Made by a program: the position numbers and the translations under genes. Source: Psychrobacter sp. NG25 (GTDB taxonomy: Bacteria; Pseudomonadota; Gammaproteobacteria; Pseudomonadales; Moraxellaceae). Taken from it: a DNA stretch of 64,000 bases. Location of the stretch: positions 310,001-374,000 of the forward strand of contig NZ_JADGMV010000002.1 in assembly GCF_015234355.1 (NCBI RefSeq), given 5' to 3'. Below the pieces are notes generated by a model. The model was not told the origin of the DNA. It saw nothing but the letters and a program-made list of their open reading frames with translations, and did not search any database. Within the stretch, counting starts at the first letter, position 1, and every line of letters begins with the position of its first letter. Below, piece after piece: positions 1 to 64,000 of this stretch.

Positions 1-257
1 TGATTGACCTTGATCTTGCTACCTGGATGCTCTTTTTGATAACTTGCACTGAATAGAGTGTTGTAGTCTTTATAAAAATCGCGTGATACATCATAGGAGA
101 CATTCAATAAGCTAATATCTTGCGAGTCTCCCGCTGTCGATGTGTCTTGCGATGTAGATTCATTAGAGTTACAACCTGCTATGAGCACCGTAACGGCCAG
201 TACGCTACCCACTTTTGAAGTGATATTAGACAATTTTGATTGTATGGCTGATTGCAT
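1..257 (-). CDS. sbp: Sulfate ABC transporter substrate-binding protein, N-terminal part (truncated by window edge)
   Basis: Only the first 85 or so codons lie in the window; the gene runs off the left edge. The start ATG (255-257) follows a purine-rich AAGAAG stretch. The product begins with a lipoprotein signal: a hydrophobic run ending in the lipobox VLIAGC, with Cys29 as the expected lipidated residue, so it should be anchored in the outer leaflet of the inner membrane or in the outer membrane. After a Ser/Asp/Thr-rich linker comes LLNVSYDVSRDFYKDYN, the hallmark start of the mature sulfate/thiosulfate-binding proteins (Sbp/CysP), then a segment ending in KIKVNQ where the family continues into its sulfate-binding loop. 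It lies downstream of the ATP sulfurylase gene on the same strand, in keeping with sulfate uptake feeding assimilation. Sulfate versus thiosulfate preference cannot be told. Confidence 0.85.
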   Translation of the reverse strand, partial: MQSAIQSKLSNITSKVGSVLAVTVLIAGCNSNESTSQDTSTAGDSQDISLLNVSYDVSRDFYKDYNTLFSASYQKEHPGSKIKVN

Positions 258-522
258 GATTTTCTTCTTAATAGATGGTTGGGCATTGGCAAAATAGTGG
301 GCACTTTATTATTAATATTGCAGCCCAACGTATTTCGAAAATCACCCGATGGATAATAAAAGATATGCTAGCAGTTTGTGTACCGGACTCTTAGTGACGA
401 ATTCGCTTATCGAGTGGTTAACTTGGCATAAGCAATTTTTTCGACTATCTTTAACTAACTGTTTTTACTTGTATTTATGAATTATTGTAATGGTGTGAGT
501 TTCTGGATAAGCCTTCATAGAA

Positions 523-555
523 AAAGGGACCAAACGATAATCGTCTGATCCCTTT
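523..555 (-). terminator. Terminator downstream of sat
   Basis: A 16-bp near-perfect inverted repeat (AAAGGGACCAAACGAT with ATCGTCTGATCCCTTT, two mismatches that become G-U pairs in RNA) is followed, for minus-strand transcripts, by a run of T. It lies about 160 bp beyond the sat stop codon and ahead of the sulfate-binding protein gene, so it probably separates the two transcription units. The rest of 258-713 holds the start region of the binding protein gene and a mobile-looking repeat (612-718). Confidence 0.75.
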
Positions 556-611
556 CTTTAAATACCGTCTTTTAGATATCGTTAAATATCGTAGTCAGTC
601 AGATGCTGTTA

Positions 612-718
612 TATAGTCGGTTCAATATAATTTGGATACAAGGAAGGCGAGTGAAAGTACTACAAGTAGTAGACTAGCCAGCCTGACACCGTATCCAATT
701 TATAGAGGATTGACTATA
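612..718 (+). repeat. Hairpin-forming MITE-like repeat, subfamily A, copy 1
   Basis: This 107-bp element starts with TATAGTC and ends with its inverse GACTATA. Inside it are a second inverted pair (TTGGATAC near 632, GTATCCAA near 691) and a central dyad TACTACAAGTAGTA, so the whole element could fold into a long imperfect hairpin. A second copy, about 90% identical by eye and in the opposite orientation, lies at 56711-56811. The right end overlaps the sat stop codon (714-716). No coding capacity is seen. The short length, terminal inverted repeats and lack of a transposase suggest a MITE or a Correia-like element. Confidence 0.8.
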
Positions 719-1967
719 CCGCAGAAGCACCGGTCAATTTAACTTCAGCACGCTCTTCTTTTGCGATACCTGCATAGTAATCACGCAATATTTGTAGCAC
801 TTCTGGGCGACTAAAGTTCTCTGGTACCACTTCGTCTTCTGATAGTGCTTTACGTAGCTTTGTTCCAGATACTTTGACATGCTCAGAGGCATCATGCGGG
901 CAAGTTTTGTCTGAAGCCATTGCATTACAAGCATTACACCAGAACGTCCAGCCAATTTTCAATGGTTGAGTAATGAGGTCATCTTTACCTACGTGGTCAA
1001 AGATGGTCTGCGCATCAAAAGCACCATAATAATCACCAACACCTGCATGATCACGGCCCACAATCAGATGGCTACAGCCATAGTTTTGACGGAATAGCGC
1101 ATGTAACAACGCTTCGCGTGGGCCTGCGTAGCGCATATCTAGCGGATAACCAGCTTGGATCACAGTATCTTGTCTAAAGTAATTATCAATCAAAGTTTTG
1201 ATCGCTTCTTGACGGACGTCTGCTGGGATATCACCGGGCTTCAATGCGCCTAATAATGAGTGAATCAATACGCCATCACAAATCTCGATAGCAATCTTGG
1301 CAAGATATTCATGTGAGCGGTGCATTGGGTTACGTGTTTGGAATGCCGCAACTGTTTTCCAGCCTTTGGCATCCAATATTTCGCGTGTTTCAGCAGGAGT
1401 TTTATAAATCTCTGGATATAGCGTTGGGAACTCACCTTCGCTCAATACTTCTACGCTACCGGCGATATTGACGTCATCTTGACTCAATACTTGCTGTACG
1501 CCTGGATGCTCGCTATCAGTCGTCGTAAAGACTTGCTGGCACTCATGGTTTTTATCGATGGTATAGGTTTCTTCTACTGTCAAGATACCCATGACTTCAC
1601 CATCTTGGGCGACCAATGCAACTTTGTCACCTTGGCTTAAGCTATCTGCAGTGGCTTTAGGTGCTGACAAGGTAATAGGAATCGGCCAAAACAAGCCTGC
1701 GTTGTCACCGCTTTGCAAGCGCATGTTGTCAACGACACCTTGCCAATCCGCTTGATTCATAAAGCCGTTAAGTGGCGTAAAGCCACCAATACCAAACATA
1801 ATCAAATCACCGCGCTCACGAGAGCTCAAGGTAATGGTCGGTAATGTGCTGGCAAGTTGCAATGCTTGATCGCGTGCTTCACCGTTTAACAATAGTGGTT
1901 TAAGTACATCGCTGCCATGTGGAGGAACGAGTTGTGATGGCTTTTGATTAGAGATAGTAGATGTCAT
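714..1967 (-). CDS. sat: ATP sulfurylase, single-subunit (Sat) type
   Basis: The 417-residue enzyme makes adenosine 5'-phosphosulfate (APS) from sulfate and ATP, the first step of sulfate assimilation in the cytoplasm. The family motifs are clear: [11 protein letters not shown] at residues 210-220 (the nucleotide-binding HxxH, His216 and His219) and GRDHAGVGD at 304-312. Cys344, Cys347 and Cys356 form a cluster typical of the bacterial short Sat proteins, which probably bind zinc. There is no APS kinase domain at the C-terminus. This is the homomeric Sat form, not the CysD/CysN pair of Escherichia coli. It diverges from cysI across a 351-bp spacer that probably holds shared control sites. Its stop codon TAG is inside the end of a repeat element, so the last residues may have been altered by an insertion. 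Confidence 0.95.
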
Positions 1968-2318
1968 AGTAATTTTAAAACCTCAATGTATAGAAAAAAG
2001 AGTTGAATAACAGCAAGTGAATGGCTTAAAAGGTAACTTTATGAACAAGATGCTAACGATCGTCAGTTAAAATCGTGCATTACCAGATATTAAATTTTAG
2101 GGGTTAAATTTGATAAACATAGGCTACCTAACTTTCGTTATGAAAATTTATGCTGTGTTTGGATATGTATATGTCTTAAAGGAATTTATGTTTTGAAGCA
2201 CAAGCTTATATGATGTAAAGCTGAACGGTACACATTGCGATCGACAACAAAATATATTACACACGCAAATCATTTTCGTCGCTGCTTTTAAGTCTAAAAA
2301 CAAATTTGAGATTACGTC
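1968..2318. promoter_or_regulatory. Divergent sat/cysI intergenic region
   Basis: This 351-bp A+T-rich spacer separates the 5' ends of sat (minus) and cysI (plus), so it must hold both promoters. Sulfate assimilation genes in related bacteria are usually controlled by the LysR-type regulator CysB, which would bind here, but no convincing -35/-10 pair or CysB site was identified by eye. cysI has only a weak ribosome binding site (GAG about 10 bases before its ATG). A short open frame on the minus strand (2148-2345) has no recognisable features and is not taken as a gene. Confidence 0.5.
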
Positions 2319-4004
2319 ATGTATCAATATAACTACGCTGACCAAAACTTAGTAGAGGAACGAGTCGCCCAGTTTCGCGACCAAACCGAACGGTTTTTGG
2401 CGGGTGAGCTGCCAGAAGAACAGTTTTTGCCACTGCGTTTGCAGAATGGCCTTTATATTCAGCGTTATGCGCCGATGTTACGTATTGCTATTCCTTACGG
2501 CCTACTAGCCAGCTATCAACTGCGTAAATTGGCAGAGATTACCCGTAAGTACGATAAGGGTTACGGACACTTCACGACCCGTACCAATATCCAGTTGAAT
2601 TGGCCAAAACTTGAAGAAGTGCCAGATATTTTGGCAGAGCTGGCATCGGTACAGATGCATGCCATTCAAACCTCGGGTAACTGTATTCGTAACACGACTA
2701 CCGATCCTTATGCCGGTATTCATCAAGAAGAGATTGCGGATCCACGCCCTTATTGCGAAATTATCCGTCAGTGGTCTACCTTTCATCCTGAATTTGCTTT
2801 TTTACCGCGTAAATTTAAGATTGCCGTCGTTGGTACTGCCAATGACCGTGCGGCGACGCAAGTACATGATGTTGGATTGCATGTAAAAACCAATGCCGCA
2901 GGCGAGATTGGTTTTGAAGTATTGGTAGGTGGCGGTCTTGGCCGTACGCCAGTGATTGGTAAGGTGATTAACGAATTCTTGCCACGTCAGCATTTGCTTA
3001 GCTATTTAGACGCTATTTTGCGCGTTTATAACCTGCATGGTCGCCGTGACAATAAGTACAAAGCGCGTATCAAGATATTGGTCGAGAGCATGGGCGGTCT
3101 AGCCTTTGCTAAATTGGTCGACGCTGAGTGGGAAGCCCATACCAAAGACGGTCCACTGACGCTAACCGATGCAAACTTTGACACAGCTATCAGCTTCTTT
3201 AGTGAGCCTGATTATGTTGGTTTTGATGCCCTACAAGTACAGTCTGACTTGCAACAGCAACTCAATGCGAATAAAGATTTTGCTGATTGGTATAACCAAA
3301 ATACAGTCGCGCATAAAATAGCAGGCTATCGCGCGGTAGTGATTTCTCTAAAAGCAGGATTGGTCGACGGAACCTATGTACCATCCGGTGATCTCAGTGA
3401 ATCACAAATGGACGCTCTAGCTGATCTGTCTGATAAATATAGCTTTGGTGAATTGCGCGGTACTTATCAGCAGAATCTCGTATTCTCTGATGTGCAAACC
3501 AATCAGCTATATGAGCTATGGCAACAGCTGTCTGAACTGCATTTAGCACGTGCCAACATAAACACGTTAACCGATATGATTGTTTGCCCAGGTTGGGACT
3601 ATTGCTCACTCGCCAATGCCACAACTCACAATATCGCTGAGCAAATCGAAAAGCAATTTGATGATCTCGATTACCTTTATGACTTGGGTGAAATTCGCCT
3701 AAATATGTCTGGCTGCATGAACGCCTGTGCTCATCACCATACAGGTGATATCGGTATCCTTGGTGTTGATAAAAAGGGTGAACATTGGTATCAAATTAGC
3801 CTTGGCGGCAACTCTAGCAACGATGCCAAGGTCGGTAAAATATTGGGTAAAGCAGTACCAGCCGAAGATGTGGCGATTACCCTACAAAAAATACTGGACG
3901 TCTATTTAGAGCAGCGCGTCAGCAATGAGAACGACGTAGAAGCCTTTAGTGACTTGGTCAATCGCGTTGGCGTGGCACCTTTTAAGGAGAAGGTCTATGG
4001 GTAA
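2319..4004 (+). CDS. cysI: Assimilatory sulfite reductase, hemoprotein (nitrite/sulfite reductase family)
   Basis: The 561-residue siroheme and iron-sulfur enzyme reduces sulfite to sulfide in the cytoplasm. The four cysteines that hold the 4Fe-4S cluster and siroheme are present as CPGWDYC (Cys423 and Cys429) and CMNAC (Cys466 and Cys470). The N-terminal region contains TSGNCIRNTTTD, typical of the family's substrate and siroheme pocket. It resembles the CysI of Pseudomonas over its whole length and is the single-chain form; no CysJ flavoprotein gene is nearby, so the electron donor (ferredoxin or another reductase) is encoded elsewhere or unknown. The stop codon overlaps the start of the next gene, which implies translational coupling with the DUF934 protein. 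CysG, encoded about 3 kb downstream, would supply siroheme. Confidence 0.95.
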   Translation: MYQYNYADQNLVEERVAQFRDQTERFLAGELPEEQFLPLRLQNGLYIQRYAPMLRIAIPYGLLASYQLRKLAEITRKYDKGYGHFTTRTNIQLNWPKLEEVPDILAELASVQMHAIQTSGNCIRNTTTDPYAGIHQEEIADPRPYCEIIRQWSTFHPEFAFLPRKFKIAVVGTANDRAATQVHDVGLHVKTNAAGEIGFEVLVGGGLGRTPVIGKVINEFLPRQHLLSYLDAILRVYNLHGRRDNKYKARIKILVESMGGLAFAKLVDAEWEAHTKDGPLTLTDANFDTAISFFSEPDYVGFDALQVQSDLQQQLNANKDFADWYNQNTVAHKIAGYRAVVISLKAGLVDGTYVPSGDLSESQMDALADLSDKYSFGELRGTYQQNLVFSDVQTNQLYELWQQLSELHLARANINTLTDMIVCPGWDYCSLANATTHNIAEQIEKQFDDLDYLYDLGEIRLNMSGCMNACAHHHTGDIGILGVDKKGEHWYQISLGGNSSNDAKVGKILGKAVPAEDVAITLQKILDVYLEQRVSNENDVEAFSDLVNRVGVAPFKEKVYG

Positions 4005-4593
4005 TCATCACGTATTAAATAGCGATGGTATCGATATCAGTCAGACCGATACGTGGCTAGCGCTCACCACTAATGAGCTGCCAGAAGGCGTTGCCCTAAC
4101 CCACACATCACTGCTTGAACTATTGCATAAATCAGAAAAAACAGATGTGCTATTGCCGCTTGATGATTTGTTAGACGCTACAGGCAAGATTGCCGGCGGA
4201 CTATTACAACAAGTACGCGAGTTACTGTCCCAGCATACCAGCCGTACAGGCGTTTGGGTGACATCGGATAGCGATACGGATGTATTGGTTGGCTTGTCAG
4301 AGTTTTTATTACAGCAAGACTTAATCGTCATTCATGTGCCGTTGTTTGTCGATGGTCGTGGTTTTAGTTTTGCACAGACGTTGCGCCAAATGGGTTACGA
4401 AGGCGAGATTCGCATGGCTGGCAAGTTTGGCCGTGACCAAATCGCTTATCTGCTACGTTCTGGTGCAGATAGCTTTGTGCTCAGTGAGCATGATATGCAA
4501 TCGATTTCTGATATTGGTCAAGCATTTAACGCGCTTGCCAGTAGCTACGATGGTCGAAACGCTGCTGCATTACCGATGTTTGCTAACGCTTAA
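3997..4593 (+). CDS. DUF934 protein, conserved partner of CysI
   Basis: This 198-residue protein of unknown function belongs to the DUF934 (COG3749) family, whose genes sit next to cysI in many Pseudomonas and Moraxellaceae relatives. The start chosen is the ATG at 3997, preceded by AAGGAGA at 3984-3990, and it overlaps the end of cysI by eight bases; an ATG upstream (3949) would lie deep in cysI without a ribosome binding site. The sequence has an acidic N-terminal half, then a conserved middle with DGRGFSFAQTLRQMGYEGEIR and, near the C-terminus, LLRSGADSFVLSEHD. No cysteine cluster, signal peptide or membrane segment is seen, so it is probably cytoplasmic. Position and coupling suggest a role in sulfite reduction, such as helping assemble or deliver electrons to CysI; this is inference. 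Confidence 0.85.
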   Translation: MGNHHVLNSDGIDISQTDTWLALTTNELPEGVALTHTSLLELLHKSEKTDVLLPLDDLLDATGKIAGGLLQQVRELLSQHTSRTGVWVTSDSDTDVLVGLSEFLLQQDLIVIHVPLFVDGRGFSFAQTLRQMGYEGEIRMAGKFGRDQIAYLLRSGADSFVLSEHDMQSISDIGQAFNALASSYDGRNAAALPMFANA

Positions 4594-4664
4594 TTTACCA
4601 CCCATTATTTATTTAATTTTCACCAAATTTATTGTTAAACCAATCCCATTGTAAGGAATGTATC

Positions 4665-5303
4665 ATGAGTCAATTACACCCAAACCTAGATATCGATCAA
4701 GCCAACCAAGAGCTAAACGGTAAGTCGCCAGAAGAGATCGTTTCATGGGCACTAAGCCAAGCTAAAAACCCAATCATTACTACTAACTTTCGTCCTTATG
4801 AGTCAGCGATTTTACATCTAGTTGCCAAACAGCATCCAGATATCACTGTATTGTGGGTAGATTCAGGCTATAACACGGATGCGACGTATCAATTTGCTAA
4901 TAAAGTCATTCGTGATCTCAATCTAAATGTCGTTACTTATATCCCTAAGCAAACCGCTGCACATCGTGACGCGACCATGAATGGTATTCCTGGTATTGAT
5001 AATCCACAGCATGATGAGTTTACTGACCAAGTAAAACTTGAACCATTCCGCCGTGCGTTAGATGAATTGAAGCCTGATGTGTGGTTCAATGCTATCCGTA
5101 AAGATCAAACAGAATTCCGTCAAGGCCTTGACGTGCTTAGCCTATCAAAAGACGGCGTGTTAAAAGTAGCACCTTTATTTGAAAAAACAGATGCTGATCT
5201 AGACGTATATCTTGAAGAGCATAACCTGCCAAATGAGTTTGACTACTTTGATCCAACGAAAGTAGAAGAAAGCCGTGAGTGTGGTTTGCATACTCAGCTG
5301 TAG
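4665..5303 (+). CDS. cysH: Phosphoadenylyl-sulfate (PAPS) reductase
   Basis: The 212-residue enzyme reduces activated sulfate (PAPS) to sulfite with thioredoxin or glutaredoxin as donor. The start at 4665 follows TAAGGA with good spacing. Features of the family are VDSGYNTDATYQFA (residues about 66-79), the substrate loop IRKDQTEFRQGLD and the C-terminal ECGLH with the catalytic cysteine. That is the only cysteine; the CC and CxxC pairs that bind the 4Fe-4S cluster of APS reductases are missing. By family rules this points to PAPS rather than APS as substrate, so an APS kinase must exist elsewhere. It is somewhat shorter than the E. coli enzyme (244). It ends the cysI-DUF934-cysH operon and is followed by a strong terminator. 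Confidence 0.92.
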   Translation: MSQLHPNLDIDQANQELNGKSPEEIVSWALSQAKNPIITTNFRPYESAILHLVAKQHPDITVLWVDSGYNTDATYQFANKVIRDLNLNVVTYIPKQTAAHRDATMNGIPGIDNPQHDEFTDQVKLEPFRRALDELKPDVWFNAIRKDQTEFRQGLDVLSLSKDGVLKVAPLFEKTDADLDVYLEEHNLPNEFDYFDPTKVEESRECGLHTQL

Positions 5304-5338
5304 ATAACGACTAAGTTATTAATGGTATCAAGAAGAAA

Positions 5339-5370
5339 AAGAAGCGATGATTTCAATATCATCGCTTCTT
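5339..5370 (+). terminator. Terminator of the cysI operon
   Basis: A perfect 13-bp stem (AAGAAGCGATGAT with its inverse, loop TTCAAT) is followed by TTTT and further T-rich sequence, 35 bp after the cysH stop codon. The following 290 bp up to the acyltransferase gene hold no gene that I can support. Confidence 0.9.
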
Positions 5371-5660
5371 TTTTGCGTTTAATATAGTCATTCATTAAAG
5401 AGTTTTCTCATCAGACGATAGCGCATTGTGCAAATGTTAAACGACTGATTTAGTATTTTTATACAACGTTTTAACGTTTTTTGGTATAACATTACGTTAT
5501 TCTATGAATTACCTTTGAAGGCTGTGCACCATCACTCCATTAAGCCAACCCTTTAAAACCTAATTATGAACGAAGTTACCCTCTTTGCAGATAATCACGC
5601 CCATCGTGTCACTCAAGATTGGTAATAGTTTTACCGCACTCATCAATATGGATACCTGTT

Positions 5661-6611
5661 ATGCCCTCTATACAAAAAAATGACTCACTCTACGAAAAGC
5701 TCCATAATAAATTGCCTCCTGTCGGTAAAGCGGCGTCTTTTCTGACTGGTGCCAGTGTCCTCACTGCTAATAGCATCTTCGTTGGTCTACCCATCTGGAC
5801 GTTGGGTGCTGCGAAAGTATTAACCAAGTCAAAATATGCCGATGACGCACTCATTGCGATTACCAAATATTGGATTAATAGTAATAACGCTGTGATCAAT
5901 CATGCATTACCTCATAAAGACTGGCGTATTAATATGCCTGATGATCTGAGCGAGGACAAACAATACCTACTCGTGAGCAACCATCAGTCTTGGGTTGATA
6001 CCAGTATCGTGCAATACATTAGTCAAGATAGATTGCCTTTGACGCGGTTCTTTACTAAGTTTAATTTGATTTATATCCCTGTTATCGGTCAAGCCTTTTA
6101 TTTCTTAGACTTTCCGATGATGAAGCGATTTTCTTCTAAAGCAATGGCAAAAAATCCAGAACTTAAAAAACAAAACTTAATCGAAGCCAAGCGTGCATGT
6201 CGTCAATTAAAAGATAAGCCTTTTGCGCTACTTAATTATCTAGAAGGTACGCGCTTCACTAAAGAAAAACATGACAAGCAAGACTCACCCTATCAGCATT
6301 TATTAAAACCACGAGCTGGTGGTCTGTCATTGGCGATCAATGCGTTAGGCGATCAGTTAGATTCCATTTTAGATGTCACAATCGTGTACCCAGATGGCAC
6401 CCCTGACTATGATGACTTATGGAAAGGTAATATCCGTCGTCTGGGCGTTGATGTAACTCGCCTAAAGATACCTGATGAGCTGTTTACCGCTATTATGGAT
6501 GGTGGTTACGACCGTGATGAAGCCACAAAAAAGATGATGTTTGATTGGTTAGAAGATATCTGGCAACAAAAAGATGAACGCATGACTAAAATGCTCAGTG
6601 AGTTTGAGTAG
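5661..6611 (+). CDS. 1-acyl-glycerol-3-phosphate acyltransferase family protein (YihG-like)
   Basis: The 316-residue protein belongs to the PlsC/LPLAT acyltransferases that transfer acyl chains to lysophospholipids at the inner membrane. It has the NHQSWVD form of the catalytic HX4D motif (about residue 108), a hydrophobic FLDFPMMKRF region corresponding to block II, and the substrate-binding EGTR (block III, about residue 197). A hydrophobic segment in the first 50 residues probably anchors it in the membrane. Length and motif spacing are like E. coli YihG rather than the 245-residue PlsC, so it may be an accessory acyltransferase that tunes membrane lipids. The ATG at 5661 is preferred to a TTG at 5619, as the extra residues have no family look. 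The unit stands alone between two terminators. Confidence 0.85.
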   Translation: MPSIQKNDSLYEKLHNKLPPVGKAASFLTGASVLTANSIFVGLPIWTLGAAKVLTKSKYADDALIAITKYWINSNNAVINHALPHKDWRINMPDDLSEDKQYLLVSNHQSWVDTSIVQYISQDRLPLTRFFTKFNLIYIPVIGQAFYFLDFPMMKRFSSKAMAKNPELKKQNLIEAKRACRQLKDKPFALLNYLEGTRFTKEKHDKQDSPYQHLLKPRAGGLSLAINALGDQLDSILDVTIVYPDGTPDYDDLWKGNIRRLGVDVTRLKIPDELFTAIMDGGYDRDEATKKMMFDWLEDIWQQKDERMTKMLSEFE

Positions 6612-6657
6612 GTTTTAGCATAAGACTGCATATACTATTGCGAACATTTTATAAACG

Positions 6658-6696
6658 TTATAGCCAGAGCACTTAAGCATATTGCTTCGGCTATAA
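6658..6696 (+). terminator. Probable terminator after the acyltransferase gene
   Basis: A 14-bp inverted repeat with two mismatches (TTATAGCCAGAGCA with TGCTTCGGCTATAA, 11-base loop) is followed by TATTTTG. It lies 46 bp after the stop codon. The stem is fairly A+T-rich at its base, so efficiency is uncertain. Confidence 0.6.
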
Positions 6697-6882
6697 TATT
6701 TTGTCCTTCAGCTATCCTTGCTATATATGGATGTATTTGGTTTGTCTATTCCTTTTCCTATCAAAAAACACTCCTCTCATATCAAAAACGAATATACTAA
6801 TGCCAATTCACCGCATGAGACGTCGCGCACGATACCTCATAATAGTGGTATATTTTACATTGAATGAATTGCTGGTGATGCT

Positions 6883-8520
6883 ATGAACACTTTTCCATTA
6901 TTTTTTAAATTAGAAGACCGCAAAGTGCTTATCGTTGGTGGCGGTGACGTGGCGCTACGCAAAGCGGATCTGCTTAGTCGTGCTGGTGCAGCAATCACTA
7001 TCCTTGCCCCCGTTATTAGTGATGAGATACAAGCCTTGCTCAATGATAGTAAGCATCAGCTCATCTATGAAAATTACAATAACACCTATATGTCAGGCGC
7101 CCGGGTCATTATCGCGGCTACTGATGACGAAGCGCTGAATCATCAAATTCATGCTGATGCCACTGCACTAAACATACCAGTCAATGTGGTTGATACGCCG
7201 CATTTATGCGATTTTATATTTCCAGCCATTGTTGATCGCAACCCTATTGTGATTGGTATCTCATCTAACGGCAAAGCACCAGTACTAGCACGTTTACTAC
7301 GTGCCCGCCTTGAGACGTTGATTCCACAAGGTTATGGCAAATTGGCCAAATTGGCCGGCGAGTTCCGTACTGAAGTAAAATCCAAGATTCCTACCTTAAC
7401 GGGACGTCGCCAGTTTTGGGAACGTGCGTTTGAAGGGAAAGTCAGTGAGCTCATGTTTGCTGGTAATGAAGTTGAAGCCACTGAGCAGCTACAAGCTGAT
7501 TTAGACAATACTGCTGCTCAGATTGCCAGTGCTATTGAATCACCAACGCATACTACTGTGGTAGACGCTCCTGTAGTCGAACACGAAACCTCTTTGGATG
7601 CTACCACTCCAGTTGGCGAGGTTTATATTGTGGGCGCAGGCCCTGGTGATCCAGAACTGCTCACCTTTAAAGCACTACGTCTGATGCAGCAAGCAGATAT
7701 TGTCTATTATGATGCCTTGGTCTCGCCGCAAGTCTTAGACTTGTGCCGCCGTGATGCGGACAAAGTGTTTGTTGGTAAAAAACGTAGCAACCATGCTGTT
7801 GCTCAGCTTGGTATCAATGAGCTATTGGTCAATAGTGCCAAAGAAGGTCGCCGTGTGGTTCGTTTAAAAGGTGGTGATCCGTTTATCTTTGGGCGCGGCG
7901 GTGAAGAGATTGAAAGCTTGCGGGCACATGGCGTTCCTTATCAAGTCGTGCCAGGCATTACTGCTGCCAATGCAGCGGCCAGCTATGCAGGTATTCCACT
8001 TACCCACCGTGATCACTCGCAATCGGTACGCTTCGTCACTGGATTTTTAAAGGCTGGTGCACCAAACAGTAACTTTAAGAGCTTTTTGAATACTGATGAG
8101 ACGGTTGTTTTCTATATGGGTCTGCACTCTTTGCCTCGTTTGACCGAAGGCTTAATTGATGCTGGACGAGCTGATAGTACTCCTATTGCCATCGTATCCA
8201 ATGCCAGTATGCCCAATCAGCAAGTATTAACCGGCACACTTGCCAATATCGTTGAGTTGCAAGAGCAAAACCAACTACCAACGCCTGCGCTACTTATCAT
8301 GGGAGATGTCGTCGCCCTGCATGATAATTTGGCTTGGTACAACTTACAAAATCAGCAGCACAATCAAAACAGTGATGATCTAGCAAAGAACTGGTTGCGC
8401 GAAGGGTCAAGAGGTAAAGTAGAAAAACAACTGATAGATCAACAAGCACATGCGCTCTCTATGATATCCAGTTTGGCTACGCAGCAAGAGGAAGGTTTAG
8501 AACAACTGATTATTGATTAA
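6883..8520 (+). CDS. cysG: Siroheme synthase (multifunctional CysG)
   Basis: The 545-residue enzyme makes siroheme from uroporphyrinogen III. The N-terminal third is the dehydrogenase/ferrochelatase unit: a Rossmann nucleotide site VLIVGGGDVALRKA (about 15-28) and SNGKAPVLARLLR, where E. coli CysG has its regulatory Ser128 region. After a linker of roughly 40 residues comes the SAM-dependent uroporphyrinogen methyltransferase: YIVGAGPGDPELLT (about 247-260) and GGDPFIFGRGGEE (about 329-341). The protein is longer than E. coli CysG (457) because of the linker and a C-terminal tail of about 50 residues rich in Gln and Asn, which matches no motif I know. Siroheme is the cofactor of CysI, so this gene extends the sulfur assimilation block, though terminators make it a separate unit. 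Confidence 0.93.
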   Translation: MNTFPLFFKLEDRKVLIVGGGDVALRKADLLSRAGAAITILAPVISDEIQALLNDSKHQLIYENYNNTYMSGARVIIAATDDEALNHQIHADATALNIPVNVVDTPHLCDFIFPAIVDRNPIVIGISSNGKAPVLARLLRARLETLIPQGYGKLAKLAGEFRTEVKSKIPTLTGRRQFWERAFEGKVSELMFAGNEVEATEQLQADLDNTAAQIASAIESPTHTTVVDAPVVEHETSLDATTPVGEVYIVGAGPGDPELLTFKALRLMQQADIVYYDALVSPQVLDLCRRDADKVFVGKKRSNHAVAQLGINELLVNSAKEGRRVVRLKGGDPFIFGRGGEEIESLRAHGVPYQVVPGITAANAAASYAGIPLTHRDHSQSVRFVTGFLKAGAPNSNFKSFLNTDETVVFYMGLHSLPRLTEGLIDAGRADSTPIAIVSNASMPNQQVLTGTLANIVELQEQNQLPTPALLIMGDVVALHDNLAWYNLQNQQHNQNSDDLAKNWLREGSRGKVEKQLIDQQAHALSMISSLATQQEEGLEQLIID

Positions 8521-8545
8521 TTTTTAGTATTAACTTTCAACAATA

Positions 8546-8587
8546 AAGAGCTCTATCGATAATAATATATTGGTAGGGCTCTTTTTT
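8546..8587 (+). terminator. Terminator of cysG
   Basis: The 15-base arms AAGAGCTCTATCGAT (8546-8560) and ATTGGTAGGGCTCTT (8569-8583) pair fully in plus-strand RNA if G-U pairs are counted, followed by TTTTTT. Because the wobble pairs work only in one direction, it should act on plus-strand transcripts only, which suits cysG. Confidence 0.85.
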
Positions 8588-8664
8588 CACGCATTCCAAC
8601 AGCGCAAACCACAACAAATCTTGCTAGAATGACAGCTTCCCATTAACTGTCTTTAAGTGCAATT

Positions 8665-10242
8665 ATGTCTACACCTGCCACTTCCAATTCAATGCCCGCT
8701 CGACCATTAACCATCCTACATACCTCAGATTGGCATTTGGGTCGTAGGCTCTATGGTCGAATGCGCTATGAGGAATTCGAGGCGTTTTTGAGCTGGCTTG
8801 AAGAGGCGATTAGCGCGCAAAAAGTCGATGTATTAATCGTTGCTGGTGATATCTTTGATACCATGACGCCAAGTAACAGAGCCCAAGCATTGTATTTTGA
8901 GTTTTTAGGTAGAGTATCCAAGTCATGCTGTCAGCACGTGGTGATAGTCGCAGGCAATCACGACTCCCCTACTTTTTTAGATGCACCCAGTCAGGTACTT
9001 AAGTTCTTAAACGTTCATGTGATTGGCACTGCTTGTGACGATTTAAACAACGAAGTATTGGTTTTGGATGATGCAGATGGCACGCCGCATTGCATTATCG
9101 CCGCCGTTCCTTACTTGCGTGACCGCGATGTGCGTAGTAGTAGCGCTGGCGAGTCTGCAGATAGTAAAGATGCCAATGTCATAAAAGGTATTCGTGCACA
9201 CTACGATGAAGTGGCTAGCATTGCCAAATCCAAACAATCTGAACTTATTGAAGTGCATCAGCAATATATTCCTATCATCGCCACAGGGCATCTATTTGCA
9301 GCTGGGGGTACCACGACCGATGATGACGGCGTACGTGAGCTTTATGTCGGCTCACTGGGTAAAATATCTGCTGATATGTTCGATGAAAGCTTTGATTACG
9401 TTGCGCTTGGTCATTTGCACGTACCGCAGCGGGTCGGTGGTCGTGAGCATATACGCTATTCAGGCTCACCCATAGCTATGGGCTTTGGTGAGGCCAAGCA
9501 GCAAAAACAAGTATTGCTAGTAAAGTTTGGTGCTGCAGATAATGTCGTATCAGATCTAGACGTTACCTCTAATGGTCATATTCCTAAGCTTATCAATACA
9601 GCTTCTCATGTTAAAACGACCAAGATAGAAAAAACCGTTAAAAAAGTGGCTACTCAGGCAGAGTCTTTTATGGATGACTTGTTTGGTTTTGAAGAGCCAT
9701 CAGCCAATGATAATAATGAGGTGGCAGAAACTGATATCACAGAGAACCCTCCTACTCAGCAAGACCTAGATAATCAATCAGTACCTACTCATGCTGATAC
9801 TAACAATAAAATACTGCTTCGCGATAATTTAAGTCAGATGCAAGTAGTCTCCTTACCCATTCCAAAATTTCAGAAATTGGCACAAGTCTCAGGTGATCTA
9901 GCTACTATTTCAGAAACCATTAGATCTATTGATCCAACTGAGTCCATTTGGTTAGAGGTTGTTTATACTGGAAATGAGATTATAAGTGGACTAAAAGAAC
10001 AAGTTAATGAGATGGTAGAAAACTTGTCGCTTGAAGTGCTGATAACAAAAAATGCTAGCTCCTATAATAAAGTCCTTAACCAACAGCAAACCTCTGAGAC
10101 GTTACAAGACTTAAATGAAGAAGAGGTATTTGAGCGTTGCTTGACTGCCCATAGTATTCCTGATGAGCAAAAATCAACGTTAAGAGATGCATACGATCAA
10201 ATCGTTTATAACCTACGCTATGCAGATAGCCATGCCGAATAA
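8665..10242 (+). CDS. sbcD: Exonuclease SbcCD, D subunit (Mre11-like nuclease)
   Basis: This is the nuclease subunit of the SbcCD complex, which opens hairpins and protein-blocked DNA ends. The metallophosphoesterase motifs are in order: SDWHLG (Asp22, His24), AGDIFD (Asp62), GNHDSP (Asn98, His99, Asp100), then ATGHLFAAGG and LGHLHVPQ with the later metal ligands. The protein has 525 residues, over 100 more than E. coli SbcD (400). The extra part is an insert of about 75 residues (roughly 315-390), highly acidic and rich in Asp, Asn, Thr and Gln, between the nuclease domain and the C-terminal capping domain; it looks disordered. sbcC follows after 93 bp. A second possible ATG (codon 10) leaves all motifs intact; the upstream ribosome binding site is weak, so the start is unsure. 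Confidence 0.93.
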   Translation: MSTPATSNSMPARPLTILHTSDWHLGRRLYGRMRYEEFEAFLSWLEEAISAQKVDVLIVAGDIFDTMTPSNRAQALYFEFLGRVSKSCCQHVVIVAGNHDSPTFLDAPSQVLKFLNVHVIGTACDDLNNEVLVLDDADGTPHCIIAAVPYLRDRDVRSSSAGESADSKDANVIKGIRAHYDEVASIAKSKQSELIEVHQQYIPIIATGHLFAAGGTTTDDDGVRELYVGSLGKISADMFDESFDYVALGHLHVPQRVGGREHIRYSGSPIAMGFGEAKQQKQVLLVKFGAADNVVSDLDVTSNGHIPKLINTASHVKTTKIEKTVKKVATQAESFMDDLFGFEEPSANDNNEVAETDITENPPTQQDLDNQSVPTHADTNNKILLRDNLSQMQVVSLPIPKFQKLAQVSGDLATISETIRSIDPTESIWLEVVYTGNEIISGLKEQVNEMVENLSLEVLITKNASSYNKVLNQQQTSETLQDLNEEEVFERCLTAHSIPDEQKSTLRDAYDQIVYNLRYADSHAE

Positions 10243-10335
10243 TATAAGTTATTCGATATAATTATTAATTGCTAATAACTGATACCTTTACCTTTATCAG
10301 CTTTCAACACTGCCCTATACAAATAAGACTTGCCC

Positions 10336-13300
10336 ATGCGACTAATTGAACTGCGACTCAAAAACTTAAATTCCCTAAAAGGCGAATGGCACATTGATTT
10401 TAGTGACCCCGCTTTTCTCAATGAGGGCATTTTTGCTATTACTGGGCAAACAGGTGCTGGCAAGACCACCATACTGGATGCCGTTTGCTTAGCGCTATAC
10501 AGTCAAACGCCAAGATTGGGTGATATTACGGGTTCAACGAACGAGATAATGACCCAAGGTACGGGCGAGTGCTCAGCAGAAGTTATCATTGAAATAAATT
10601 CCAAACGCTATCTATGCTATTGGTACCAACACCGTGCCCACAAAAAAGCCAAGGGCAACTTATTACCGATTAAGCATGAGATTACTGATGTTAAAACAGG
10701 CACTATTTTAGAAGAGAAAAAATCTAAAACATCCGCCTATATCCAAGACCTAATCGGCATGGATTTCAATCAATTTACCCGTTCCATCATGTTGGCACAA
10801 GGCAGTTTTGCCGCATTTTTGAAGTCTGATATTGGTGATAGAGCCGCCATTTTAGAAAAAATAACGGGTACGGCTATCTATGCCAAAATATCGTTAAACG
10901 TGCATGAGAAAAAACGCTCTGAGGAAGAAGTGCTTGGCAAGTTACTAGCAGGCGTTAATAGCTTATCCCTATTAAATATTGAAGATGAAAGACGACTGGC
11001 TGCAGAATTAGAAACTCTGAATCAGCAGCAAATCAAACAACGACAAACATTCAAAACCTTGAGTGAACAACTACAGTGGTTGGATAGTGTCTATCAACTA
11101 CAACAGAACCTCTCGGTTTATCAGACTGAATTTGCAACAGCGCAACAGATACAGAAAGACTTTATCCCAGAAGCACAACGCTTAGATATTGCGACTAAAG
11201 CTTTAGAAATTGATAGCCAGTTTCGCGCGCTGTGCTATAGCCGAGAGATGGTCAGTAGGTTGGATGCCGAGCAACAAGCATTGATTAGTAAAATTCCGAC
11301 ACAGCAAGAAGCGCTTAGGCAAGCTTCTAGTCATCTAAATGAGGCAAATACTTTTGAAAAGAACGCCACGGATAACTTACAAACTGCTTTACCCATTATT
11401 AAGAAGGTGCGTGAATTAGATGCTGATATAAAACAGCAAGTACATGCTTTAGAAAATGATAACCAACGTAAAGTCGTACTGGTGAATAATACTCAACAAT
11501 TACGTCAAGAAATAGCTAGCCATAAGCAAACAGAGCAAGATACTAAGGCTCAGTTTGACAGTATCGAAAAATACTTTCATGACTATCCAGAGGTAAACGA
11601 TCTCGATACAGATATGGCAACCTTTGACAGCAGCTGTAGCCGATTAAAGGCATTGCTAGAAGACAATGTGCGCTTAGCTGCCGATAAACGAACACATGGT
11701 CATCAAGCCAGCCAGCTACAAGCAAGTTTCGATCAACTGTCTAAGCAGCAAGACGCCGATACCTCATTAATAATACAACAGCGTGAGCAACTTGCCAGCT
11801 TACAGCAACAGCAAGCAGCACTCATCCAAAAAAAATCGCTGGCTAGTATGCGCCGTGATCAAGAACATGTTGATCAAATTAATAACCAAACTGAGCAGGC
11901 TCGCTTCAAGTTACAACGACTGTCCGAACTGACTAGCCAAATAAAAAGAACCACGCTTTCGCTACCAGCACTTAGCCAAGCGTTAACGACTTTAGAAGAG
12001 ATAATCACCAGTCATCAATCAGACATTCAAAATACCAAGCTCAAACGCCAAGATAAACAAGAGCATCTGAATCTATTACAGAAAGTCGCTAAGCTTGAAG
12101 ACTATATAACAGAACTGCAAGACGGATCGCCCTGCCCGCTTTGTGGTGCTCATGAACATCCTTATGGTAAACACCATCCGTTATTAGACAATCATATCGA
12201 TGACAATGCCGACCAAAGCCAACTGTCTAAAACACAAAAGATTCAGCAGGAAATGGATACACTAGAAACTGTTATAGACAATCTTGAGCAGACGGTATCA
12301 AAACACCGTCTTGAACATGCTACAAAGAAAGAAACGCTTAATAATCAACAACAGCAATTAGTGCCGTTACAGCAAGAGACAGAGACCTTATCTACTGATA
12401 TTCAGGTTTATCTGGCCTCATTATTCGATGATAAAAATAATTACTCTGAATCCATTGCAGCGACCATTCACCCACTGACTCAGGTTACGGATAACATCAA
12501 TGATGAGATTGACGTAGATAGCTCTCTATCTCTATTGGATGCCGCCAAACACAATCTGATTGATTACAAGCAGTCTCTACAAACCATGATGGGCCAATAC
12601 GATGTGCTGACACAACGTATGGCACATATTAGTACTACAATCGAAACCGATGAAAAGCGGCAACAAGTACTTATTCGCGACATCAGTAATTTAGCAACTG
12701 ATATTAAGCTTAATACACAGAAAATTGAGAGTATTGAAGAAAGTATCGCTGCCAACTTCTCTGAATTAGCACCTATTATGACCACTGTTTCAGCTCTAGC
12801 GCATAAATACCCTATAGAGAACCATAAAGAGTATTTATCTGTAGCTGTTAATACAGCAGACATCAATGGTGCACTCAAGCAACTGAATGATAGTGTTACT
12901 GAGCAGACTGTAATAGACAACTCAGACTATGACCTTCATATTGAAAGATTGCGTCAACAGCGTGGTGCCCTAAGTCAGTTAAAGCAATATTGCCATAGCC
13001 AAAAAAACAAACAACAGCAGCTAACCAATACGATAAGCGGCTTAACAGCACAGATTGAAGCCAAGCAAGCACAGCTTACCAATGACGAAAAATCGCTCGA
13101 AGAACTAGAACGCTCAGTTACTAATAAAATCCATACTATCGAGCAATTAAAGCAAGACAGAAAAGAGATTTTCGCAGATAAAGAGGTAGATGCTGAGGAG
13201 ACTCAATTACGAGGTTTGGTGGATAAGGCTCAAACTAGTAAGATCATGGCACAAAGGCAACTAGATACCATTCAGCAGGTATTAGAGCAATTAAAGGTTA

Positions 13301-14256
13301 GACAGCAGCAGCTAGCAACAGAGCTACAATCTGCAACTGGTACGCTTAATACACAACAAAGTGAGTTTACTGATTTACTATCAGAATCACAGTTCGCCGA
13401 CGAAACTGCTTTTGTCAGTGCACGCCTGCCTAAGCAAGAGCGTGAAGCACTACACATACATAAATCAGCTATAGATAATGCCTTGCAACAGGTGAAGTCA
13501 CAGCTAGATAGTACTCAGCAATTATTAGCGCAAAAACTTGCTGCGCCTATGACAGATAAGGATAGAGAAACGCTTGCTGGCGAGTATCATCAAATACAGA
13601 CAGATATTGATCAACTAAGTCAGCAGATAGGTGCAATTGATCAAAAGCTGAAAGACAACGACAATCAAAAAGGCGAACAAGTAGCGCAACTCGTGGCTAT
13701 CGACGAGCAAAAGCAAAAGCTACAAGTTTGGCAGCAGCTACATACGCTAATTGGGTCAGCTGATGGTAAAAAATATCGTACCTTTGCCCAAGGATTAACG
13801 TTTGAAGTTATGATTAGTCATGCTAATACGCAACTGCAAAAGATGAGTGATCGTTACCTACTCATCCATGACGATCACAATCCGCTTGAGCTCAATGTGA
13901 TTGATAACTATCAGGGTGGCGATGTTCGTAGTACTAAAAACCTTTCTGGTGGCGAAGGCTTTATCATTAGTTTGGCACTTGCGTTAGGGTTATCACAAAT
14001 GGCCAGTCACAATATTCGTGTGGATTCTTTATTTTTGGACGAAGGCTTCGGCACACTGGATGAAGAGTCACTTGATATCGCTCTTGATACGTTGACAAGC
14101 TTGCAACAGGAAGGCAAATTGATTGGTATTATCTCTCACGTGCAGGCACTAAAAGACCGTATCTTGACCCAAATTAAGGTCGAAAAACTCTCTGGCGGCT
14201 TCAGCCAAATTAGCGGTCAAGGGTGTCGTAAAGTTGTTAGTGAAAAAGCCTCTTAA
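10336..14256 (+). CDS. sbcC: Exonuclease SbcCD, C subunit (SMC/Rad50-like ATPase)
   Basis: The 1306-residue ATPase partners SbcD. Walker A is GQTGAGKTTILDA (about residues 37-49); the ABC signature LSGGEGF and Walker B LFLDEGFGTLD are near the C-terminus. Between them lie two very long coiled coils, rich in Gln, Lys and Glu, that meet at a zinc hook CPLC (Cys600 and Cys603), almost exactly mid-protein, where two complexes dimerise. Length is above E. coli SbcC (1048), mainly from longer coils. The start is the ATG giving MRLIELRLKNLNSLKG, which matches the family; a TTG two codons earlier is ignored. It forms an operon with sbcD and is closed by a bidirectional terminator shared with the convergent glutamate dehydrogenase gene. 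Confidence 0.95.
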   Translation: MRLIELRLKNLNSLKGEWHIDFSDPAFLNEGIFAITGQTGAGKTTILDAVCLALYSQTPRLGDITGSTNEIMTQGTGECSAEVIIEINSKRYLCYWYQHRAHKKAKGNLLPIKHEITDVKTGTILEEKKSKTSAYIQDLIGMDFNQFTRSIMLAQGSFAAFLKSDIGDRAAILEKITGTAIYAKISLNVHEKKRSEEEVLGKLLAGVNSLSLLNIEDERRLAAELETLNQQQIKQRQTFKTLSEQLQWLDSVYQLQQNLSVYQTEFATAQQIQKDFIPEAQRLDIATKALEIDSQFRALCYSREMVSRLDAEQQALISKIPTQQEALRQASSHLNEANTFEKNATDNLQTALPIIKKVRELDADIKQQVHALENDNQRKVVLVNNTQQLRQEIASHKQTEQDTKAQFDSIEKYFHDYPEVNDLDTDMATFDSSCSRLKALLEDNVRLAADKRTHGHQASQLQASFDQLSKQQDADTSLIIQQREQLASLQQQQAALIQKKSLASMRRDQEHVDQINNQTEQARFKLQRLSELTSQIKRTTLSLPALSQALTTLEEIITSHQSDIQNTKLKRQDKQEHLNLLQKVAKLEDYITELQDGSPCPLCGAHEHPYGKHHPLLDNHIDDNADQSQLSKTQKIQQEMDTLETVIDNLEQTVSKHRLEHATKKETLNNQQQQLVPLQQETETLSTDIQVYLASLFDDKNNYSESIAATIHPLTQVTDNINDEIDVDSSLSLLDAAKHNLIDYKQSLQTMMGQYDVLTQRMAHISTTIETDEKRQQVLIRDISNLATDIKLNTQKIESIEESIAANFSELAPIMTTVSALAHKYPIENHKEYLSVAVNTADINGALKQLNDSVTEQTVIDNSDYDLHIERLRQQRGALSQLKQYCHSQKNKQQQLTNTISGLTAQIEAKQAQLTNDEKSLEELERSVTNKIHTIEQLKQDRKEIFADKEVDAEETQLRGLVDKAQTSKIMAQRQLDTIQQVLEQLKVRQQQLATELQSATGTLNTQQSEFTDLLSESQFADETAFVSARLPKQEREALHIHKSAIDNALQQVKSQLDSTQQLLAQKLAAPMTDKDRETLAGEYHQIQTDIDQLSQQIGAIDQKLKDNDNQKGEQVAQLVAIDEQKQKLQVWQQLHTLIGSADGKKYRTFAQGLTFEVMISHANTQLQKMSDRYLLIHDDHNPLELNVIDNYQGGDVRSTKNLSGGEGFIISLALALGLSQMASHNIRVDSLFLDEGFGTLDEESLDIALDTLTSLQQEGKLIGIISHVQALKDRILTQIKVEKLSGGFSQISGQGCRKVVSEKAS

Positions 14257-14327
14257 ATCTGATTTTTCATAATAGAGTTTCTGTAATCAAGAGCTAAATA
14301 CTCTGATTCTTGTTTGATTAGATAATA

Positions 14328-14360
14328 AAAAACCACCGTTAATGAATAACGGTGGTTTTT
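14328..14360. terminator. Bidirectional terminator between sbcC and gdhB
   Basis: A perfect 13-bp stem AAAAACCACCGTT with its inverse around the loop AATGAAT, with T runs on both strands. It lies between two convergent genes and should serve both. Confidence 0.9.
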
Positions 14361-14412
14361 TTGAAACAGTATTTTATTTGGTTAGTGACTTATTCAATCA
14401 CTCATTAGGTAT

Positions 14413-17400
14413 TTACTTAGTAACTAAACCACTCAATTCACTCATCAACACGGATAGTGTCGACAGGCTGATTTGACTGTCTGCATCATTAGCATGAAGC
14501 TGATCTAACTTGCTCATCTCTGATGTGACAGACTCTAGATGGTCTAAATGACGTGAGCGCCACTCGCCAAACGCTTGTTTCGCATCCGGTTTAGATAATA
14601 TGGCATCCATTAACAGACGCAAGCTACGTGACAGCTCATTCATCAATGCATGGCGTGCGCGACGATCCCAGTAATCTTGCTGTGGTAAGGTGGCGATATT
14701 GTCCATCATCCAGTCTAACTGCAAGACATGGTAGGCTTCAAAGTATAGTGTTGCAATCTCATCAACAGGACGCTCATACAGCTCTGCTAACAGCGCGGCA
14801 TCGAGGGCATCCACATGATAAGGTAACATAGCAAACAACGCAGCATCGCTATTAGACAGGTCTTCCTGCATTAAGCTAGTCGTATCTTCTTGCAAGTACG
14901 CTGCAAATTGCTGCTCAATGAAACCACCTGGTTTTGTTAGCTTTTCAACGCTATCGCTAAAGCGGCTAATCATATCAGCGACTTGCAAGTCTTGACCAAA
15001 GGCATTGATAAACCAAACGACACCGCTCTCAAGTGCATCACGCAGACGTAGCTCGAGATTTAACAGTAACGTAGCATCGACTTGATTGTCCAACGACTCA
15101 AGCGTTTTCCAAGCTTTTGACACATCAAAGACATCACGGCTAATCGCATAGCCACGCACGATGGTGGCTAGTGATTGATCAGTCTCTTCGAACAGACGGA
15201 ACAGTGCTTCGATACCCAAACGGTTGACCACGCTATTGGTCAGATAAGTACTGATAATCTCACGATGTAAGCGATGCTCTGTCATTTCATTAAAGAAGCG
15301 TGACGCTAGCTCATCAGGGAAGTACTTACGTAGCTCGTTGATGAAGTATGGGTCATCTGGCAAATCAGAGGACAACAAGTTGTCATATACCCACATCTTA
15401 CCGTAAGCCATCACGACGGCTAACTCAGGATTGGTCAGGCCAGCATTCGCTTTTTGGCGTTTGGTAATCTCTTCATCTGATGGTAGATATTCGATTGCAC
15501 GGTCGAGACGTCCCTCGCCTTCTAGCATTTGAATAAAGCGCTGATGATCGCTTAGATTAGCTGATGCACGAATGTGACTCAGTTCAATTGCTTGAGGCTG
15601 GAGGTAGTTTTGGCGCAGTACCAACTCTGCCACGTTATCGGTCATGCTCTCTAGCAGCTCATTACGCTGTTTTAAGGTCATATCGCCTTGCTCAACCACT
15701 TTGCCCAATAAGATTTTGATATTGACTTCGTGATCTGAACAATTGACGCCGCCTGAGTTATCGATAGCATCAGTATAGACTCGACCACCCGTTTGTGCGT
15801 ATTCAATACGGCCTTGCTGCGTGAATCCTAAGTTACCGCCTTCACCAATCACCGCACAACGAAGCTCGTTGCCGTCGATACGCAGTGAGTCATTCGCACG
15901 GTCACCGACATCCGCATGTGTCTCATTAGCGCTTTTGACATAAGTACCAATACCGCCGTTCCAGAGGAGATCAACAGGCGATTTCAATAACGCACTAATT
16001 AAATCATTAGGTGCGAGACTGTCTTCATTGATATCGAAGACTGCTTTCATCTCTGCACTGATAGCGATTTTTTTGTCTTGGCGTGAGAATATACCACCAC
16101 CTTGACTTATTAATGAGGTTTCATAATCTGCCCATGATGATCGTGGTAATTCAAACAAACGTGCGCGCTCGGCATAAGAGGCAGCAGTGTCTGGATTAGG
16201 ATCAATGAAGATATGCAGATGATTAAAGGCAGCGACCAGCTTGGTATGGGTTGAGAGCAGCATACCGTTACCGAATACATCACCACTCATATCACCAATA
16301 CCGACGACAGTGAAGTCATCACGGTTTTGGATGTCCATACCGCGCATACGGAAGTGACGTTTGACCGACTCCCAACCACCACGGGCAGTGATACCCATGG
16401 CTTTATGGTCATAACCTACTGAGCCACCTGAAGCAAAGGCATCATCGAGCCAAAAGTTGTACTCTGCTGCTAAGGCATTGGCAATATCAGAGAAAGTCGC
16501 TGTACCTTTATCCGCAGCAACAACCAAGTATGGATCATCTTCATCATGTCTGACCGTATTGGCTGGCGGGACAATCACGCCGTCTACGATGTTGTCTGTG
16601 ACATCGAGCATACCGCGCAAGAACGTCTGATAACAAGCGATACCTTCCGCTTGGAACGCTTCACGACCATCCGCCATGGTTTTGGTTTTGACGATGAATC
16701 CGCCTTTTGAACCAACAGGCACAATCACTGCGTTTTTTACCATCTGTGCTTTGACTAGGCCCAGTACTTCGGTACGGAAATCTTCCATACGATCTGACCA
16801 TCGCAAACCACCACGGGCAACCTTGCCACCACGTAAATGCACGGCCTCAACACGTGGTGAGTACACAAATATCTCAAACATCGGTTTAGGTTTAGGCAAG
16901 TTAGGAATGTCTGCTGCCAAAAACTTAAACGACAAACGATCTTTACGCTGACCATCGGTATCGATCTGGTAGAAGTTGGTACGTACCATCGCGTTAATTA
17001 AATCCAAGTACCAACGCAGGATACGGTCTTCATCTAGACTATCGACATCTGCTAGCGCAGCAACGATACGTTCTTGAATTTTTGCAGTTTTTTCTGTGCG
17101 TTCAGTTTCACTATACTGAGGATTCATGCGAGCATCGAACAGATTGCCGAGTGCCACACTGATATCACTGTTTTTTACCACAGTCTGCTGGATGTAGTTA
17201 CTAGAGAACGGTGCTCGAGCTTGCATCATATAGCGTGACAGTGCTCGTAATAACACCACATCATAAGTATCTAGATTGGTCGTCAGTACCAGCTCGTTAA
17301 ACGAGTCACTTTCAACTTTTCCGGCCCAAATCTGCTTGAGACTGTCTTCGAACTGACCGCGCACCACTTGCATGTTGACGGTATCGACATGTTCTAAGGT

Positions 17401-19260
17401 TAGCTCATACTCTTGCATCCAGATAGGCTGCTCTGGCAGATCAAACTCATAGGTTTGTGCTGAGATAACTGACACACCAAAGTTTTCTAGCATTGGCAGG
17501 ACTTTTGACAAGATAACAGGCTGCTCACGACCATAGAGTTTTAGATGCAACTGATTGCTTGCATCGCCCGTTGATTGGTATAAATGCCAAATCATTGGTT
17601 GCTCTGCGGTCAATCCAGCCAAGCGTTTGGTATCTTCAACCGCTGTACGTGCATCGAAACGCTCTTGATACGCAGCAGGGATATAGTTCAAAAAGCGACG
17701 GTTCAGGGCATTGGCTTGCTGCTCACCAACATTATCAAGCAATACTTTCTGATAGTCATCACTCCATGACTCCATCAATGCTGACAACTTGGCTTCTAGC
17801 GCTGTCGTATTGACGTCGTTTACTTGACCAGGCACTGTGCGTACATGGACATGCACACGAGCATGTGCAGATTCATTGAACTCAGTGGTAAATCCTGATG
17901 AGGTTCCACCATAGGCATCTTTTAGCACATTTTGTACTTTGATACGCAGCTCGGTGTTGAACTTATCACGTGGGATATAGACTAAGCACGAGACAAAACG
18001 CTGATAATGATCAATACGGCTGAATAGACGTAGGCTCTTTTTGTCTTGTAATTGACTGATACCAGATACGATTGGATACAGCTCTTCGACGCTGGCTTGA
18101 AACAAGTCATCACGTGGCAACGTGTTAATCACATGCATCATTTTATGATGGGCATGACCGTCACGTGGCAACTCTGCCATGGCCATAATCTTATTGGCTT
18201 TTTCACGTAATAGCGGTATTTGCTGTACAGTCAGCTGGTACGCTTGTGAGGTCAATAAACCGATGAATCGATATTCACCAACCAGCTTACCGTTGTCATC
18301 AAACTTATGAATACCCAAAAAGTCCATATATACTGGGCGATGTACAGGAGATACGCGGCTTGATTTTGATAGCATCAATACGCGTGGCTCAGTCAATAAT
18401 TGCTTCAATACTTTAGGCAATTGACTAAAGCTTTCTGACAATTTGTCTTCTTCAGCACCGCGCAGTAAACCAAGACCACTATTGCCAATGGCAAATAAAT
18501 CCAAGTCCACAGAATCGGTATCAACTTCAACAGATTGTCCACCCTCTAGGCGGTATTCGCGATAACCCAAGAATATAAAATGATCGTCTAATACCCAATC
18601 TAAAAACGCTTGAATCTCTTGCTGTGAATAAAACACTTCTGGCAATGGTTTTGTAGACAGCTCTGCTTTAATATCGGTCAGCTTCGAGCGCATTTGTGTC
18701 CAGTCGCCAACGACTGTATCTAGCGTATCGATTTTAGCCAACAGCATTTGTTGTAGCGCGTCCAAATCTTCGTCATCTTGATAAGCAATCTCGCAATGAA
18801 TCAAAGACAGATGTGAAATGGCACTTTCATGTGCGCCTTCAATATGCGTAATATCGCCATCATCATTACGATCAACGCTAATAATGATATTGTAAGTACG
18901 ATGTACATCGATACCTGCCGCTTCAAGACTCATCAGAATCGTATCGACTAAGAAAGATCGGTCATACGCCACAATTTGGATGACTGTGTGCGAACTGTGA
19001 AAATGCTGCTCTTCCGCTTTAGGATTGAGCACAGTTAGTTGTGGACTACTGCGATCATAGGCCTTGAGCAAAGTGAAATGATGTAGTGCCATGCCCGCCA
19101 AATCAGCATTGCTGATGACTTTTGCCGTTTCTTGATGGAGCGGCTGGTAATAGCTATGAATAAAATGGTCAAACAATGACTTATCTTTTTGTACATAACT
19201 GGTCGCAATATCGCTTATCTGACTAATCCGCTCTGTTGCGATACTAAGAGAGTTTGGCAT
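14413..19260 (-). CDS. gdhB: NAD-specific glutamate dehydrogenase, 180-kDa class
   Basis: The 1615-residue cytoplasmic enzyme oxidises glutamate to 2-oxoglutarate with NAD, mainly for amino acid catabolism. It belongs to the large bacterial L-GDH180 family known from Streptomyces and Pseudomonas aeruginosa. A long N-terminal regulatory region with ACT-like folds precedes the catalytic core. The core shows VPVGSKGGFIVK (about residues 850-861) with the substrate lysine, VPPANTVRHDEDDPYLVVAADKG fragments, then FTVVGIGDMSGDVFGNGMLL of the dinucleotide domain and GEGGNLGFTQQGRIEY. A helical C-terminal domain of about 350 residues follows. The ATG at 19260 has AAGGAT upstream with good spacing. 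It is a single-gene unit facing away from purD. In P. aeruginosa the enzyme is allosterically controlled by arginine and citrate; whether this holds here is unknown. Confidence 0.95.
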   Translation of the reverse strand: MPNSLSIATERISQISDIATSYVQKDKSLFDHFIHSYYQPLHQETAKVISNADLAGMALHHFTLLKAYDRSSPQLTVLNPKAEEQHFHSSHTVIQIVAYDRSFLVDTILMSLEAAGIDVHRTYNIIISVDRNDDGDITHIEGAHESAISHLSLIHCEIAYQDDEDLDALQQMLLAKIDTLDTVVGDWTQMRSKLTDIKAELSTKPLPEVFYSQQEIQAFLDWVLDDHFIFLGYREYRLEGGQSVEVDTDSVDLDLFAIGNSGLGLLRGAEEDKLSESFSQLPKVLKQLLTEPRVLMLSKSSRVSPVHRPVYMDFLGIHKFDDNGKLVGEYRFIGLLTSQAYQLTVQQIPLLREKANKIMAMAELPRDGHAHHKMMHVINTLPRDDLFQASVEELYPIVSGISQLQDKKSLRLFSRIDHYQRFVSCLVYIPRDKFNTELRIKVQNVLKDAYGGTSSGFTTEFNESAHARVHVHVRTVPGQVNDVNTTALEAKLSALMESWSDDYQKVLLDNVGEQQANALNRRFLNYIPAAYQERFDARTAVEDTKRLAGLTAEQPMIWHLYQSTGDASNQLHLKLYGREQPVILSKVLPMLENFGVSVISAQTYEFDLPEQPIWMQEYELTLEHVDTVNMQVVRGQFEDSLKQIWAGKVESDSFNELVLTTNLDTYDVVLLRALSRYMMQARAPFSSNYIQQTVVKNSDISVALGNLFDARMNPQYSETERTEKTAKIQERIVAALADVDSLDEDRILRWYLDLINAMVRTNFYQIDTDGQRKDRLSFKFLAADIPNLPKPKPMFEIFVYSPRVEAVHLRGGKVARGGLRWSDRMEDFRTEVLGLVKAQMVKNAVIVPVGSKGGFIVKTKTMADGREAFQAEGIACYQTFLRGMLDVTDNIVDGVIVPPANTVRHDEDDPYLVVAADKGTATFSDIANALAAEYNFWLDDAFASGGSVGYDHKAMGITARGGWESVKRHFRMRGMDIQNRDDFTVVGIGDMSGDVFGNGMLLSTHTKLVAAFNHLHIFIDPNPDTAASYAERARLFELPRSSWADYETSLISQGGGIFSRQDKKIAISAEMKAVFDINEDSLAPNDLISALLKSPVDLLWNGGIGTYVKSANETHADVGDRANDSLRIDGNELRCAVIGEGGNLGFTQQGRIEYAQTGGRVYTDAIDNSGGVNCSDHEVNIKILLGKVVEQGDMTLKQRNELLESMTDNVAELVLRQNYLQPQAIELSHIRASANLSDHQRFIQMLEGEGRLDRAIEYLPSDEEITKRQKANAGLTNPELAVVMAYGKMWVYDNLLSSDLPDDPYFINELRKYFPDELASRFFNEMTEHRLHREIISTYLTNSVVNRLGIEALFRLFEETDQSLATIVRGYAISRDVFDVSKAWKTLESLDNQVDATLLLNLELRLRDALESGVVWFINAFGQDLQVADMISRFSDSVEKLTKPGGFIEQQFAAYLQEDTTSLMQEDLSNSDAALFAMLPYHVDALDAALLAELYERPVDEIATLYFEAYHVLQLDWMMDNIATLPQQDYWDRRARHALMNELSRSLRLLMDAILSKPDAKQAFGEWRSRHLDHLESVTSEMSKLDQLHANDADSQISLSTLSVLMSELSGLVTK

Positions 19261-19730
19261 GTTCTTTATCCTTTTTTATAGATCTGGTCTATCTATTATT
19301 TATTTGAGTTTATTAATGAGTAACATCACTGGCAGCGCATGAATATATTGAATACTATTGATGCCGCGAGGCAGTATAGCCATTTGTACAAATTATTCTA
19401 ATTTTTTCTTACTTTTTTAAGTTTTTCTCCTATATTTACTACTATATTTTGCTGACATGCAGCAATCAGGATATAACGCCATTAATCTAGTGAAGTGTAA
19501 CGCAACTAGGGCGCTAGCTGAAGCGTGCAACATCATTTCATGAATCAGCAACATGTCGATAACATTTGCTAATGAGATAAAATGCACTTTTGCTAGTCTT
19601 TGTTATTGATTGGCTGCTGGCATGTGATACTCATGGTAATCAGTACGACTTTTTTGTTAGAATATGCCGGTATATTTGAGAGTGTGTGACTAACTCATTA
19701 TTAATTTTAATGCTAAGGGCGAGACGTATG
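19261..19730. promoter_or_regulatory. Divergent gdhB/purD intergenic region
   Basis: This 470-bp A+T-rich spacer must hold the promoters of both flanking genes. I saw no clear -35/-10 pair, no riboswitch-like fold, no repeat copy and no small gene. The ribosome binding site of purD (AAGGGCGAG at 19715-19723) is clear. Confidence 0.4.
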
Positions 19731-21059
19731 ATGAATATTTTGGTAATCGGTTCAGGTGGTCGCGAACACGCGCTGGCATGGCAGTGTGCAAAAGACGATA
19801 AGGTCAATAATATCTACGTCGCTCCTGGTAATGCTGGTACTGCACTTGAACCTAAATGCCAAAACGTAGTCTTAGAATCTACCGATGATGACGCTAGCGA
19901 ACATAGCGCAGTGATAGCGTTTTGCCAAAATAACGATATCGACATGGTCATCGTTGGACCAGAAGCGCCTTTGGTCACTGGTATCGTTGATGCATGCCGT
20001 GATGCTGGTATCAAAGCATGGGGTCCAACAGCATACTGTGCACAATTAGAAGGCTCAAAGACCTTTGCTAAAGAATTTATGGCGCAAAACAATATCCCAA
20101 CCGCTGCTTATCAAGGATTCACAGATGCAACAGCAGCCAAAGCCTATATCGATGAGCAAGGTGCACCAATCGTAATCAAGGCTGATGGTTTAGCCGCTGG
20201 TAAAGGTGTCATCGTTGCTGAAACGATCGAACAAGCACATGATGCAATCGACGACATGCTAGCAGACAACAAGTTTGGTGATGCGGGTAGCCGTGTGGTT
20301 ATCGAGCAATTTTTGCAAGGCGAAGAAGCCAGCTTTATTTGCATGGTTGATGGCGACAACATCTTACCGATGGCAACCAGTCAAGATCATAAGCGTGCTT
20401 TTGAAGGTGATACAGGGCCAAACACGGGTGGTATGGGCGCATACTCTCCTGCACCAGTCGTCACTCAGGATGTACATGACAAGGTAATGAGTCAAGTCAT
20501 TCAGCCAGTAGTCGATGCCATGAAAGATGCTGGCCATCCTTATACTGGATTTTTATATGCTGGCCTTATGATTGATGAAGCAGGTGACCCTTATGTCATC
20601 GAGTTCAACTGTCGCTTTGGCGATCCAGAGACACAGCCTATCTTGATGCGTTTGCAGTCTTCAATGGTGGATTTGGTGGCTCAAGGGCTTGCAGGTCAAT
20701 TGCCTAATGATGCCAAGTGGGATGCCCGCCCTGCTCTCGGTATCGTTGTTGCGTCTAAAGGCTATCCAGAAACCTCTTCAAAAGGCGACGTTATCGCTGG
20801 CTTGCCAAAGTTAGATAGCAGTAATGACAATGCCGTTAAAGTATTCCATGCGGGTACGGCATTTTTTAACCCTGATGAAGCCAGCACTGAGAATGAAGTG
20901 ATAACCAATGGTGGCCGTGTACTATGCGTGACTGCACTGGCAGATAATATCGCTGATGCTCAACAAGCTGCATTAGCCGTGACAGGTGCGATTAGTTTTG
21001 ATGGTGCCCAGTATCGCCGCGATATTGGTCATCATGCCATTGCTCGTGAAAACGCCTAG
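19731..21059 (+). CDS. purD: Phosphoribosylamine--glycine ligase (GAR synthetase)
   Basis: The 442-residue ATP-grasp enzyme joins glycine to phosphoribosylamine in step two of purine synthesis. It starts MNILVIGSGGREHALAWQ, the family's N-terminal signature, followed by VVGPEAPLVTGIVD, GSKTFAKEFM, IVIKADGLAAGKGVIVA (ATP-grasp, about 138-154), the GMGAYSPAP segment and EFNCRFGDPETQPIL with metal ligands (about 284-298). Two adjacent ATG codons (19728 and 19731) are possible; the second was chosen because it matches the family, and both fit the ribosome binding site. It stands alone, without purH, and has its own terminator. Confidence 0.95.
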   Translation: MNILVIGSGGREHALAWQCAKDDKVNNIYVAPGNAGTALEPKCQNVVLESTDDDASEHSAVIAFCQNNDIDMVIVGPEAPLVTGIVDACRDAGIKAWGPTAYCAQLEGSKTFAKEFMAQNNIPTAAYQGFTDATAAKAYIDEQGAPIVIKADGLAAGKGVIVAETIEQAHDAIDDMLADNKFGDAGSRVVIEQFLQGEEASFICMVDGDNILPMATSQDHKRAFEGDTGPNTGGMGAYSPAPVVTQDVHDKVMSQVIQPVVDAMKDAGHPYTGFLYAGLMIDEAGDPYVIEFNCRFGDPETQPILMRLQSSMVDLVAQGLAGQLPNDAKWDARPALGIVVASKGYPETSSKGDVIAGLPKLDSSNDNAVKVFHAGTAFFNPDEASTENEVITNGGRVLCVTALADNIADAQQAALAVTGAISFDGAQYRRDIGHHAIARENA

Positions 21060-21123
21060 TAAAGTAAATACCGTTAAATTAGTTAGTCATCTAATTTGGT
21101 AAAATTCTACTATTCTATTATTC

Positions 21124-21150
21124 GACCTAGCAACACGCTAGGTCTTATTT
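21124..21150 (+). terminator. Terminator of purD
   Basis: An 8-bp perfect stem GACCTAGC/GCTAGGTC with loop AACAC is followed by TTATTTTTTG. It lies about 65 bp after purD. The remaining 230 bp to the next gene hold nothing I can call. Confidence 0.85.
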
Positions 21151-21386
21151 TTTGATACAGCTGCATTTTCTGAATAGCAGCATCTATTGGCATATTTCTA
21201 CAAAATGATACCCAATAATTTAGCAAAATTAAATGTTAACATAAGTATCAAAGAGGCTATTCAGCCTTAGTATTATCAATAGACTCATCAACCAAATATG
21301 CTTTATATGATACAATTTTACCCCTATGCATCGTATCTCCCTTGTATTGTAGGTTCCTAACCCACAAATCAATACCAACCGGATGA

Positions 21387-22793
21387 ATGATTATATTTAT
21401 GGCAAATGATACGTCTAAACCTTCTAGCAATAAGCAATCAATCGACAACTTAAAAACCTCAGGGTTTGAGCGTCGAATGTCGATTGCCAAAACTTCCTTA
21501 AACATTGGTCGTCGTTGGGCAGGTAATAGCGTGTCTGGCATGTTTTTGAATAAAGAGACACGTACAGCGCGTAACCAAGCTTTTATGGAAGAACAAGCGA
21601 ATTACCTTGCATCAGAGCTCGGTAAGCTAAAAGGTTCTGTCGTAAAGATTGGCCAAATGCTGGCGATTTATGGTGAGCACATTTTGCCACCTGAAATCAC
21701 ACGTGCGCTCCAAACCCTAAACGATGATACGGCCACGTTGTCATGGCCAACGATAGAGCTTACATTACGTCAGTTATTGGGTAAAAAGTTAGATGAACTA
21801 GAAGTTGACACTGACCCTATTGGCACCGCCTCACTTGCCCAAGTACATCGCGCAACAGTCATCGAAACTGGCGAGCAAGTAGTACTGAAGATCCAATATC
21901 CAGGTGTGGCTGATGCTATCAACTCTGACCTTTCTCTATTTAAGCAGTTATTAAAAGTTAGCAACATCGTTCCCCAAACTCGCTCGCTTGATGCTTGGTT
22001 CGAAGAGATACGTGACCTACTCCATCATGAAGTCGATTACGAGGCAGAAGCAGCAACCACAGAACGTTTTTATGAGCGCCTTAGCAGCGATCCACGTTAT
22101 GTCGTTCCTAAGATTAACCGCAGTTATTCAAAGAAGCGTCTACTGTGCATGTCTTACGAGCCAGGCATCACGGTTGTCTCTGATGCCCTACAATTACTAC
22201 CTCATGAACGCCGCAATGCCATTGGTCAAGCTGCTATCGAAATCATGATGCAAGAGATTTTTGTTTGGGGTGAAATGCAGACAGATCCAAACTTTGGTAA
22301 CTATCTAGTTCGAGTTAGTGATGATGAAAACGATATAGATAAATTAGTATTATTGGATTTTGGTGCGATTCGCCAGTTTGATAATAATTTGTTAACCATT
22401 GCCCATGGCTTATTAAAAGCTGGCTATCGTCATAATCATCAAGCGATGAATTTAGCAATGACTGGTTATGATTTCTTTGATAGTATGAGTGGCAAAGTAC
22501 GTTCTGATATAGCCTCGCTGTTTCTGTTGGCAACAGAGCCGTTCAGTGATCCGGCTATGAATCCTGATATTCCGTCTGACTGTCTGGATGAGAGCAACCG
22601 TTATATTTGGGCCAATAGTAAGCTGCACTCTCGCCTTTCTACAGAAGCCACACGAGCAATGCAATCTTTCGAATTTAACCTGCCACCGAAAGAATTTATG
22701 TTTATTAGTCGTAAATTCATCGGAGCTTACACTTTCTTGACGGTTTTGGATGCTTATACTGATTCTAATAAGCTCGTTAAACCCTATTTATAG
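21387..22793 (+). CDS. ABC1/UbiB-family atypical kinase (AarF domain protein)
   Basis: This 468-residue protein has the ABC1 (ADCK) atypical kinase fold. Seen are the KIGQ motif (VVKIGQMLAIYG, about 93-104), which replaces the usual kinase N-lobe elements, the alanine-rich loop ASLAQVH (about 148-154), the lysine in VVLKIQYPG, and the catalytic and metal motifs DPNFGN and LLDFGA. Relatives include UbiB, COQ8 and the YloB/AarF group, linked to ubiquinone synthesis or lipid-related ATPase activity. It lacks the two C-terminal transmembrane helices expected in true UbiB and is shorter (E. coli UbiB 546), so a paralogue with an unknown substrate is more likely. Starts at 21387 and 21399 (MANDTSK) are both possible, as GGA sits too near the first and far from the second. 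Confidence 0.85.
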   Translation: MIIFMANDTSKPSSNKQSIDNLKTSGFERRMSIAKTSLNIGRRWAGNSVSGMFLNKETRTARNQAFMEEQANYLASELGKLKGSVVKIGQMLAIYGEHILPPEITRALQTLNDDTATLSWPTIELTLRQLLGKKLDELEVDTDPIGTASLAQVHRATVIETGEQVVLKIQYPGVADAINSDLSLFKQLLKVSNIVPQTRSLDAWFEEIRDLLHHEVDYEAEAATTERFYERLSSDPRYVVPKINRSYSKKRLLCMSYEPGITVVSDALQLLPHERRNAIGQAAIEIMMQEIFVWGEMQTDPNFGNYLVRVSDDENDIDKLVLLDFGAIRQFDNNLLTIAHGLLKAGYRHNHQAMNLAMTGYDFFDSMSGKVRSDIASLFLLATEPFSDPAMNPDIPSDCLDESNRYIWANSKLHSRLSTEATRAMQSFEFNLPPKEFMFISRKFIGAYTFLTVLDAYTDSNKLVKPYL

Positions 22794-22817
22794 TATCGAA
22801 TAACGACCTACTTTTTG

Positions 22818-22845
22818 GCCGTCCTTTAGTGACGGCTTTATTTTT
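22818..22845 (+). terminator. Terminator after the ABC1 kinase gene
   Basis: A 6-bp G+C-rich stem GCCGTC/GACGGC with loop CTTTAGT is followed by TTTATTTTT, 25 bp after the stop codon. Short but typical. Confidence 0.75.
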
Positions 22846-22932
22846 GAGCATTTTTATTTGCTTAGGCTATTTTATATTTATTAGTTCTGACTATTCCGAT
22901 CTTTCTTCAATTTCGCATCATTTTTACTTAGG

Positions 22933-23610
22933 CTATTCATCTTGGCTTATATTACCAACTTGCCATTCATCAAACCTTGTCTTATATCCTTCTGGCTTAC
23001 ACAGGCTCAGCTCCCAACATGTTTCTCCGCGCGCTAGATACTTCACTTCAAAATGTGTACGCTGGCTATCCGTCGCTACTGTATATCGAGTGTTTGGTAA
23101 GCACCATACCTTGGTTGCCTGCTTCTCTGCATTATCCATATATGCTTCTATATTGGTTACGAGAACTACCTCGCCACCTATCTGCAAACGTGACAATAGA
23201 AACTCAAAAAATGGCATATTTAACCACTGTTGATTAGGATTATGCTGTTCAGGATTGGGATAAAGAATAAAGATTTTTGCCAAACTGCTTGGCTTGATGG
23301 CATGCACTGTCCATGCAATGGCGTCAGCATGGATCGCATCTAGGTTCGGTGAAGATTGTATTGCTGCCAGTTTGGCAAACGCTTCGAATTTGTTGCGTGT
23401 ACGCTCAATTGCTATCAAATGCTTATCAGAATTCTGTAATGCAAAACCAAGCGCATGCTTGCCCTTCCCGGCACCAATCTCTAATAACAAAGGCAGATTG
23501 TTTTCGTTTTCACCAATGATACTTGGCAAGATAAAGTCACGCGGTGCTGAGAGTCTCTGTGGTTGAAATGCACGCTCTTGTTGATGCGTAAGCTCGATAT
23601 TGTCAGTCAT
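22933..23610 (-). CDS. TrmB-like SAM-dependent methyltransferase with degenerate catalytic motif
   Basis: The 225-residue protein lines up with tRNA (guanine-46-N7) methyltransferase TrmB along its whole length: SAM site LLLEIGAGKGKHALGFA (about 40-56), acidic ribose-binding residue in LIAIERTRNK, DAIHADAI, and a C-terminal THFEVKYLARGE that matches the family's TxFExRG segment. However, the diagnostic PDPWxKxRHxKRR of TrmB is here YPNPEQHNPNQQW: the catalytic Asp is Asn and all the tRNA-contacting Arg and Lys are gone. It is therefore probably a paralogue with another substrate, or inactive on tRNA. The start at 23610 has AAGGA seven bases upstream. It diverges from yacG across a 191-bp gap. 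A canonical TrmB gene would be expected elsewhere in the genome. Confidence 0.75.
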   Translation of the reverse strand: MTDNIELTHQQERAFQPQRLSAPRDFILPSIIGENENNLPLLLEIGAGKGKHALGFALQNSDKHLIAIERTRNKFEAFAKLAAIQSSPNLDAIHADAIAWTVHAIKPSSLAKIFILYPNPEQHNPNQQWLNMPFFEFLLSRLQIGGEVVLVTNIEAYMDNAEKQATKVWCLPNTRYTVATDSQRTHFEVKYLARGETCWELSLCKPEGYKTRFDEWQVGNISQDE

Positions 23611-23801
23611 TTACTATCCTTAAAGTATTTGTCTTTTGCCATTATTCGGCTGCATGCTATTATATAGTCAATCCACTGCAATAGTAATATGACGACAGCT
23701 AGCAATGCTAAAACCGTCTATTAATCATCACGTAGGCGAACCTACTGACTGTCATTCACTATTAATAATTCAAATAAATCGAGGATGCTTTCACTCTTAT
23801 T

Positions 23802-23993
23802 ATGACTGACCCTACCCCCAACACACCACCCAAGACCTATCCGTGCCCACGCTGCGGCACCCAAACAGCATGGCAGGATAATAAATATAAGCCGTTTTGC
23901 AGTAGTCAATGCAAACTTATTGACTTAGGTTCATGGGCAAATGAAGACTACACTTTGCCTGCGGAAACCACGCCTTTCTCCGACGAGCTATAA
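23802..23993 (+). CDS. yacG: DNA gyrase inhibitor / zinc-ribbon protein YacG
   Basis: The 63-residue protein is a full-length YacG. A zinc site is formed by CPRC (Cys15, Cys18) and FCSSQC (Cys33, Cys37), and the signature [14 protein letters not shown] follows at once. E. coli YacG binds GyrB and blocks DNA binding by gyrase. The acidic C-terminal tail is usual. It is 47 bp upstream of argD on the same strand and may share its transcript; in many bacteria yacG lies near coaE, which is not the case here. Confidence 0.92.
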
Positions 23994-24040
23994 CCAATTA
24001 TTTTTCTTTTTACTCACTGATCATCTTAAGGATGTTTTAT

Positions 24041-25222
24041 ATGTCTGCTACTTACCTGATGCCTACCTATAACCGCCAGCCAATCAACTTTACGCGTGGT
24101 TCGGGCAGTTGGTTATATACCAAAGATGATACGCCTTATTTAGACGCGCTGACTGGCATTGCCGTCTGCGGATTGGGCCATTGCCATCCACAGGTGACCG
24201 ATGCTATTCAACAACAAGCGGCGACTCTAGTACATACCAGTAATCTATTCGGTATTGACTGGCAAGAGCGTGCAGGAGAGATTCTGTGCACAGCAGCTCG
24301 AATGGATAGCGTGTTTTTTGCCAATAGTGGTGCTGAAGCAAACGAAGCCGCACTAAAAATGGCAAGACTATACGCACATAAGCAAGGCTTTAAACGTCCA
24401 AAAGTCATCGTGATGGAGCAATCATTTCACGGCCGTACATTGCTATCGTTGTCTGCCACTGCCAATCCAAAGGCGCGTGAAGGCTTTTATACATTGGATG
24501 ATGACTTTATTCGTGTTCCATTTGGTGATATCTCAGCCATTAAGCAAGCGGCGCTCGATTATGATGACATTTGCGCTATCTTTGTAGAGCCCATTCAAGG
24601 TGAAGGTGGACTGAACATCGCTGCCAACGGGTTTACTTACCTTGAAGAGATACAAGCAGAGTGTGAAGCTAACAACTGGCTATTTATGTTAGATGAAGTG
24701 CAGACAGGTAACGGGCGTACTGGTAAGTATTTCGCTTATCAACACAGCAATGCTCGCCCTGATGTATTGACAACGGCTAAGGGCTTGGGCAATGGTTTTC
24801 CAGTAGGAGCCTGTATGGTACGTGGACGTGCTAATGGTTTATTCGGTGCGGGTAGCCACGGCTCAACGTATGGTGGCACACCATTGGCAAGCCGCGTGGT
24901 GCATACTGTCTATGACGTACTCGGTAACAGTAACATAATGGAAAATGCGGTTACTGAAGGGCTATTCATTCGAGAGACACTAGTCGATGCACTAGGACAA
25001 CACGGCGTGAGCAGTCGCGGCGCAGGGATGATGATTGGTATCGCCTTGCCTGAAGACATGGATTGTAGTCAGCTCGTAGATCGTGCACGTGATGAGCAAA
25101 ACTTAATCATCAACGTCACTGGTGGCCATGTGATACGTTTGCTACCGCCACTGAATATGAGCCGGGATGAGAGCACTCAAGTAGCTGAACGCTTGGTGGA
25201 CTTATTAAAACCGTCTTTTTAA
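24041..25222 (+). CDS. argD: Acetylornithine aminotransferase family (ArgD)
   Basis: The 393-residue class III PLP aminotransferase converts N-acetylglutamate semialdehyde to N-acetylornithine in arginine synthesis; many such enzymes also serve in lysine synthesis. The motifs are FFANSGAEANEAALKMAR, SFHGRT, EPIQGEGG, the PLP-phosphate region LDEVQTGNGRTG, and the Schiff-base lysine in TTAKGLGNGFP (Lys247). GSHGSTYGGTPLA completes the active site. The ATG at 24041 is chosen because TAAGGA lies eight bases upstream; another ATG at 24032 overlaps that site. Ornithine or succinylornithine aminotransferase function cannot be excluded from sequence alone. A bidirectional terminator follows. Confidence 0.88.
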   Translation: MSATYLMPTYNRQPINFTRGSGSWLYTKDDTPYLDALTGIAVCGLGHCHPQVTDAIQQQAATLVHTSNLFGIDWQERAGEILCTAARMDSVFFANSGAEANEAALKMARLYAHKQGFKRPKVIVMEQSFHGRTLLSLSATANPKAREGFYTLDDDFIRVPFGDISAIKQAALDYDDICAIFVEPIQGEGGLNIAANGFTYLEEIQAECEANNWLFMLDEVQTGNGRTGKYFAYQHSNARPDVLTTAKGLGNGFPVGACMVRGRANGLFGAGSHGSTYGGTPLASRVVHTVYDVLGNSNIMENAVTEGLFIRETLVDALGQHGVSSRGAGMMIGIALPEDMDCSQLVDRARDEQNLIINVTGGHVIRLLPPLNMSRDESTQVAERLVDLLKPSF

Positions 25223-25370
25223 AGTATGACTCATAACTATCAATATCATAGTCAACTCACAATAATCTGGATATGTGTAAGTCAGATTAGTGAAAGCCCT
25301 ATAGATAATGGATTAAGGAATAGCGCGCTTAACACTCTATCTAGTTGATATAAAGCCGAATATCATAAAA

Positions 25371-25405
25371 AAAAGCCTATAGACATAAACTATCTATAGG
25401 CTTTT
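25371..25405. terminator. Bidirectional terminator between argD and the LysR gene
   Basis: A perfect 13-bp stem AAAAGCCTATAGA/TCTATAGGCTTTT with a 9-base loop has A and T runs on both sides, and lies between two convergent genes. Confidence 0.9.
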
Positions 25406-25466
25406 TGCTGACTGCTAATTACTTAACTTCTAGCATGTCATTAAATTAGCACTTACCACTCAAAAC

Positions 25467-26366
25467 TTAATGAGCGTGAAAATACTTTTTCAGCACCTCT
25501 AAGCAACGAGTTATCTTAGCAGGTTGCTGTTCACCATTCAAAGTAACGGCATATAGCACAAAGCTTGGCAACTGATAACCAGTCAACACTTCAACCAGTT
25601 CACCACTCTCAAGCTCTTTCTTGATATCCATTTCCAACATTCTAACCAAACCATGACCTTCTTTGGCCAATGTAGTCGCCATAAAGACGTTATTGGTATA
25701 AATGCGTGAGTTCATTTTTGTGCGTGTTTTTTTGCCAGTCTCTGTTTGAACCATATCAATTTGATTGGCATCTTTCATAATTTCAATACAAATAAGCTGG
25801 TGATCGGCCAAATCTTTAGGCGTCTGAAGCTTAGTATGTTGACGTAGATATTGCGGTGAAGCAACGAGCATTTGTCGCACGTCTGTCAAAGGATGACTGC
25901 TCAAGCTAGAGTCATTGATTGATGGGCTCATACGTATAGCAATATCGATACGCGCATCAATCATATCGACATAATGATTGTCTGCCAAGTATGTGATACT
26001 CAAATCATCATGTGCTGCCATCCACGTAGACAATGCTGGCAAAATATGATTCACACCAAGCTCAGGCGTCGTCGCCACGCGTAAGCTACCTGCCAACTCA
26101 TCACGCAATTGATTGACCTTAATTCGGCCTTGTTCAGCAGCACTCACCACATCTTTTGCGGCCTCGTAAAAACTCTCACCCGCTTCTGTTAAGCTCAGCT
26201 TACGAGTTGAGCGATGTAATAGCACGACACCCAAATCATTTTCTAATGATCTAATTTGCTGACTAACTGCACTGGTGGTAATACCTAGCTCACGAGCTGA
26301 GCCACTAAAAGAACCATGTCCGACCACACTGGCGAACACAGCCATACCGCGTAAATTATCCAACAT
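25467..26366 (-). CDS. LysR-family transcriptional regulator
   Basis: The 299-residue regulator has the winged helix-turn-helix at the N-terminus: MAVFASVVGHGSFSGSARELGITTSAVSQQIRSLENDLGVVLLHRST read in pieces gives the standard LysR layout, with the recognition helix around TTSAVSQQIRSLE (about residues 30-42). A periplasmic-binding-protein-like effector domain fills residues 90-299, with ATTPELGVNHILPAL at its start. It resembles the CrgA/DmlR-like branch. The start at 26366 follows TTAGGTGA. No divergent gene is within reach (dnaX ends upstream on the same strand), so its target is not evident. The effector is unknown. Confidence 0.88.
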   Translation of the reverse strand: MLDNLRGMAVFASVVGHGSFSGSARELGITTSAVSQQIRSLENDLGVVLLHRSTRKLSLTEAGESFYEAAKDVVSAAEQGRIKVNQLRDELAGSLRVATTPELGVNHILPALSTWMAAHDDLSITYLADNHYVDMIDARIDIAIRMSPSINDSSLSSHPLTDVRQMLVASPQYLRQHTKLQTPKDLADHQLICIEIMKDANQIDMVQTETGKKTRTKMNSRIYTNNVFMATTLAKEGHGLVRMLEMDIKKELESGELVEVLTGYQLPSFVLYAVTLNGEQQPAKITRCLEVLKKYFHAH

Positions 26367-26493
26367 ACTTTCACCTAAGCTACATTTTAGTTTTTAATAT
26401 AACTTAATCATTATAGAGAATTTTTAATTTCCTTATAGCAATTAAGCATACTTCTATTATTCGAATTGATTTATTTTATAAGCAATAAAAGTA

Positions 26494-26533
26494 AAAACAT
26501 CAAGGTGATAGTACAATATCACCTTGATGTTTT
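26494..26533 (-). terminator. Terminator of dnaX
   Basis: A perfect 17-bp stem AAAACATCAAGGTGATA with its inverse, loop GTACAA, ends in A and T runs on both sides. It lies 67 bp past the dnaX stop on the minus strand. The interval 26367-26493 should hold the promoter of the LysR gene; none was identified. Confidence 0.88.
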
Positions 26534-26600
26534 ATGTAGGAATTGCGTTTGACAACTATATCCAATTTTAAATAATTTTAACAATATTTTTTCTGACTGC

Positions 26601-28505
26601 TTAATACAAATGTACTTTACCCATCCTTCCTTCACCACGCTCAGTTAAGTATTGCATCACTGGAGTATTTAGCAATTTTGACTCTGCTACTGCCTTAGCT
26701 TGTACTAGGCGTTTTTGTTGACGACGTTCAGGCGTCTTATCTTCAGCATGCATGACACTGCCATCAATTTTTAAGTCAATCTCCGCTTGGATAAACTGCT
26801 GTTGCAATTTAGCTGCTAACTGCTGAAAGGTCGTTTGTAAATGTCGACTGTCCACACTGGTCACAAAGACTGCCTTACCATCACATAAACCTGTCATCAT
26901 ACCTTGACGAGCAAGCGCTAACTCATCTTGGGCCAAGACATCTGCCTCACGAGCCGTTTGCAACCAATAGTCCCATTTCTCTGGATTCCACTCACCCATT
27001 AGCTCTTGTGGTGGGCAACGTAGCAAAGTACGTGGGTCATCAACTTGCGAGGTTAACTGAGAATTATTTACGTCAGGCTCAACGACTGGTTCAGGCTCAA
27101 CGACTGGTTCAGGCTCAACGACTGGTTCAGGCTCAACGACTGGTTCAGGCTCAACGACTGGTTCAGGCTCAACGACTGGTTCAGGCTCAACGACTGGTTC
27201 AGGCTCAACGACTGGTTCAGGCATGGCACTAGTCACTGACTGTGCTATATTTTCATCATAACTAGCGGTTTGCAGTTTATCATAACTTTGCGCTTGATAA
27301 TCCACATCATATGACTGTAAAGGCGGTGCTGAAGCTTCATGGGTGACAGCACCTGTAGGTTGCGTAGAAGACACCTCACTGTCATAAGTGTTGCTCAATA
27401 CTTCATCAACTGGCAACGGGCGAAAGGCCAGTAAACGCAAAATACACATCTCAAGCGCTTGCATAGGTGTGCTAGCAAGTTTCACACCTTCACGTGCTTG
27501 TACCACGATTTCATAGTAAAGTTGCAACACGTCTGGGCTGATATGCTGCGCCAGTACAGTGATATTCTGTGCCTGAGCTTCATTCACATTGAGCGCGACT
27601 TCAGGTAATAACTGTGTCAACGCCAATTGATGAAGTAGCTCAGCTAACCCATCAAACATACTGGTGGCATCAACCATCTGTGCACGCATTTGCTCGATAT
27701 GAGCAGCAACAGCAGATTTATCATGGTTATAAATATCTGTAATCAAACTGACCAAATCAGCGGCATCAATCAGACCAAGCATCGCATTAACGGTAACGTC
27801 GTCGAGCGCCCCTTGACCAAAAGCGATCGCCTGATCGGTCAACGACAACGCATCACGTACTGAGCCTTTAGCCGCACTTGCCAACTGCCAAAGGGCGGGC
27901 TGCGTATAGGCTACTTGCTCTTGGGTAAGAACATTCGCCAAGTGTTCGCTCAGCAATGTCTGTGGTAGTGGGCGCAGCACAAACTGTAAACAGCGCGAGA
28001 TAATAGTGATTGGCAGTTTTTGTGGGTCCGTCGTCGCTAGCAAAAACTTTACATGCTCAGGTGGCTCTTCTAGTGTTTTGAGCAGCGCATTAAAACTGTG
28101 CGTAGACAGCATATGCACTTCATCAATGAGATAAACCTTGTAACGACCTTGACTTGGCGCATAAGGAACATTGTCTAGTAGCTCGCGTGTGTCTTCAACC
28201 TTAGTACGAGACGCGGCATCAATTTCGATCAGATCAATAAACCGTCCTTGATCAATGGCCACGCAATTATCGCACACACCGCAAGGAGTACTAGTGATAC
28301 CTATATCACAATTCAAACACTTGGACAAAATACGCGCAATCGTCGTCTTACCCACACCGCGCGTCCCAGTAAAGAGATACGCATGATGCAGGCGATTATA
28401 ATCAATCGCATTAATCAGCGCTTGCGAGACGTGTGTTTGCCCAATTAACTCGTGAAAGTTTTTGGGACGATATTTGCGAGCTAAAACTTGATATTGCTGC
28501 GTCAT
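26601..28505 (-). CDS. dnaX: DNA polymerase III subunits tau/gamma
   Basis: The 634-residue clamp-loader ATPase loads the sliding clamp and couples the replisome. It starts MTQQYQVLARKYRPKNFHEL, the family's N-terminus (28505; an upstream ATG at 28517 adds four residues of no family match). Walker A is GTRGVGKTTIARILSK, followed by the zinc site with four cysteines (CLNCDIG, CGVCDNC), the DEVHMLS Walker B, and the sensor SRCLQF. After the ATPase and collar region (to about residue 370) is a linker with eight perfect copies of EPVVEP, then a C-terminal tau domain that should bind the polymerase. No A-AAA-AAG slippery site with following hairpin was seen, so separate gamma may not be made by the E. 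coli frameshift route. It is not followed by the usual ybaB-recR. Confidence 0.94.
   Translation of the reverse strand: MTQQYQVLARKYRPKNFHELIGQTHVSQALINAIDYNRLHHAYLFTGTRGVGKTTIARILSKCLNCDIGITSTPCGVCDNCVAIDQGRFIDLIEIDAASRTKVEDTRELLDNVPYAPSQGRYKVYLIDEVHMLSTHSFNALLKTLEEPPEHVKFLLATTDPQKLPITIISRCLQFVLRPLPQTLLSEHLANVLTQEQVAYTQPALWQLASAAKGSVRDALSLTDQAIAFGQGALDDVTVNAMLGLIDAADLVSLITDIYNHDKSAVAAHIEQMRAQMVDATSMFDGLAELLHQLALTQLLPEVALNVNEAQAQNITVLAQHISPDVLQLYYEIVVQAREGVKLASTPMQALEMCILRLLAFRPLPVDEVLSNTYDSEVSSTQPTGAVTHEASAPPLQSYDVDYQAQSYDKLQTASYDENIAQSVTSAMPEPVVEPEPVVEPEPVVEPEPVVEPEPVVEPEPVVEPEPVVEPEPVVEPDVNNSQLTSQVDDPRTLLRCPPQELMGEWNPEKWDYWLQTAREADVLAQDELALARQGMMTGLCDGKAVFVTSVDSRHLQTTFQQLAAKLQQQFIQAEIDLKIDGSVMHAEDKTPERRQQKRLVQAKAVAESKLLNTPVMQYLTERGEGRMGKVHLY
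27076..27219 (-). repeat. 18-bp perfect tandem repeat, eight copies, inside dnaX
   Basis: The unit GGCTCAACGACTGGTTCA (as read on the plus strand) is repeated eight times without a single change, 144 bp in all. Translated with dnaX it encodes EPVVEP eight times, an acidic, proline-rich spacer between the ATPase region and the tau tail. Unit length is a multiple of three, so changes in copy number keep the frame. The lack of any substitution points to recent expansion by slippage or recombination. Confidence 0.97.
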
Positions 28506-28574
28506 AGTAAATGCCAATGTAAATAATACAAATATAGATAAAGTGTCAAACCAGTGAGCTATATTAGGTTTAGA

Positions 28575-29837
28575 TTATAACTGCGCTTGAAGTTGTGCTA
28601 AACGTTCATATAAACGCTGAGTATTTGCATCAATCACTGAGCCCGTCTGATGAAAGACATCAAGATACACCTCAGTATTTACACTCTCCTGACAAGGTCT
28701 GAACTCCACGCCAATCAAAAACAAATCATCCATCACTGGATCTTGTATTTGGGCATTGAGATCTGACAATAAATCCTGATAAGAGAGGCGCACATTATCT
28801 GCACTCAACGGACTGCTATCATCTTGCGCATAAAACACCATAAGATAATGGCGTCCAAATACATGATAAGAATGCTCATGTCTAACATAGCCATTCCAGC
28901 GAGAGTCTTGATCAATGGTTCTATATGCTAAGATTTTTTCTACTAAACAAGCATAGGTGTACATCGACTCATCTGCCAAAATATCAACCTGCTCCTTTGC
29001 CAATGGCTGACCTGTTTCATGATAGCGCTCAATCAAACTGTTGAATAGTTTGTACCACATCCGAGTGTTTTTCTGAACCTCAGCCATCAAGGCATTGGCA
29101 AACACTTCTTGATTAGGTTCTGTGGCCTTAAGCAAACGTACTTCTATTTGATCGATTAGTTCACCCTCAAGCAACTGCTCTTGAACCCTGATCGCTCTTT
29201 TATGAAAGTCAGGAGACTGTAAAAACTGTGTTAGCAGTGTCGATTCGTTTTGAAACGACTCAAAACCTGTTAACTGACCACGATGAAAGTCTAGGAAAGC
29301 CGTCAAATCACTTGGGGTGATTAACTGATTGAGGATATCAGAGAAGTTTTGATGACTAAATACTTGTAATACACTTTGCTCATCGTCCAAGTCTAAAACA
29401 CAGTCTTCAGCAAAAAACTGACTGCCATATTCGTAACCAACCGTATAAGAGGATGATCCCGATTTATCGTCTTGATGATTGATAGAGAGTGAGGTTAAGC
29501 CAACAAAATAAACGGCTTTGCCATCTTTCGAGATACTGCCATCAGCCATCAACTTATCGTTTTTTTGATAAAGCTGAGTGTGACGTTTGATTAATTGATT
29601 AACAACTTCTTTCCTCCACTCACGAACTTGGGCGCTATCTACTTCTTGCTTATTCGCTTGCATCACAACATTATTAACAATCAGATAAATAGTCGCGCCA
29701 GAAAACTCAAAAACAAAATCGTAACCCTGAAAATTATCAGAATCAGCGATTTTATCATCAGGTAATTCGTACAAAGATAGGAAACATTGCTGAATCATTT
29801 TTTGCCAAAGCGAAGGTAATGCTTGCTGAATATCCAT
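28575..29837 (-). CDS. Protein of unknown function (420 residues)
   Basis: I do not recognise this protein. The start ATG is preceded by GGGACG, a fair ribosome binding site, and the reading frame is intact. The sequence is acidic, with no signal peptide, membrane segment, cysteine cluster or nucleotide-binding motif. An N-terminal part (about 1-165) alternates hydrophobic strands (FVFEFSGATIYLIVNN, AVYFVGLTSLSIN); the middle (about 165-320) looks helical and charged; the C-terminal part contains HEHSYHVFGRHYLMVFYAQ and LFLIGVEFRPCQESVNTEVYLDVFHQ, again strand-like, before a short helix. It lies between dnaX (69 bp away) and lysS (116 bp) on the same strand, with a terminator-like hairpin upstream. 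It is probably cytoplasmic; function unknown. Confidence 0.75.
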   Translation of the reverse strand: MDIQQALPSLWQKMIQQCFLSLYELPDDKIADSDNFQGYDFVFEFSGATIYLIVNNVVMQANKQEVDSAQVREWRKEVVNQLIKRHTQLYQKNDKLMADGSISKDGKAVYFVGLTSLSINHQDDKSGSSSYTVGYEYGSQFFAEDCVLDLDDEQSVLQVFSHQNFSDILNQLITPSDLTAFLDFHRGQLTGFESFQNESTLLTQFLQSPDFHKRAIRVQEQLLEGELIDQIEVRLLKATEPNQEVFANALMAEVQKNTRMWYKLFNSLIERYHETGQPLAKEQVDILADESMYTYACLVEKILAYRTIDQDSRWNGYVRHEHSYHVFGRHYLMVFYAQDDSSPLSADNVRLSYQDLLSDLNAQIQDPVMDDLFLIGVEFRPCQESVNTEVYLDVFHQTGSVIDANTQRLYERLAQLQAQL

Positions 29838-29859
29838 AACGTCCCTATAAATGAAATGT

Positions 29860-29910
29860 CATAAAAAAGCTTATACCCATTCTATGTAAATGAGCAAAAG
29901 CTTTTTTATG
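29860..29910 (-). terminator. Terminator-like hairpin after lysS
   Basis: A perfect 13-bp stem CATAAAAAAGCTT/AAGCTTTTTTATG with a 25-base loop lies 44 bp past the lysS stop codon and ahead of the unknown 420-residue gene. The T run is part of the stem. It could end the lysS transcript or only weaken it. Confidence 0.6.
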
Positions 29911-29953
29911 TTCAATTGAGTATCAGTATGGATTTATAGCAAGCAAATCCACT

Positions 29954-31501
29954 TTAACCTTCGTGCTTGCGGCGCATGTGTGGGAACAAAATCACATCAC
30001 GGATACTGGCAGAGTCAGTCAATAGCATTACTAAACGGTCAATACCAATACCTTCGCCCGCTGTTGGTGGCAAGCCGTAAGATAAGGCTTCAATGTATTC
30101 TTCATCAAAGTGCATAGCTTCATCATCGCCCGCGTCTTTTTCAGCAACCTGACCACGGAAGCGCTCAGCTTGATCAGCAGGGTCATTAAGCTCACTAAAG
30201 CCGTTGGCCAGTTCACGACCACCGACAAACAATTCAAAACGATCAGTAATCTCAGGATTATCATCACTACGGCGCGCTAGTGGTGAGGTCTCAGCTGGAT
30301 ACTCAGTGATAAACGTTGGTTGGCGTAATTGATGCTCAGCAGTTTCTTCAAAGATAATCGTTTGCAATTTACCCACACCAAAACCGTCTTTTACTTGCTG
30401 TTTAAGTACAGTCGAAGCATATTCTGCTAGATACTCGCGATCGTTGATGCGCGCCATATCGAGGTTTTCTGCATATTTTGCAATTGCATTAGACATAGAC
30501 AGACGTTCAAACGGTGCTTTTAGGCTAATAGCTTCTTCTTGATAGGTGATTTCAGTGGTATCTAATATATCCAATGCCAATTCGTTAAATAAACGCTCAG
30601 TCAAATCCATCAAATCATGATAATCAGCATAAGCCTGATAAAACTCAATCATGGTGAATTCAGGATTGTGGCGAGTAGAGACACCTTCGTTACGGAAGCT
30701 ACGGTTAATCTCAAATACTCTCTCAAAACCACCAACAACCAGACGCTTTAAGTAAAGCTCAGGCGCAATACGCAGATACAGTGGCATATCTAACGCATTA
30801 TGATGAGTCTCAAATGGACGCGCAACAGCACCGCCCGGAATAGGATGCATCATTGGCGTTTCAACTTCCATGAAGCGCTCATTCAACATAAACTTGCGGA
30901 TACCGCTAACGACCTGACTACGAATCATGAACGTATCACGAGTCGTCTCATTGGTCATCAAATCAAGGTGGCGATTACGATAGCGGGCTTCTACGTCAGC
31001 TAAACCATGAAACTTGTTTGGCATTGGACGCAATGCTTTAGTAAGAAGGTTGAACTCCTCAATATGTACGTATAAATCACCCTTACCTGAGCGACCGATG
31101 TAGCCAGAGATACCAACGATGTCACCCAAATCTAATGATTTGATAGAAGCAAGTGTTTCTGGTTCTAACTCTTTACGTGCAACATACAGCTGGATGCGAC
31201 CCGTCATGTCTTGAATGACAATAAATGAGCCACGATTGAGCATCACACGCCCTGCAACATTAACCTGAGTCTTGTCGCCATTCGCGGCTTTTTCTTCAAT
31301 CTCTTGCTTAGAGATGCCATCAAAATCAGCTTGTAAGTCTTTAGCATAATCAGTGCGCTTAAACTGATTGGGATAAGGCTGTTTACCAGAAGCCGTAATA
31401 TCATCTAATTTGGCCTGTAATTGAGCAATCAGCTCATTGGCTTCTTCTAGTGTTGGGGCTTGTTCTTCTTGGGCTTGATTATTCTGGTTTTGCTTTGACA
31501 T
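29954..31501 (-). CDS. lysS: Lysyl-tRNA synthetase, class II
   Basis: The 515-residue enzyme charges tRNA-Lys. It has an N-terminal OB-fold anticodon-binding domain ([22 protein letters not shown] read as consecutive blocks, about 80-105) and the class II catalytic core: motif 1 around [21 protein letters not shown], motif 2 [21 protein letters not shown], and motif 3 [18 protein letters not shown] near the C-terminus. An N-terminal extension of about 50 residues rich in Gln and Glu is common in gammaproteobacterial LysS. The start follows TTGAGAG. It is downstream of prfA on the same strand with a 192-bp gap, so may be read from its own promoter. No T-box was seen. Confidence 0.96.
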
Positions 31502-31597
31502 AACACTCTCAAATTTTGATAAGTTAAATTGTAGATTTGAAAAATTATATGGTTAATCTATACACCACAACCCTCTTGCTACACTGCTTTGAATAGT

Positions 31598-31626
31598 CTG
31601 ACGATAACCACAAGGTTTATCGTCAG
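31598..31626 (-). terminator. Hairpin in the prfA-lysS gap (possible terminator)
   Basis: A perfect 10-bp inverted repeat CTGACGATAA/TTATCGTCAG with a 9-base loop lies between prfA and lysS. There is no T run after it on either strand, so it may be a transcript-stabilising or processing stem rather than a terminator. Confidence 0.35.
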
Positions 31627-31693
31627 CAGCATAGGTTTCAATTAAGTTTTGACTACTGACTTTATGGTTATCGCTTTACTTACTACTAAAGTC

Positions 31694-32788
31694 CTATTGA
31701 TCACCGCCGCCGATACTCGCCATTAGATCTGCTTGATGCTCACGTAACAATGCATCAAGAATCTCATCCAAGTCGCCTTCCATAATAGAGTCGAGCTTGT
31801 ACAAAGTAAGGTTGATACGGTGATCAGTCATGCGACCTTGTGGAAAATTATAGGTACGGATACGCTCTGAGCGATCACCACTACCAACCAAGTCACGACG
31901 TATGGAGTCAGCCACATCAACCTGCGCTTGCACTTTGGCTTGTTGGATTTTTGAGACCAGCATCTTCATAGCATGCGCACGGTTTTTGTGCTGGCTACGC
32001 TCTTGCTGACACTCTACCACGGTACCCGTTGGAATGTGGGTTAAACGTACAGCTGAGTCAGTCGTGTTAACGTGCTGACCACCAGCACCACTTGAGCGGA
32101 AAGTATCCATTTTTATGTCAGCAGGATTGATATCGACGGTATCATCAATCTCAACTTCTGGCATGACCGCAACCGTACAAGCTGACGTGTGAACACGACC
32201 TTGGCTCTCGGTTTCAGGGACACGCTGTACGCGGTGAGCGCCTGATTCAAACTTTAGGCGACCATATACACTATTGCCGGATACACGCGTGATGATTTCT
32301 TTATAACCGCCATGCTCACCCTCATTGGCTGACAGCACTTCCACCGTCCAACCTTGAGTTTGAGCGTACTTTTGATACATACGAAACAAATCACCAGAGA
32401 AAATCGCTGCTTCATCACCGCCTGTACCAGCTCGAATCTCCAAAAATGCTGGTACTTTGTCATTAGGGTCTTTTGGTAGCATCATGACATTGAGTGCTTC
32501 TTCCATCTCTACGATGGTATCACGCGCGCTATCAATCTCTTCTTGCATCATCTCTTTCATGTCAGGATCTGAAGCATCGGCCAGCATAGCTTCTGCATCG
32601 GCCTGATCCGTTTCTGCACCTACATAGTTCTGCCATAAAGTAGTGATATCCATCAAGTCGCTGTGCTCGACAGACAATTCACGGAATTTATTATTATCGC
32701 TGATGACACTAGGGTCTGATAATAAGGCGGTGACCTCTTCATAACGGTCTACCATCTGGTCTAAACGCAGGCGTAAGGATTCTTTCAT
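31694..32788 (-). CDS. prfA: Peptide chain release factor 1
   Basis: The 364-residue factor ends translation at UAA and UAG codons. The catalytic GGQ is at residues 236-238 in [18 protein letters not shown], and a PxT-type codon-recognition region is expected in domain 2, within [20 protein letters not shown] (the PET tripeptide here, standard for RF1 of proteobacteria). [13 protein letters not shown], the other family signature, is at about 115-127. Length is that of E. coli RF1 (360). Often prfA is beside hemA or prmC; neither is present here. The ribosome binding site is poor, but the N-terminus [12 protein letters not shown] matches the family. Confidence 0.96.
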
Positions 32789-32990
32789 AAAAGGACTTTT
32801 AATTGGATAAGAGGAATAAGAGAGTAATTATAGCAAATTTTTCACTGTAAATTAAAACCTCTGAGTAATCTTGTCGTTATTCTAAGCAATCTAGCCATTA
32901 TTTTGCTAAACATCTTCACTTATTCCGTAATACCATCACTTTGTACCGTTATTCAAGTTTTGTAAGACGTATATCAAAAAATTTGGACAA

Positions 32991-33022
32991 AAAAATAGCC
33001 AAGATTGCTCTTAGCTATTTTT
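32991..33022 (-). terminator. Terminator of the FabH-like gene
   Basis: The 14-base arms AAAAATAGCCAAGA and TCTTAGCTATTTTT, with loop TTGC, pair fully in minus-strand RNA if one G-U is counted. It lies 30 bp beyond the stop codon of the ketosynthase gene on the minus strand. Confidence 0.85.
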
Positions 33023-33051
33023 ATCGTCACAACAGATATCTAATGACAGTA

Positions 33052-34197
33052 TTAAACCTTACGAACTAATACCGAACCAATCGAGTAACCAGCACCGAAT
33101 GAGCAAATAACACCCAGATCACCTGACGCTAGTTTATCTTTGTATCGATGGAATACAATCATTGGACTGGCTGAACTGGTATTGGCAAACTCAGCGATGA
33201 CGCTTGGCACGATGGCTTTATCTGCTTCTTTACCGACGACCGTACGTAAAATCAAGTCCAGCATATTAGCATTGGCTTGGTGCAGCCACATCATCTTCAC
33301 ATCACTGGCTTGCAATTCATTCTCAGTCAAATGCTCAGTGATAATCTCTGATACTTTTGGACAGACTTCACGGAATACTTTACGACCGTTTTGCAAAAAT
33401 AGCTTGTCAGTTACTGGTGCTTTGATATCTGGGTACATTTCAGTTTGTGCGGCTAAATACTCTGAGCGATCCATAAAGCCGTATTCGTTTTTGATGTTGG
33501 TCGAAAACTGTGTAAATAGCTTAGAGTTCAGAATCTCGTAGCCTTTTGGCGTGTCAAGATCTTCAACGATAGACGCGGTCGCTACATCACCAAAGATGAA
33601 ATGGCTGTCACGGTTACGCCAGTTAAGATGCGCTGAGGTAATCTCAACGTTGACCACAGCAATACGCTTGGCCAGACCAGAAACGATAGAACCATGCGCT
33701 TGTGATAGACCAAACGTCGCTGCACTACATGCGACATTCATATCATAAGCAAAACCGCCAATCATACCAATCTCGTTTTGAATCTCGATGGCGACTGCTG
33801 GGTAAGTACGCTGAAAGTTCGAGCACGCAAGGATAATACCATCCAAGTCATTGGCTTCTAATCCAGCATCCGCTAATGCATCTCTTAACGCAGCGGCGCC
33901 CATTTCTGCCATAACAGACAGCTCTTCACCCAAATTGCGATAGGCAATCACTGGTGCCATGATTTCAGGGTTTAGAATACCGTCTTTTTCCATCACATAA
34001 CGTGATTTGATGCCAGACACTTTTTCGATAAATGCGGCTGATGAAGGCTCAAGCGCCTTAACCGTCTCTGCAGCTATCTCTTCAGCATGCTCTGCATTAT
34101 AATTTTCAACATACTGGTTAAATGATTCTACTAACTCTTCGTTGCTGATGCTATAAGGTGGGATGTATAGGCCTGTGCCTGTGATACAAGTCGTCAT
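33052..34197 (-). CDS. Beta-ketoacyl-ACP synthase III-like enzyme (FabH family)
   Basis: The 381-residue thiolase-fold enzyme has the FabH triad: Cys157 in NVACSAATFG, His306 in LHQANANM and Asn339 in FANTSSAS. FabH starts fatty acid synthesis by condensing acetyl-CoA with malonyl-ACP. The protein is longer than standard FabH (about 320), with an insertion of about 30 residues near the N-terminus (rich in Glu and Ala, about 30-55) and another in the middle. Relatives in Pseudomonas and Acinetobacter often replace or supplement FabH and may prefer longer acyl-CoA. No other fab gene is adjacent; fabI is 18 kb away. The start has AAGGAAG seven bases upstream, and a strong terminator follows, so it is a single-gene unit. 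Confidence 0.87.
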   Translation of the reverse strand: MTTCITGTGLYIPPYSISNEELVESFNQYVENYNAEHAEEIAAETVKALEPSSAAFIEKVSGIKSRYVMEKDGILNPEIMAPVIAYRNLGEELSVMAEMGAAALRDALADAGLEANDLDGIILACSNFQRTYPAVAIEIQNEIGMIGGFAYDMNVACSAATFGLSQAHGSIVSGLAKRIAVVNVEITSAHLNWRNRDSHFIFGDVATASIVEDLDTPKGYEILNSKLFTQFSTNIKNEYGFMDRSEYLAAQTEMYPDIKAPVTDKLFLQNGRKVFREVCPKVSEIITEHLTENELQASDVKMMWLHQANANMLDLILRTVVGKEADKAIVPSVIAEFANTSSASPMIVFHRYKDKLASGDLGVICSFGAGYSIGSVLVRKV

Positions 34198-34405
34198 GAT
34201 AAGCTTCCTTGTCTACTACTATAGTGCTTAAAATAAGCATAAAGGTTGAAAAATAATAGTCATTTACTTTCGGTGAATGACTGTAAACTTAAAATCAGTG
34301 GCTTTATTATGCCTGATTATTATAATTTTTCTAATACTTTGTTACAAATAACCTGTTTGTTGCGAAAAACAAGCAAAGATTGCCAGAATTTTGCAGCAGC
34401 TACGC

Positions 34406-34411
34406 TATAAT
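34406..34411 (+). promoter_or_regulatory. Candidate -10 box for pnuC
   Basis: A perfect TATAAT lies 65 bp before the pnuC start. No -35 box at the standard 16-18 spacing was found (TTGCCA is 20 bases upstream), so the assignment is tentative. Confidence 0.4.
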
Positions 34412-34475
34412 TGGCGCTATTTATTATGTTGAACTCACTAAAAGTACATATAAACGCTAATATTTGGAAATGCTA

Positions 34476-35243
34476 ATGGCAGAACTTCTCAACTGGTTAT
34501 TTGGGCAATACGCTGACTACACCACTTTATTCATTGTTCTCGAATTGATTGCTGTCGTTTTTGGCGTAGCAAGTGTCCTTCTGGCCAGCAAAACCAATGT
34601 GCTGGTATTTCCTATTGGACTGGTAAGTACCGCTATATTTGTTTACTTATTGTGGAAATGGCAGCTATTCGGCGATATGTTCATCAATGCCTATTACAGT
34701 ATTATGAGCATCTATGGATGGATTAACTGGTCAAAAAACAAAGACAACAAGAAACAGCAAGAACAATTGACTCCCACCACTAGCCAGCAGCAAAATAGGC
34801 CGTTAAAAGACAGTGATGTTCAGAGTAGCATTCAAGTTGAACGCTTGAACACGAAAGATGTACCTATATTAATCACGCTAGCCACAGCAACTGTTGTCTT
34901 TGTCGCTACCGTTTATTACTTCCGCCCAGTGATTAATAATGGCTTTAGCTTCGACGGTGCCGTCCTCGGTCTGCATTTATTTACTTGGGTCGACTATACT
35001 GACATGCTCACCACTGCGCTGTTTTTGATGGCGATGTGGCTCATGGCAAGACGTAAAATTGAGCACTGGTTACTATGGATCGTCGCCGATGCTATCTCTG
35101 TGCCTTTATACTTCTATAAAGGTTTTACCTTTACCGCACTACAGTATGTGGTTTTCACCCTCATCGCAATCTGGGCTTATTATGAATGGCAACGACGCTA
35201 TCGTACACAACATCGCAGACAACCTCAGACAGCGTACGCCTAA
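34476..35243 (+). CDS. pnuC: Nicotinamide riboside / NMN transporter PnuC
   Basis: This 255-residue inner membrane protein belongs to the PnuC family of nicotinamide riboside uptake facilitators. It has about seven hydrophobic segments: an N-terminal group with FIVLELIAVVFGVASVLLAS and the conserved NVLVFPIGLVSTAIFVYLLWKWQLFGDMFIN blocks, then YSIMSIYGWINW, a cytoplasmic Gln/Asn-rich loop of about 40 residues (105-145) not usual in the family, and a C-terminal group ending WIVADAISVPLYFYKG. Start at 34476 fits GGAAA six bases upstream; in-frame starts at 34464 and 34470 are less well placed. The kinase gene that traps the imported riboside overlaps its 3' end by 62 bases. Confidence 0.9.
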   Translation: MAELLNWLFGQYADYTTLFIVLELIAVVFGVASVLLASKTNVLVFPIGLVSTAIFVYLLWKWQLFGDMFINAYYSIMSIYGWINWSKNKDNKKQQEQLTPTTSQQQNRPLKDSDVQSSIQVERLNTKDVPILITLATATVVFVATVYYFRPVINNGFSFDGAVLGLHLFTWVDYTDMLTTALFLMAMWLMARRKIEHWLLWIVADAISVPLYFYKGFTFTALQYVVFTLIAIWAYYEWQRRYRTQHRRQPQTAYA

Positions 35244-35805
35244 ATCGGTCACTAAAATTGCGGTGTTAGGTGCAGAAAGTACGGGAAAAACTACCTTATG
35301 TCGTGATTTGGCAGCGCATTTTAATAGCCCTTGGGTACCGGAGTATATGCGCACCTACCTACAAGCCAAATGGGACAGTGAGCAACTGACTTGTACGTGG
35401 GATGACTTGCTCCCTATCTCACAGGGTCAGATAGCATTAGAAAATAAACTTGCTAAACAAGCAGCTGAAATAGCAGCTGAAACATCACAAGGCAACCATT
35501 ATCTATTTTGTGATACCAGTCTGTTTGAATTAATGGCGTATTCCAACTGGTATTATGACGACTGCCCTACTGCTCTTACTCAGGCCGCATTGACGCATCA
35601 TTATGACTTAATCCTATTAACCGAAGTGGATATCCCGTGGGTCGCTGACGATTTACGAGATAGCCCACACCAGCGTGATGAGATCAGTGCATATTTTGCA
35701 AGCCAACTGACCCATCATCAAAAGCGGTTTTATCGTATCGGTGGTAATAGAGAGCAACGAGTGCAACAAGTGGCTAAACAGCTTGCTCAAATGCATCAAA
35801 ACTAA
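35182..35805 (+). CDS. NadR-type ribosylnicotinamide kinase (AAA P-loop protein)
   Basis: The 207-residue protein matches the C-terminal kinase domain of NadR. It has a P-loop GAESTGKTTL (residues 30-39), then WVPEYMRTYL and LLPISQGQIALEN, both family blocks for substrate binding, LFCDTSLFELM, and the late VDIPWVADDLRDSPHQRDE lid-type segment. It lacks the helix-turn-helix repressor and NMN adenylyltransferase domains of enterobacterial NadR, so it should only phosphorylate nicotinamide riboside to NMN. The start ATG lies inside pnuC (62-base overlap, different frame), a sign of tight coupling; phosphorylation would trap substrate entering through PnuC. Later starts within the frame cannot be excluded. 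Confidence 0.88.
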   Translation: MNGNDAIVHNIADNLRQRTPKSVTKIAVLGAESTGKTTLCRDLAAHFNSPWVPEYMRTYLQAKWDSEQLTCTWDDLLPISQGQIALENKLAKQAAEIAAETSQGNHYLFCDTSLFELMAYSNWYYDDCPTALTQAALTHHYDLILLTEVDIPWVADDLRDSPHQRDEISAYFASQLTHHQKRFYRIGGNREQRVQQVAKQLAQMHQN

Positions 35806-35858
35806 CACCATGAATATATGACCTATAGTCTTACTTTTAGGAACCTTAAGAGACATCC

Positions 35859-36383
35859 ATGCTAAAAAATATTGAATACTACTTAGAAAAAACCATATTT
35901 AACAGCCGCTGGATACTAGCGCCTTTTTATTTAGGATTGGTCTTAGGCATTGTTTTATTATTTATCAAATTCATCCAAAAGCTTTGGGGTATGTTTGCAG
36001 ATATTCTTGTCGCTTCTGAAGCAAGCGTAATCGTAGACATACTGGTCCTGGTGGACATCTCATTAGTTGCTAGCTTATTGCTCATCATCATATTCAGTGG
36101 TTACGAAATTTTCGTTTCCAAAATCGATACAAATGATCATGACGATCGACCTAACTGGATGGGCAAAGTAGATTTCTCTGGTTTAAAGCTAAAAGTCATT
36201 GGTGCTATCGTCGCCATTTCTGCAATTGATCTTTTAAAGTCATTTATGGACATCACAAGTGGTATGAGCGAAGGTGATGCAGACAAGCTCATGTGGAAGG
36301 TCATTATTCATATGACATTTGTCCTGTCAGGCTTGCTATTTGCCATTATGGATAAAGTCGTTGGCGATACAAAAAAACACTAG
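35859..36383 (+). CDS. YqhA/UPF0114 family inner membrane protein
   Basis: The 174-residue membrane protein belongs to UPF0114 (TIGR00645), related to E. coli YqhA. The signature N-terminus LEKTIFNSRWILAPFYLGL is present, followed by hydrophobic spans at about 17-37, 55-85, 108-130 and 145-165, and FSGYEIFVSKID after span two. Function is not known. It is 53 bp after the NadR-type kinase gene and might share its transcript. The start has AAGAGA eight bases upstream. Confidence 0.88.
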   Translation: MLKNIEYYLEKTIFNSRWILAPFYLGLVLGIVLLFIKFIQKLWGMFADILVASEASVIVDILVLVDISLVASLLLIIIFSGYEIFVSKIDTNDHDDRPNWMGKVDFSGLKLKVIGAIVAISAIDLLKSFMDITSGMSEGDADKLMWKVIIHMTFVLSGLLFAIMDKVVGDTKKH

Positions 36384-36512
36384 CGCTTATTTTTCCACAT
36401 ACTCTCCACTGTTCTTACATATTTTTTCTTCATCCCTCCTCTATCCTTTTCTTTAAACCTGCTGACTGTTGTATTGACAGTTTTGGACTAAAGATTTATA
36501 TGAGGAGCTCCC

Positions 36513-38096
36513 ATGCAAAAGACATTACTGATTAAATTATCTATCATCGCGGGGCTATGCGTTCTGTTTGCCATTGGTCTCAACATGATTGGCTCGGTCA
36601 TCTATGAGAGGCAAAGTTATTCAGAGTCGGTTATCAGAGAAATCGCTCAACAGCACGTCAACCCACAAGAAGTCATTACGCCATTTATCGCCATTCCTAC
36701 CACGGTCATACCTGAATGTGAGATTGAAGGGTCCGAATCAACCAGTAACTGCGCCGCCCCCTACTCAAAAATTGAAACCGTTTTTGCCAATCAAACCCAA
36801 GCAGTTCAAGATCTTGAGGTAAACACGGACACCTATAAGCGCGGTGTTTATCATGCGACCAGTTATAACGGTGCGCTGAAATTTGACCAAAATTATAATT
36901 TTGATTCGGCCCTTAGTAGCTTAAACGATTCTAACAGCACGAACAGCCAATCATCAAATTTAGTCGATAGCGCTAAAAACCCATTTATCAATAAAATAAA
37001 ACCTGAAAAAACCATCATTCATTGGAATAAAGCCAAATTAATTATTCCTGTATCAGATCTACGCGGTGTAGCGACACTACCGACAGTGACCATTGATAAA
37101 AAATCAATACAAGCAACATATCCACAGACACCTATGCTGAAAGAGCTAACCTATGTAGAGGTGGCAATTCCTCAAAATTTATTGAATCGTCTAGCAAAAC
37201 CTGTTGCTAGCCCGCAGGATAACGAAACATTATCTGGTACAGACTTGACCAATCAGCCATCCGATACCGAAAGTACTCAAGCGATTAGCATCATAGTAGA
37301 CTTACCTTTAGCAGGTATTAGCAATTTAAATACGGTTCCTACTGGGCAGAACTTTAGCCTAACCATGCGCAGTAACTGGCATGCACCCAACTTCATTGGC
37401 AAAGCCCTTCCAAATGCTAAAAAATTCACTACGAAAGGGTTTGAAGCCAATTGGCAGAATCAATATTTAACCGTCACTAACAACCAATATTTATCACATT
37501 GTATCGGTAGCGCCAATAATGAATGTGCTGTTACGAGTCAAGCCAGCCTTGATACTAGCAGTCAGTCGATGTCTCGCAATGACTTGATTGCAGTAGAAGG
37601 TGGCACAATGCCTGATAGTATGCGCCTAAGCAGCTTTGGGGTTAGTTTTGCCGAGCCTAATGATGTATATCTACAGACTCAACGAACCATGAAATATGCG
37701 CTGCTATTAATCTTAGTATCGTTTGGTACCTTCTTCTTATTTGAGGTCATTAAATCCAGCCGTATTCACCCGATTCAATATCTATTAGTCGGTTGTGCGC
37801 TATTTGTCTTTTATGTGTTGTTACTACCGTTGGCTGAGCAGATTGTGTTTTGGAAAGCGTATGCCATTGCGGCTAGTGCCTGTGTCGGACTCATTGGCTG
37901 GTATACCTACTATGTGTTCGGTGGTATAAAACGAGCAGTGATATTTACCATCACACTCGCAGGATTATACGCATCGTTTTTCGGTATTCTTACCACAGAA
38001 GATATGAACTTATTGCTTGGTGCCGTATTCTGCTTTGTACTGCTCGCCTGTGTGATGGTCATGACTCGTAAAATTGACTGGTATAAAGTCGCTTAA
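36513..38096 (+). CDS. creD: Inner membrane protein CreD family
   Basis: The 527-residue protein belongs to the CreD family. It begins with a transmembrane helix (about 7-27) and a conserved ERQSYSESVIREIAQQ segment, then a long periplasmic domain (about 30-390) with several strand-like repeats, and ends with about five membrane spans; the last, LLGAVFCFVLLACVMVMTRKIDWY, is the family signature. In Enterobacteriaceae creD is controlled by the CreBC two-component system and relates to envelope integrity and beta-lactam response. No creB or creC is nearby, so here it is an orphan. An insertion rich in Ser and Asn (about 135-165) and another (about 235-260) look disordered. The start has GAGGAG with good spacing. 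Confidence 0.9.
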   Translation: MQKTLLIKLSIIAGLCVLFAIGLNMIGSVIYERQSYSESVIREIAQQHVNPQEVITPFIAIPTTVIPECEIEGSESTSNCAAPYSKIETVFANQTQAVQDLEVNTDTYKRGVYHATSYNGALKFDQNYNFDSALSSLNDSNSTNSQSSNLVDSAKNPFINKIKPEKTIIHWNKAKLIIPVSDLRGVATLPTVTIDKKSIQATYPQTPMLKELTYVEVAIPQNLLNRLAKPVASPQDNETLSGTDLTNQPSDTESTQAISIIVDLPLAGISNLNTVPTGQNFSLTMRSNWHAPNFIGKALPNAKKFTTKGFEANWQNQYLTVTNNQYLSHCIGSANNECAVTSQASLDTSSQSMSRNDLIAVEGGTMPDSMRLSSFGVSFAEPNDVYLQTQRTMKYALLLILVSFGTFFLFEVIKSSRIHPIQYLLVGCALFVFYVLLLPLAEQIVFWKAYAIAASACVGLIGWYTYYVFGGIKRAVIFTITLAGLYASFFGILTTEDMNLLLGAVFCFVLLACVMVMTRKIDWYKVA

Positions 38097-38137
38097 GTTC
38101 ATCAAAATATCTAGAAAGGATGACACTTTAAATAATT

Positions 38138-38183
38138 GGGCTGTTCCCGTCTGCATAATAGAACTGCATAAGGAGAACAGCCC
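38138..38183. terminator. Hairpin between convergent creD and ycaP-like genes
   Basis: The 9-bp perfect arms GGGCTGTTC and GAACAGCCC enclose 28 bases and lie between two convergent genes. No good T run follows, so it is a weak candidate. Confidence 0.45.
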
Positions 38184-38193
38184 AAGCATTTTC

Positions 38194-38877
38194 TCATCTC
38201 ACAATTTCGCTCTTCAACGCTATTGCCCAGTTTCGACAGTCATCCTCACAGCGTATACACAGCTGTTTGGCGTCAGAGATAGTGTCAATATAGCCACAAT
38301 GCATACAAGCATAATAACCCCCTGACTCTACTTGCTCGACTGGCTGGTACTGCTTGGGAAATAGTGGCATGCCATAGCCTGTGTTTTCAGGTGGGTATAA
38401 TAAGATACTAAAGTTGCCATCTGTTTCCAAAAGCCCCGTACGCACTTGACCCAAATGCTCAACGCCTTGTTGACGCATTTCCGCAAAAAACTCATCATGC
38501 GACATCTTACCTTTTTTAATCTTTTCTAGTACCAATAATCCATCTTCGACAATGTATAGCGACTTACCCTCTAGTAAATCTTCGAACGGCTGAAACTTCA
38601 TCATTGCCCACGTACACAATCGGTAAAGAAAAATAACCGAACTCATGATCAATACCGCCTGAACAATCGGCAGGTCTTCAGTAAACATTGGATCACCTGC
38701 GATAGAGCCCAGTGATAAAATAATAGTCAACTCAAAAATTGACAACTGACGGACACCGCGCTTACCCGTAAAGCGTAAAAATGAAATAATAAGCACAAAC
38801 ATGACGGTGACGCGTACCAATATTTCAAGTACGAGTACCCACGTTGTGTCATATATAAAAATACCTGCCCAATCCAT
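38194..38877 (-). CDS. DUF421 / YcaP-family membrane protein
   Basis: The 227-residue protein closely follows E. coli YcaP in layout. Three N-terminal membrane spans are separated by the family signature FTGKRGVRQLSIFELTIILSLGS, with GD close behind. A soluble DUF421 domain begins at FEDLLEGKSLYIVEDG and includes FFAEMRQQGVEHLGQVRTGLLETDG. The C-terminus has two cysteine pairs (CMHC and CIRC) that would bind zinc, a feature shared with YcaP. Family function is unknown; related YetF proteins are linked to spore envelopes in Bacillus. Its promoter is presumably in the 269-bp region shared with the divergent EamA transporter gene. Confidence 0.88.
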   Translation of the reverse strand: MDWAGIFIYDTTWVLVLEILVRVTVMFVLIISFLRFTGKRGVRQLSIFELTIILSLGSIAGDPMFTEDLPIVQAVLIMSSVIFLYRLCTWAMMKFQPFEDLLEGKSLYIVEDGLLVLEKIKKGKMSHDEFFAEMRQQGVEHLGQVRTGLLETDGNFSILLYPPENTGYGMPLFPKQYQPVEQVESGGYYACMHCGYIDTISDAKQLCIRCEDDCRNWAIALKSEIVR

Positions 38878-39179
38878 GTTATCGTTTCCTACGTATAATT
38901 TTTATTTGACTGATTAAATGAGATTGATCGCCTATTCGTCTTACAGGCCTTATCATCAATGCAACTATCGTTATTCTCATTTAAAAAAGATTTTTGATTG
39001 TAATTACGACAAAATATCACTTCTTTTGAACCAGCTATTGAGCGTATTTTGAATGAGCAGCCCTCATTTTCGCGAAGCAGTCAGTCCTAAGAGGTCGGTA
39101 TTATAATACAGCCAAAACTCATAGCCAAAAGCATGTACTCGCTTGTTTGAAGCGCCACTTCTTTATTGTAGGAATTATT

Positions 39180-40100
39180 GTGAAAGCCACGCTTTATACT
39201 GTTATCGCATTGATCGCATTTGCTGCAAATTCTCTCTTTGGAAGAATGGCACTAGCAGAAAGCTATATAGATGCCTGGAGCTTTACCATTATTCGCTTAG
39301 TGAGTGCAGCTGTCTGTCTGGCTATCATTATGACGATTCATACCTATCGATTACGACATCAAGCGCTCCATCTAGGTAGCACCTCTTATGAGGCTATTTT
39401 GAATGATAAAGGCAGTTGGCTTAGTAGCGCCAGCTTGGTGATTTATGCGTTGTGCTTCTCGATTGCTTATGTAGAGCTAGATACTGGCACTGGTGCACTG
39501 ATTTTGTTTTCAGCGGTTCAGCTCACGATGATTGGCTGGGGCATTTATAAAAAAGAACAATTAAGCGTATTGCAGTGGATCGCTTTTATCGTTGCAGTCG
39601 TCGGATTTATTTATTTAATGCTACCGTCAGCAGCTGTACCTTCATTATTCGCAGCGGCACTCATGACAATAAGTGGTGTAGCTTGGGGCATCTATAGCAT
39701 ACGCGGTAAATCATGCGTGTCACCGCTACGTGCCACTGGCTTCAACTTTATCCGGAGCCTTGTCGCTGTTCCTATCCTGTTATTAATCGGCATGGTGTAT
39801 CTTGATAATATCGGCTTGGAAAACATCGATTTAGGTAATATTACTGTCAAAGGAATACTGTTGGCATGTGCATCAGGGGCGATAGCATCGGGTATGGGCT
39901 ATAGCATTTGGTATATGGCAATGCCGCTGTTAAAGAATACCCAAGCAGCTGTGGTACAGCTGTGCGTGCCTGTGCTTGCCGCTATACTGGGCGTGGTGTT
40001 TTTATCTGAGCAATTGACCATGCAGTTCGTAGTGGCAAGTACGGTGATATTGGGTGCGGTGTTGGTATTTATTTTGAATAAGAAAGCAGTAAGAGTTTAG
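39180..40100 (+). CDS. EamA/DMT-family transporter
   Basis: The 306-residue inner membrane protein has the two-fold EamA design with about ten hydrophobic helices. The N-terminal block LIAFAANSLFGRMALAESYIDAWSFTIIRL is typical of the family's first repeat, and the second repeat contains GAIASGMGYSIWYMAMPLL and the usual AAVVQLCVPVLAAILGVVFLSEQLT close. Such proteins export amino acids, metabolites or drugs; the substrate cannot be told. A GTG start at 39180, with GGA six bases upstream, is preferred to a TTG at 39147. Confidence 0.87.
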   Translation: MKATLYTVIALIAFAANSLFGRMALAESYIDAWSFTIIRLVSAAVCLAIIMTIHTYRLRHQALHLGSTSYEAILNDKGSWLSSASLVIYALCFSIAYVELDTGTGALILFSAVQLTMIGWGIYKKEQLSVLQWIAFIVAVVGFIYLMLPSAAVPSLFAAALMTISGVAWGIYSIRGKSCVSPLRATGFNFIRSLVAVPILLLIGMVYLDNIGLENIDLGNITVKGILLACASGAIASGMGYSIWYMAMPLLKNTQAAVVQLCVPVLAAILGVVFLSEQLTMQFVVASTVILGAVLVFILNKKAVRV

Positions 40101-40785
40101 AAAACTCTAGAGTCTATTAGTCACACCATTTAAAGACATTCTGGAAAACTATTCTTTTTGTTGCGAGAAAAAATAAAAAGACCCTAGCATTATAAAAAAG
40201 TAGCTACTTGCATAGTGGCCAACTGTCTATCAGTCATCCCAAGCCGTATCATCAATGAACATATTTACACATTGAACGATATTAAAATGGCTAAATATCG
40301 TCAGAAGTTTTGCCAATATGTTCATATTAACGATAATTGTTTGCATGCTTATCTACAATTTTTCCCATTTTAAGTCTCACAATCTAACTGATGATATGCC
40401 GTAGCTAACGCGATCGTACATTTGGAATCCCTCAGTATAAAAACACAGCATTTGTATATAAATACCATGCAATAGCTGTGCATAAACCACTATCTCTATT
40501 TTATACCATCACTTTTTGAGTCATAACGACTCTATATTGGGTATCTAACTCGACAATTAGAAGCCACTGATTTTCTTATAAAAACTAACAATAGTCAATT
40601 TTAATACAAGGATATACTTTAGTTTTACTAAAAGGACATGCGTATCGATCTTTTGTAGTAAAAAATCAAAAAAAACAGTTGACTTATATATTCATTTTTA
40701 AACATATATGTTATATTCATTACTATGGAATTATTACAACAACTTCTCTAAATGTCATTATCAAAATACTTTGGGAGAAACTAAC
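40101..40785. other. Long gene-free interval with nested dyads
   Basis: No gene is supported in these 685 bp, which are very A+T-rich. A nested inverted repeat lies at 40256-40324. A promoter-like TTGACT at 40679-40684 is followed by A+T-rich sequence (ATATATG near 40705) that could drive the small membrane protein gene beginning at 40786, whose transcript would then have a leader of about 70 bases. No repeat copy of the TATAGTC family is present. Confidence 0.5.
40256..40324. repeat. Nested inverted repeat in intergenic region
   Basis: Outer perfect arms TGAACATATT (40256-40265) and AATATGTTCA (40315-40324) enclose inner perfect arms ACGATATT (40276-40283) and AATATCGT (40294-40301). The two sets are symmetrical, so RNA or a cruciform could form a two-tier stem. 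No T run follows, so a terminator is unlikely. Function unknown. Confidence 0.6.
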
Positions 40786-41115
40786 ATGATTCGTTTAAGC
40801 TACACTCTCAAATGCTGGATGCTAGGTATCACCTATTTTTCAGTGTTTTACTTCATAGTTGTCATGAGCGACCCTAGCTTTGCTAAGTATGTTTATGCAT
40901 TAGCACTAAGTACTCTACTATTCCCTATTGCCAAGCGTGCAGTCGATGTGATGACGGACTTTTTTGCACCGGATATGGAGCTATTCAATGGATTACTGCC
41001 ATCAGTCTTAGTCAATGTCGTAATTTGGATATTCACACCAGTTATTGTTGCGCTAACAGTAGTTGCATACGTACTATATAGTATGGGTGTGCTGACAGAA
41101 AATATTAGCGACTGA
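40786..41115 (+). CDS. Small membrane protein of unknown function (109 residues)
   Basis: I do not recognise this protein. The start ATG follows GGGAGA at 40773-40778 with proper spacing; an in-frame upstream ATG (40708) has no such site. Three hydrophobic stretches, about 8-30, 36-52 and 72-100, point to an inner membrane protein with short loops; the motif KRAVDVMTDFFAPDMELFNG lies between the second and third. The gene stands alone after 685 bp without a gene. A candidate promoter is about 100 bp upstream. Confidence 0.7.
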   Translation: MIRLSYTLKCWMLGITYFSVFYFIVVMSDPSFAKYVYALALSTLLFPIAKRAVDVMTDFFAPDMELFNGLLPSVLVNVVIWIFTPVIVALTVVAYVLYSMGVLTENISD

Positions 41116-41210
41116 ACATTGGACAGCTATACAAATAATGCTTTATACAAGAGCTTCTTTAATCATGCCTGATAGTCTTGACAACCTTCAGCCATCTACT
41201 CCTAACTATT

Positions 41211-41816
41211 TTACTTGCTATCCTTTTTTCCAACAAACTGTACAACAGCGCTAAGTCCTTGATGACGTTTTCCCTCTGACACCATACGCAGCTTTTCGAC
41301 ACCAATGATTTCTGTAAGCCCTGTGAGTTCACTCTGAAAGTAATGTAGTGATCCAAAACGCTCTATTTGACTCGCAGGTGGTCCTCCGATAGCATCTGTC
41401 TCAAGCTGGTCTTTGGTATATGCTTCAACGATAAAAACACCCTTTGGCTTTAGTGCAGTCGCAATCTGTGTATGTATATAGTGACGTATCGTGTCAGGTA
41501 CATGTACCCAAATAGAAACAATGGCATCCCATTTATTCGTACCGAATGGATAATCGGCTAAATCAGCCACTTGAGTTGTGATTGTCACCCCTCTGTCTTT
41601 TGCCAACTGTGTCGCTTTTGTCAGACCCACTTCGGACATATCCATCGCAGTAACGTTATAGCCTTGCTGGGCTAAGAAAATGGCGTTCCTACCCTCGCCT
41701 TCTGCCAGACATAATACGTGCCCACCTGTGGGAATCTGCTCAAACGTCTCTCTCAAAAAATCATTAGGCTCTTTACCAAATGCAAATTCTGTGCCGCTGT
41801 AGCGTTCGTCCCACAT
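41211..41816 (-). CDS. Class I SAM-dependent methyltransferase (TehB-like)
   Basis: The 201-residue protein begins MWDERYSGTEFAFGKEPNDFL, the typical start of TehB-like/thiopurine-type small methyltransferases. The SAM motif I is VLCLAEGEGRNAIFLAQQG (about 35-53), with an acidic residue at the end of strand 2 in VTAMDMSE, and motif post-I region DLADYPF. WDAIVSIWVHVP is the motif II area. The substrate is unknown; tellurite, selenium compounds or small metabolites are all possible. The ATG at 41816 is chosen since AAAGGATG lies nine bases upstream; an earlier ATG (41825) overlaps that site. It is a single gene between hrpA and the small membrane protein gene. Confidence 0.82.
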   Translation of the reverse strand: MWDERYSGTEFAFGKEPNDFLRETFEQIPTGGHVLCLAEGEGRNAIFLAQQGYNVTAMDMSEVGLTKATQLAKDRGVTITTQVADLADYPFGTNKWDAIVSIWVHVPDTIRHYIHTQIATALKPKGVFIVEAYTKDQLETDAIGGPPASQIERFGSLHYFQSELTGLTEIIGVEKLRMVSEGKRHQGLSAVVQFVGKKDSK

Positions 41817-41981
41817 GTTTATCATCCTTTTTGTTTGAGATTGTCTCTTACTTTAGTAGCAGTTTGCATAAGATAGGCATAGAGTGCCAGTAAAATAGTC
41901 TGTGTTAAATCAGTGGTTTAAAATTCGTCACACTACCAAATTTTAAAAAACTTATGATTGTTTAGCACTATAACTCTCTGA

Positions 41982-44900
41982 CTAACTTACCTTATCCCAC
42001 ATCTTACTAAGACGCTTCGGCGATACTGCCATACGGGTCTTCATTGGCTGGGCAAACAGCTGAATACGATACTCCTCCACCATCCAGCGGTAGTCACTAA
42101 TGGCGTCTTTATCCGCACGCCCTGCTAGTCGCTCCATGTGTAAATCTAGCGCATAGACGCCATCAAGATCTGCATCTAGGTTATGCTCAAGGCGTTCAAG
42201 ACGAATCTCTAACGCTTCTAGGTAGCGTGGATACTGTTGCCAATGGCTATAATCCATCCGATAGACAAAATCAGCCAAATGTAAATCTTCTAGCTGGTCT
42301 TCAATATCTTCGATAGACTCACCGAATATCTCTCGATCTAGCATCAATAATCCTTGGCGAATACGCTGCCATCGGGTATAGACGTTTTTGAGGGTTTTGA
42401 TGACGCTTTGACCAGTCAATAAGAAGTTGCCAGCCACTACTTCTAATGTTTTTTGATACTCTTCTGAGGTAAACGGTAGCTCCTCAGCAAGCGCCACAGC
42501 GATATCGTCTGCATTTTCAGGCAAGTCTGTACTGTGATCAAATAGCACGTAATGCTCTTCAAGCGCCGCGTCTAATGCTGCATCGATGATGATGGTCTTA
42601 AGCTTACCCATATCGCCAAGTGGTGCAAAGGCCAATTTAAAGATGCTATCAACTTGACTAGTGAGCTGTTTTTTCTTCGCGCCAAGCTTACCTTTTACTA
42701 AGGTCAACACCCCGATGCGATGCGCCTGTAGTGCCGCATTGACATCCGTATATTGATGAATCGATACCGCTTCACCTGCTTCATCAGCGACCAAAGCCGC
42801 AAACTGCTTCATCACCACGCCTGCACTATGATGGTTTTTGCTAAAGGCAAAATGTTCAGGGAATTCAGTATGTGCCCCTTGCTGCTCATTAACGGCTTGA
42901 CGGGTTTCACTGGCATGTCGAACCTGCAACGTTTGCAGGTCACGACCTTTTTCGATAATACGGTTTTTATCATCGACTACACAGATTTGGGGCTGTAAGT
43001 AGCGGTCAATCGTAGACGGATTAAATTTATCTGGTGTCACTGACATAATACCGCGACGATTCAACGCTTGGCAGAGCTGCTTCAATAGTCCTTGTCCACC
43101 AGCGGGTTGCAACTCGTCAAACAAACCATCAGCCGTATCAGGAATAGGTACTATCTGACGGCGAATGTCTTTAGGTAATGACTTGAGTAGTTGCAGCACT
43201 AGCTCATAGCGCCAGCCAGGCACGCCCCACAATAGCTCGATGGCATCAAGCTGCGGCAACGCGACAAGTGGTACGCGAATGGTTACACCATCATCATCAC
43301 TTGCCGGGTCAAAGATGTAACGTAGCGGTAGTTTTAAGTCACCCAACTTCCATACTTCTGGGAAGTCTCCCGTGGTCGGTGCTTGGCTATTGAGTACGTC
43401 ATCATCGGTAAAGAATAAATGCTTGGTGTCAGATTTTTCAACCTCAGCGCGCCAATCTTCAAAAGATTTACGACTGGCAATATGCTCAGGAATTTTTTTG
43501 TCATAAAACTGGTACAGCGACTCTTCATCGACCAACAAATCACGGCGACGTAACTTATCTTCAATGCGTTCGATGTCTGCAATTTTATCCATGTTGTGCT
43601 GTAAAAATGGCGCTTGACGACCTAAATTACCAGTGACCAGACCATCACGGATAAAGATTTCACGTGACTCACTTAGATTGACTTGCTCATAATTGGTCAG
43701 CTGCTTACTGATAATAATCAAACCAAATAGACTAATCTGTGCGTAGGCTTTGACGCGACCTGTCTTCTTCGACCAATGTGGCTCAAAGTAGTGATACTTC
43801 AACAAGTCACCAGCAGCGGAGATAATCCATTCCGGTTCAATCTTGGCCACCGTACGCATAAATACCTGAGAGGTTTCTACCACCTCAAACGCCATCACCC
43901 ATGGTGGTATTTGCTTAAATACCGTACTGGCTGGAAATATCTTGGCTTTTTGTTGTCGAGCAGCGAGATATTCGCCACGATTTTCAGTTTTGTGAGCGAT
44001 AGTAGATAACAGACCTGTCATCAATGCACGATGCAGGTTCGCGTATTTAACCGCTTTTAGCTCTTCATCTTCAATCGCTGTAGGATCACTAGTAGTAACC
44101 TCTAGCGCCTTGCCTTTAGCAGTAGCTTTAGCATCATTGACATCCGTAAGCTTCAAATCAGTGACCATTTGCACCAGTTGACGATGCGTCTGATGCCACT
44201 CTCGTACACGTGGAAAGCTTAGATAATTTTTCTTAGTAAACTGCTTTCGCTGATTTCCAGACAACTTATTGCCGTCTTCATCCTTTTCAAACAATGCTTT
44301 CCATAGGCTTAAATAGAACAAGAAGTCAGAGTCATCCTGGCGAAACTCAGCATGCTTTTGATCCGCTTGCTGACGTTTATTAACAGGACGCTCGCGTGGG
44401 TCCTGAACTGCAAGTGCGGCGACGACAATGAGCATTTCACGAATACAATCAAAGTCAGAACCAGCCACCAACATACGTGCCAGCCTTGGATCGATCGGCA
44501 TGCGTGCCATCTTTTGACCAGTAGGCGTTAGGGCGAGATGATCGAGACCTTTTTTTGGTTTTGGCTTATTGGTTTTATTCGCAGAAGTGGCTTCAGTTTT
44601 AGAGGTAATTGCCCCTAGCTCGTCGAGCAATTTATGCCCGTCCGTGACCAAGCGACTGTCAGGTGGCTCGATAAACGCAAAATCATCGACACTACCTAAG
44701 CGCAGATTGGCCATCTGTAAGATGACTGACGCTAAGTTGGTTCGTAGAATCTCAGGTTCAGTGAACTCGGGACGACCGCTAAAGTCTTCTTCACTATATA
44801 GACGAATACAGACACCCGGCGCAACTCGACCACAACGACCTTTACGCTGATTCGCTGCTGCTTGTGAAATCGCTTCAATAGGCAAACGCTGTACACGTGA

Positions 44901-46286
44901 GCGGTAGGAATAACGGGAGATTCTCGCAAAGCCCAAATCAATGACATAGCGAATACCGGGTACGGTCAGCGCTGTCTCAGCCACGTTGGTAGCGATAACG
45001 ATACGGCGGCCGCGGCCGGACGGCTGAAAAATACGCTGCTGCTCTTCGTAGGTCTGCCGCGCAAACAAAGGCAATACTTCGGTGTGCTTAGGCCCATGAC
45101 GCTCTAAGACCTCTTGTGTCTCACGAATCTCGGCTTCCGTCGCGGCAAATATCAAGATATCTGCCTGATCAGCATGTCCTTTGCCTTGTGCATCGCTAAA
45201 GCACTCTTCTACTGCGGCAACGATGGCACGCGGTAAGTTTTCTTCAAAGTCATCATAACTGTCATCATCGGAGCTCGTCACAGGCTCATCAGTGAGTGGA
45301 CGATAGCGTACTTCCACCGGAAAACTTCGACCTTCCACATTGAAGATTGGCGCAGGCACTTTACGTTTAAGTTTGGCATCGTAATGACTAAAATACTCAC
45401 TAAAGCGTTTGGTATCTAACGTCGCTGAAGTAATAATGACTTTTAAATCAGGGCGTTTGGGTAGCATCTTTTTCAGATAACCCATAATAAAGTCAATATT
45501 TAAACTACGCTCATGCGCTTCATCGATGATAATCGTATCGTACTTACTCAAGAACCGATCATGACCCAGTTCAGCCAATAAAATACCATCGGTCATAAGC
45601 TTCACAACGGATTGCGCCGACCCTTGCTCATTAAAACGAATTTTAAAACTAATGGTATTCCCTAAGGGTTCGCCTAATTCTTCTGCAATGCGGTTTGCCA
45701 CGCTTCTCGCTGCTAGACGCCTCGGTTGCGTATGCCCTATCTGCCCTTTGATGCCACGCCCTGCCAGCATCGCAAGCTTCGGTAACTGCGTCGTCTTACC
45801 AGAACCGGTCTCACCTGCGACGATAATGACTTGATTATCGATGATGGCTTGAATCAAATCATCAGCACGTTGACTCACGGGCAAATCAAGGTTTAGCTTG
45901 GCTGGCAAGTCTGCAGGAATGCTATCCATACGTGCCTGTACCGCTTCCTGAGATCGAGTTTTGATTTTGTCGTATTGCTCGCGTTTTTTCGTTAACGCTT
46001 CATTGGCTTTTTCACTATTCTCTTTTTTACTTGACACAACAGCACGTGCCAGCTCTCGCTCTAGACGCGTTAAGTAATAGCTGTCTTTAGCGAGTACTGG
46101 AAAATCAGCGCTCATATGAGATTGAGCAGCTGTTTTATCACTGCGTGGTGTGGCACTTTTTGGTGTGATATTTAAGTTTTTGTGGTTTGTATCACCGTTT
46201 TCTTGATTCGGATTTATGGTGTTGTTGGTTTGACGAGTAGCATTTTCGTTAGATGCTTGTGTGGTATTTTCAGAATTATTGGGCAT
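41982..46286 (-). CDS. hrpA: ATP-dependent RNA helicase HrpA
   Basis: This 1434-residue DEAH-box helicase corresponds to E. coli HrpA (1300), which in E. coli clears stalled ribosomes. Walker A GETGSGKTTQ is at 158-167, DEAH at 255-258, SATLD soon after, then the RecA2 motifs ATNVAETALTVPG and QRKGRCGRVAPG. The winged-helix, ratchet and OB domains and a long C-terminal HrpA-specific region (DUF3418) fill the rest. The first 60 residues are low-complexity, rich in Asn, Thr, Gln and Ser, and absent from most relatives. The upstream start region has no clear ribosome binding site; a start further in (Met58) would drop the low-complexity part. Single-gene unit. Confidence 0.94.
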   Translation of the reverse strand: MPNNSENTTQASNENATRQTNNTINPNQENGDTNHKNLNITPKSATPRSDKTAAQSHMSADFPVLAKDSYYLTRLERELARAVVSSKKENSEKANEALTKKREQYDKIKTRSQEAVQARMDSIPADLPAKLNLDLPVSQRADDLIQAIIDNQVIIVAGETGSGKTTQLPKLAMLAGRGIKGQIGHTQPRRLAARSVANRIAEELGEPLGNTISFKIRFNEQGSAQSVVKLMTDGILLAELGHDRFLSKYDTIIIDEAHERSLNIDFIMGYLKKMLPKRPDLKVIITSATLDTKRFSEYFSHYDAKLKRKVPAPIFNVEGRSFPVEVRYRPLTDEPVTSSDDDSYDDFEENLPRAIVAAVEECFSDAQGKGHADQADILIFAATEAEIRETQEVLERHGPKHTEVLPLFARQTYEEQQRIFQPSGRGRRIVIATNVAETALTVPGIRYVIDLGFARISRYSYRSRVQRLPIEAISQAAANQRKGRCGRVAPGVCIRLYSEEDFSGRPEFTEPEILRTNLASVILQMANLRLGSVDDFAFIEPPDSRLVTDGHKLLDELGAITSKTEATSANKTNKPKPKKGLDHLALTPTGQKMARMPIDPRLARMLVAGSDFDCIREMLIVVAALAVQDPRERPVNKRQQADQKHAEFRQDDSDFLFYLSLWKALFEKDEDGNKLSGNQRKQFTKKNYLSFPRVREWHQTHRQLVQMVTDLKLTDVNDAKATAKGKALEVTTSDPTAIEDEELKAVKYANLHRALMTGLLSTIAHKTENRGEYLAARQQKAKIFPASTVFKQIPPWVMAFEVVETSQVFMRTVAKIEPEWIISAAGDLLKYHYFEPHWSKKTGRVKAYAQISLFGLIIISKQLTNYEQVNLSESREIFIRDGLVTGNLGRQAPFLQHNMDKIADIERIEDKLRRRDLLVDEESLYQFYDKKIPEHIASRKSFEDWRAEVEKSDTKHLFFTDDDVLNSQAPTTGDFPEVWKLGDLKLPLRYIFDPASDDDGVTIRVPLVALPQLDAIELLWGVPGWRYELVLQLLKSLPKDIRRQIVPIPDTADGLFDELQPAGGQGLLKQLCQALNRRGIMSVTPDKFNPSTIDRYLQPQICVVDDKNRIIEKGRDLQTLQVRHASETRQAVNEQQGAHTEFPEHFAFSKNHHSAGVVMKQFAALVADEAGEAVSIHQYTDVNAALQAHRIGVLTLVKGKLGAKKKQLTSQVDSIFKLAFAPLGDMGKLKTIIIDAALDAALEEHYVLFDHSTDLPENADDIAVALAEELPFTSEEYQKTLEVVAGNFLLTGQSVIKTLKNVYTRWQRIRQGLLMLDREIFGESIEDIEDQLEDLHLADFVYRMDYSHWQQYPRYLEALEIRLERLEHNLDADLDGVYALDLHMERLAGRADKDAISDYRWMVEEYRIQLFAQPMKTRMAVSPKRLSKMWDKVS

Positions 46287-46388
46287 ATATACTTAGGCTA
46301 TTTATTATTTAAAAGTGTTTAGATTATGGGGGTAATTTGAGTGTGATTCAAGTTGGTTCTGATGTTTGGTCGGTAACCAAAAAGGCTT

Positions 46389-47135
46389 TTACTGATTTTC
46401 AAAGCGCTCATTCAAAATATTTCTAAGCTCATCAGTCATAGGCTTAAATTTAAAATGTTCTGGCTCCATTTGAGCAATCAAAGCATACTGATCATTTTCA
46501 ATCGAGTTATTCTCACAAGAAAAATAATTCATCTCCTGACCAGTGATGGCATTAATAATATAAAAAGAGGTATCGCTATCTTCAAACTGTGTCAAATTAT
46601 AATAATTATTCGGATCCCGCATAACGAGATTAGTACCATTAGAAAGAGTCGTATAATAGGTATCCTCAGTAGCTTGCTGTGCTTCTAGCTTTAAAGGGCT
46701 ACCTTGAGTGGCAAAATAGTACTTGAGCATATAACCAATATCGCTATTAATCACATCCAAACGTAAATGCTCACCGTCTTCCGTGACACATTGATATATT
46801 ATAAAGGGCTCGTACACACGTGGATTAGTGGTCGTGTTTTCATCTTTCACACTCTCCCATTCCATGCCCATAATAGGTGCATCTAACATGACACCTCCCT
46901 CTTCCATCAATTTATAACCTATTGGTACATCTTGATCATTTACCATAGATTGAGAGCTTGATAACTCACTGTTATCTTCTATAGCATTTTCAGCCTCGTT
47001 ACTTAATACTCCTGTAGTGTCATCAGATTTTTCTGGTTCATTCTTATTATTCCAAAACGCTACAACCACTAGAACAATGAACAGTCCTATTCCAATGCCA
47101 ATACCTGCAATAACCCACTTGAAAAATCCTTTCAT
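46389..47135 (-). CDS. Membrane-anchored protein of unknown function
   Basis: I do not recognise this 248-residue protein. It begins MKGFFKWVIAGIGIGIGLFIV, one transmembrane helix (about 5-28) followed by a charged linker rich in Glu, Asp, Ser and Asn (about 30-75), then a soluble domain that would be periplasmic. The domain has alternating strand-like and polar stretches (MLDAPIMGMEWESV, FIIYQCVTEDGEHLRLDV, NYFSCENNS) with two cysteines that might pair. A TTG 12 bases upstream is a possible start but is less likely. It lies 70 bp downstream of the DUF1543 gene and may be co-transcribed with it. Confidence 0.7.
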   Translation of the reverse strand: MKGFFKWVIAGIGIGIGLFIVLVVVAFWNNKNEPEKSDDTTGVLSNEAENAIEDNSELSSSQSMVNDQDVPIGYKLMEEGGVMLDAPIMGMEWESVKDENTTTNPRVYEPFIIYQCVTEDGEHLRLDVINSDIGYMLKYYFATQGSPLKLEAQQATEDTYYTTLSNGTNLVMRDPNNYYNLTQFEDSDTSFYIINAITGQEMNYFSCENNSIENDQYALIAQMEPEHFKFKPMTDELRNILNERFENQ

Positions 47136-47217
47136 GAAATTTTGCAAACCTGCTCGCCCTATTTTATTTTTGTGAATGAATCATTTATTTAATCAGCTTG
47201 TTAATCATACTTATTAA

Positions 47218-47826
47218 TCACAATGCCAATTTTTTCAAATTCTTGATACTCAAATAGCCGACATATTCTTTATCTGCTAAATCCTCATCTATTGCTTTAT
47301 CGACAACATCGATAGGCTCAATCACTAACTGAAAGTCTGATATCAGATCATTCACGTTATATATATCGTCTATATCCACTTCAAACTTATCATCAATATG
47401 TGAAGCAGCATCAAAAGGCGAGTTGCTATCTTTAAAAGTAAAATTCTGATAAAACGCACTCTGTTTTGCTTGTTTAATAGCATCCGCTTGATTGGTGGCA
47501 ACGATGAGTAACTTATAATGAAACTCTTCAAAACTGCCCTGCTGGTATCCGCCGAGATTAATGAAAAACAGCTTTAGGCTTTTATTATGGTCTGTGTGAT
47601 TGTCAATTTCATTACTGGGCTCAACCAATTTAATGGTATAACCATCGACGTTAGTAACCGCACGATACGAATCAATATGCCATTTGTTCTTTACTTCTGG
47701 CCAATGCTCATTGATATCTACAATTAACTCACTCACCTGATTGGCCACACCAAAAAAAATATCGTGCTGTTCAATCAAGCGACCTTTGGGCCGAGCGCCC
47801 AGTTGAATCATATATAGGGTTGGCAT
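47218..47826 (-). CDS. DUF1543 protein
   Basis: The 202-residue protein matches the DUF1543 family by its start MPTLYMIQLGARPKGRLIEQHDIFFGVA, given here as recognised blocks LGARPKGRLIEQHD and FFGVA. A second similar block, KLFFINLGGYQQGSFEEFHYKLLIVA (about 87-112), echoes the first, so the protein has two copies of the same fold. No signal or membrane segment is seen; it should be cytoplasmic. Function is unknown. No ribosome binding site is clear. A subfamily B repeat element starts 13 bp upstream, in the promoter region. Confidence 0.82.
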   Translation of the reverse strand: MPTLYMIQLGARPKGRLIEQHDIFFGVANQVSELIVDINEHWPEVKNKWHIDSYRAVTNVDGYTIKLVEPSNEIDNHTDHNKSLKLFFINLGGYQQGSFEEFHYKLLIVATNQADAIKQAKQSAFYQNFTFKDSNSPFDAASHIDDKFEVDIDDIYNVNDLISDFQLVIEPIDVVDKAIDEDLADKEYVGYLSIKNLKKLAL

Positions 47827-47838
47827 AAATTATTGCCT

Positions 47839-47949
47839 TATATCGTCATTCCACTATGAAAGTATTACAGCGTTAACCTTGCTTGAAGTATTTAATATAC
47901 ATCTACACTCGGTTGCCTTGTACTACTTTTAAATTGAATCGACTATAGT
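47839..47949 (-). repeat. Hairpin-forming MITE-like repeat, subfamily B, copy 1
   Basis: This roughly 110-bp element, read on the minus strand, begins CTATAGTCGATTCAATTTAA and continues with TACAAGGCAACCGAGTGTAG and GCAAGGTTAACGCTGT. A second copy with the same order, about 85-90% identical by eye, is at 56623-56725 on the plus strand. Its left end resembles the left end of the subfamily A copy at 612 (TATAGTCGGTTCAATATAA, then ATACAAGG), while the interiors differ. It lies between the DUF1543 and phosphoesterase genes, just upstream of the former. Confidence 0.75.
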
Positions 47950-47994
47950 TAAAGTTATGGGGTAAATTATTAAATAAATAATGTCATACCAAGC

Positions 47995-48783
47995 TTAAAA
48001 CACACGTCCCGTCCTCAGTGCAAACGCCCAATCCTCTCGACCATTCTTTGAAGCCAATTGAGCAGCAGCCTCATAATCATAAGGCATCTTAATATGCTCT
48101 GCTTGCCAGCGTTTCCCCTGCTCGGTATCAACACATCTAATAATTGCATAACTTGCATGAGGAGAATACGTCTGCATTCTATGGGCATTAGGTAAGTCAT
48201 CTTCATAGGCGGGATAACCAACGCTACCAGTATTGATAACTATTTGATCGGTCGATAGCTTTACCGTACGGGGAATATGGGTGTGACCACATATGATCAC
48301 GGCACTATCAATACCATTGAGCAATGCCAAAATATCTGCATCGCTACGTACTCTCGGTTGACCTGTTTCTATATTTTCTAACAGATATACCATGTCATCC
48401 ATCGGCGACCCATGACACAGATAAACGTCTTTGCTTAAATGGCAATCAAAAGGTAAGTTTTGCATCCACTCAATAGCCGACTTAGGCAAATTTTTAATAA
48501 TAAAATCTAGCGTTGAATTACTCTCAATATCTGCCGCTATCGCCTCATATATCTGTCTATCTTGATTACCACAAATAGTAATAATATCGTCTCGATATGT
48601 CATCAACAGATCATAAGTTGCTTTCGGCGCGATGGGGCCATACAAAATATCACCAAGATTGACGATTTGTTCTACATCACGACGTTTTATATCTGCAAGA
48701 ACTGCTTCTAGAGCAAAGACATTGCTATGAATGTCAGAAATTGCAGCGATGGTACTTATCTGCTGATCATCAAGGTTCATCAT
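47995..48783 (-). CDS. Metallophosphoesterase family protein
   Basis: The 262-residue protein has the full calcineurin-like motif set: AAISDIHSN (about 13-21), NLGDILYGP (about 41-49), GNQDR (a GNHD variant with Gln in place of His), VYLCHGSP (about 120-127), and ICGHTHIPR with INTGSVGYP. It most resembles the YfcE/YmdB-like and diadenosine-polyphosphatase-like phosphodiesterases. The Asn-Gln-Asp form is common in this subgroup, so the enzyme should be active, but the substrate is unknown. The start is supported by a perfect AGGAGG; the second ATG (48780) is equally possible. Single gene upstream of the repeat element, closing before it. Confidence 0.85.
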   Translation of the reverse strand: MMNLDDQQISTIAAISDIHSNVFALEAVLADIKRRDVEQIVNLGDILYGPIAPKATYDLLMTYRDDIITICGNQDRQIYEAIAADIESNSTLDFIIKNLPKSAIEWMQNLPFDCHLSKDVYLCHGSPMDDMVYLLENIETGQPRVRSDADILALLNGIDSAVIICGHTHIPRTVKLSTDQIVINTGSVGYPAYEDDLPNAHRMQTYSPHASYAIIRCVDTEQGKRWQAEHIKMPYDYEAAAQLASKNGREDWAFALRTGRVF

Positions 48784-48858
48784 ATTACTTACCTCCTCTC
48801 ACCAATAAGGTCTTATACAAATACTAAGAAGCAAATATTAAAAACCTCAGAAAGTAAA

Positions 48859-48896
48859 AAACCCGATGTTTAAGCATCACTTAAAACATCGGGTTT
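48859..48896. terminator. Terminator of the SLC13 transporter gene
   Basis: Perfect 12-bp arms AAACCCGATGTT and AACATCGGGTTT, extended by a few bases on the loop side, lie 28 bp beyond the transporter stop codon on the minus strand. A runs at 48856-48860 provide the T run in minus-strand RNA. Confidence 0.85.
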
Positions 48897-48923
48897 AGTT
48901 TCATTACTATATTATTTGCTAAG

Positions 48924-50345
48924 CTATATTAAGAAAAAATATGCCCACAGCCCCACGACAAAGGTGGCGATAATATTAAGAATGATACCAGTACGAATCA
49001 TCTCTGTTTGCTTGATGAGACCCGTACCAAACACGATAGCATTCGGTGGCGTCGCAACTGGTAGCATAAAGGCACATGATGCACCAATACCGATGACCAA
49101 TACTAGCACTTCATGTGGCAAGCCCATCTGCTCTGCAATAGCCGCAAATACTGGCACTAACAATGCAGCAGATGCTGTGTTAGATGCAAACTCGGTTAAG
49201 AAGATAATGAACGCAGATACCGCAATCATCACCACAACCAGTGGTGCAGAAGACAATGCATTAGCGACCGTTTCACCCAGTACTAGAGACGCGCCTGATA
49301 CTTTCAACACGGTCGAAAGCGCAATACCGCCACCGAACAGCATGAGTACACCCCAGTCAGTATTGTCAGAGACTTGCTTCCACGATACCAAACCCAAGCT
49401 CACCACTGCTGCTGCCGCTGATAAAGCAATAATGGCATCTGTATCAGTAACATCTAGTGCTTCACCAATTTGTTTGGAAAATATCCAACTCAACGCGGTA
49501 ACAATGAAGACAATAATCGTCACCACACGTGGTTTATTCCAAGCAATAGGCTCATCTTCCACTATCACGATTTTACGATTTAGATTGGGTTTGAGGTACA
49601 CATACATCGCACCTAATAAGAGTGGCAATAGCACCAACATCATAGGTATGCCGAACTTCATCCAGTCAATAAAGGCGATATCCAGTGCCTTTGCTGCGAT
49701 AGCATTAGGTGGCGAACCAACGATAGTACCTAAACCACCTAGACTTGCCGAATAAGCAATACCTAATAGTACAAATACAAACGTACCGCGATCTTTCTCA
49801 CGATCGACCTGTGTCAATATACCAAGCGCTAACGGTAGCATCATCGCCGCAGTGGCTGTATTCGATATCCACATTGACAAAAATGCTGTCACGCCAAATA
49901 TCAAAAACACAGCGGTGTTTAGCTTACCACCTGACATTGATAAAATCTTTAATGCGATTTTTTTGTCCAATTGCTGTACATGCAAGGCGGCTGCCAAAGC
50001 AAAACCACCAAAGAACAAATAAATCGTCGGACTAGCAAAGCTCTCTAAACCAATTTTGGCGTCGAAGTCTGGTATGCCAATCAATGCGCCCACGACCACG
50101 ACCAATAGCGCAGTAATGGTAACGTGTACCGCTTCCGTTAACCAAAGCACGCCAATGAAAAACAATAAGGCAAGACCTTTATTGGCATTGATATCGAACG
50201 GCAGCACATTATAAATAATCATAGCGATAATCGCCGCAATAGCGACGACTATCAAACCTTTACCAGTACCCTTTGGAAAGGTATCGGTAAATAAATACTC
50301 ATTACCATCATTAGGTAGATGGCTGTCTAGTTTTTGCTCTGACAT
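48924..50345 (-). CDS. SLC13/DASS-family sodium:anion symporter
   Basis: This 473-residue inner membrane transporter belongs to the divalent anion:Na+ symporters. The two Ser-Asn-Thr hairpin motifs that bind sodium and substrate are clear: ISNTATAAMMLP (about 163-174) and FASNTASAALLVP in the second half, each followed by a PPNA motif (GTIVGSPPNAI and ATPPNAIVFG). About eleven hydrophobic helices and two hairpins are seen. Likely substrates are C4-dicarboxylates or other dicarboxylates, less likely sulfate; it cannot be decided here. The start follows AAGGACG with eight bases spacing. Single-gene unit. Confidence 0.9.
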   Translation of the reverse strand: MSEQKLDSHLPNDGNEYLFTDTFPKGTGKGLIVVAIAAIIAMIIYNVLPFDINANKGLALLFFIGVLWLTEAVHVTITALLVVVVGALIGIPDFDAKIGLESFASPTIYLFFGGFALAAALHVQQLDKKIALKILSMSGGKLNTAVFLIFGVTAFLSMWISNTATAAMMLPLALGILTQVDREKDRGTFVFVLLGIAYSASLGGLGTIVGSPPNAIAAKALDIAFIDWMKFGIPMMLVLLPLLLGAMYVYLKPNLNRKIVIVEDEPIAWNKPRVVTIIVFIVTALSWIFSKQIGEALDVTDTDAIIALSAAAAVVSLGLVSWKQVSDNTDWGVLMLFGGGIALSTVLKVSGASLVLGETVANALSSAPLVVVMIAVSAFIIFLTEFASNTASAALLVPVFAAIAEQMGLPHEVLVLVIGIGASCAFMLPVATPPNAIVFGTGLIKQTEMIRTGIILNIIATFVVGLWAYFFLI

Positions 50346-50791
50346 AAAACGTCCTTATTTCCTCAAAGACAGTGTGAATACACCCTCTGTATAAACGGCA
50401 TAATAGTATTGACTTTGTCATTAACCCAGAAAATACGTGGCTATCATAGCAGATATATGACAGAAAAATTAATTGACAAATCACTTAATAAATTTACTCC
50501 AGAACATCCTTTTAACCATCTTTAATGCTGACATATTTATTCCCAATAAGTTCCATCTTAATTTTGGTGTCATTATGCCTTTTATCCATGCACTAGAAAT
50601 AGATATACACTATTCAAAGCCTATATGATATCTGGTTACATATATTCACTAAACAAGTGTACACTGTATATATACAAGAGTATAGCTGTCTCTCATACTG
50701 ACTGTTAAGCCAAATAATAATAGACATGGTTAAAGTCTATTTCTATTAGAGATTTATACTGGAAATACATAAAAATAAATAGGAGTACTTT
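50346..50791. promoter_or_regulatory. Intergenic region with adjacent perfect palindromes
   Basis: This 446-bp gap separates the divergent SLC13 gene and the 54-residue protein gene. Two perfect palindromes sit next to each other, AGTGTACACT (50656-50665) and TGTATATATACA (50665-50676), about 120 bp before the small gene. They could be an operator or merely A+T-rich chance. No standard promoter pair was found. Confidence 0.4.
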
Positions 50792-50956
50792 ATGACAGAC
50801 GCAAATAAAACTGATTCAACCACGAAAATGGCACCAAAAGACATCAATCAAGACGGTCTAGCCAAAAAAGACCAGCAACGTACCGATGACTCTGCATTAG
50901 ATATGATGCAAGGTATGCATGAACATGAAAACCACAGCGAAGAAGACGATAAATAA
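50792..50956 (+). CDS. Small acidic protein of unknown function (54 residues)
   Basis: A 54-residue frame with a good ribosome binding site (AGGAG at 50781-50785, six bases before ATG) and its own terminator. The product is very hydrophilic: MTDANKTDSTTKMAP, then KDINQDGLAKKDQQR, and a C-terminal part with three closely spaced Met and a His/Glu-rich tail MHEHENHSEEDDK that could bind metal. No membrane or signal segment. The translation signals and terminator support a real gene; the function is unknown. Confidence 0.7.
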   Translation: MTDANKTDSTTKMAPKDINQDGLAKKDQQRTDDSALDMMQGMHEHENHSEEDDK

Positions 50957-50988
50957 ATTACCGTTTTATGTTTAACGCAAAAAAGAAT

Positions 50989-51020
50989 AGGCGCTTATCA
51001 TTATGATGAGTGCCTTTTTT
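50989..51020 (+). terminator. Terminator of the 54-residue protein gene
   Basis: The 12-base arms AGGCGCTTATCA and TGATGAGTGCCT pair in plus-strand RNA with two G-U pairs, loop TTA, followed by TTTTTT. It overlaps the 3' end of the convergent DUF1275 gene. Confidence 0.8.
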
Positions 51021-51696
51021 GTCTTGGTTCTCTCTTTTCTGGCAAATGATCTGATGCATAGTTATATATAAATGCCGCCGTCAATACGATGGTGATGGGC
51101 ACCAATAACGCACCATAGCCTACTTTGGCATACAAAAATGCCCCGACAACACTACCACCGCAAAAGCAGTACCAAATAATAGCCTGAAAACCCAGTGTCG
51201 GCTTGCTGATTGAGCGACCTGCTAACCAATTACCCATCGCTGCGCCCATGTCTGACGTCAAGCCTGTGAGATGAGTCGTACGAATGACGGCACCACTATA
51301 AGTAGCGACCATTGCATTCTGCAATCCACACGCCATCGCAGCGGCTAGCTGCCCTAAATAATCATGCTGCTGGTACAACCAATAGCTAATCAGCAGTAAT
51401 GATGCCTCGAGATATAACGCACGGCCATAACGTTTGCCTAGCTTTAAAGGCGCTTGTCCAATCACGAAACCACTCAAGACCGCACCTGCTAAAAAAGACA
51501 GCAGCAGCGCACCAATATACAAAATACTGTGTACATCTAAATAAGCAATCGCTGATGCAAACAAGCTTACATTACCAGTGACATGCGAAACTGATAAATT
51601 AGCAAAGCCCATCAATGCAGCAGTATTGACACAGCCCGCACTAAATGCAAGCACTGCACCACCCCACAATATCCACTTTGGTAGTTTAGTTATCAT
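51001..51696 (-). CDS. DUF1275 (YoaK) family membrane protein
   Basis: The 231-residue inner membrane protein belongs to the YoaK/DUF1275 family. Six hydrophobic segments are seen. The family's first-helix region AFSAGCVNTAALMGF and the conserved SHVTGNVSLFA follow each other near the N-terminus, and GLQNAMVATYSGAVIRTTHLTG is the second family block. Substrate and function are not known. The last codons lie within the terminator of the convergent small gene. The C-terminus is basic (EKREPRQKR). Confidence 0.88.
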   Translation of the reverse strand: MITKLPKWILWGGAVLAFSAGCVNTAALMGFANLSVSHVTGNVSLFASAIAYLDVHSILYIGALLLSFLAGAVLSGFVIGQAPLKLGKRYGRALYLEASLLLISYWLYQQHDYLGQLAAAMACGLQNAMVATYSGAVIRTTHLTGLTSDMGAAMGNWLAGRSISKPTLGFQAIIWYCFCGGSVVGAFLYAKVGYGALLVPITIVLTAAFIYNYASDHLPEKREPRQKRHSS

Positions 51697-51745
51697 ATCT
51701 ACTGCCTGAAGGCTAACTTAAAAATGGTCTCTAGTATAACCAAAA

Positions 51746-51767
51746 AAGGCAGCCAATTGGCTGCCTT
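51746..51767 (-). terminator. Terminator of fabI
   Basis: A perfect palindrome AAGGCAGCC-AATT-GGCTGCCTT flanked by A on the left, giving a T run in minus-strand RNA. It lies between fabI and the DUF1275 gene on the same strand and should end fabI transcripts. Confidence 0.85.
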
Positions 51768-51840
51768 CCTTATTTCTTAAACGCTATTTTTTAAACAATG
51801 CTATTAATTACCTAAGAATACTCTTAATTATCTAAAACAG

Positions 51841-52647
51841 TTACTTTGGTTCGTCCAGCATCATTAACTGCTCGCTAATGGCAACGGTATTAAAACCAGC
51901 ATCAACAAACATAATCTCACCAGTAATACCGGATGCCCACGGTGATAGTAAGAACAATGCAGCATTCCCTACTTCTGTCTGCGTAATATTACGCTGTAGT
52001 GGTGCTATTTTTTCACTAATATCAAGCATTTTACGGAATGATTTGATACCACTAGCAGCAAGCGTACGGATAGGGCCTGCTGAAATCGCATTGACACGAA
52101 TACCTTCACCGCCCATAGAGGTCGCAAGATAGCGAACACTGGCTTCAAGACTGGCTTTTGCCATGCCCATTACATTGTAGTTCGGTAAAACTGAAATGCT
52201 ACCTTCATAAGTCAACGTCAGCATAGAGCCATGACGCATGGCTAATAATGCACGAGCTTCTTTCGCCAACGCAACAAAGCTATAGCTTGAGATGTCATGC
52301 GCAATATGACTACCTTCACGAGTGGTCGCGTTGACAAAGTCACCATCTAGCTGATCCATTGGGGCAAAGCCAATTGCATGTACCACACCGTCAATACCAT
52401 CACCCCAATGAGCACTCACTTGCTCAAAGCAAGCAGCAATAGACTCGTCAGATGCTACGTCACACTCTAGTACCAAATCTGCTTCGAATTTTTCTGCGGC
52501 CATATCCACACGTTTTTTGATCTTATCGTTTGGATACGTCAAAATCAGTGAGGCACCCTCACGGTGTAACGCTTCTGCGATTGCCCAAGCGATAGAGAGC
52601 TTGCTTGCGATGCCCGTTACGACAAATCTTTGTCCTTGAAGTAGCAT
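51841..52647 (-). CDS. fabI: Enoyl-ACP reductase [NADH] FabI
   Basis: The 268-residue short-chain dehydrogenase-like enzyme carries out the last step of each fatty acid elongation cycle. It starts [20 protein letters not shown], with the family's NADH site [11 protein letters not shown]. The catalytic pair is Tyr157 and Lys164 (YNVMGMAK), with Tyr147 in LTYEGS as the other conserved tyrosine. Gly93 in HAIGF and Met160 match positions known to affect triclosan binding in E. coli and carry the sensitive residues. The start at 52647 follows AAAGGAAAT; an open frame further upstream (to 52740) has no family match. Single-gene unit with its own terminator. Confidence 0.96.
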
Positions 52648-52974
52648 AGTATTTCCTTTTGAATCGATCAAATTTATTGATATTAAAAAATTATTTAGAG
52701 TTGTTATATATGACAGATAGCCAGTGATAATTAAACACAAATGATAGGTGAACTATTATACACGAATTAATTTAAGTAAACAGTCGTAAACTAGATTTGC
52801 CTACAATGGCGTCTAATATTGATTAAACATTGAACTACGAACCACAGCAGTATGAAGTTAAGCAGATTTCAAGTATAATCACAGCCCTTCCCAGCTTGCA
52901 CAATTTTTATAAAAATCCTTTATAACCGTTATTTATAACCAAGGATTTAGCGTTAAGCTACACCCACATTTTGG

Positions 52975-53586
52975 ATGGCTGCCAAACTTATGAGTAACAC
53001 CCCAACAATAACATTAGATTACCTAGAAAGCGCTGAGTCATATCGTCAATTAATTGGCTCAACTGGCGAAGACTTACAGCGCCCTGGTCTTGAAGAAACG
53101 CCCATGCGTGCGGCAAAGGCTTTTGCCCATTTAACCCAAGGTTATCATCAAAACTTAGATGAGGTCGTCAATGATGCGCTGTTCCCATCGAGCAATCGTG
53201 AGCTAGTTTTGGTACAAAATATTGAATTCTACTCATTATGCGAACATCATATGTTGCCGTTTCATGGTATCGCACATGTCGGCTATTTACCTAACGGACA
53301 AGTCTTGGGCTTATCAAAATTTGCCCGTATCGTTGATATGTTTGCCCGTCGTTTGCAAGTTCAAGAGAACCTAAGCGAACAAATAGCACAAACTATTATG
53401 GAAGTCACTGGTTGCCGCGGCGTCGCTGTCGTGATGGATGCCGCACATATGTGTATGATGATGCGTGGTGTAGGTAAACAGCATTCCACTACACGTACGA
53501 TGTCGATGTTAGGCGAGTTTGTCCATGATAATCAAGCTCGTACGGAATTTTTGAGCGCGATACCTAAGCGTCAACCTGCTTTTTAA
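52975..53586 (+). CDS. folE: GTP cyclohydrolase I
   Basis: The 203-residue enzyme makes dihydroneopterin triphosphate from GTP, the first step of folate synthesis. The zinc and catalytic motifs [10 protein letters not shown] (about 88-97) and CMMMRGVGK (about 160-168) are intact, as are [16 protein letters not shown] and [20 protein letters not shown]. The length agrees with FolE of E. coli (222). Two ATG codons (52975 and 52990) are possible; neither has a strong ribosome binding site. It diverges from fabI. A very strong terminator is shared with the convergent msrAB gene. Confidence 0.95.
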
Positions 53587-53647
53587 TTATTAAAATAAGT
53601 AGTCATTAAAGATATAATCATTAAATATAGAGTCATTAAATATTCAA

Positions 53648-53685
53648 AAATAAGAAAAGGACGCATAAGCGTCCTTTTCTTATTT
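53648..53685. terminator. Bidirectional terminator between folE and msrAB
   Basis: A perfect 17-bp stem AAATAAGAAAAGGACGC with its inverse around loop ATAA; T runs on both strands. Just upstream (53597-53640) the motif GTCATTAAA occurs in slightly varied form three times, a small degenerate tandem repeat. Confidence 0.92.
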
Positions 53686-53700
53686 TTATTCTGTCAAAAG

Positions 53701-54924
53701 TTAAGAAGCGATTGGTTTTACGTCATCAATCCAATCACCGTAACCTTCTTTTTCCATATCCGCTAATGGTACAAAACGCAGTGCTGCTGAGTTCATACAG
53801 TAGCGCTTGCCTGTCGGAGCAGGACCATCATCAAACACATGGCCGACATGAGAGTCAGCATAACGACTACGTATCTCCGTACGAACAGAGAATATACCGC
53901 GATCTTCTTTTTCAACGACCATATCTGTACTTAATGGACGAGTAAAGCTTGGCCAGCCTGTTCCAGACTTGTATTTATCACGAGAAGAGTACAGCGGCTC
54001 ACCGGATACGACATCGACATATAAACCAGGCGCTTTATTATCCCAGTATTCATTATCAAAAGCGCGCTCAGTGCCCTCTTCTTGAGTCACTTTATACTGA
54101 ATATCACTGAGTGATTTCTTTAATTCACTCTTGGCAGGCTTTACAAAGGTCTTTGAATTAAAACCAGTAGTAGCCACGGCGGTACTTGAAGGTGTGGTTG
54201 ATGTATTTACTTTTACACTACCGGCCGCTGGTTTGAACTGACTAAAGTCCAACTCATAGTTTTTACCATATACGCTCTCGATAAACTGGTAGCGACCAGA
54301 GTTGAAGGTATACGCTTTATAACGAAGTGGGTTCTTTTTATAGTAATCCTGATGATACTCTTCTGCCGGGTAGAAGGTGCTGGCAGGAACGACTTCTATC
54401 ACCACTGGCTTGTCATAGACCCCAGAGTCTTGCAGCGCTTTTTTCGCCGCTTCTGCCGTTTGCTTTTCTTGTTGGTTATTATAGAAAATAGCAGGTCGAT
54501 ACTGGGTTCCACGATCTACATACTGGCCGTCAGCATCGGTTGGATCAGCGATACGCCATAATGCTTGTACTATGCCATTATACGTTATTTTCGTCGGATC
54601 ATAATATACTTGTGCCGCTTCCGTATGACCGGTACCACCTGCCGATACCTGTTTATAAGTTGGATTCTGAGTCTCACCACCTGTATAACCTGATACCACT
54701 TCCACAACACCAGGTATCTTCTCATAACCCGCTTCTACACACCAAAAACAGCCGCCAGCGACTGTCGCCACAGCCAAATTAGGATCTGTAGGCGCATAAG
54801 GGTTATTACCAGTGGTTGGTGGCGTGGTCTTCGCAGTATTTTCAGTGGCAGCACAGCCGACAAAGAAAGTACTGCTCGCCGCAACAACCATAGCAGCGAC
54901 CTTTGTGTTTAGTTTGAGGTTCAT
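53701..54924 (-). CDS. msrAB: Bifunctional methionine sulfoxide reductase MsrAB lipoprotein
   Basis: The 407-residue fusion repairs oxidised methionine in exported proteins. A signal peptide ends in the lipobox FFVGC, with Cys24 lipidated. MsrA follows (about 50-220) with the active site GCFWC (Cys59 catalytic) and [10 protein letters not shown] Thr/Ser-rich linker leads to MsrB (about 265-400), with GTGWPSF and [11 protein letters not shown] (catalytic Cys376). The MsrB part lacks the zinc CxxC pairs and reads [13 protein letters not shown] there, like the Neisseria PilB-type domain. Only four cysteines exist in total (24, 59, 62, 376), so MsrB has no usual resolving cysteine. The N-terminal thioredoxin-like domain of PilB is absent; a separate periplasmic reductant is required. 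AGGA precedes the start. Confidence 0.93.
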
Positions 54925-55157
54925 TAGAATATCCTAAAAATAATGTTATGGAGTGAGGCTACACAGTTATCATAACCCTTGTGTGTCACTGGAATACACC
55001 TAGTTTGTTATAAAAATTTAACGTAGATTAAAAACTCTGTACTTAAACTGAACAATCATCGTCTAATGTTTTTGGTTTAAGCTATTTTTTAGGTTTTTAC
55101 TTTTCGAATAGCCGTTTTTTGAGTATTTACAAGCTAAACCCATACAGCGTAATATGA

Positions 55158-55196
55158 AAAAAGAGCATGCTACACTGGTGGTAGCATGCTCTTTTT
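55158..55196 (-). terminator. Terminator of the iron alcohol dehydrogenase gene
   Basis: A perfect 16-bp stem AAAAAGAGCATGCTAC with its inverse, loop ACTGGTG, with A and T runs on both sides. The gap 54925-55157 holds the start region of msrAB and nothing else that I can call. Confidence 0.9.
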
Positions 55197-55214
55197 ATAC
55201 CGCATTTATATATC

Positions 55215-56534
55215 TTAGGCTACCTTAATACTTTCTCTTTTATCATTCATACAGCGATCACTTGCCTGCTTGATCTTTGTTAAGATATCTTTTATTTCAG
55301 ATGCTGTGAGGTAAAGTGGTACTGCATAGGTATCACTGACTTCTTTTGCAGCGGCTTTAGCAATATTATCAAAATCACTGGTTTGTAAGCCATTAACAGT
55401 GGGTTCTATATTTAAGTCTGCAATCAGCTCACGTACTTGAGCGATTAGATGATCGGTTATCGTACTGTCAATACTGTCACTTCCAGCTGCTTGATCTGTG
55501 TTTACTATGCCTGTTTTTCTAGCCAATGCCGCCAGTCTTTTTTGGCTTGCTTGACGGTTCACATCCAAAACGTAAGGCAACACAATAGCATTTGCACGAC
55601 CATGAGGAATACGATAATGCGCCCCTAATTGATGAGCAATCGCATGCACATAGCCGAGGCCCGCTTTATTAAAGGCAATACCACCATAGTGAGCCGCTAC
55701 ACCCATCGCTTCTCTTGCTTTCAGGTCGCCACCATCTTTATAGACTATCGGTAAGTAATGCATAACAGACTTGACCGCAGAGGCTGCATAATAGTCGGTC
55801 TCTACGCTAGCGTTCACACTCATCCATGCCTCTAACGCATGTGTCAATACATCGATACCTGTATCAGCGGTAATATGGGCTGGCATGCCTTTCATAATAA
55901 CTGGATCAATCGCGGCTGCTAATGGCACCATCCTAGGATCAATGGAGAGTGCTTTTTGATGCGTCTTGTCATCAGACACTACTGCGCCAAGCGTGGCTTC
56001 TGAGCCAGTGCCTGCCGTCGTCGGCACGCAGTACAAAGGAATGGCGGGTTTTCTTGCTTTGAGAATACCAATGAGCTGCTTAGGTTTGCAGCCATTACCC
56101 TGCGACATCGCCATCATTTTGGCAGCATCAATGACCGAACCGCCACCGATGGCGATGATTGCATCACACTTTGCTGCAATAGACTGGCTTAGACCTTCTT
56201 CGATTACCGTAAAAGTAGGATCTGGCGTAATACCATCGTAGACATGATAGCTGATATTTTTTGCCTCTAAATATTCAGTGACTTTCGCAGGTATACCAAG
56301 CTTATTTAGCACTGCATCAGTGACAATAAATACGTTAGTGCTTCCTTCATTGATGAGCATATCACACAGCTCATGACAAGCAGACTCACCGACGAACAGC
56401 ATTGGTCTTCTGATAGGAATGACATAAGAGACAGCTTTAAGCACTTTGGCGCGAGTCTTAGCAACAGCGACATACCCTGCATGTTGCAATCTGTTACTGC
56501 TTACTAATTTAGAAATACTATTTTGCTTCTTCAT
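55215..56534 (-). CDS. Iron-containing alcohol dehydrogenase
   Basis: The 439-residue enzyme belongs to the group III metal alcohol dehydrogenases. Seen are the NAD-binding IAIGGGSVIDAAKMMA (about 127-142), PTTAGTGSEAT, and the metal ligands in TADTGIDVLTHALEAW (Asp and His), GYVHAIAHQLG (His) and IPHGRANAIVLP (His). An N-terminal extension of about 40 residues precedes the standard domain start. Substrates in this group range from butanol and 1,3-propanediol to lactaldehyde; the one used here is not evident. The start has AAAAGGA 11 bases upstream. Single-gene unit; its upstream region contains the composite repeat 56623-56811. Confidence 0.9.
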   Translation of the reverse strand: MKKQNSISKLVSSNRLQHAGYVAVAKTRAKVLKAVSYVIPIRRPMLFVGESACHELCDMLINEGSTNVFIVTDAVLNKLGIPAKVTEYLEAKNISYHVYDGITPDPTFTVIEEGLSQSIAAKCDAIIAIGGGSVIDAAKMMAMSQGNGCKPKQLIGILKARKPAIPLYCVPTTAGTGSEATLGAVVSDDKTHQKALSIDPRMVPLAAAIDPVIMKGMPAHITADTGIDVLTHALEAWMSVNASVETDYYAASAVKSVMHYLPIVYKDGGDLKAREAMGVAAHYGGIAFNKAGLGYVHAIAHQLGAHYRIPHGRANAIVLPYVLDVNRQASQKRLAALARKTGIVNTDQAAGSDSIDSTITDHLIAQVRELIADLNIEPTVNGLQTSDFDNIAKAAAKEVSDTYAVPLYLTASEIKDILTKIKQASDRCMNDKRESIKVA

Positions 56535-56622
56535 GGGTAAACAGTCCTTTTAATAATACCAAAATAGCAATAACAACCATTTTAATCAGCGACTAAAAGC
56601 CATTAGCAAAGTAACAGCTCAT

Positions 56623-56811
56623 CTATAGTTGATTCAGTTTAAAAGAGATACAAGGCAACCGAATGTAGATGTATATGTAATACTTCAAGCGAGGTTAACG
56701 CTGTCACTCTTTTATAGAGGATTGGATACGGTGTCAGTCTCGCTTAGTCTACGACTTGTAGTACTTTAACTCGGCTTCCTTGTATCCAAATTATATTGAA
56801 CTAACTATAGT
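56623..56811. repeat. Composite repeat: subfamily B copy 2 joined to inverted subfamily A copy 2
   Basis: From 56623 the plus strand reads CTATAGTTGATTCAGTTTAA and follows subfamily B (partner at 47839-47949) up to about 56725. From about 56711 it becomes subfamily A in reverse orientation (partner at 612-718), ending CTAACTATAG at 56801-56810. The two share a join around TTTATAGAGGATT. In the copy at 612-718 the corresponding end reads AATTTATAGAGGATTGACTATA in part, so the join looks as if both elements meet at their right ends. The region lies between the alcohol dehydrogenase start and the end of yejF. No gene is seen in 56535-56943. Confidence 0.78.
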
Positions 56812-56943
56812 GTCAAAGTGAGCCTTAATATTTACGCTGAAAAATCACTTTCTAACCGTAGTTTATCACTGCCATCTATATGATATCGCTATTAATATGA
56901 ACTGCTACAGTCAACTTCATTTAGGTAAGCTATGGGGTCACAC

Positions 56944-58614
56944 TTAAGTAATACTCGCCTGCAGCAAACGCCTAACATACGGATGTTGCGGATTATGAAA
57001 AATATCTTCAGTACTCCCTGACTCTACACACGTACCGTCTTTTAACACCATGATTTTTTGGCATAGCGCCCGCACGACTTTTAGGTCATGGCTGATAAAT
57101 ACATAGCTGATTTGCAGTTTTTGTTGAATCTCACGTAGCAGGTTAACCACTGTCACCTGCGTGGTACTGTCTAGTGCGGAAGTCGGTTCATCCAATATTA
57201 ATAGACTTGGCTGCATGATAAGCGCGCGCGCGAGTGCCACGCGTTGTCGCTGACCACCAGACAACTCATGCGGATAGCGCTGTGAAAACTCAGCTGGTAG
57301 ATGTACGGTAGCCAGACTATCAATAACTGCCTGCTGACGAGTGGCCTTATCGACACCTTGGACGAGCAACCCTTCTTCAACGATTTGCATTACGGTCATA
57401 CGAGGATTAATACTGGCAAATGGGTCTTGAAATACCATCTGAATCTGCGAGCGAAAGATGCGTAGATCACGTTTCGATAATGCCGAAATATCTTGCTCAT
57501 TGACTATTATCTGTCCACTAACACGCCCTGTATTACCAAGTAATTGACTTAAAGCAAGCGCCGTCGTCGTTTTTCCAGAGCCGGATTCACCTACGATACC
57601 CAATGCCTGTCCTTTATGCAGCGTTATATCTAAACCTTTAACCGCATCAAACCAACGCTTGGTACCGCCAAATAGACTTTTTTCCATTGGGAACTGTACT
57701 TGTAGCGTATTTACTTGTAATACCGTTAACTGTTCACTTTTATTATCATCCAATATAGTCAATACTTGACCAAAATCCTGCTGGATAAGCGTGCGGGTAT
57801 ACTCTGCTTTGGGCTGATTAAATACAGCGGCCGTTTGTCCTTGTTCAATCGTTTTTCCTTGGCGCATGACAATGACATCATCACTATAACGTCTGACCAA
57901 ATTGAGGTCATGACTGATAAGCACCATGGCCATATTATGCTGACGCTTGAGATCATCTAACAGCTCAAGAATCTCATGTTGCAACGTCACATCGAGTGCT
58001 GTAGTCGGCTCATCAGCGATTAAAATATCGGGCTGCTGTGCCAATGCCATCGCAATCATGACGCGCTGACGCTGACCACCTGATAGCTCATGCGGATAGC
58101 GATTCAACTTATCAGCAGGATCAGTAATATTGACATCATCTAACAAGGCGATACTTTGTTCGCGCCATTGCTTTTTAGGAATACCACTTAGGCGCAGTGA
58201 CTCAGCAATTTGTTTAGCAACCGTATGTAGAGGGTTAAGCGCCGTCATTGGCTCTTGAAACACCATACCAATACGCTGCCCACGTATAGCACGTAATGCC
58301 GTGTTCTGCCCTTTTCCATTAGCTATCGGTAAGATTGTCATACCTGCTGAATCTGCTAGCTGCACCTTGCCCGTAATGGTCAAGCTATCTGGTAATAATC
58401 CTAGCAGCGCGAGACTGGCTATTGATTTGCCAGAACCTGACTCACCAACGATGGCTAGGGTTTGCCCTTGTGTGAGCTCATAAGACAGTGTATCAACCAA
58501 AGGCACGCCCACATCGGTATGAATACTGAGCTTATCTACCGACAGTATGACTGTGTTTGTTGCCTGATCATCATTTTTATTTGATCGGTTATTTTTAGCA
58601 GTCGTCATTGTCAT
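56944..58614 (-). CDS. yejF: Peptide ABC transporter, fused dual ATP-binding protein YejF
   Basis: The 556-residue protein joins two ABC ATPase domains of the dipeptide/oligopeptide class. Each has a Walker A (GESGSGKS in the first, about 60-67; GESGSGKT in the second), a signature LSGGQRQRV, and Walker B (ILIADEPTTALD and LLILDEPTSALD). It powers the YejABEF importer, known in E. coli for uptake of microcin C and other peptides. The ATG at 58614 is one base after the yejE stop codon, so translation is coupled; an earlier in-frame ATG would lie inside yejE. A short extension (about 20 residues, Asn/Lys-rich) precedes the first domain. It is the last gene of the operon; no clear terminator is seen before the composite repeat. 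Confidence 0.93.
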   Translation of the reverse strand: MTMTTAKNNRSNKNDDQATNTVILSVDKLSIHTDVGVPLVDTLSYELTQGQTLAIVGESGSGKSIASLALLGLLPDSLTITGKVQLADSAGMTILPIANGKGQNTALRAIRGQRIGMVFQEPMTALNPLHTVAKQIAESLRLSGIPKKQWREQSIALLDDVNITDPADKLNRYPHELSGGQRQRVMIAMALAQQPDILIADEPTTALDVTLQHEILELLDDLKRQHNMAMVLISHDLNLVRRYSDDVIVMRQGKTIEQGQTAAVFNQPKAEYTRTLIQQDFGQVLTILDDNKSEQLTVLQVNTLQVQFPMEKSLFGGTKRWFDAVKGLDITLHKGQALGIVGESGSGKTTTALALSQLLGNTGRVSGQIIVNEQDISALSKRDLRIFRSQIQMVFQDPFASINPRMTVMQIVEEGLLVQGVDKATRQQAVIDSLATVHLPAEFSQRYPHELSGGQRQRVALARALIMQPSLLILDEPTSALDSTTQVTVVNLLREIQQKLQISYVFISHDLKVVRALCQKIMVLKDGTCVESGSTEDIFHNPQHPYVRRLLQASIT

Positions 58615-58615
58615 A

Positions 58616-59698
58616 TTAAGAGCGCCTCGGATCAAACGCATCACGCAGCGCTTCGCCAACGAAGATGAGTAACGATAAAATAAAGGTCAAACTGAAGAAC
58701 CCAGATAAAGCCAGCCACGGTGCATCCAGATTATTTTTGCCTTGTACCATCAGTTCACCAAGCGACGGTGAGCCCGGCGGTAAACCGTACCCTAAGAAGT
58801 CTAGCGCCGTTAAGGCAATGATATTCGCCGTTAAAATAAAGGGTAGTTGAGATAAACTTGAGGCCAAAGCATTCGGCAATATGTGTCTCAGCATAATCTG
58901 GCTGTCCGACACACCAAGATTGCGAGCAGCTCGAACATAGTCAAAGTTACGCGCGCGCAAAAACTCTGCCCGTACCAAACCCACCAGACCCATCCAGCCA
59001 AACAATAGCATCAGGGCAAACAGCATGGTGATACTCGGACTGAATAAACTGACCAAAATAATAATCATAAACAACTGAGGCATCCCGCCCCACACTTCCA
59101 TAAAACGCTGTCCAATCAAGTCCACCCAGCCACCGTAATAGCCTTGGATAGCACCAACGATAATACCAATCAATGCGCCCGCAAGTGTCAATGCCAAGCC
59201 AAACAATAAAGACACTCGCAGCCCATAAAGTATGCGCGCCAGTACATCACGGCCCAAATCATCCGTACCAAGCCAATTTTGGGCGTTGGGTGCCGCTGGA
59301 TAAGGAATGCCTAGCTCTACGTTGGGTGTCTGATCGGCAAAGGGAATGAGCGGCATAATATAAAAGCCCTGCTCATCAATCAATGCTTGCACCGCAGGAT
59401 CTTTGTAATTGGTTTCGGTTTCGAACACACCACCAAAAGTCGTTTCAGGATAAGCCTTTACGACAGGAAAGTAATAATCACCTTGATACTGCACCAGTAG
59501 CGGCTTGTCATTCGCAATCACATTGGCTGCCATACAAATGGTAAATATCAGCGCAAAAACAAATAGCGAGATAACACCAAGGCGATTTTGGCGAAAACGA
59601 TTTAGCCGTGCCTGCCAGATAGGATTTAGCCGACGTTTTTTTGGCATAGAGACAGGAGATTCAGATGAGGGCGTAGAAGGTGATGGATGACTTGACAT
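58616..59698 (-). CDS. yejE: Peptide ABC transporter permease YejE
   Basis: The 360-residue inner membrane permease has six hydrophobic segments. The first (about 37-57) is followed by a long periplasmic loop of about 90 residues (QFYADQ-type, here PLIPFADQTPNVELGIPYP in part), a hallmark of YejE-like permeases. WLGTDDLGRDVLARILYGLR starts the BPD transport domain, and the ATPase-coupling loop is EFLRARNFDYVRAARNLGVSD. Its ATG overlaps the yejB stop codon (TAATG). The N-terminus is Ser/Pro-rich and cytoplasmic. Confidence 0.92.
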   Translation of the reverse strand: MSSHPSPSTPSSESPVSMPKKRRLNPIWQARLNRFRQNRLGVISLFVFALIFTICMAANVIANDKPLLVQYQGDYYFPVVKAYPETTFGGVFETETNYKDPAVQALIDEQGFYIMPLIPFADQTPNVELGIPYPAAPNAQNWLGTDDLGRDVLARILYGLRVSLLFGLALTLAGALIGIIVGAIQGYYGGWVDLIGQRFMEVWGGMPQLFMIIILVSLFSPSITMLFALMLLFGWMGLVGLVRAEFLRARNFDYVRAARNLGVSDSQIMLRHILPNALASSLSQLPFILTANIIALTALDFLGYGLPPGSPSLGELMVQGKNNLDAPWLALSGFFSLTFILSLLIFVGEALRDAFDPRRS

Positions 59699-60768
59699 TA
59701 GCGCCCCTCAAAATCAATACGGGGATCAATCAGGTGATAACTTAAATCGCTGATTAATTGTAATAACAATCCCACCAAGGTAAAGATAAATAACGTACCA
59801 AAGATTACGGGATAATCGCGCTGCTGAATGGCTTCAAAGCCAAGTAAGCCCAAACCATCTAATTTGAAGATAATCTCAATCAGAAAGTTACCGGCAAAGA
59901 AAATGCCAACGATAGCGGCTGGAATACCAGCGATAATGATTAACATAGCATTACGGAAAACATGCCCATATAAGACTTGCCGCTCTCCTAAACCTTTGGC
60001 ACGAGCAGTAAGTACATACTGCTTACCTAATTCTTCTAAAAAGCTGAATTTGGTCAAATAGGTCAAGCCAGCAAACCCGCCAACCGTACTTGCTAAGAGT
60101 GGCAACGCCAAATGCCAAAAGTAATCTTTTACTTTGCCAAAGGCGCTTAGTTGGTCAAAGTTCTCAGAGGTTAGCCCTTGTAGTGGAAAGATATTCCAGT
60201 AGCTGCCACCAGCAAAGAAAACCAGTAGTATGACGGCAAATACAAAGACGGGTATCGCATGACCGATAGCGAGCAGCATAGCCGTTGCTTTATCAATCCC
60301 AGAACCATGATGCATGGCTTTATAGACCCCGAGTGGAATGGCTATCATATAAATCAGCAGCGTACTCCATAGCCCAAGCGAGATTGATACTGGCAGTTTT
60401 TCTACAATGAGATCGGTTACCGTCTGACCTTTAAAAAATGACTCACCAAAATCTAGCTGGACATAGTTTTTTAGCATTAGCCAAAAGCGCTCGGGGGCTG
60501 ATTTATCAAAACCATATTGCGCATTAATCGCTGCCACCATCTCTTCAGATAGGCCGCGCGTACCTTGATACGTGCTGTTATTGCTACCTGCACTGCCCGC
60601 ACCAATATTACCAGCTAATGCATTGTCTTTTGCGCCTTGTTCAATAAGCGCAAGCTGCTGCTCAACAGGACCGCCGGGGGCTGCTTGTACAATGACAAAG
60701 TTTGCGAGCAATATCAAAAATAGCGTCGGTAATATCAACAGTAATCTTTTTAAGATATAACGACCCAT
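59698..60768 (-). CDS. yejB: Peptide ABC transporter permease YejB
   Basis: The 356-residue permease begins MGRYILKRLLLILPTLFLIL, typical of the DppB/YejB family, and contains the family's FVIVQAAPGGPVEQ, a Gly/Ala/Ser-rich periplasmic stretch (about 45-70), YGFDKSAPERFWLMLKNYV, and the coupling loop LGKQYVLTARAKGLGERQVLYGHVFRN in pieces. Six hydrophobic spans are seen. AGGAAG is eight bases before the start. gloB lies between this gene and yejA, 58 bp upstream. Confidence 0.92.
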   Translation of the reverse strand: MGRYILKRLLLILPTLFLILLANFVIVQAAPGGPVEQQLALIEQGAKDNALAGNIGAGSAGSNNSTYQGTRGLSEEMVAAINAQYGFDKSAPERFWLMLKNYVQLDFGESFFKGQTVTDLIVEKLPVSISLGLWSTLLIYMIAIPLGVYKAMHHGSGIDKATAMLLAIGHAIPVFVFAVILLVFFAGGSYWNIFPLQGLTSENFDQLSAFGKVKDYFWHLALPLLASTVGGFAGLTYLTKFSFLEELGKQYVLTARAKGLGERQVLYGHVFRNAMLIIIAGIPAAIVGIFFAGNFLIEIIFKLDGLGLLGFEAIQQRDYPVIFGTLFIFTLVGLLLQLISDLSYHLIDPRIDFEGR

Positions 60769-60826
60769 AACAGCAGCTTCCTAGCATAACAAACATGACG
60801 ACAGAGAAAACGAGCGGTGAACGCAG

Positions 60827-61606
60827 TTAGAAGTTATTTTTCAGCTCGCGTAAAGCAGCAAATACGGTCAAAGACTTATCATCGTTGATGCTCACTTTAG
60901 CCTTCACGCCTGCTATCACACTTGGCTCTTGTGTACGTAAGAATACATTTACCATACGCTCATGCTCTAGGGTCACAGGTAATGTCGGCATACCCTGTGC
61001 GGTTTGCGCTTCTGCTTGCGCTAACGCTTGTTGCATTGCCTCATTGGCGGGCTCAATTGATAATCCAAAACGTAAGTTGCTGGCCGTATATTCATGTGCA
61101 GGATACAGTAGCGTCTCAGCGGCTAGACCATTCAAACGCTTAAAGCTGTCATGCAATTGCTCAATCGTACCGGTAAATACACGTCCGCACCCTGCACTAA
61201 ATAGCGTGTCACCACAGAAGCAATGCTTGCGACCATCGATATCTAAAATATAGGCCACATGGCTAGCTGTATGGCCTGATACATCCCAAACTTGCGCGGA
61301 GCAGCCCCATGCACTTACCGTACTGCCATCTTTTATGGTTTGATCTTCATCCACATTATGCTCAGTATGCGCCACTAGGTGCGTCATCGGATAAGACTCT
61401 TGTAGCGCTGCGACGCCGCCGATGTGATCATGATGATGATGCGTGGTCCAAATAGACGTCAGTTCTAGATTATTTTCTTCTAGGTAGGCAACGACAGGCT
61501 CAGCCTGACCTGGATCAATGACAATCGCTTGCTTATTATTTTCATTAATCAATGTCCAGATATAATTGTCATTGAACGCTCTAATCGGGTGAATACGAAT
61601 ACTCAT
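60827..61606 (-). CDS. gloB: Hydroxyacylglutathione hydrolase (glyoxalase II)
   Basis: The 259-residue metallo-beta-lactamase-fold enzyme hydrolyses S-lactoylglutathione, the second step of methylglyoxal detoxification. The metal motif THHHHDHIGG is at 55-64. Further ligands are in WDVSGHTASHVAYI, FCGDTLFSAGCGRVFTGT (the Asp bridge) and YPAHEYTASNLRF. These match GloB fully. It starts MSIRIHPIRAFNDNYIW, a typical GloB N-terminus, with AAGGA six bases upstream. It sits between yejA and yejB in the same direction, an unexpected place, and is likely co-transcribed with the transporter. Confidence 0.95.
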   Translation of the reverse strand: MSIRIHPIRAFNDNYIWTLINENNKQAIVIDPGQAEPVVAYLEENNLELTSIWTTHHHHDHIGGVAALQESYPMTHLVAHTEHNVDEDQTIKDGSTVSAWGCSAQVWDVSGHTASHVAYILDIDGRKHCFCGDTLFSAGCGRVFTGTIEQLHDSFKRLNGLAAETLLYPAHEYTASNLRFGLSIEPANEAMQQALAQAEAQTAQGMPTLPVTLEHERMVNVFLRTQEPSVIAGVKAKVSINDDKSLTVFAALRELKNNF

Positions 61607-61709
61607 GGCAAATCCTTACGAATAGTTATCTCTGTTACTTAATTTTTATCAAACGTTTTTGTGAAACGCTTTAACATTCAAAATTGTTAGCTTTTACCAT
61701 TTTAAACAG

Positions 61710-63542
61710 CTACTTTTTTAAATAGGTATTAATACGAGCTTCTGCTGCTTTATCCGTCCACCAGTAGTCGATACCAACGGCATTGGTAGGCAGTTTTTCA
61801 GTATGGCGGTATTGATTCCAGTAGGCGACATTGGTACCCGACTTTCCATATAGTGGCACTAAATAATGACCAGCACGTAATAAGCGGTCCAGCACTTGTG
61901 TATATAGCACAATCTCTTCACGGTTCTTAGCGCGGCCCAACTTGTCTATGACATCGTCGATTGCCACGTTTTTAATACCCGCTGTATTTCTATTGCCCGC
62001 TTGGTCAGCTGCCGCGCTACCCCAAAAGCTCGCCTGTTCAGCGCCAGGTGATAAACTCTGCGCAAATATATCCACCACCATATCATAATCAAAATTGCGC
62101 ATACGCTCATAATATTGTGGACCATCCACTTGGCGCAAAGTCGTGTCAAACCCTAAACGCTTTAAATTACGAATATAGGGCAACAGCACTCGTCCCATAG
62201 TCTCACCCGTCATCAAAATCTCAATTTGAGCGATCTGCCCATCAGGCTGATACAGCTTCATATCCTCATAATAGAAACCTGCATCTAACAATAGCTGACG
62301 TGCCTCTAATAGCCCTTGACGATTAAAACCGCTACCATCGGTAGTAGGCAACTGCCATTCTGCCAATACAGCCTGACGTTGTATGGGTTCAAGCTTGGAT
62401 AGTAAAGGAGTAAGCACTTGCATCTCAGCAGTCGAAGGCGTAGCCGTTGCAGCAAGCTCCGAGCCATGAAAGAAGCTCTGTAAGCGCTCATATTGCCCAT
62501 GAAATAAGGTTTTATTCATCCATTCAAAATCATAAGCTGCGGTTAATGCCTGACGAACCCGAATATCTTGAAAAACTGGCTGACGCATATTCATTACCAG
62601 ACCTTGCATCGGTACTGGATTTTGACTGCTTATCGTCTCTTTGTTAATTAGCTTCGCTTTTACTGCGGGGAAATTATAACCCGTTGCCCAATTGGACGCT
62701 TTATTCTCAGGGCGGAAGCGATATTGACCAGATTTAAACCCTTCAAACGCAATCTCATCACTTTGATAATACACAAACTTAATCATATCAAAGTTATAAC
62801 GACCACGATTGACCATCAAATCACGTCCCCAATAATTGACATCGCGTATATAGCTGACTGCTCGTCCTGCATCTACACGTCCGAGCTTATAAGGACCACT
62901 GCCCATCAATGGCGTTAGACTAATCTTCTCAAAATCAGCATCGATAGAGGATTTGGCAAAGATAGGAAACTGTCCAACAGTTAACAAGATTTCTTTATTC
63001 TCATCAGAAGCAAAGACAAACTTCACTCGTTGCTCATCCAGAACTTGAATTTCTTTAATATCACCCAAATAGCTGCGAATATACATCGGCCCTTTGTTCA
63101 AAATCGCATCATAAGTGGCTTTGACATCATCGCTAGTGACTGGTGACCCATCCCAAAAGCGTGCAGCAGGATTGATATGATAAACAATCCAACTGGTGTC
63201 ATCAGGGTCATACGTCACCTTGCTTGCCAGCTGCGGATACATCGTAAAGGCTTCATTTAATGAGCCAGTCATCAAGGTATCATACAGATAGTCGGTACCA
63301 GCCATTGCCACACCAGTGGTCATCCATTTATTGGCAGCATTAAAAGTGCCGCGCGCATCGAGCGAGAGCGTGCCGCCTGTCGGTGCATTTGGATTGGCAT
63401 AAGGCATAAATGGTGCGTCAATATAGTTGGTAGGACTATTATGACCAAGCGCAGTCGTGGTGATGGGCGCTGCGATACTGACAGGTGCCCAGCTCACTGC
63501 GACAATTAGCATTATGGCTTTTAGCATGGTGTTTTTTATCAT
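61710..63542 (-). CDS. yejA: Peptide ABC transporter substrate-binding protein YejA
   Basis: The 610-residue periplasmic binding protein (SBP_bac_5 class) captures peptides for YejBEF. A signal peptide is clear: a hydrophobic core then VSIAAPITTT, with cleavage expected after Ala24 or so. The mature start TALGHNSPTNYIDAPFMPYANPNAPTGG is typical of YejA, in part TLSLDARGTFNAANKW. The YHINPAARFWDGSPVTSDDV segment is the class signature, and VRQALTAAYDFEWMNKTLFHGQYERL marks the YejA branch. First gene of the operon yejA-gloB-yejB-yejE-yejF. Two starts are possible (63542 or 63527), neither with a good ribosome binding site. Confidence 0.92.
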   Translation of the reverse strand: MIKNTMLKAIMLIVAVSWAPVSIAAPITTTALGHNSPTNYIDAPFMPYANPNAPTGGTLSLDARGTFNAANKWMTTGVAMAGTDYLYDTLMTGSLNEAFTMYPQLASKVTYDPDDTSWIVYHINPAARFWDGSPVTSDDVKATYDAILNKGPMYIRSYLGDIKEIQVLDEQRVKFVFASDENKEILLTVGQFPIFAKSSIDADFEKISLTPLMGSGPYKLGRVDAGRAVSYIRDVNYWGRDLMVNRGRYNFDMIKFVYYQSDEIAFEGFKSGQYRFRPENKASNWATGYNFPAVKAKLINKETISSQNPVPMQGLVMNMRQPVFQDIRVRQALTAAYDFEWMNKTLFHGQYERLQSFFHGSELAATATPSTAEMQVLTPLLSKLEPIQRQAVLAEWQLPTTDGSGFNRQGLLEARQLLLDAGFYYEDMKLYQPDGQIAQIEILMTGETMGRVLLPYIRNLKRLGFDTTLRQVDGPQYYERMRNFDYDMVVDIFAQSLSPGAEQASFWGSAAADQAGNRNTAGIKNVAIDDVIDKLGRAKNREEIVLYTQVLDRLLRAGHYLVPLYGKSGTNVAYWNQYRHTEKLPTNAVGIDYWWTDKAAEARINTYLKK

Positions 63543-63768
63543 AATAAAGTTATAACAAGCCCTTTTGCCAAACCGATGAATATATTTAGAATTTAACTAG
63601 TGACTGCATGCTAATTGAAAACTCGCTAAGCATGATAAGTTGCACAAAATTTATCATAACAAACTTCAGTTTTTTAACCTAATGGTTTGCAATGCAAAGT
63701 GCGTGGTATTACAAACAAGCCACCTATCCATACACCAGCCTAGCAAACAGAGACGTTGGTTTTAGACA

Positions 63769-63803
63769 AAAAAAGACGCAGCTCATAAAGTTGCGTCTTT
63801 TTT
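63769..63803 (-). terminator. Terminator of serC
   Basis: A perfect 12-bp stem AAAAAAGACGCA/TGCGTCTTTTTT with an 11-base loop lies 17 bp past the serC stop codon on the minus strand. The yejA promoter must lie between here and 63543; none was pinned down. Confidence 0.88.
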
Positions 63804-63820
63804 CTAAAACTGGTGCTGAT

Positions 63821-64000
63821 TTAAGCGTGCTTTTTTTCAAAGGCACTCATAAAATCAACCAGTTGCTGTACCCAGTCTAGTGATACGGCATTGTAGATGC
63901 TGGCACGCATACCGCCTACATCACGATGACCTTTTAAGTTCATCAAGCCTGCAGCGGCTGACTCTTCTAAAAATACTTTATCAAGACTGCTGTCTGCCAA
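63821..64000 (-). CDS. serC: Phosphoserine aminotransferase, C-terminal part (truncated by window edge)
   Basis: Only the last 59 codons are in the window. They read [20 protein letters not shown], then [20 protein letters not shown] and [19 protein letters not shown], which is the well-conserved C-terminus of SerC; GHRxVGGxRASxYNA is diagnostic. SerC makes phosphoserine from 3-phosphohydroxypyruvate and also acts in pyridoxal phosphate synthesis. The gene continues beyond the right edge. Confidence 0.93.

Follow-up and report, generated by a model that had tools for sequence, protein, structure and literature searches.

A TrmB-derived methyltransferase paralogue with a probably altered substrate in Psychrobacter and other Moraxellaceae

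Within the stretch of Psychrobacter sp. NG25 DNA analyzed here (64,000 nucleotides in full, hereafter the window), an open reading frame on the minus strand (22933-23610) encodes a 225-residue paralogue of TrmB that retains the fold and the SAM-site residues of this enzyme family and has replaced residues needed for TrmB catalysis. We conclude that this TrmB derivative is probably an active SAM-dependent methyltransferase whose substrate has changed; the substrate is probably RNA, and m7G46 would no longer be its product. The frame begins with ATG, contains no internal stop and is preceded by an AAGGA ribosome binding site 6 nt ahead of the ATG, in agreement with the initial annotation, which had described an intact frame with a good ribosome binding site. 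The dN/dS ratio is 0.084 against the nearest congener (dS 0.11) and 0.041, 0.049 and 0.086 against three more distant ones, two of which are rough values with dS near saturation (2.9 and 2.4); for three further pairs saturation precluded a ratio. Judged from these ratios, which are well below 1, the protein is maintained by purifying selection. A pseudogene or decaying gene is ruled out by the intact frame, the low dN/dS and the invariant residues described below.

The assignment to the TrmB family, which the initial annotation had made from the letters of the DNA, is borne out by both profile and structure comparisons. The window protein matches PF02390 with 65.9 bits against a curated cut-off of 24 (4e-18), and its predicted fold over residues 25-207 is that of TrmB and METTL1. 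The AlphaFold model, for which the input was the window protein and 27 relatives from the paralogue groups B and C (defined below) and none from its own family A, has a mean pLDDT of 87.1 and a pTM of 0.85. Its best structural match is B. subtilis TrmB (Z 21.3, rmsd 2.1 over 181 residues), and all of ranks 1-23 are TrmB-type, METTL1 or Trm8 structures (Z 21.3-16.0), including 1yzh, which is titled hypothetical methyltransferase. Nevertheless, identity to solved TrmBs is only 17-21%, and the score against the NCBIfam TrmB equivalog TIGR00091 is 49.5 bits, well short of the cut-off of 112.65. The TrmB-type structures are followed by 16S rRNA or antibiotic-related methyltransferases with Z values of at most 15.6; the next best fold is that of the KamB/NpmA 16S rRNA (adenine1408-N1)-methyltransferases (KamB, 3mq2, Z 15.2 over 173 residues), although identity to these is 11-15% and the NpmA profile PF24675 yields 14.8 bits against a required 60 (E 0.017).

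To place the active-site residues, 145 distinct sequences were aligned, comprising 46 from the family of the window gene (family A), 18 and 63 from two unnamed TrmB paralogue groups defined in this analysis (B and C, respectively), 17 canonical TrmBs and one truncated family row that was left uncounted. SAM-binding motif I is retained in the window protein as EIGAGKG (residues 44-50; codons at 23461-23481, minus strand, counted from the ORF start), as is RTHFEV (residues 184-189; 23044-23061, minus strand), in which T185, F187 and E188 are equivalent to T217, F219 and E220 of E. coli TrmB. The T..FE..Y block to which these residues belong is present in A, B and C. At the T217 position Thr is found in canonical TrmB, in A (46 of 46) and in B, while C has 50 Thr and 13 Ser, so that Thr or Ser occupies it in 127 of 127 sequences from the three groups; Glu occupies the E220 position in all four groups (46 of 46 in A and 127 of 127 in A, B and C together). 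Among 19 aligned family members (46-82% identical to the window protein), E44, I45, G46, A47, G48, G50, E69, D96, T185, F187, E188, K190 and Y191 are invariant in all 19. The invariance of the SAM-site residues and of T217 and E220 argues for a working enzyme.

In contrast, the catalytic signature of TrmB is gone. Residues 118-129 of the window protein (codons at 23224-23259, minus strand, counted from the ORF start at 23610) read PNPEQHNPNQQW where canonical TrmB has PDPWxKxRHxKRR, a position at which the canonical TrmB of the same genome reads PDPWQKKRHHKRR. N119 thereby stands in place of the Asp at E. coli D144, and NPNQQW in place of the basic KxRHxKRR patch. The initial annotation had correctly pointed out the loss of this motif, with its catalytic Asp and basic run; it did not mention a second Asp to Asn change, at the D180 position (N153; codon at 23152-23154, minus strand). 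Both changes are fixed. The D144 position is Asp in 17/17 canonical TrmBs and Asn in 46/46 members of A, in 63/63 of C and in 16 of the 18 sequences of B, the other two having Cys; the D180 position is Asp in 17/17 canonical TrmBs and Asn throughout A (46/46), B (18/18) and C (63/63). H151 is likewise replaced, by Asn in 46/46 members of A. The R154 position (Arg in 17/17 canonical TrmBs) is Gln in 46/46 of A, mixed in B and Arg in 58/63 of C, and the R155 position (again Arg in 17/17) holds Gln in 32 members of A and Arg in the other 14, and Arg in 16/18 of B and 63/63 of C. Thus both acid-to-amide changes are common to the three groups, whereas loss of the basic run is confined to A. Family A carries PNPE without the Lys/Arg run; in B and C, PxPK is retained, as is, in most sequences, the Arg at R155. 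In addition, N119, P120, E121, N124 and Q127 are invariant in the same 19 family members, which goes beyond chance. Family A was collected by whole-protein search and is free of pattern bias at D144 and D180; the B and C loci (L074-L153) were found partly with patterns that fix [NC] at D144 or N at D180, so that the coupling of the two positions in these groups is partly built in.

Published work on TrmB bears on the replaced positions. In the portion of the E. coli TrmB study available to us, Ala at R26, D144, H151, R154, R155, D180, T217 or E220 leaves less than 10% of activity; D144A binds tRNA well and methylates it more than 150-fold more slowly under single-turnover conditions, and R26A, R155A and T217A impair tRNA binding (PMC10130221). 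According to the same portion, D180 and T179 are proposed to hold N1-H and O6 of G46, and the D144 equivalent of B. subtilis TrmB bonds N6 of the SAM adenosine (PMC10130221). Given these roles, both the proposed G46-reading residue and a tRNA-contacting Arg are changed in the paralogue, which retains T217 and E220.

The window gene is a paralogue rather than the TrmB of its genome, since a canonical trmB lies elsewhere, on contig 25 (61539-62045; 166.7 bits to PF02390). The initial annotation had suggested looking for such a gene and had named its absence as evidence against its reading. The six PF02390 matches in this genome at E up to 1 were the contig 25 TrmB, the window gene and four weak matches below cut-off. 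Among 149 sampled genomes of the Moraxellaceae, the family of the window gene is present in 114, including 37 of 41 from the genus; the raw count at E up to 1e-5 was 119, from which five weak matches (5.8e-10 to 9.6e-6) were removed as canonical TrmBs with PDPW. Of the 114 carriers, 112 have at least two PF02390 matches with the best at canonical strength, canonical status being assigned by score, and the remaining two (G037 and G100) are drafts with a listed completeness of 95% and 88%. A role as stand-in for a missing TrmB is therefore ruled out. A stand-in for a missing RsmG or RlmK is also unsupported, as one RsmG-family protein is present together with one PF10672 protein whose length of 773 aa suggests RlmKL. 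Since 35 of the 149 genomes, four of them among the 41 from the genus, do not carry the gene, it is dispensable. Beyond the Moraxellaceae, 1 of 293 genomes in the order sample matched at E up to 1e-12, through a group C type protein (of 11 matches in all, ten fall within the family), and the 16 of 369 genomes in the class sample that matched the family profile at E up to 1e-18 represent the window gene itself, three B, one C and eleven canonical TrmBs. In viral contigs 65 stretches matched a pattern and none was confirmed. The named matches in a plasmid collection were four Acinetobacter baumannii records (55% identity), three of them chromosome-sized; an orthologue is present in 4/4 of these records and is annotated, where annotated, as SAM-dependent methyltransferase.

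Fixation of the D144, D180 and basic-patch changes while canonical TrmB is kept argues that the product is not m7G46 and that another target is methylated. We envisage a class-I SAM-dependent methyltransferase that is competent for catalysis. By sequence and model, the protein folds like TrmB and METTL1 and keeps the SAM-site residues. In the alignment, D180, the proposed reader of the Watson-Crick edge of G46, and D144 of PDPW have turned to Asn and KxRHxKRR to NPNQQW, with these changes fixed under purifying selection. The enzyme would then form no m7G46; the methyl group would instead go to a different target, most likely an RNA base in rRNA or in a subset of tRNAs, and a conserved N-terminal arm (RxF...PRxF) may serve to reach it. 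The initial annotation had offered methylation of another substrate as one option, and this direction holds as the best reading. Its account, drawn from one gene, is incomplete: the change is fixed across a whole family of genes (114 of 149 sampled genomes), and the Asp-to-Asn pair is shared with B and C.

The A. baumannii orthologue connects the family to genetic data. Strain ARC6851 has nine putative tRNA methyltransferases, among them trmZ2 (OB946_16835), which has no known target according to the available part of the report and for which Phyre2 predicts a guanine-N7 or 2'-O-methyltransferase (PMC10653896, mBio 2023). Matching by PF02390 score and by position indicates that trmZ2 is probably the orthologue of the window gene, OB946_16835 being known to us by its locus tag. 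One A. baumannii record has three PF02390 matches, namely trmB with 176.2 bits, the orthologue with 64.4 and a third, approximately 100 kb from trmB, with 24.6 (cut-off 24). Locus tags, which advance in steps of five, place trmZ2 852 genes past trmB; in NZ_CP077849 the orthologue lies 909 kb from trmB, and the interval from trmA to trmB measures 408 kb there, against 417 genes. In both remaining full-size records, which are rearranged, trmB lies 1.7-2.4 Mb from the orthologue and its spacing does not fit. The spacing between the orthologue and trmD is stable in 3/3 records (782, 799 and 811 kb) and fits that between trmZ2 and trmD (N minus 3047 genes) if the genome is assumed to hold approximately 3,800 genes. 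For a comparison with the window protein, TrmZ2 itself offers only its name and a fold-recognition prediction.

These data bear on the alternative that the paralogue is an auxiliary TrmB, which still makes m7G, though only in a few tRNAs or at a site in rRNA. TrmB is its closest relative in both fold and sequence, T217 and E220 are retained, and the published D144A enzyme is slow and not dead at high enzyme concentration (PMC10130221, as far as the available part extends). We nevertheless consider an auxiliary TrmB unlikely. The equivalents of D144, D180, H151 and R154 are replaced in 46/46 family members, and canonical TrmB coexists with the paralogue in 112 of the 114 carriers. Moreover, among the A. 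baumannii mutants covered by the available part of the report, m7G fell below detection in ΔtrmB alone, in an assay that digests total RNA (PMC10653896). Although the orthologue is present in A. baumannii, canonical TrmB accounts for all m7G detected there. An A. baumannii record also contains RsmG- and RlmKL-type genes, whose products, if active, should leave m7G in rRNA, and the lack of m7G in total RNA of ΔtrmB despite these genes makes the assay appear blind to low levels, so that a rare site would be missed; the result thus excludes a major m7G activity of the paralogue and leaves room for a minor one (PMC10653896, with the same limit on its coverage).

We also weighed a target other than RNA, either a small molecule or a protein, within the reach of class-I methyltransferases, which act on many substrates with this same fold. 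The basic patch is lost in A and the window protein is acidic, with a net charge of -5; the mean net charge is +0.7 in A compared with +2.9 in canonical TrmB and +6.3 in B. The acidity of the protein and the low mean of its family speak against strong RNA binding. However, the position of KamB, which modifies A1408 of 16S rRNA, among the nearest structures after TrmB and METTL1 indicates that a TrmB-like fold can shift to rRNA at another site, and no metabolic partner is conserved beside the gene in the loci examined. On balance we regard a non-RNA target as quite improbable. A pseudoenzyme or regulator, that is, a SAM sensor or a binding partner of TrmB, is very improbable: catalytic residues of TrmB are lost, yacG stands divergently beside the gene with a possible shared regulatory region, and deletion of trmZ2, the probable orthologue, has no stress phenotype in the available part of the report (PMC10653896), but a pseudoenzyme would have no need of invariant SAM-site residues and T217/E220, and B and C combine this Asn pair with basic residues, which makes it look like a working variant. 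The initial annotation's suggestion of a regulatory paralogue, for which the divergent yacG is the sole indication, accordingly loses ground to an active methyltransferase. The same part of the report states that mutants other than ΔtrmB showed wild-type behaviour in 5 mM H2O2 and that MIC changes of more than 2-fold were few (PMC10653896).

The initial annotation had recommended a phylogenetic tree. With canonical TrmB as the outgroup, A and C each form one clade (both 100/99) and A and B share a branch (99/93), within which A is nested among B rows with weak support (80/42). This tree used 17 of 46 A, 17 of 18 B and 28 of 63 C sequences drawn at random and 17 of 17 canonical ones, the window sequence being absent, and the program warned of long branches between C and canonical TrmB. 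In a quicker tree that included the window sequence, the protein falls inside A (19 rows, SH-aLRT 99). Going by the titles of their records, 11 of the 18 B rows come from Bdellovibrionota, most of them metagenome assemblies, and a Piscirickettsiaceae bacterium and a filamentous cyanobacterium are among the rest; this scattered distribution of group B (L074-L090) suggests horizontal transfer. Group C (L091-L153), a set of TrmB paralogues with LYPNP[WY]PK and RSNW/RTNW signatures in many Gamma- and Betaproteobacteria, lacks an MPF block, and the profiles used assigned it no function. The neighbours of the B and C loci showed no common theme, and a literature search for TrmB-like paralogues found nothing on family A among the papers listed.

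A broader scenario, which we put forward tentatively, is that the TrmB family has a single ancient branch, made up of A, B and C, in which replacement of D144 and D180 by amides changed base specificity. The branch might then perform an undescribed RNA modification, for example of adenine or of another guanine atom, in Moraxellaceae, Bdellovibrionota and many Gamma- and Betaproteobacteria, and the Moraxellaceae might later have dropped the tRNA-type basic patch for a new RNA target. The finding matters because a relative of RNA methyltransferases is conserved in most sampled members of a bacterial family that includes A. baumannii, and because it belongs to a paralogue set that generic annotation labels SAM-dependent methyltransferase. 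If RNA is the substrate, a methylated position is missing from current knowledge of these bacteria, and the question is directly testable since the deletion mutant, that of A. baumannii trmZ2, probably exists already.

Family A has a conserved divergent neighbour. In the window, the methyltransferase gene shares an intergenic region (23611-23801), which holds the AAGGA, with a divergent gene for a YacG-like zinc-finger protein (23802-23993, plus strand) whose A. baumannii homologue is annotated as DNA gyrase inhibitor YacG. A divergent yacG is found in 42 of 47 A loci and lies less than 500 bp away in 41 of 47, as measured between open frames; in the remaining five it was not found in approximately 2.9 kb upstream. 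The A. baumannii orthologue has an 11-bp overlap with the gene for a TIGR03862 flavoprotein (L154:4998-6825). The 16 neighbourhoods compared, 15 loci and that of the window, include five in which such a flavoprotein adjoins the gene and a sixth in which it is approximately 2.3 kb distant. A functional pair of methyltransferase and flavoprotein is thus possible in part of the family, but a partnership of this kind is not general, since a profile search of the Psychrobacter genome itself gave no TIGR03862 match. The A. baumannii flavoprotein also scores above the cut-off for TIGR00275, the family to which the rRNA dihydrouridine synthase RdsA, which makes D2449, presumably belongs. A literature search combining YhiN with dihydrouridine returned no match.

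Elsewhere in the window, a perfect 18-bp tandem repeat (27073-27222; 8.3 copies, 100% matches) encodes EPVVEP units. It sits inside a minus-strand open reading frame (26601-28517), the start of which we take to resemble DnaX, the tau subunit of DNA polymerase III, and its copy number is likely variable.
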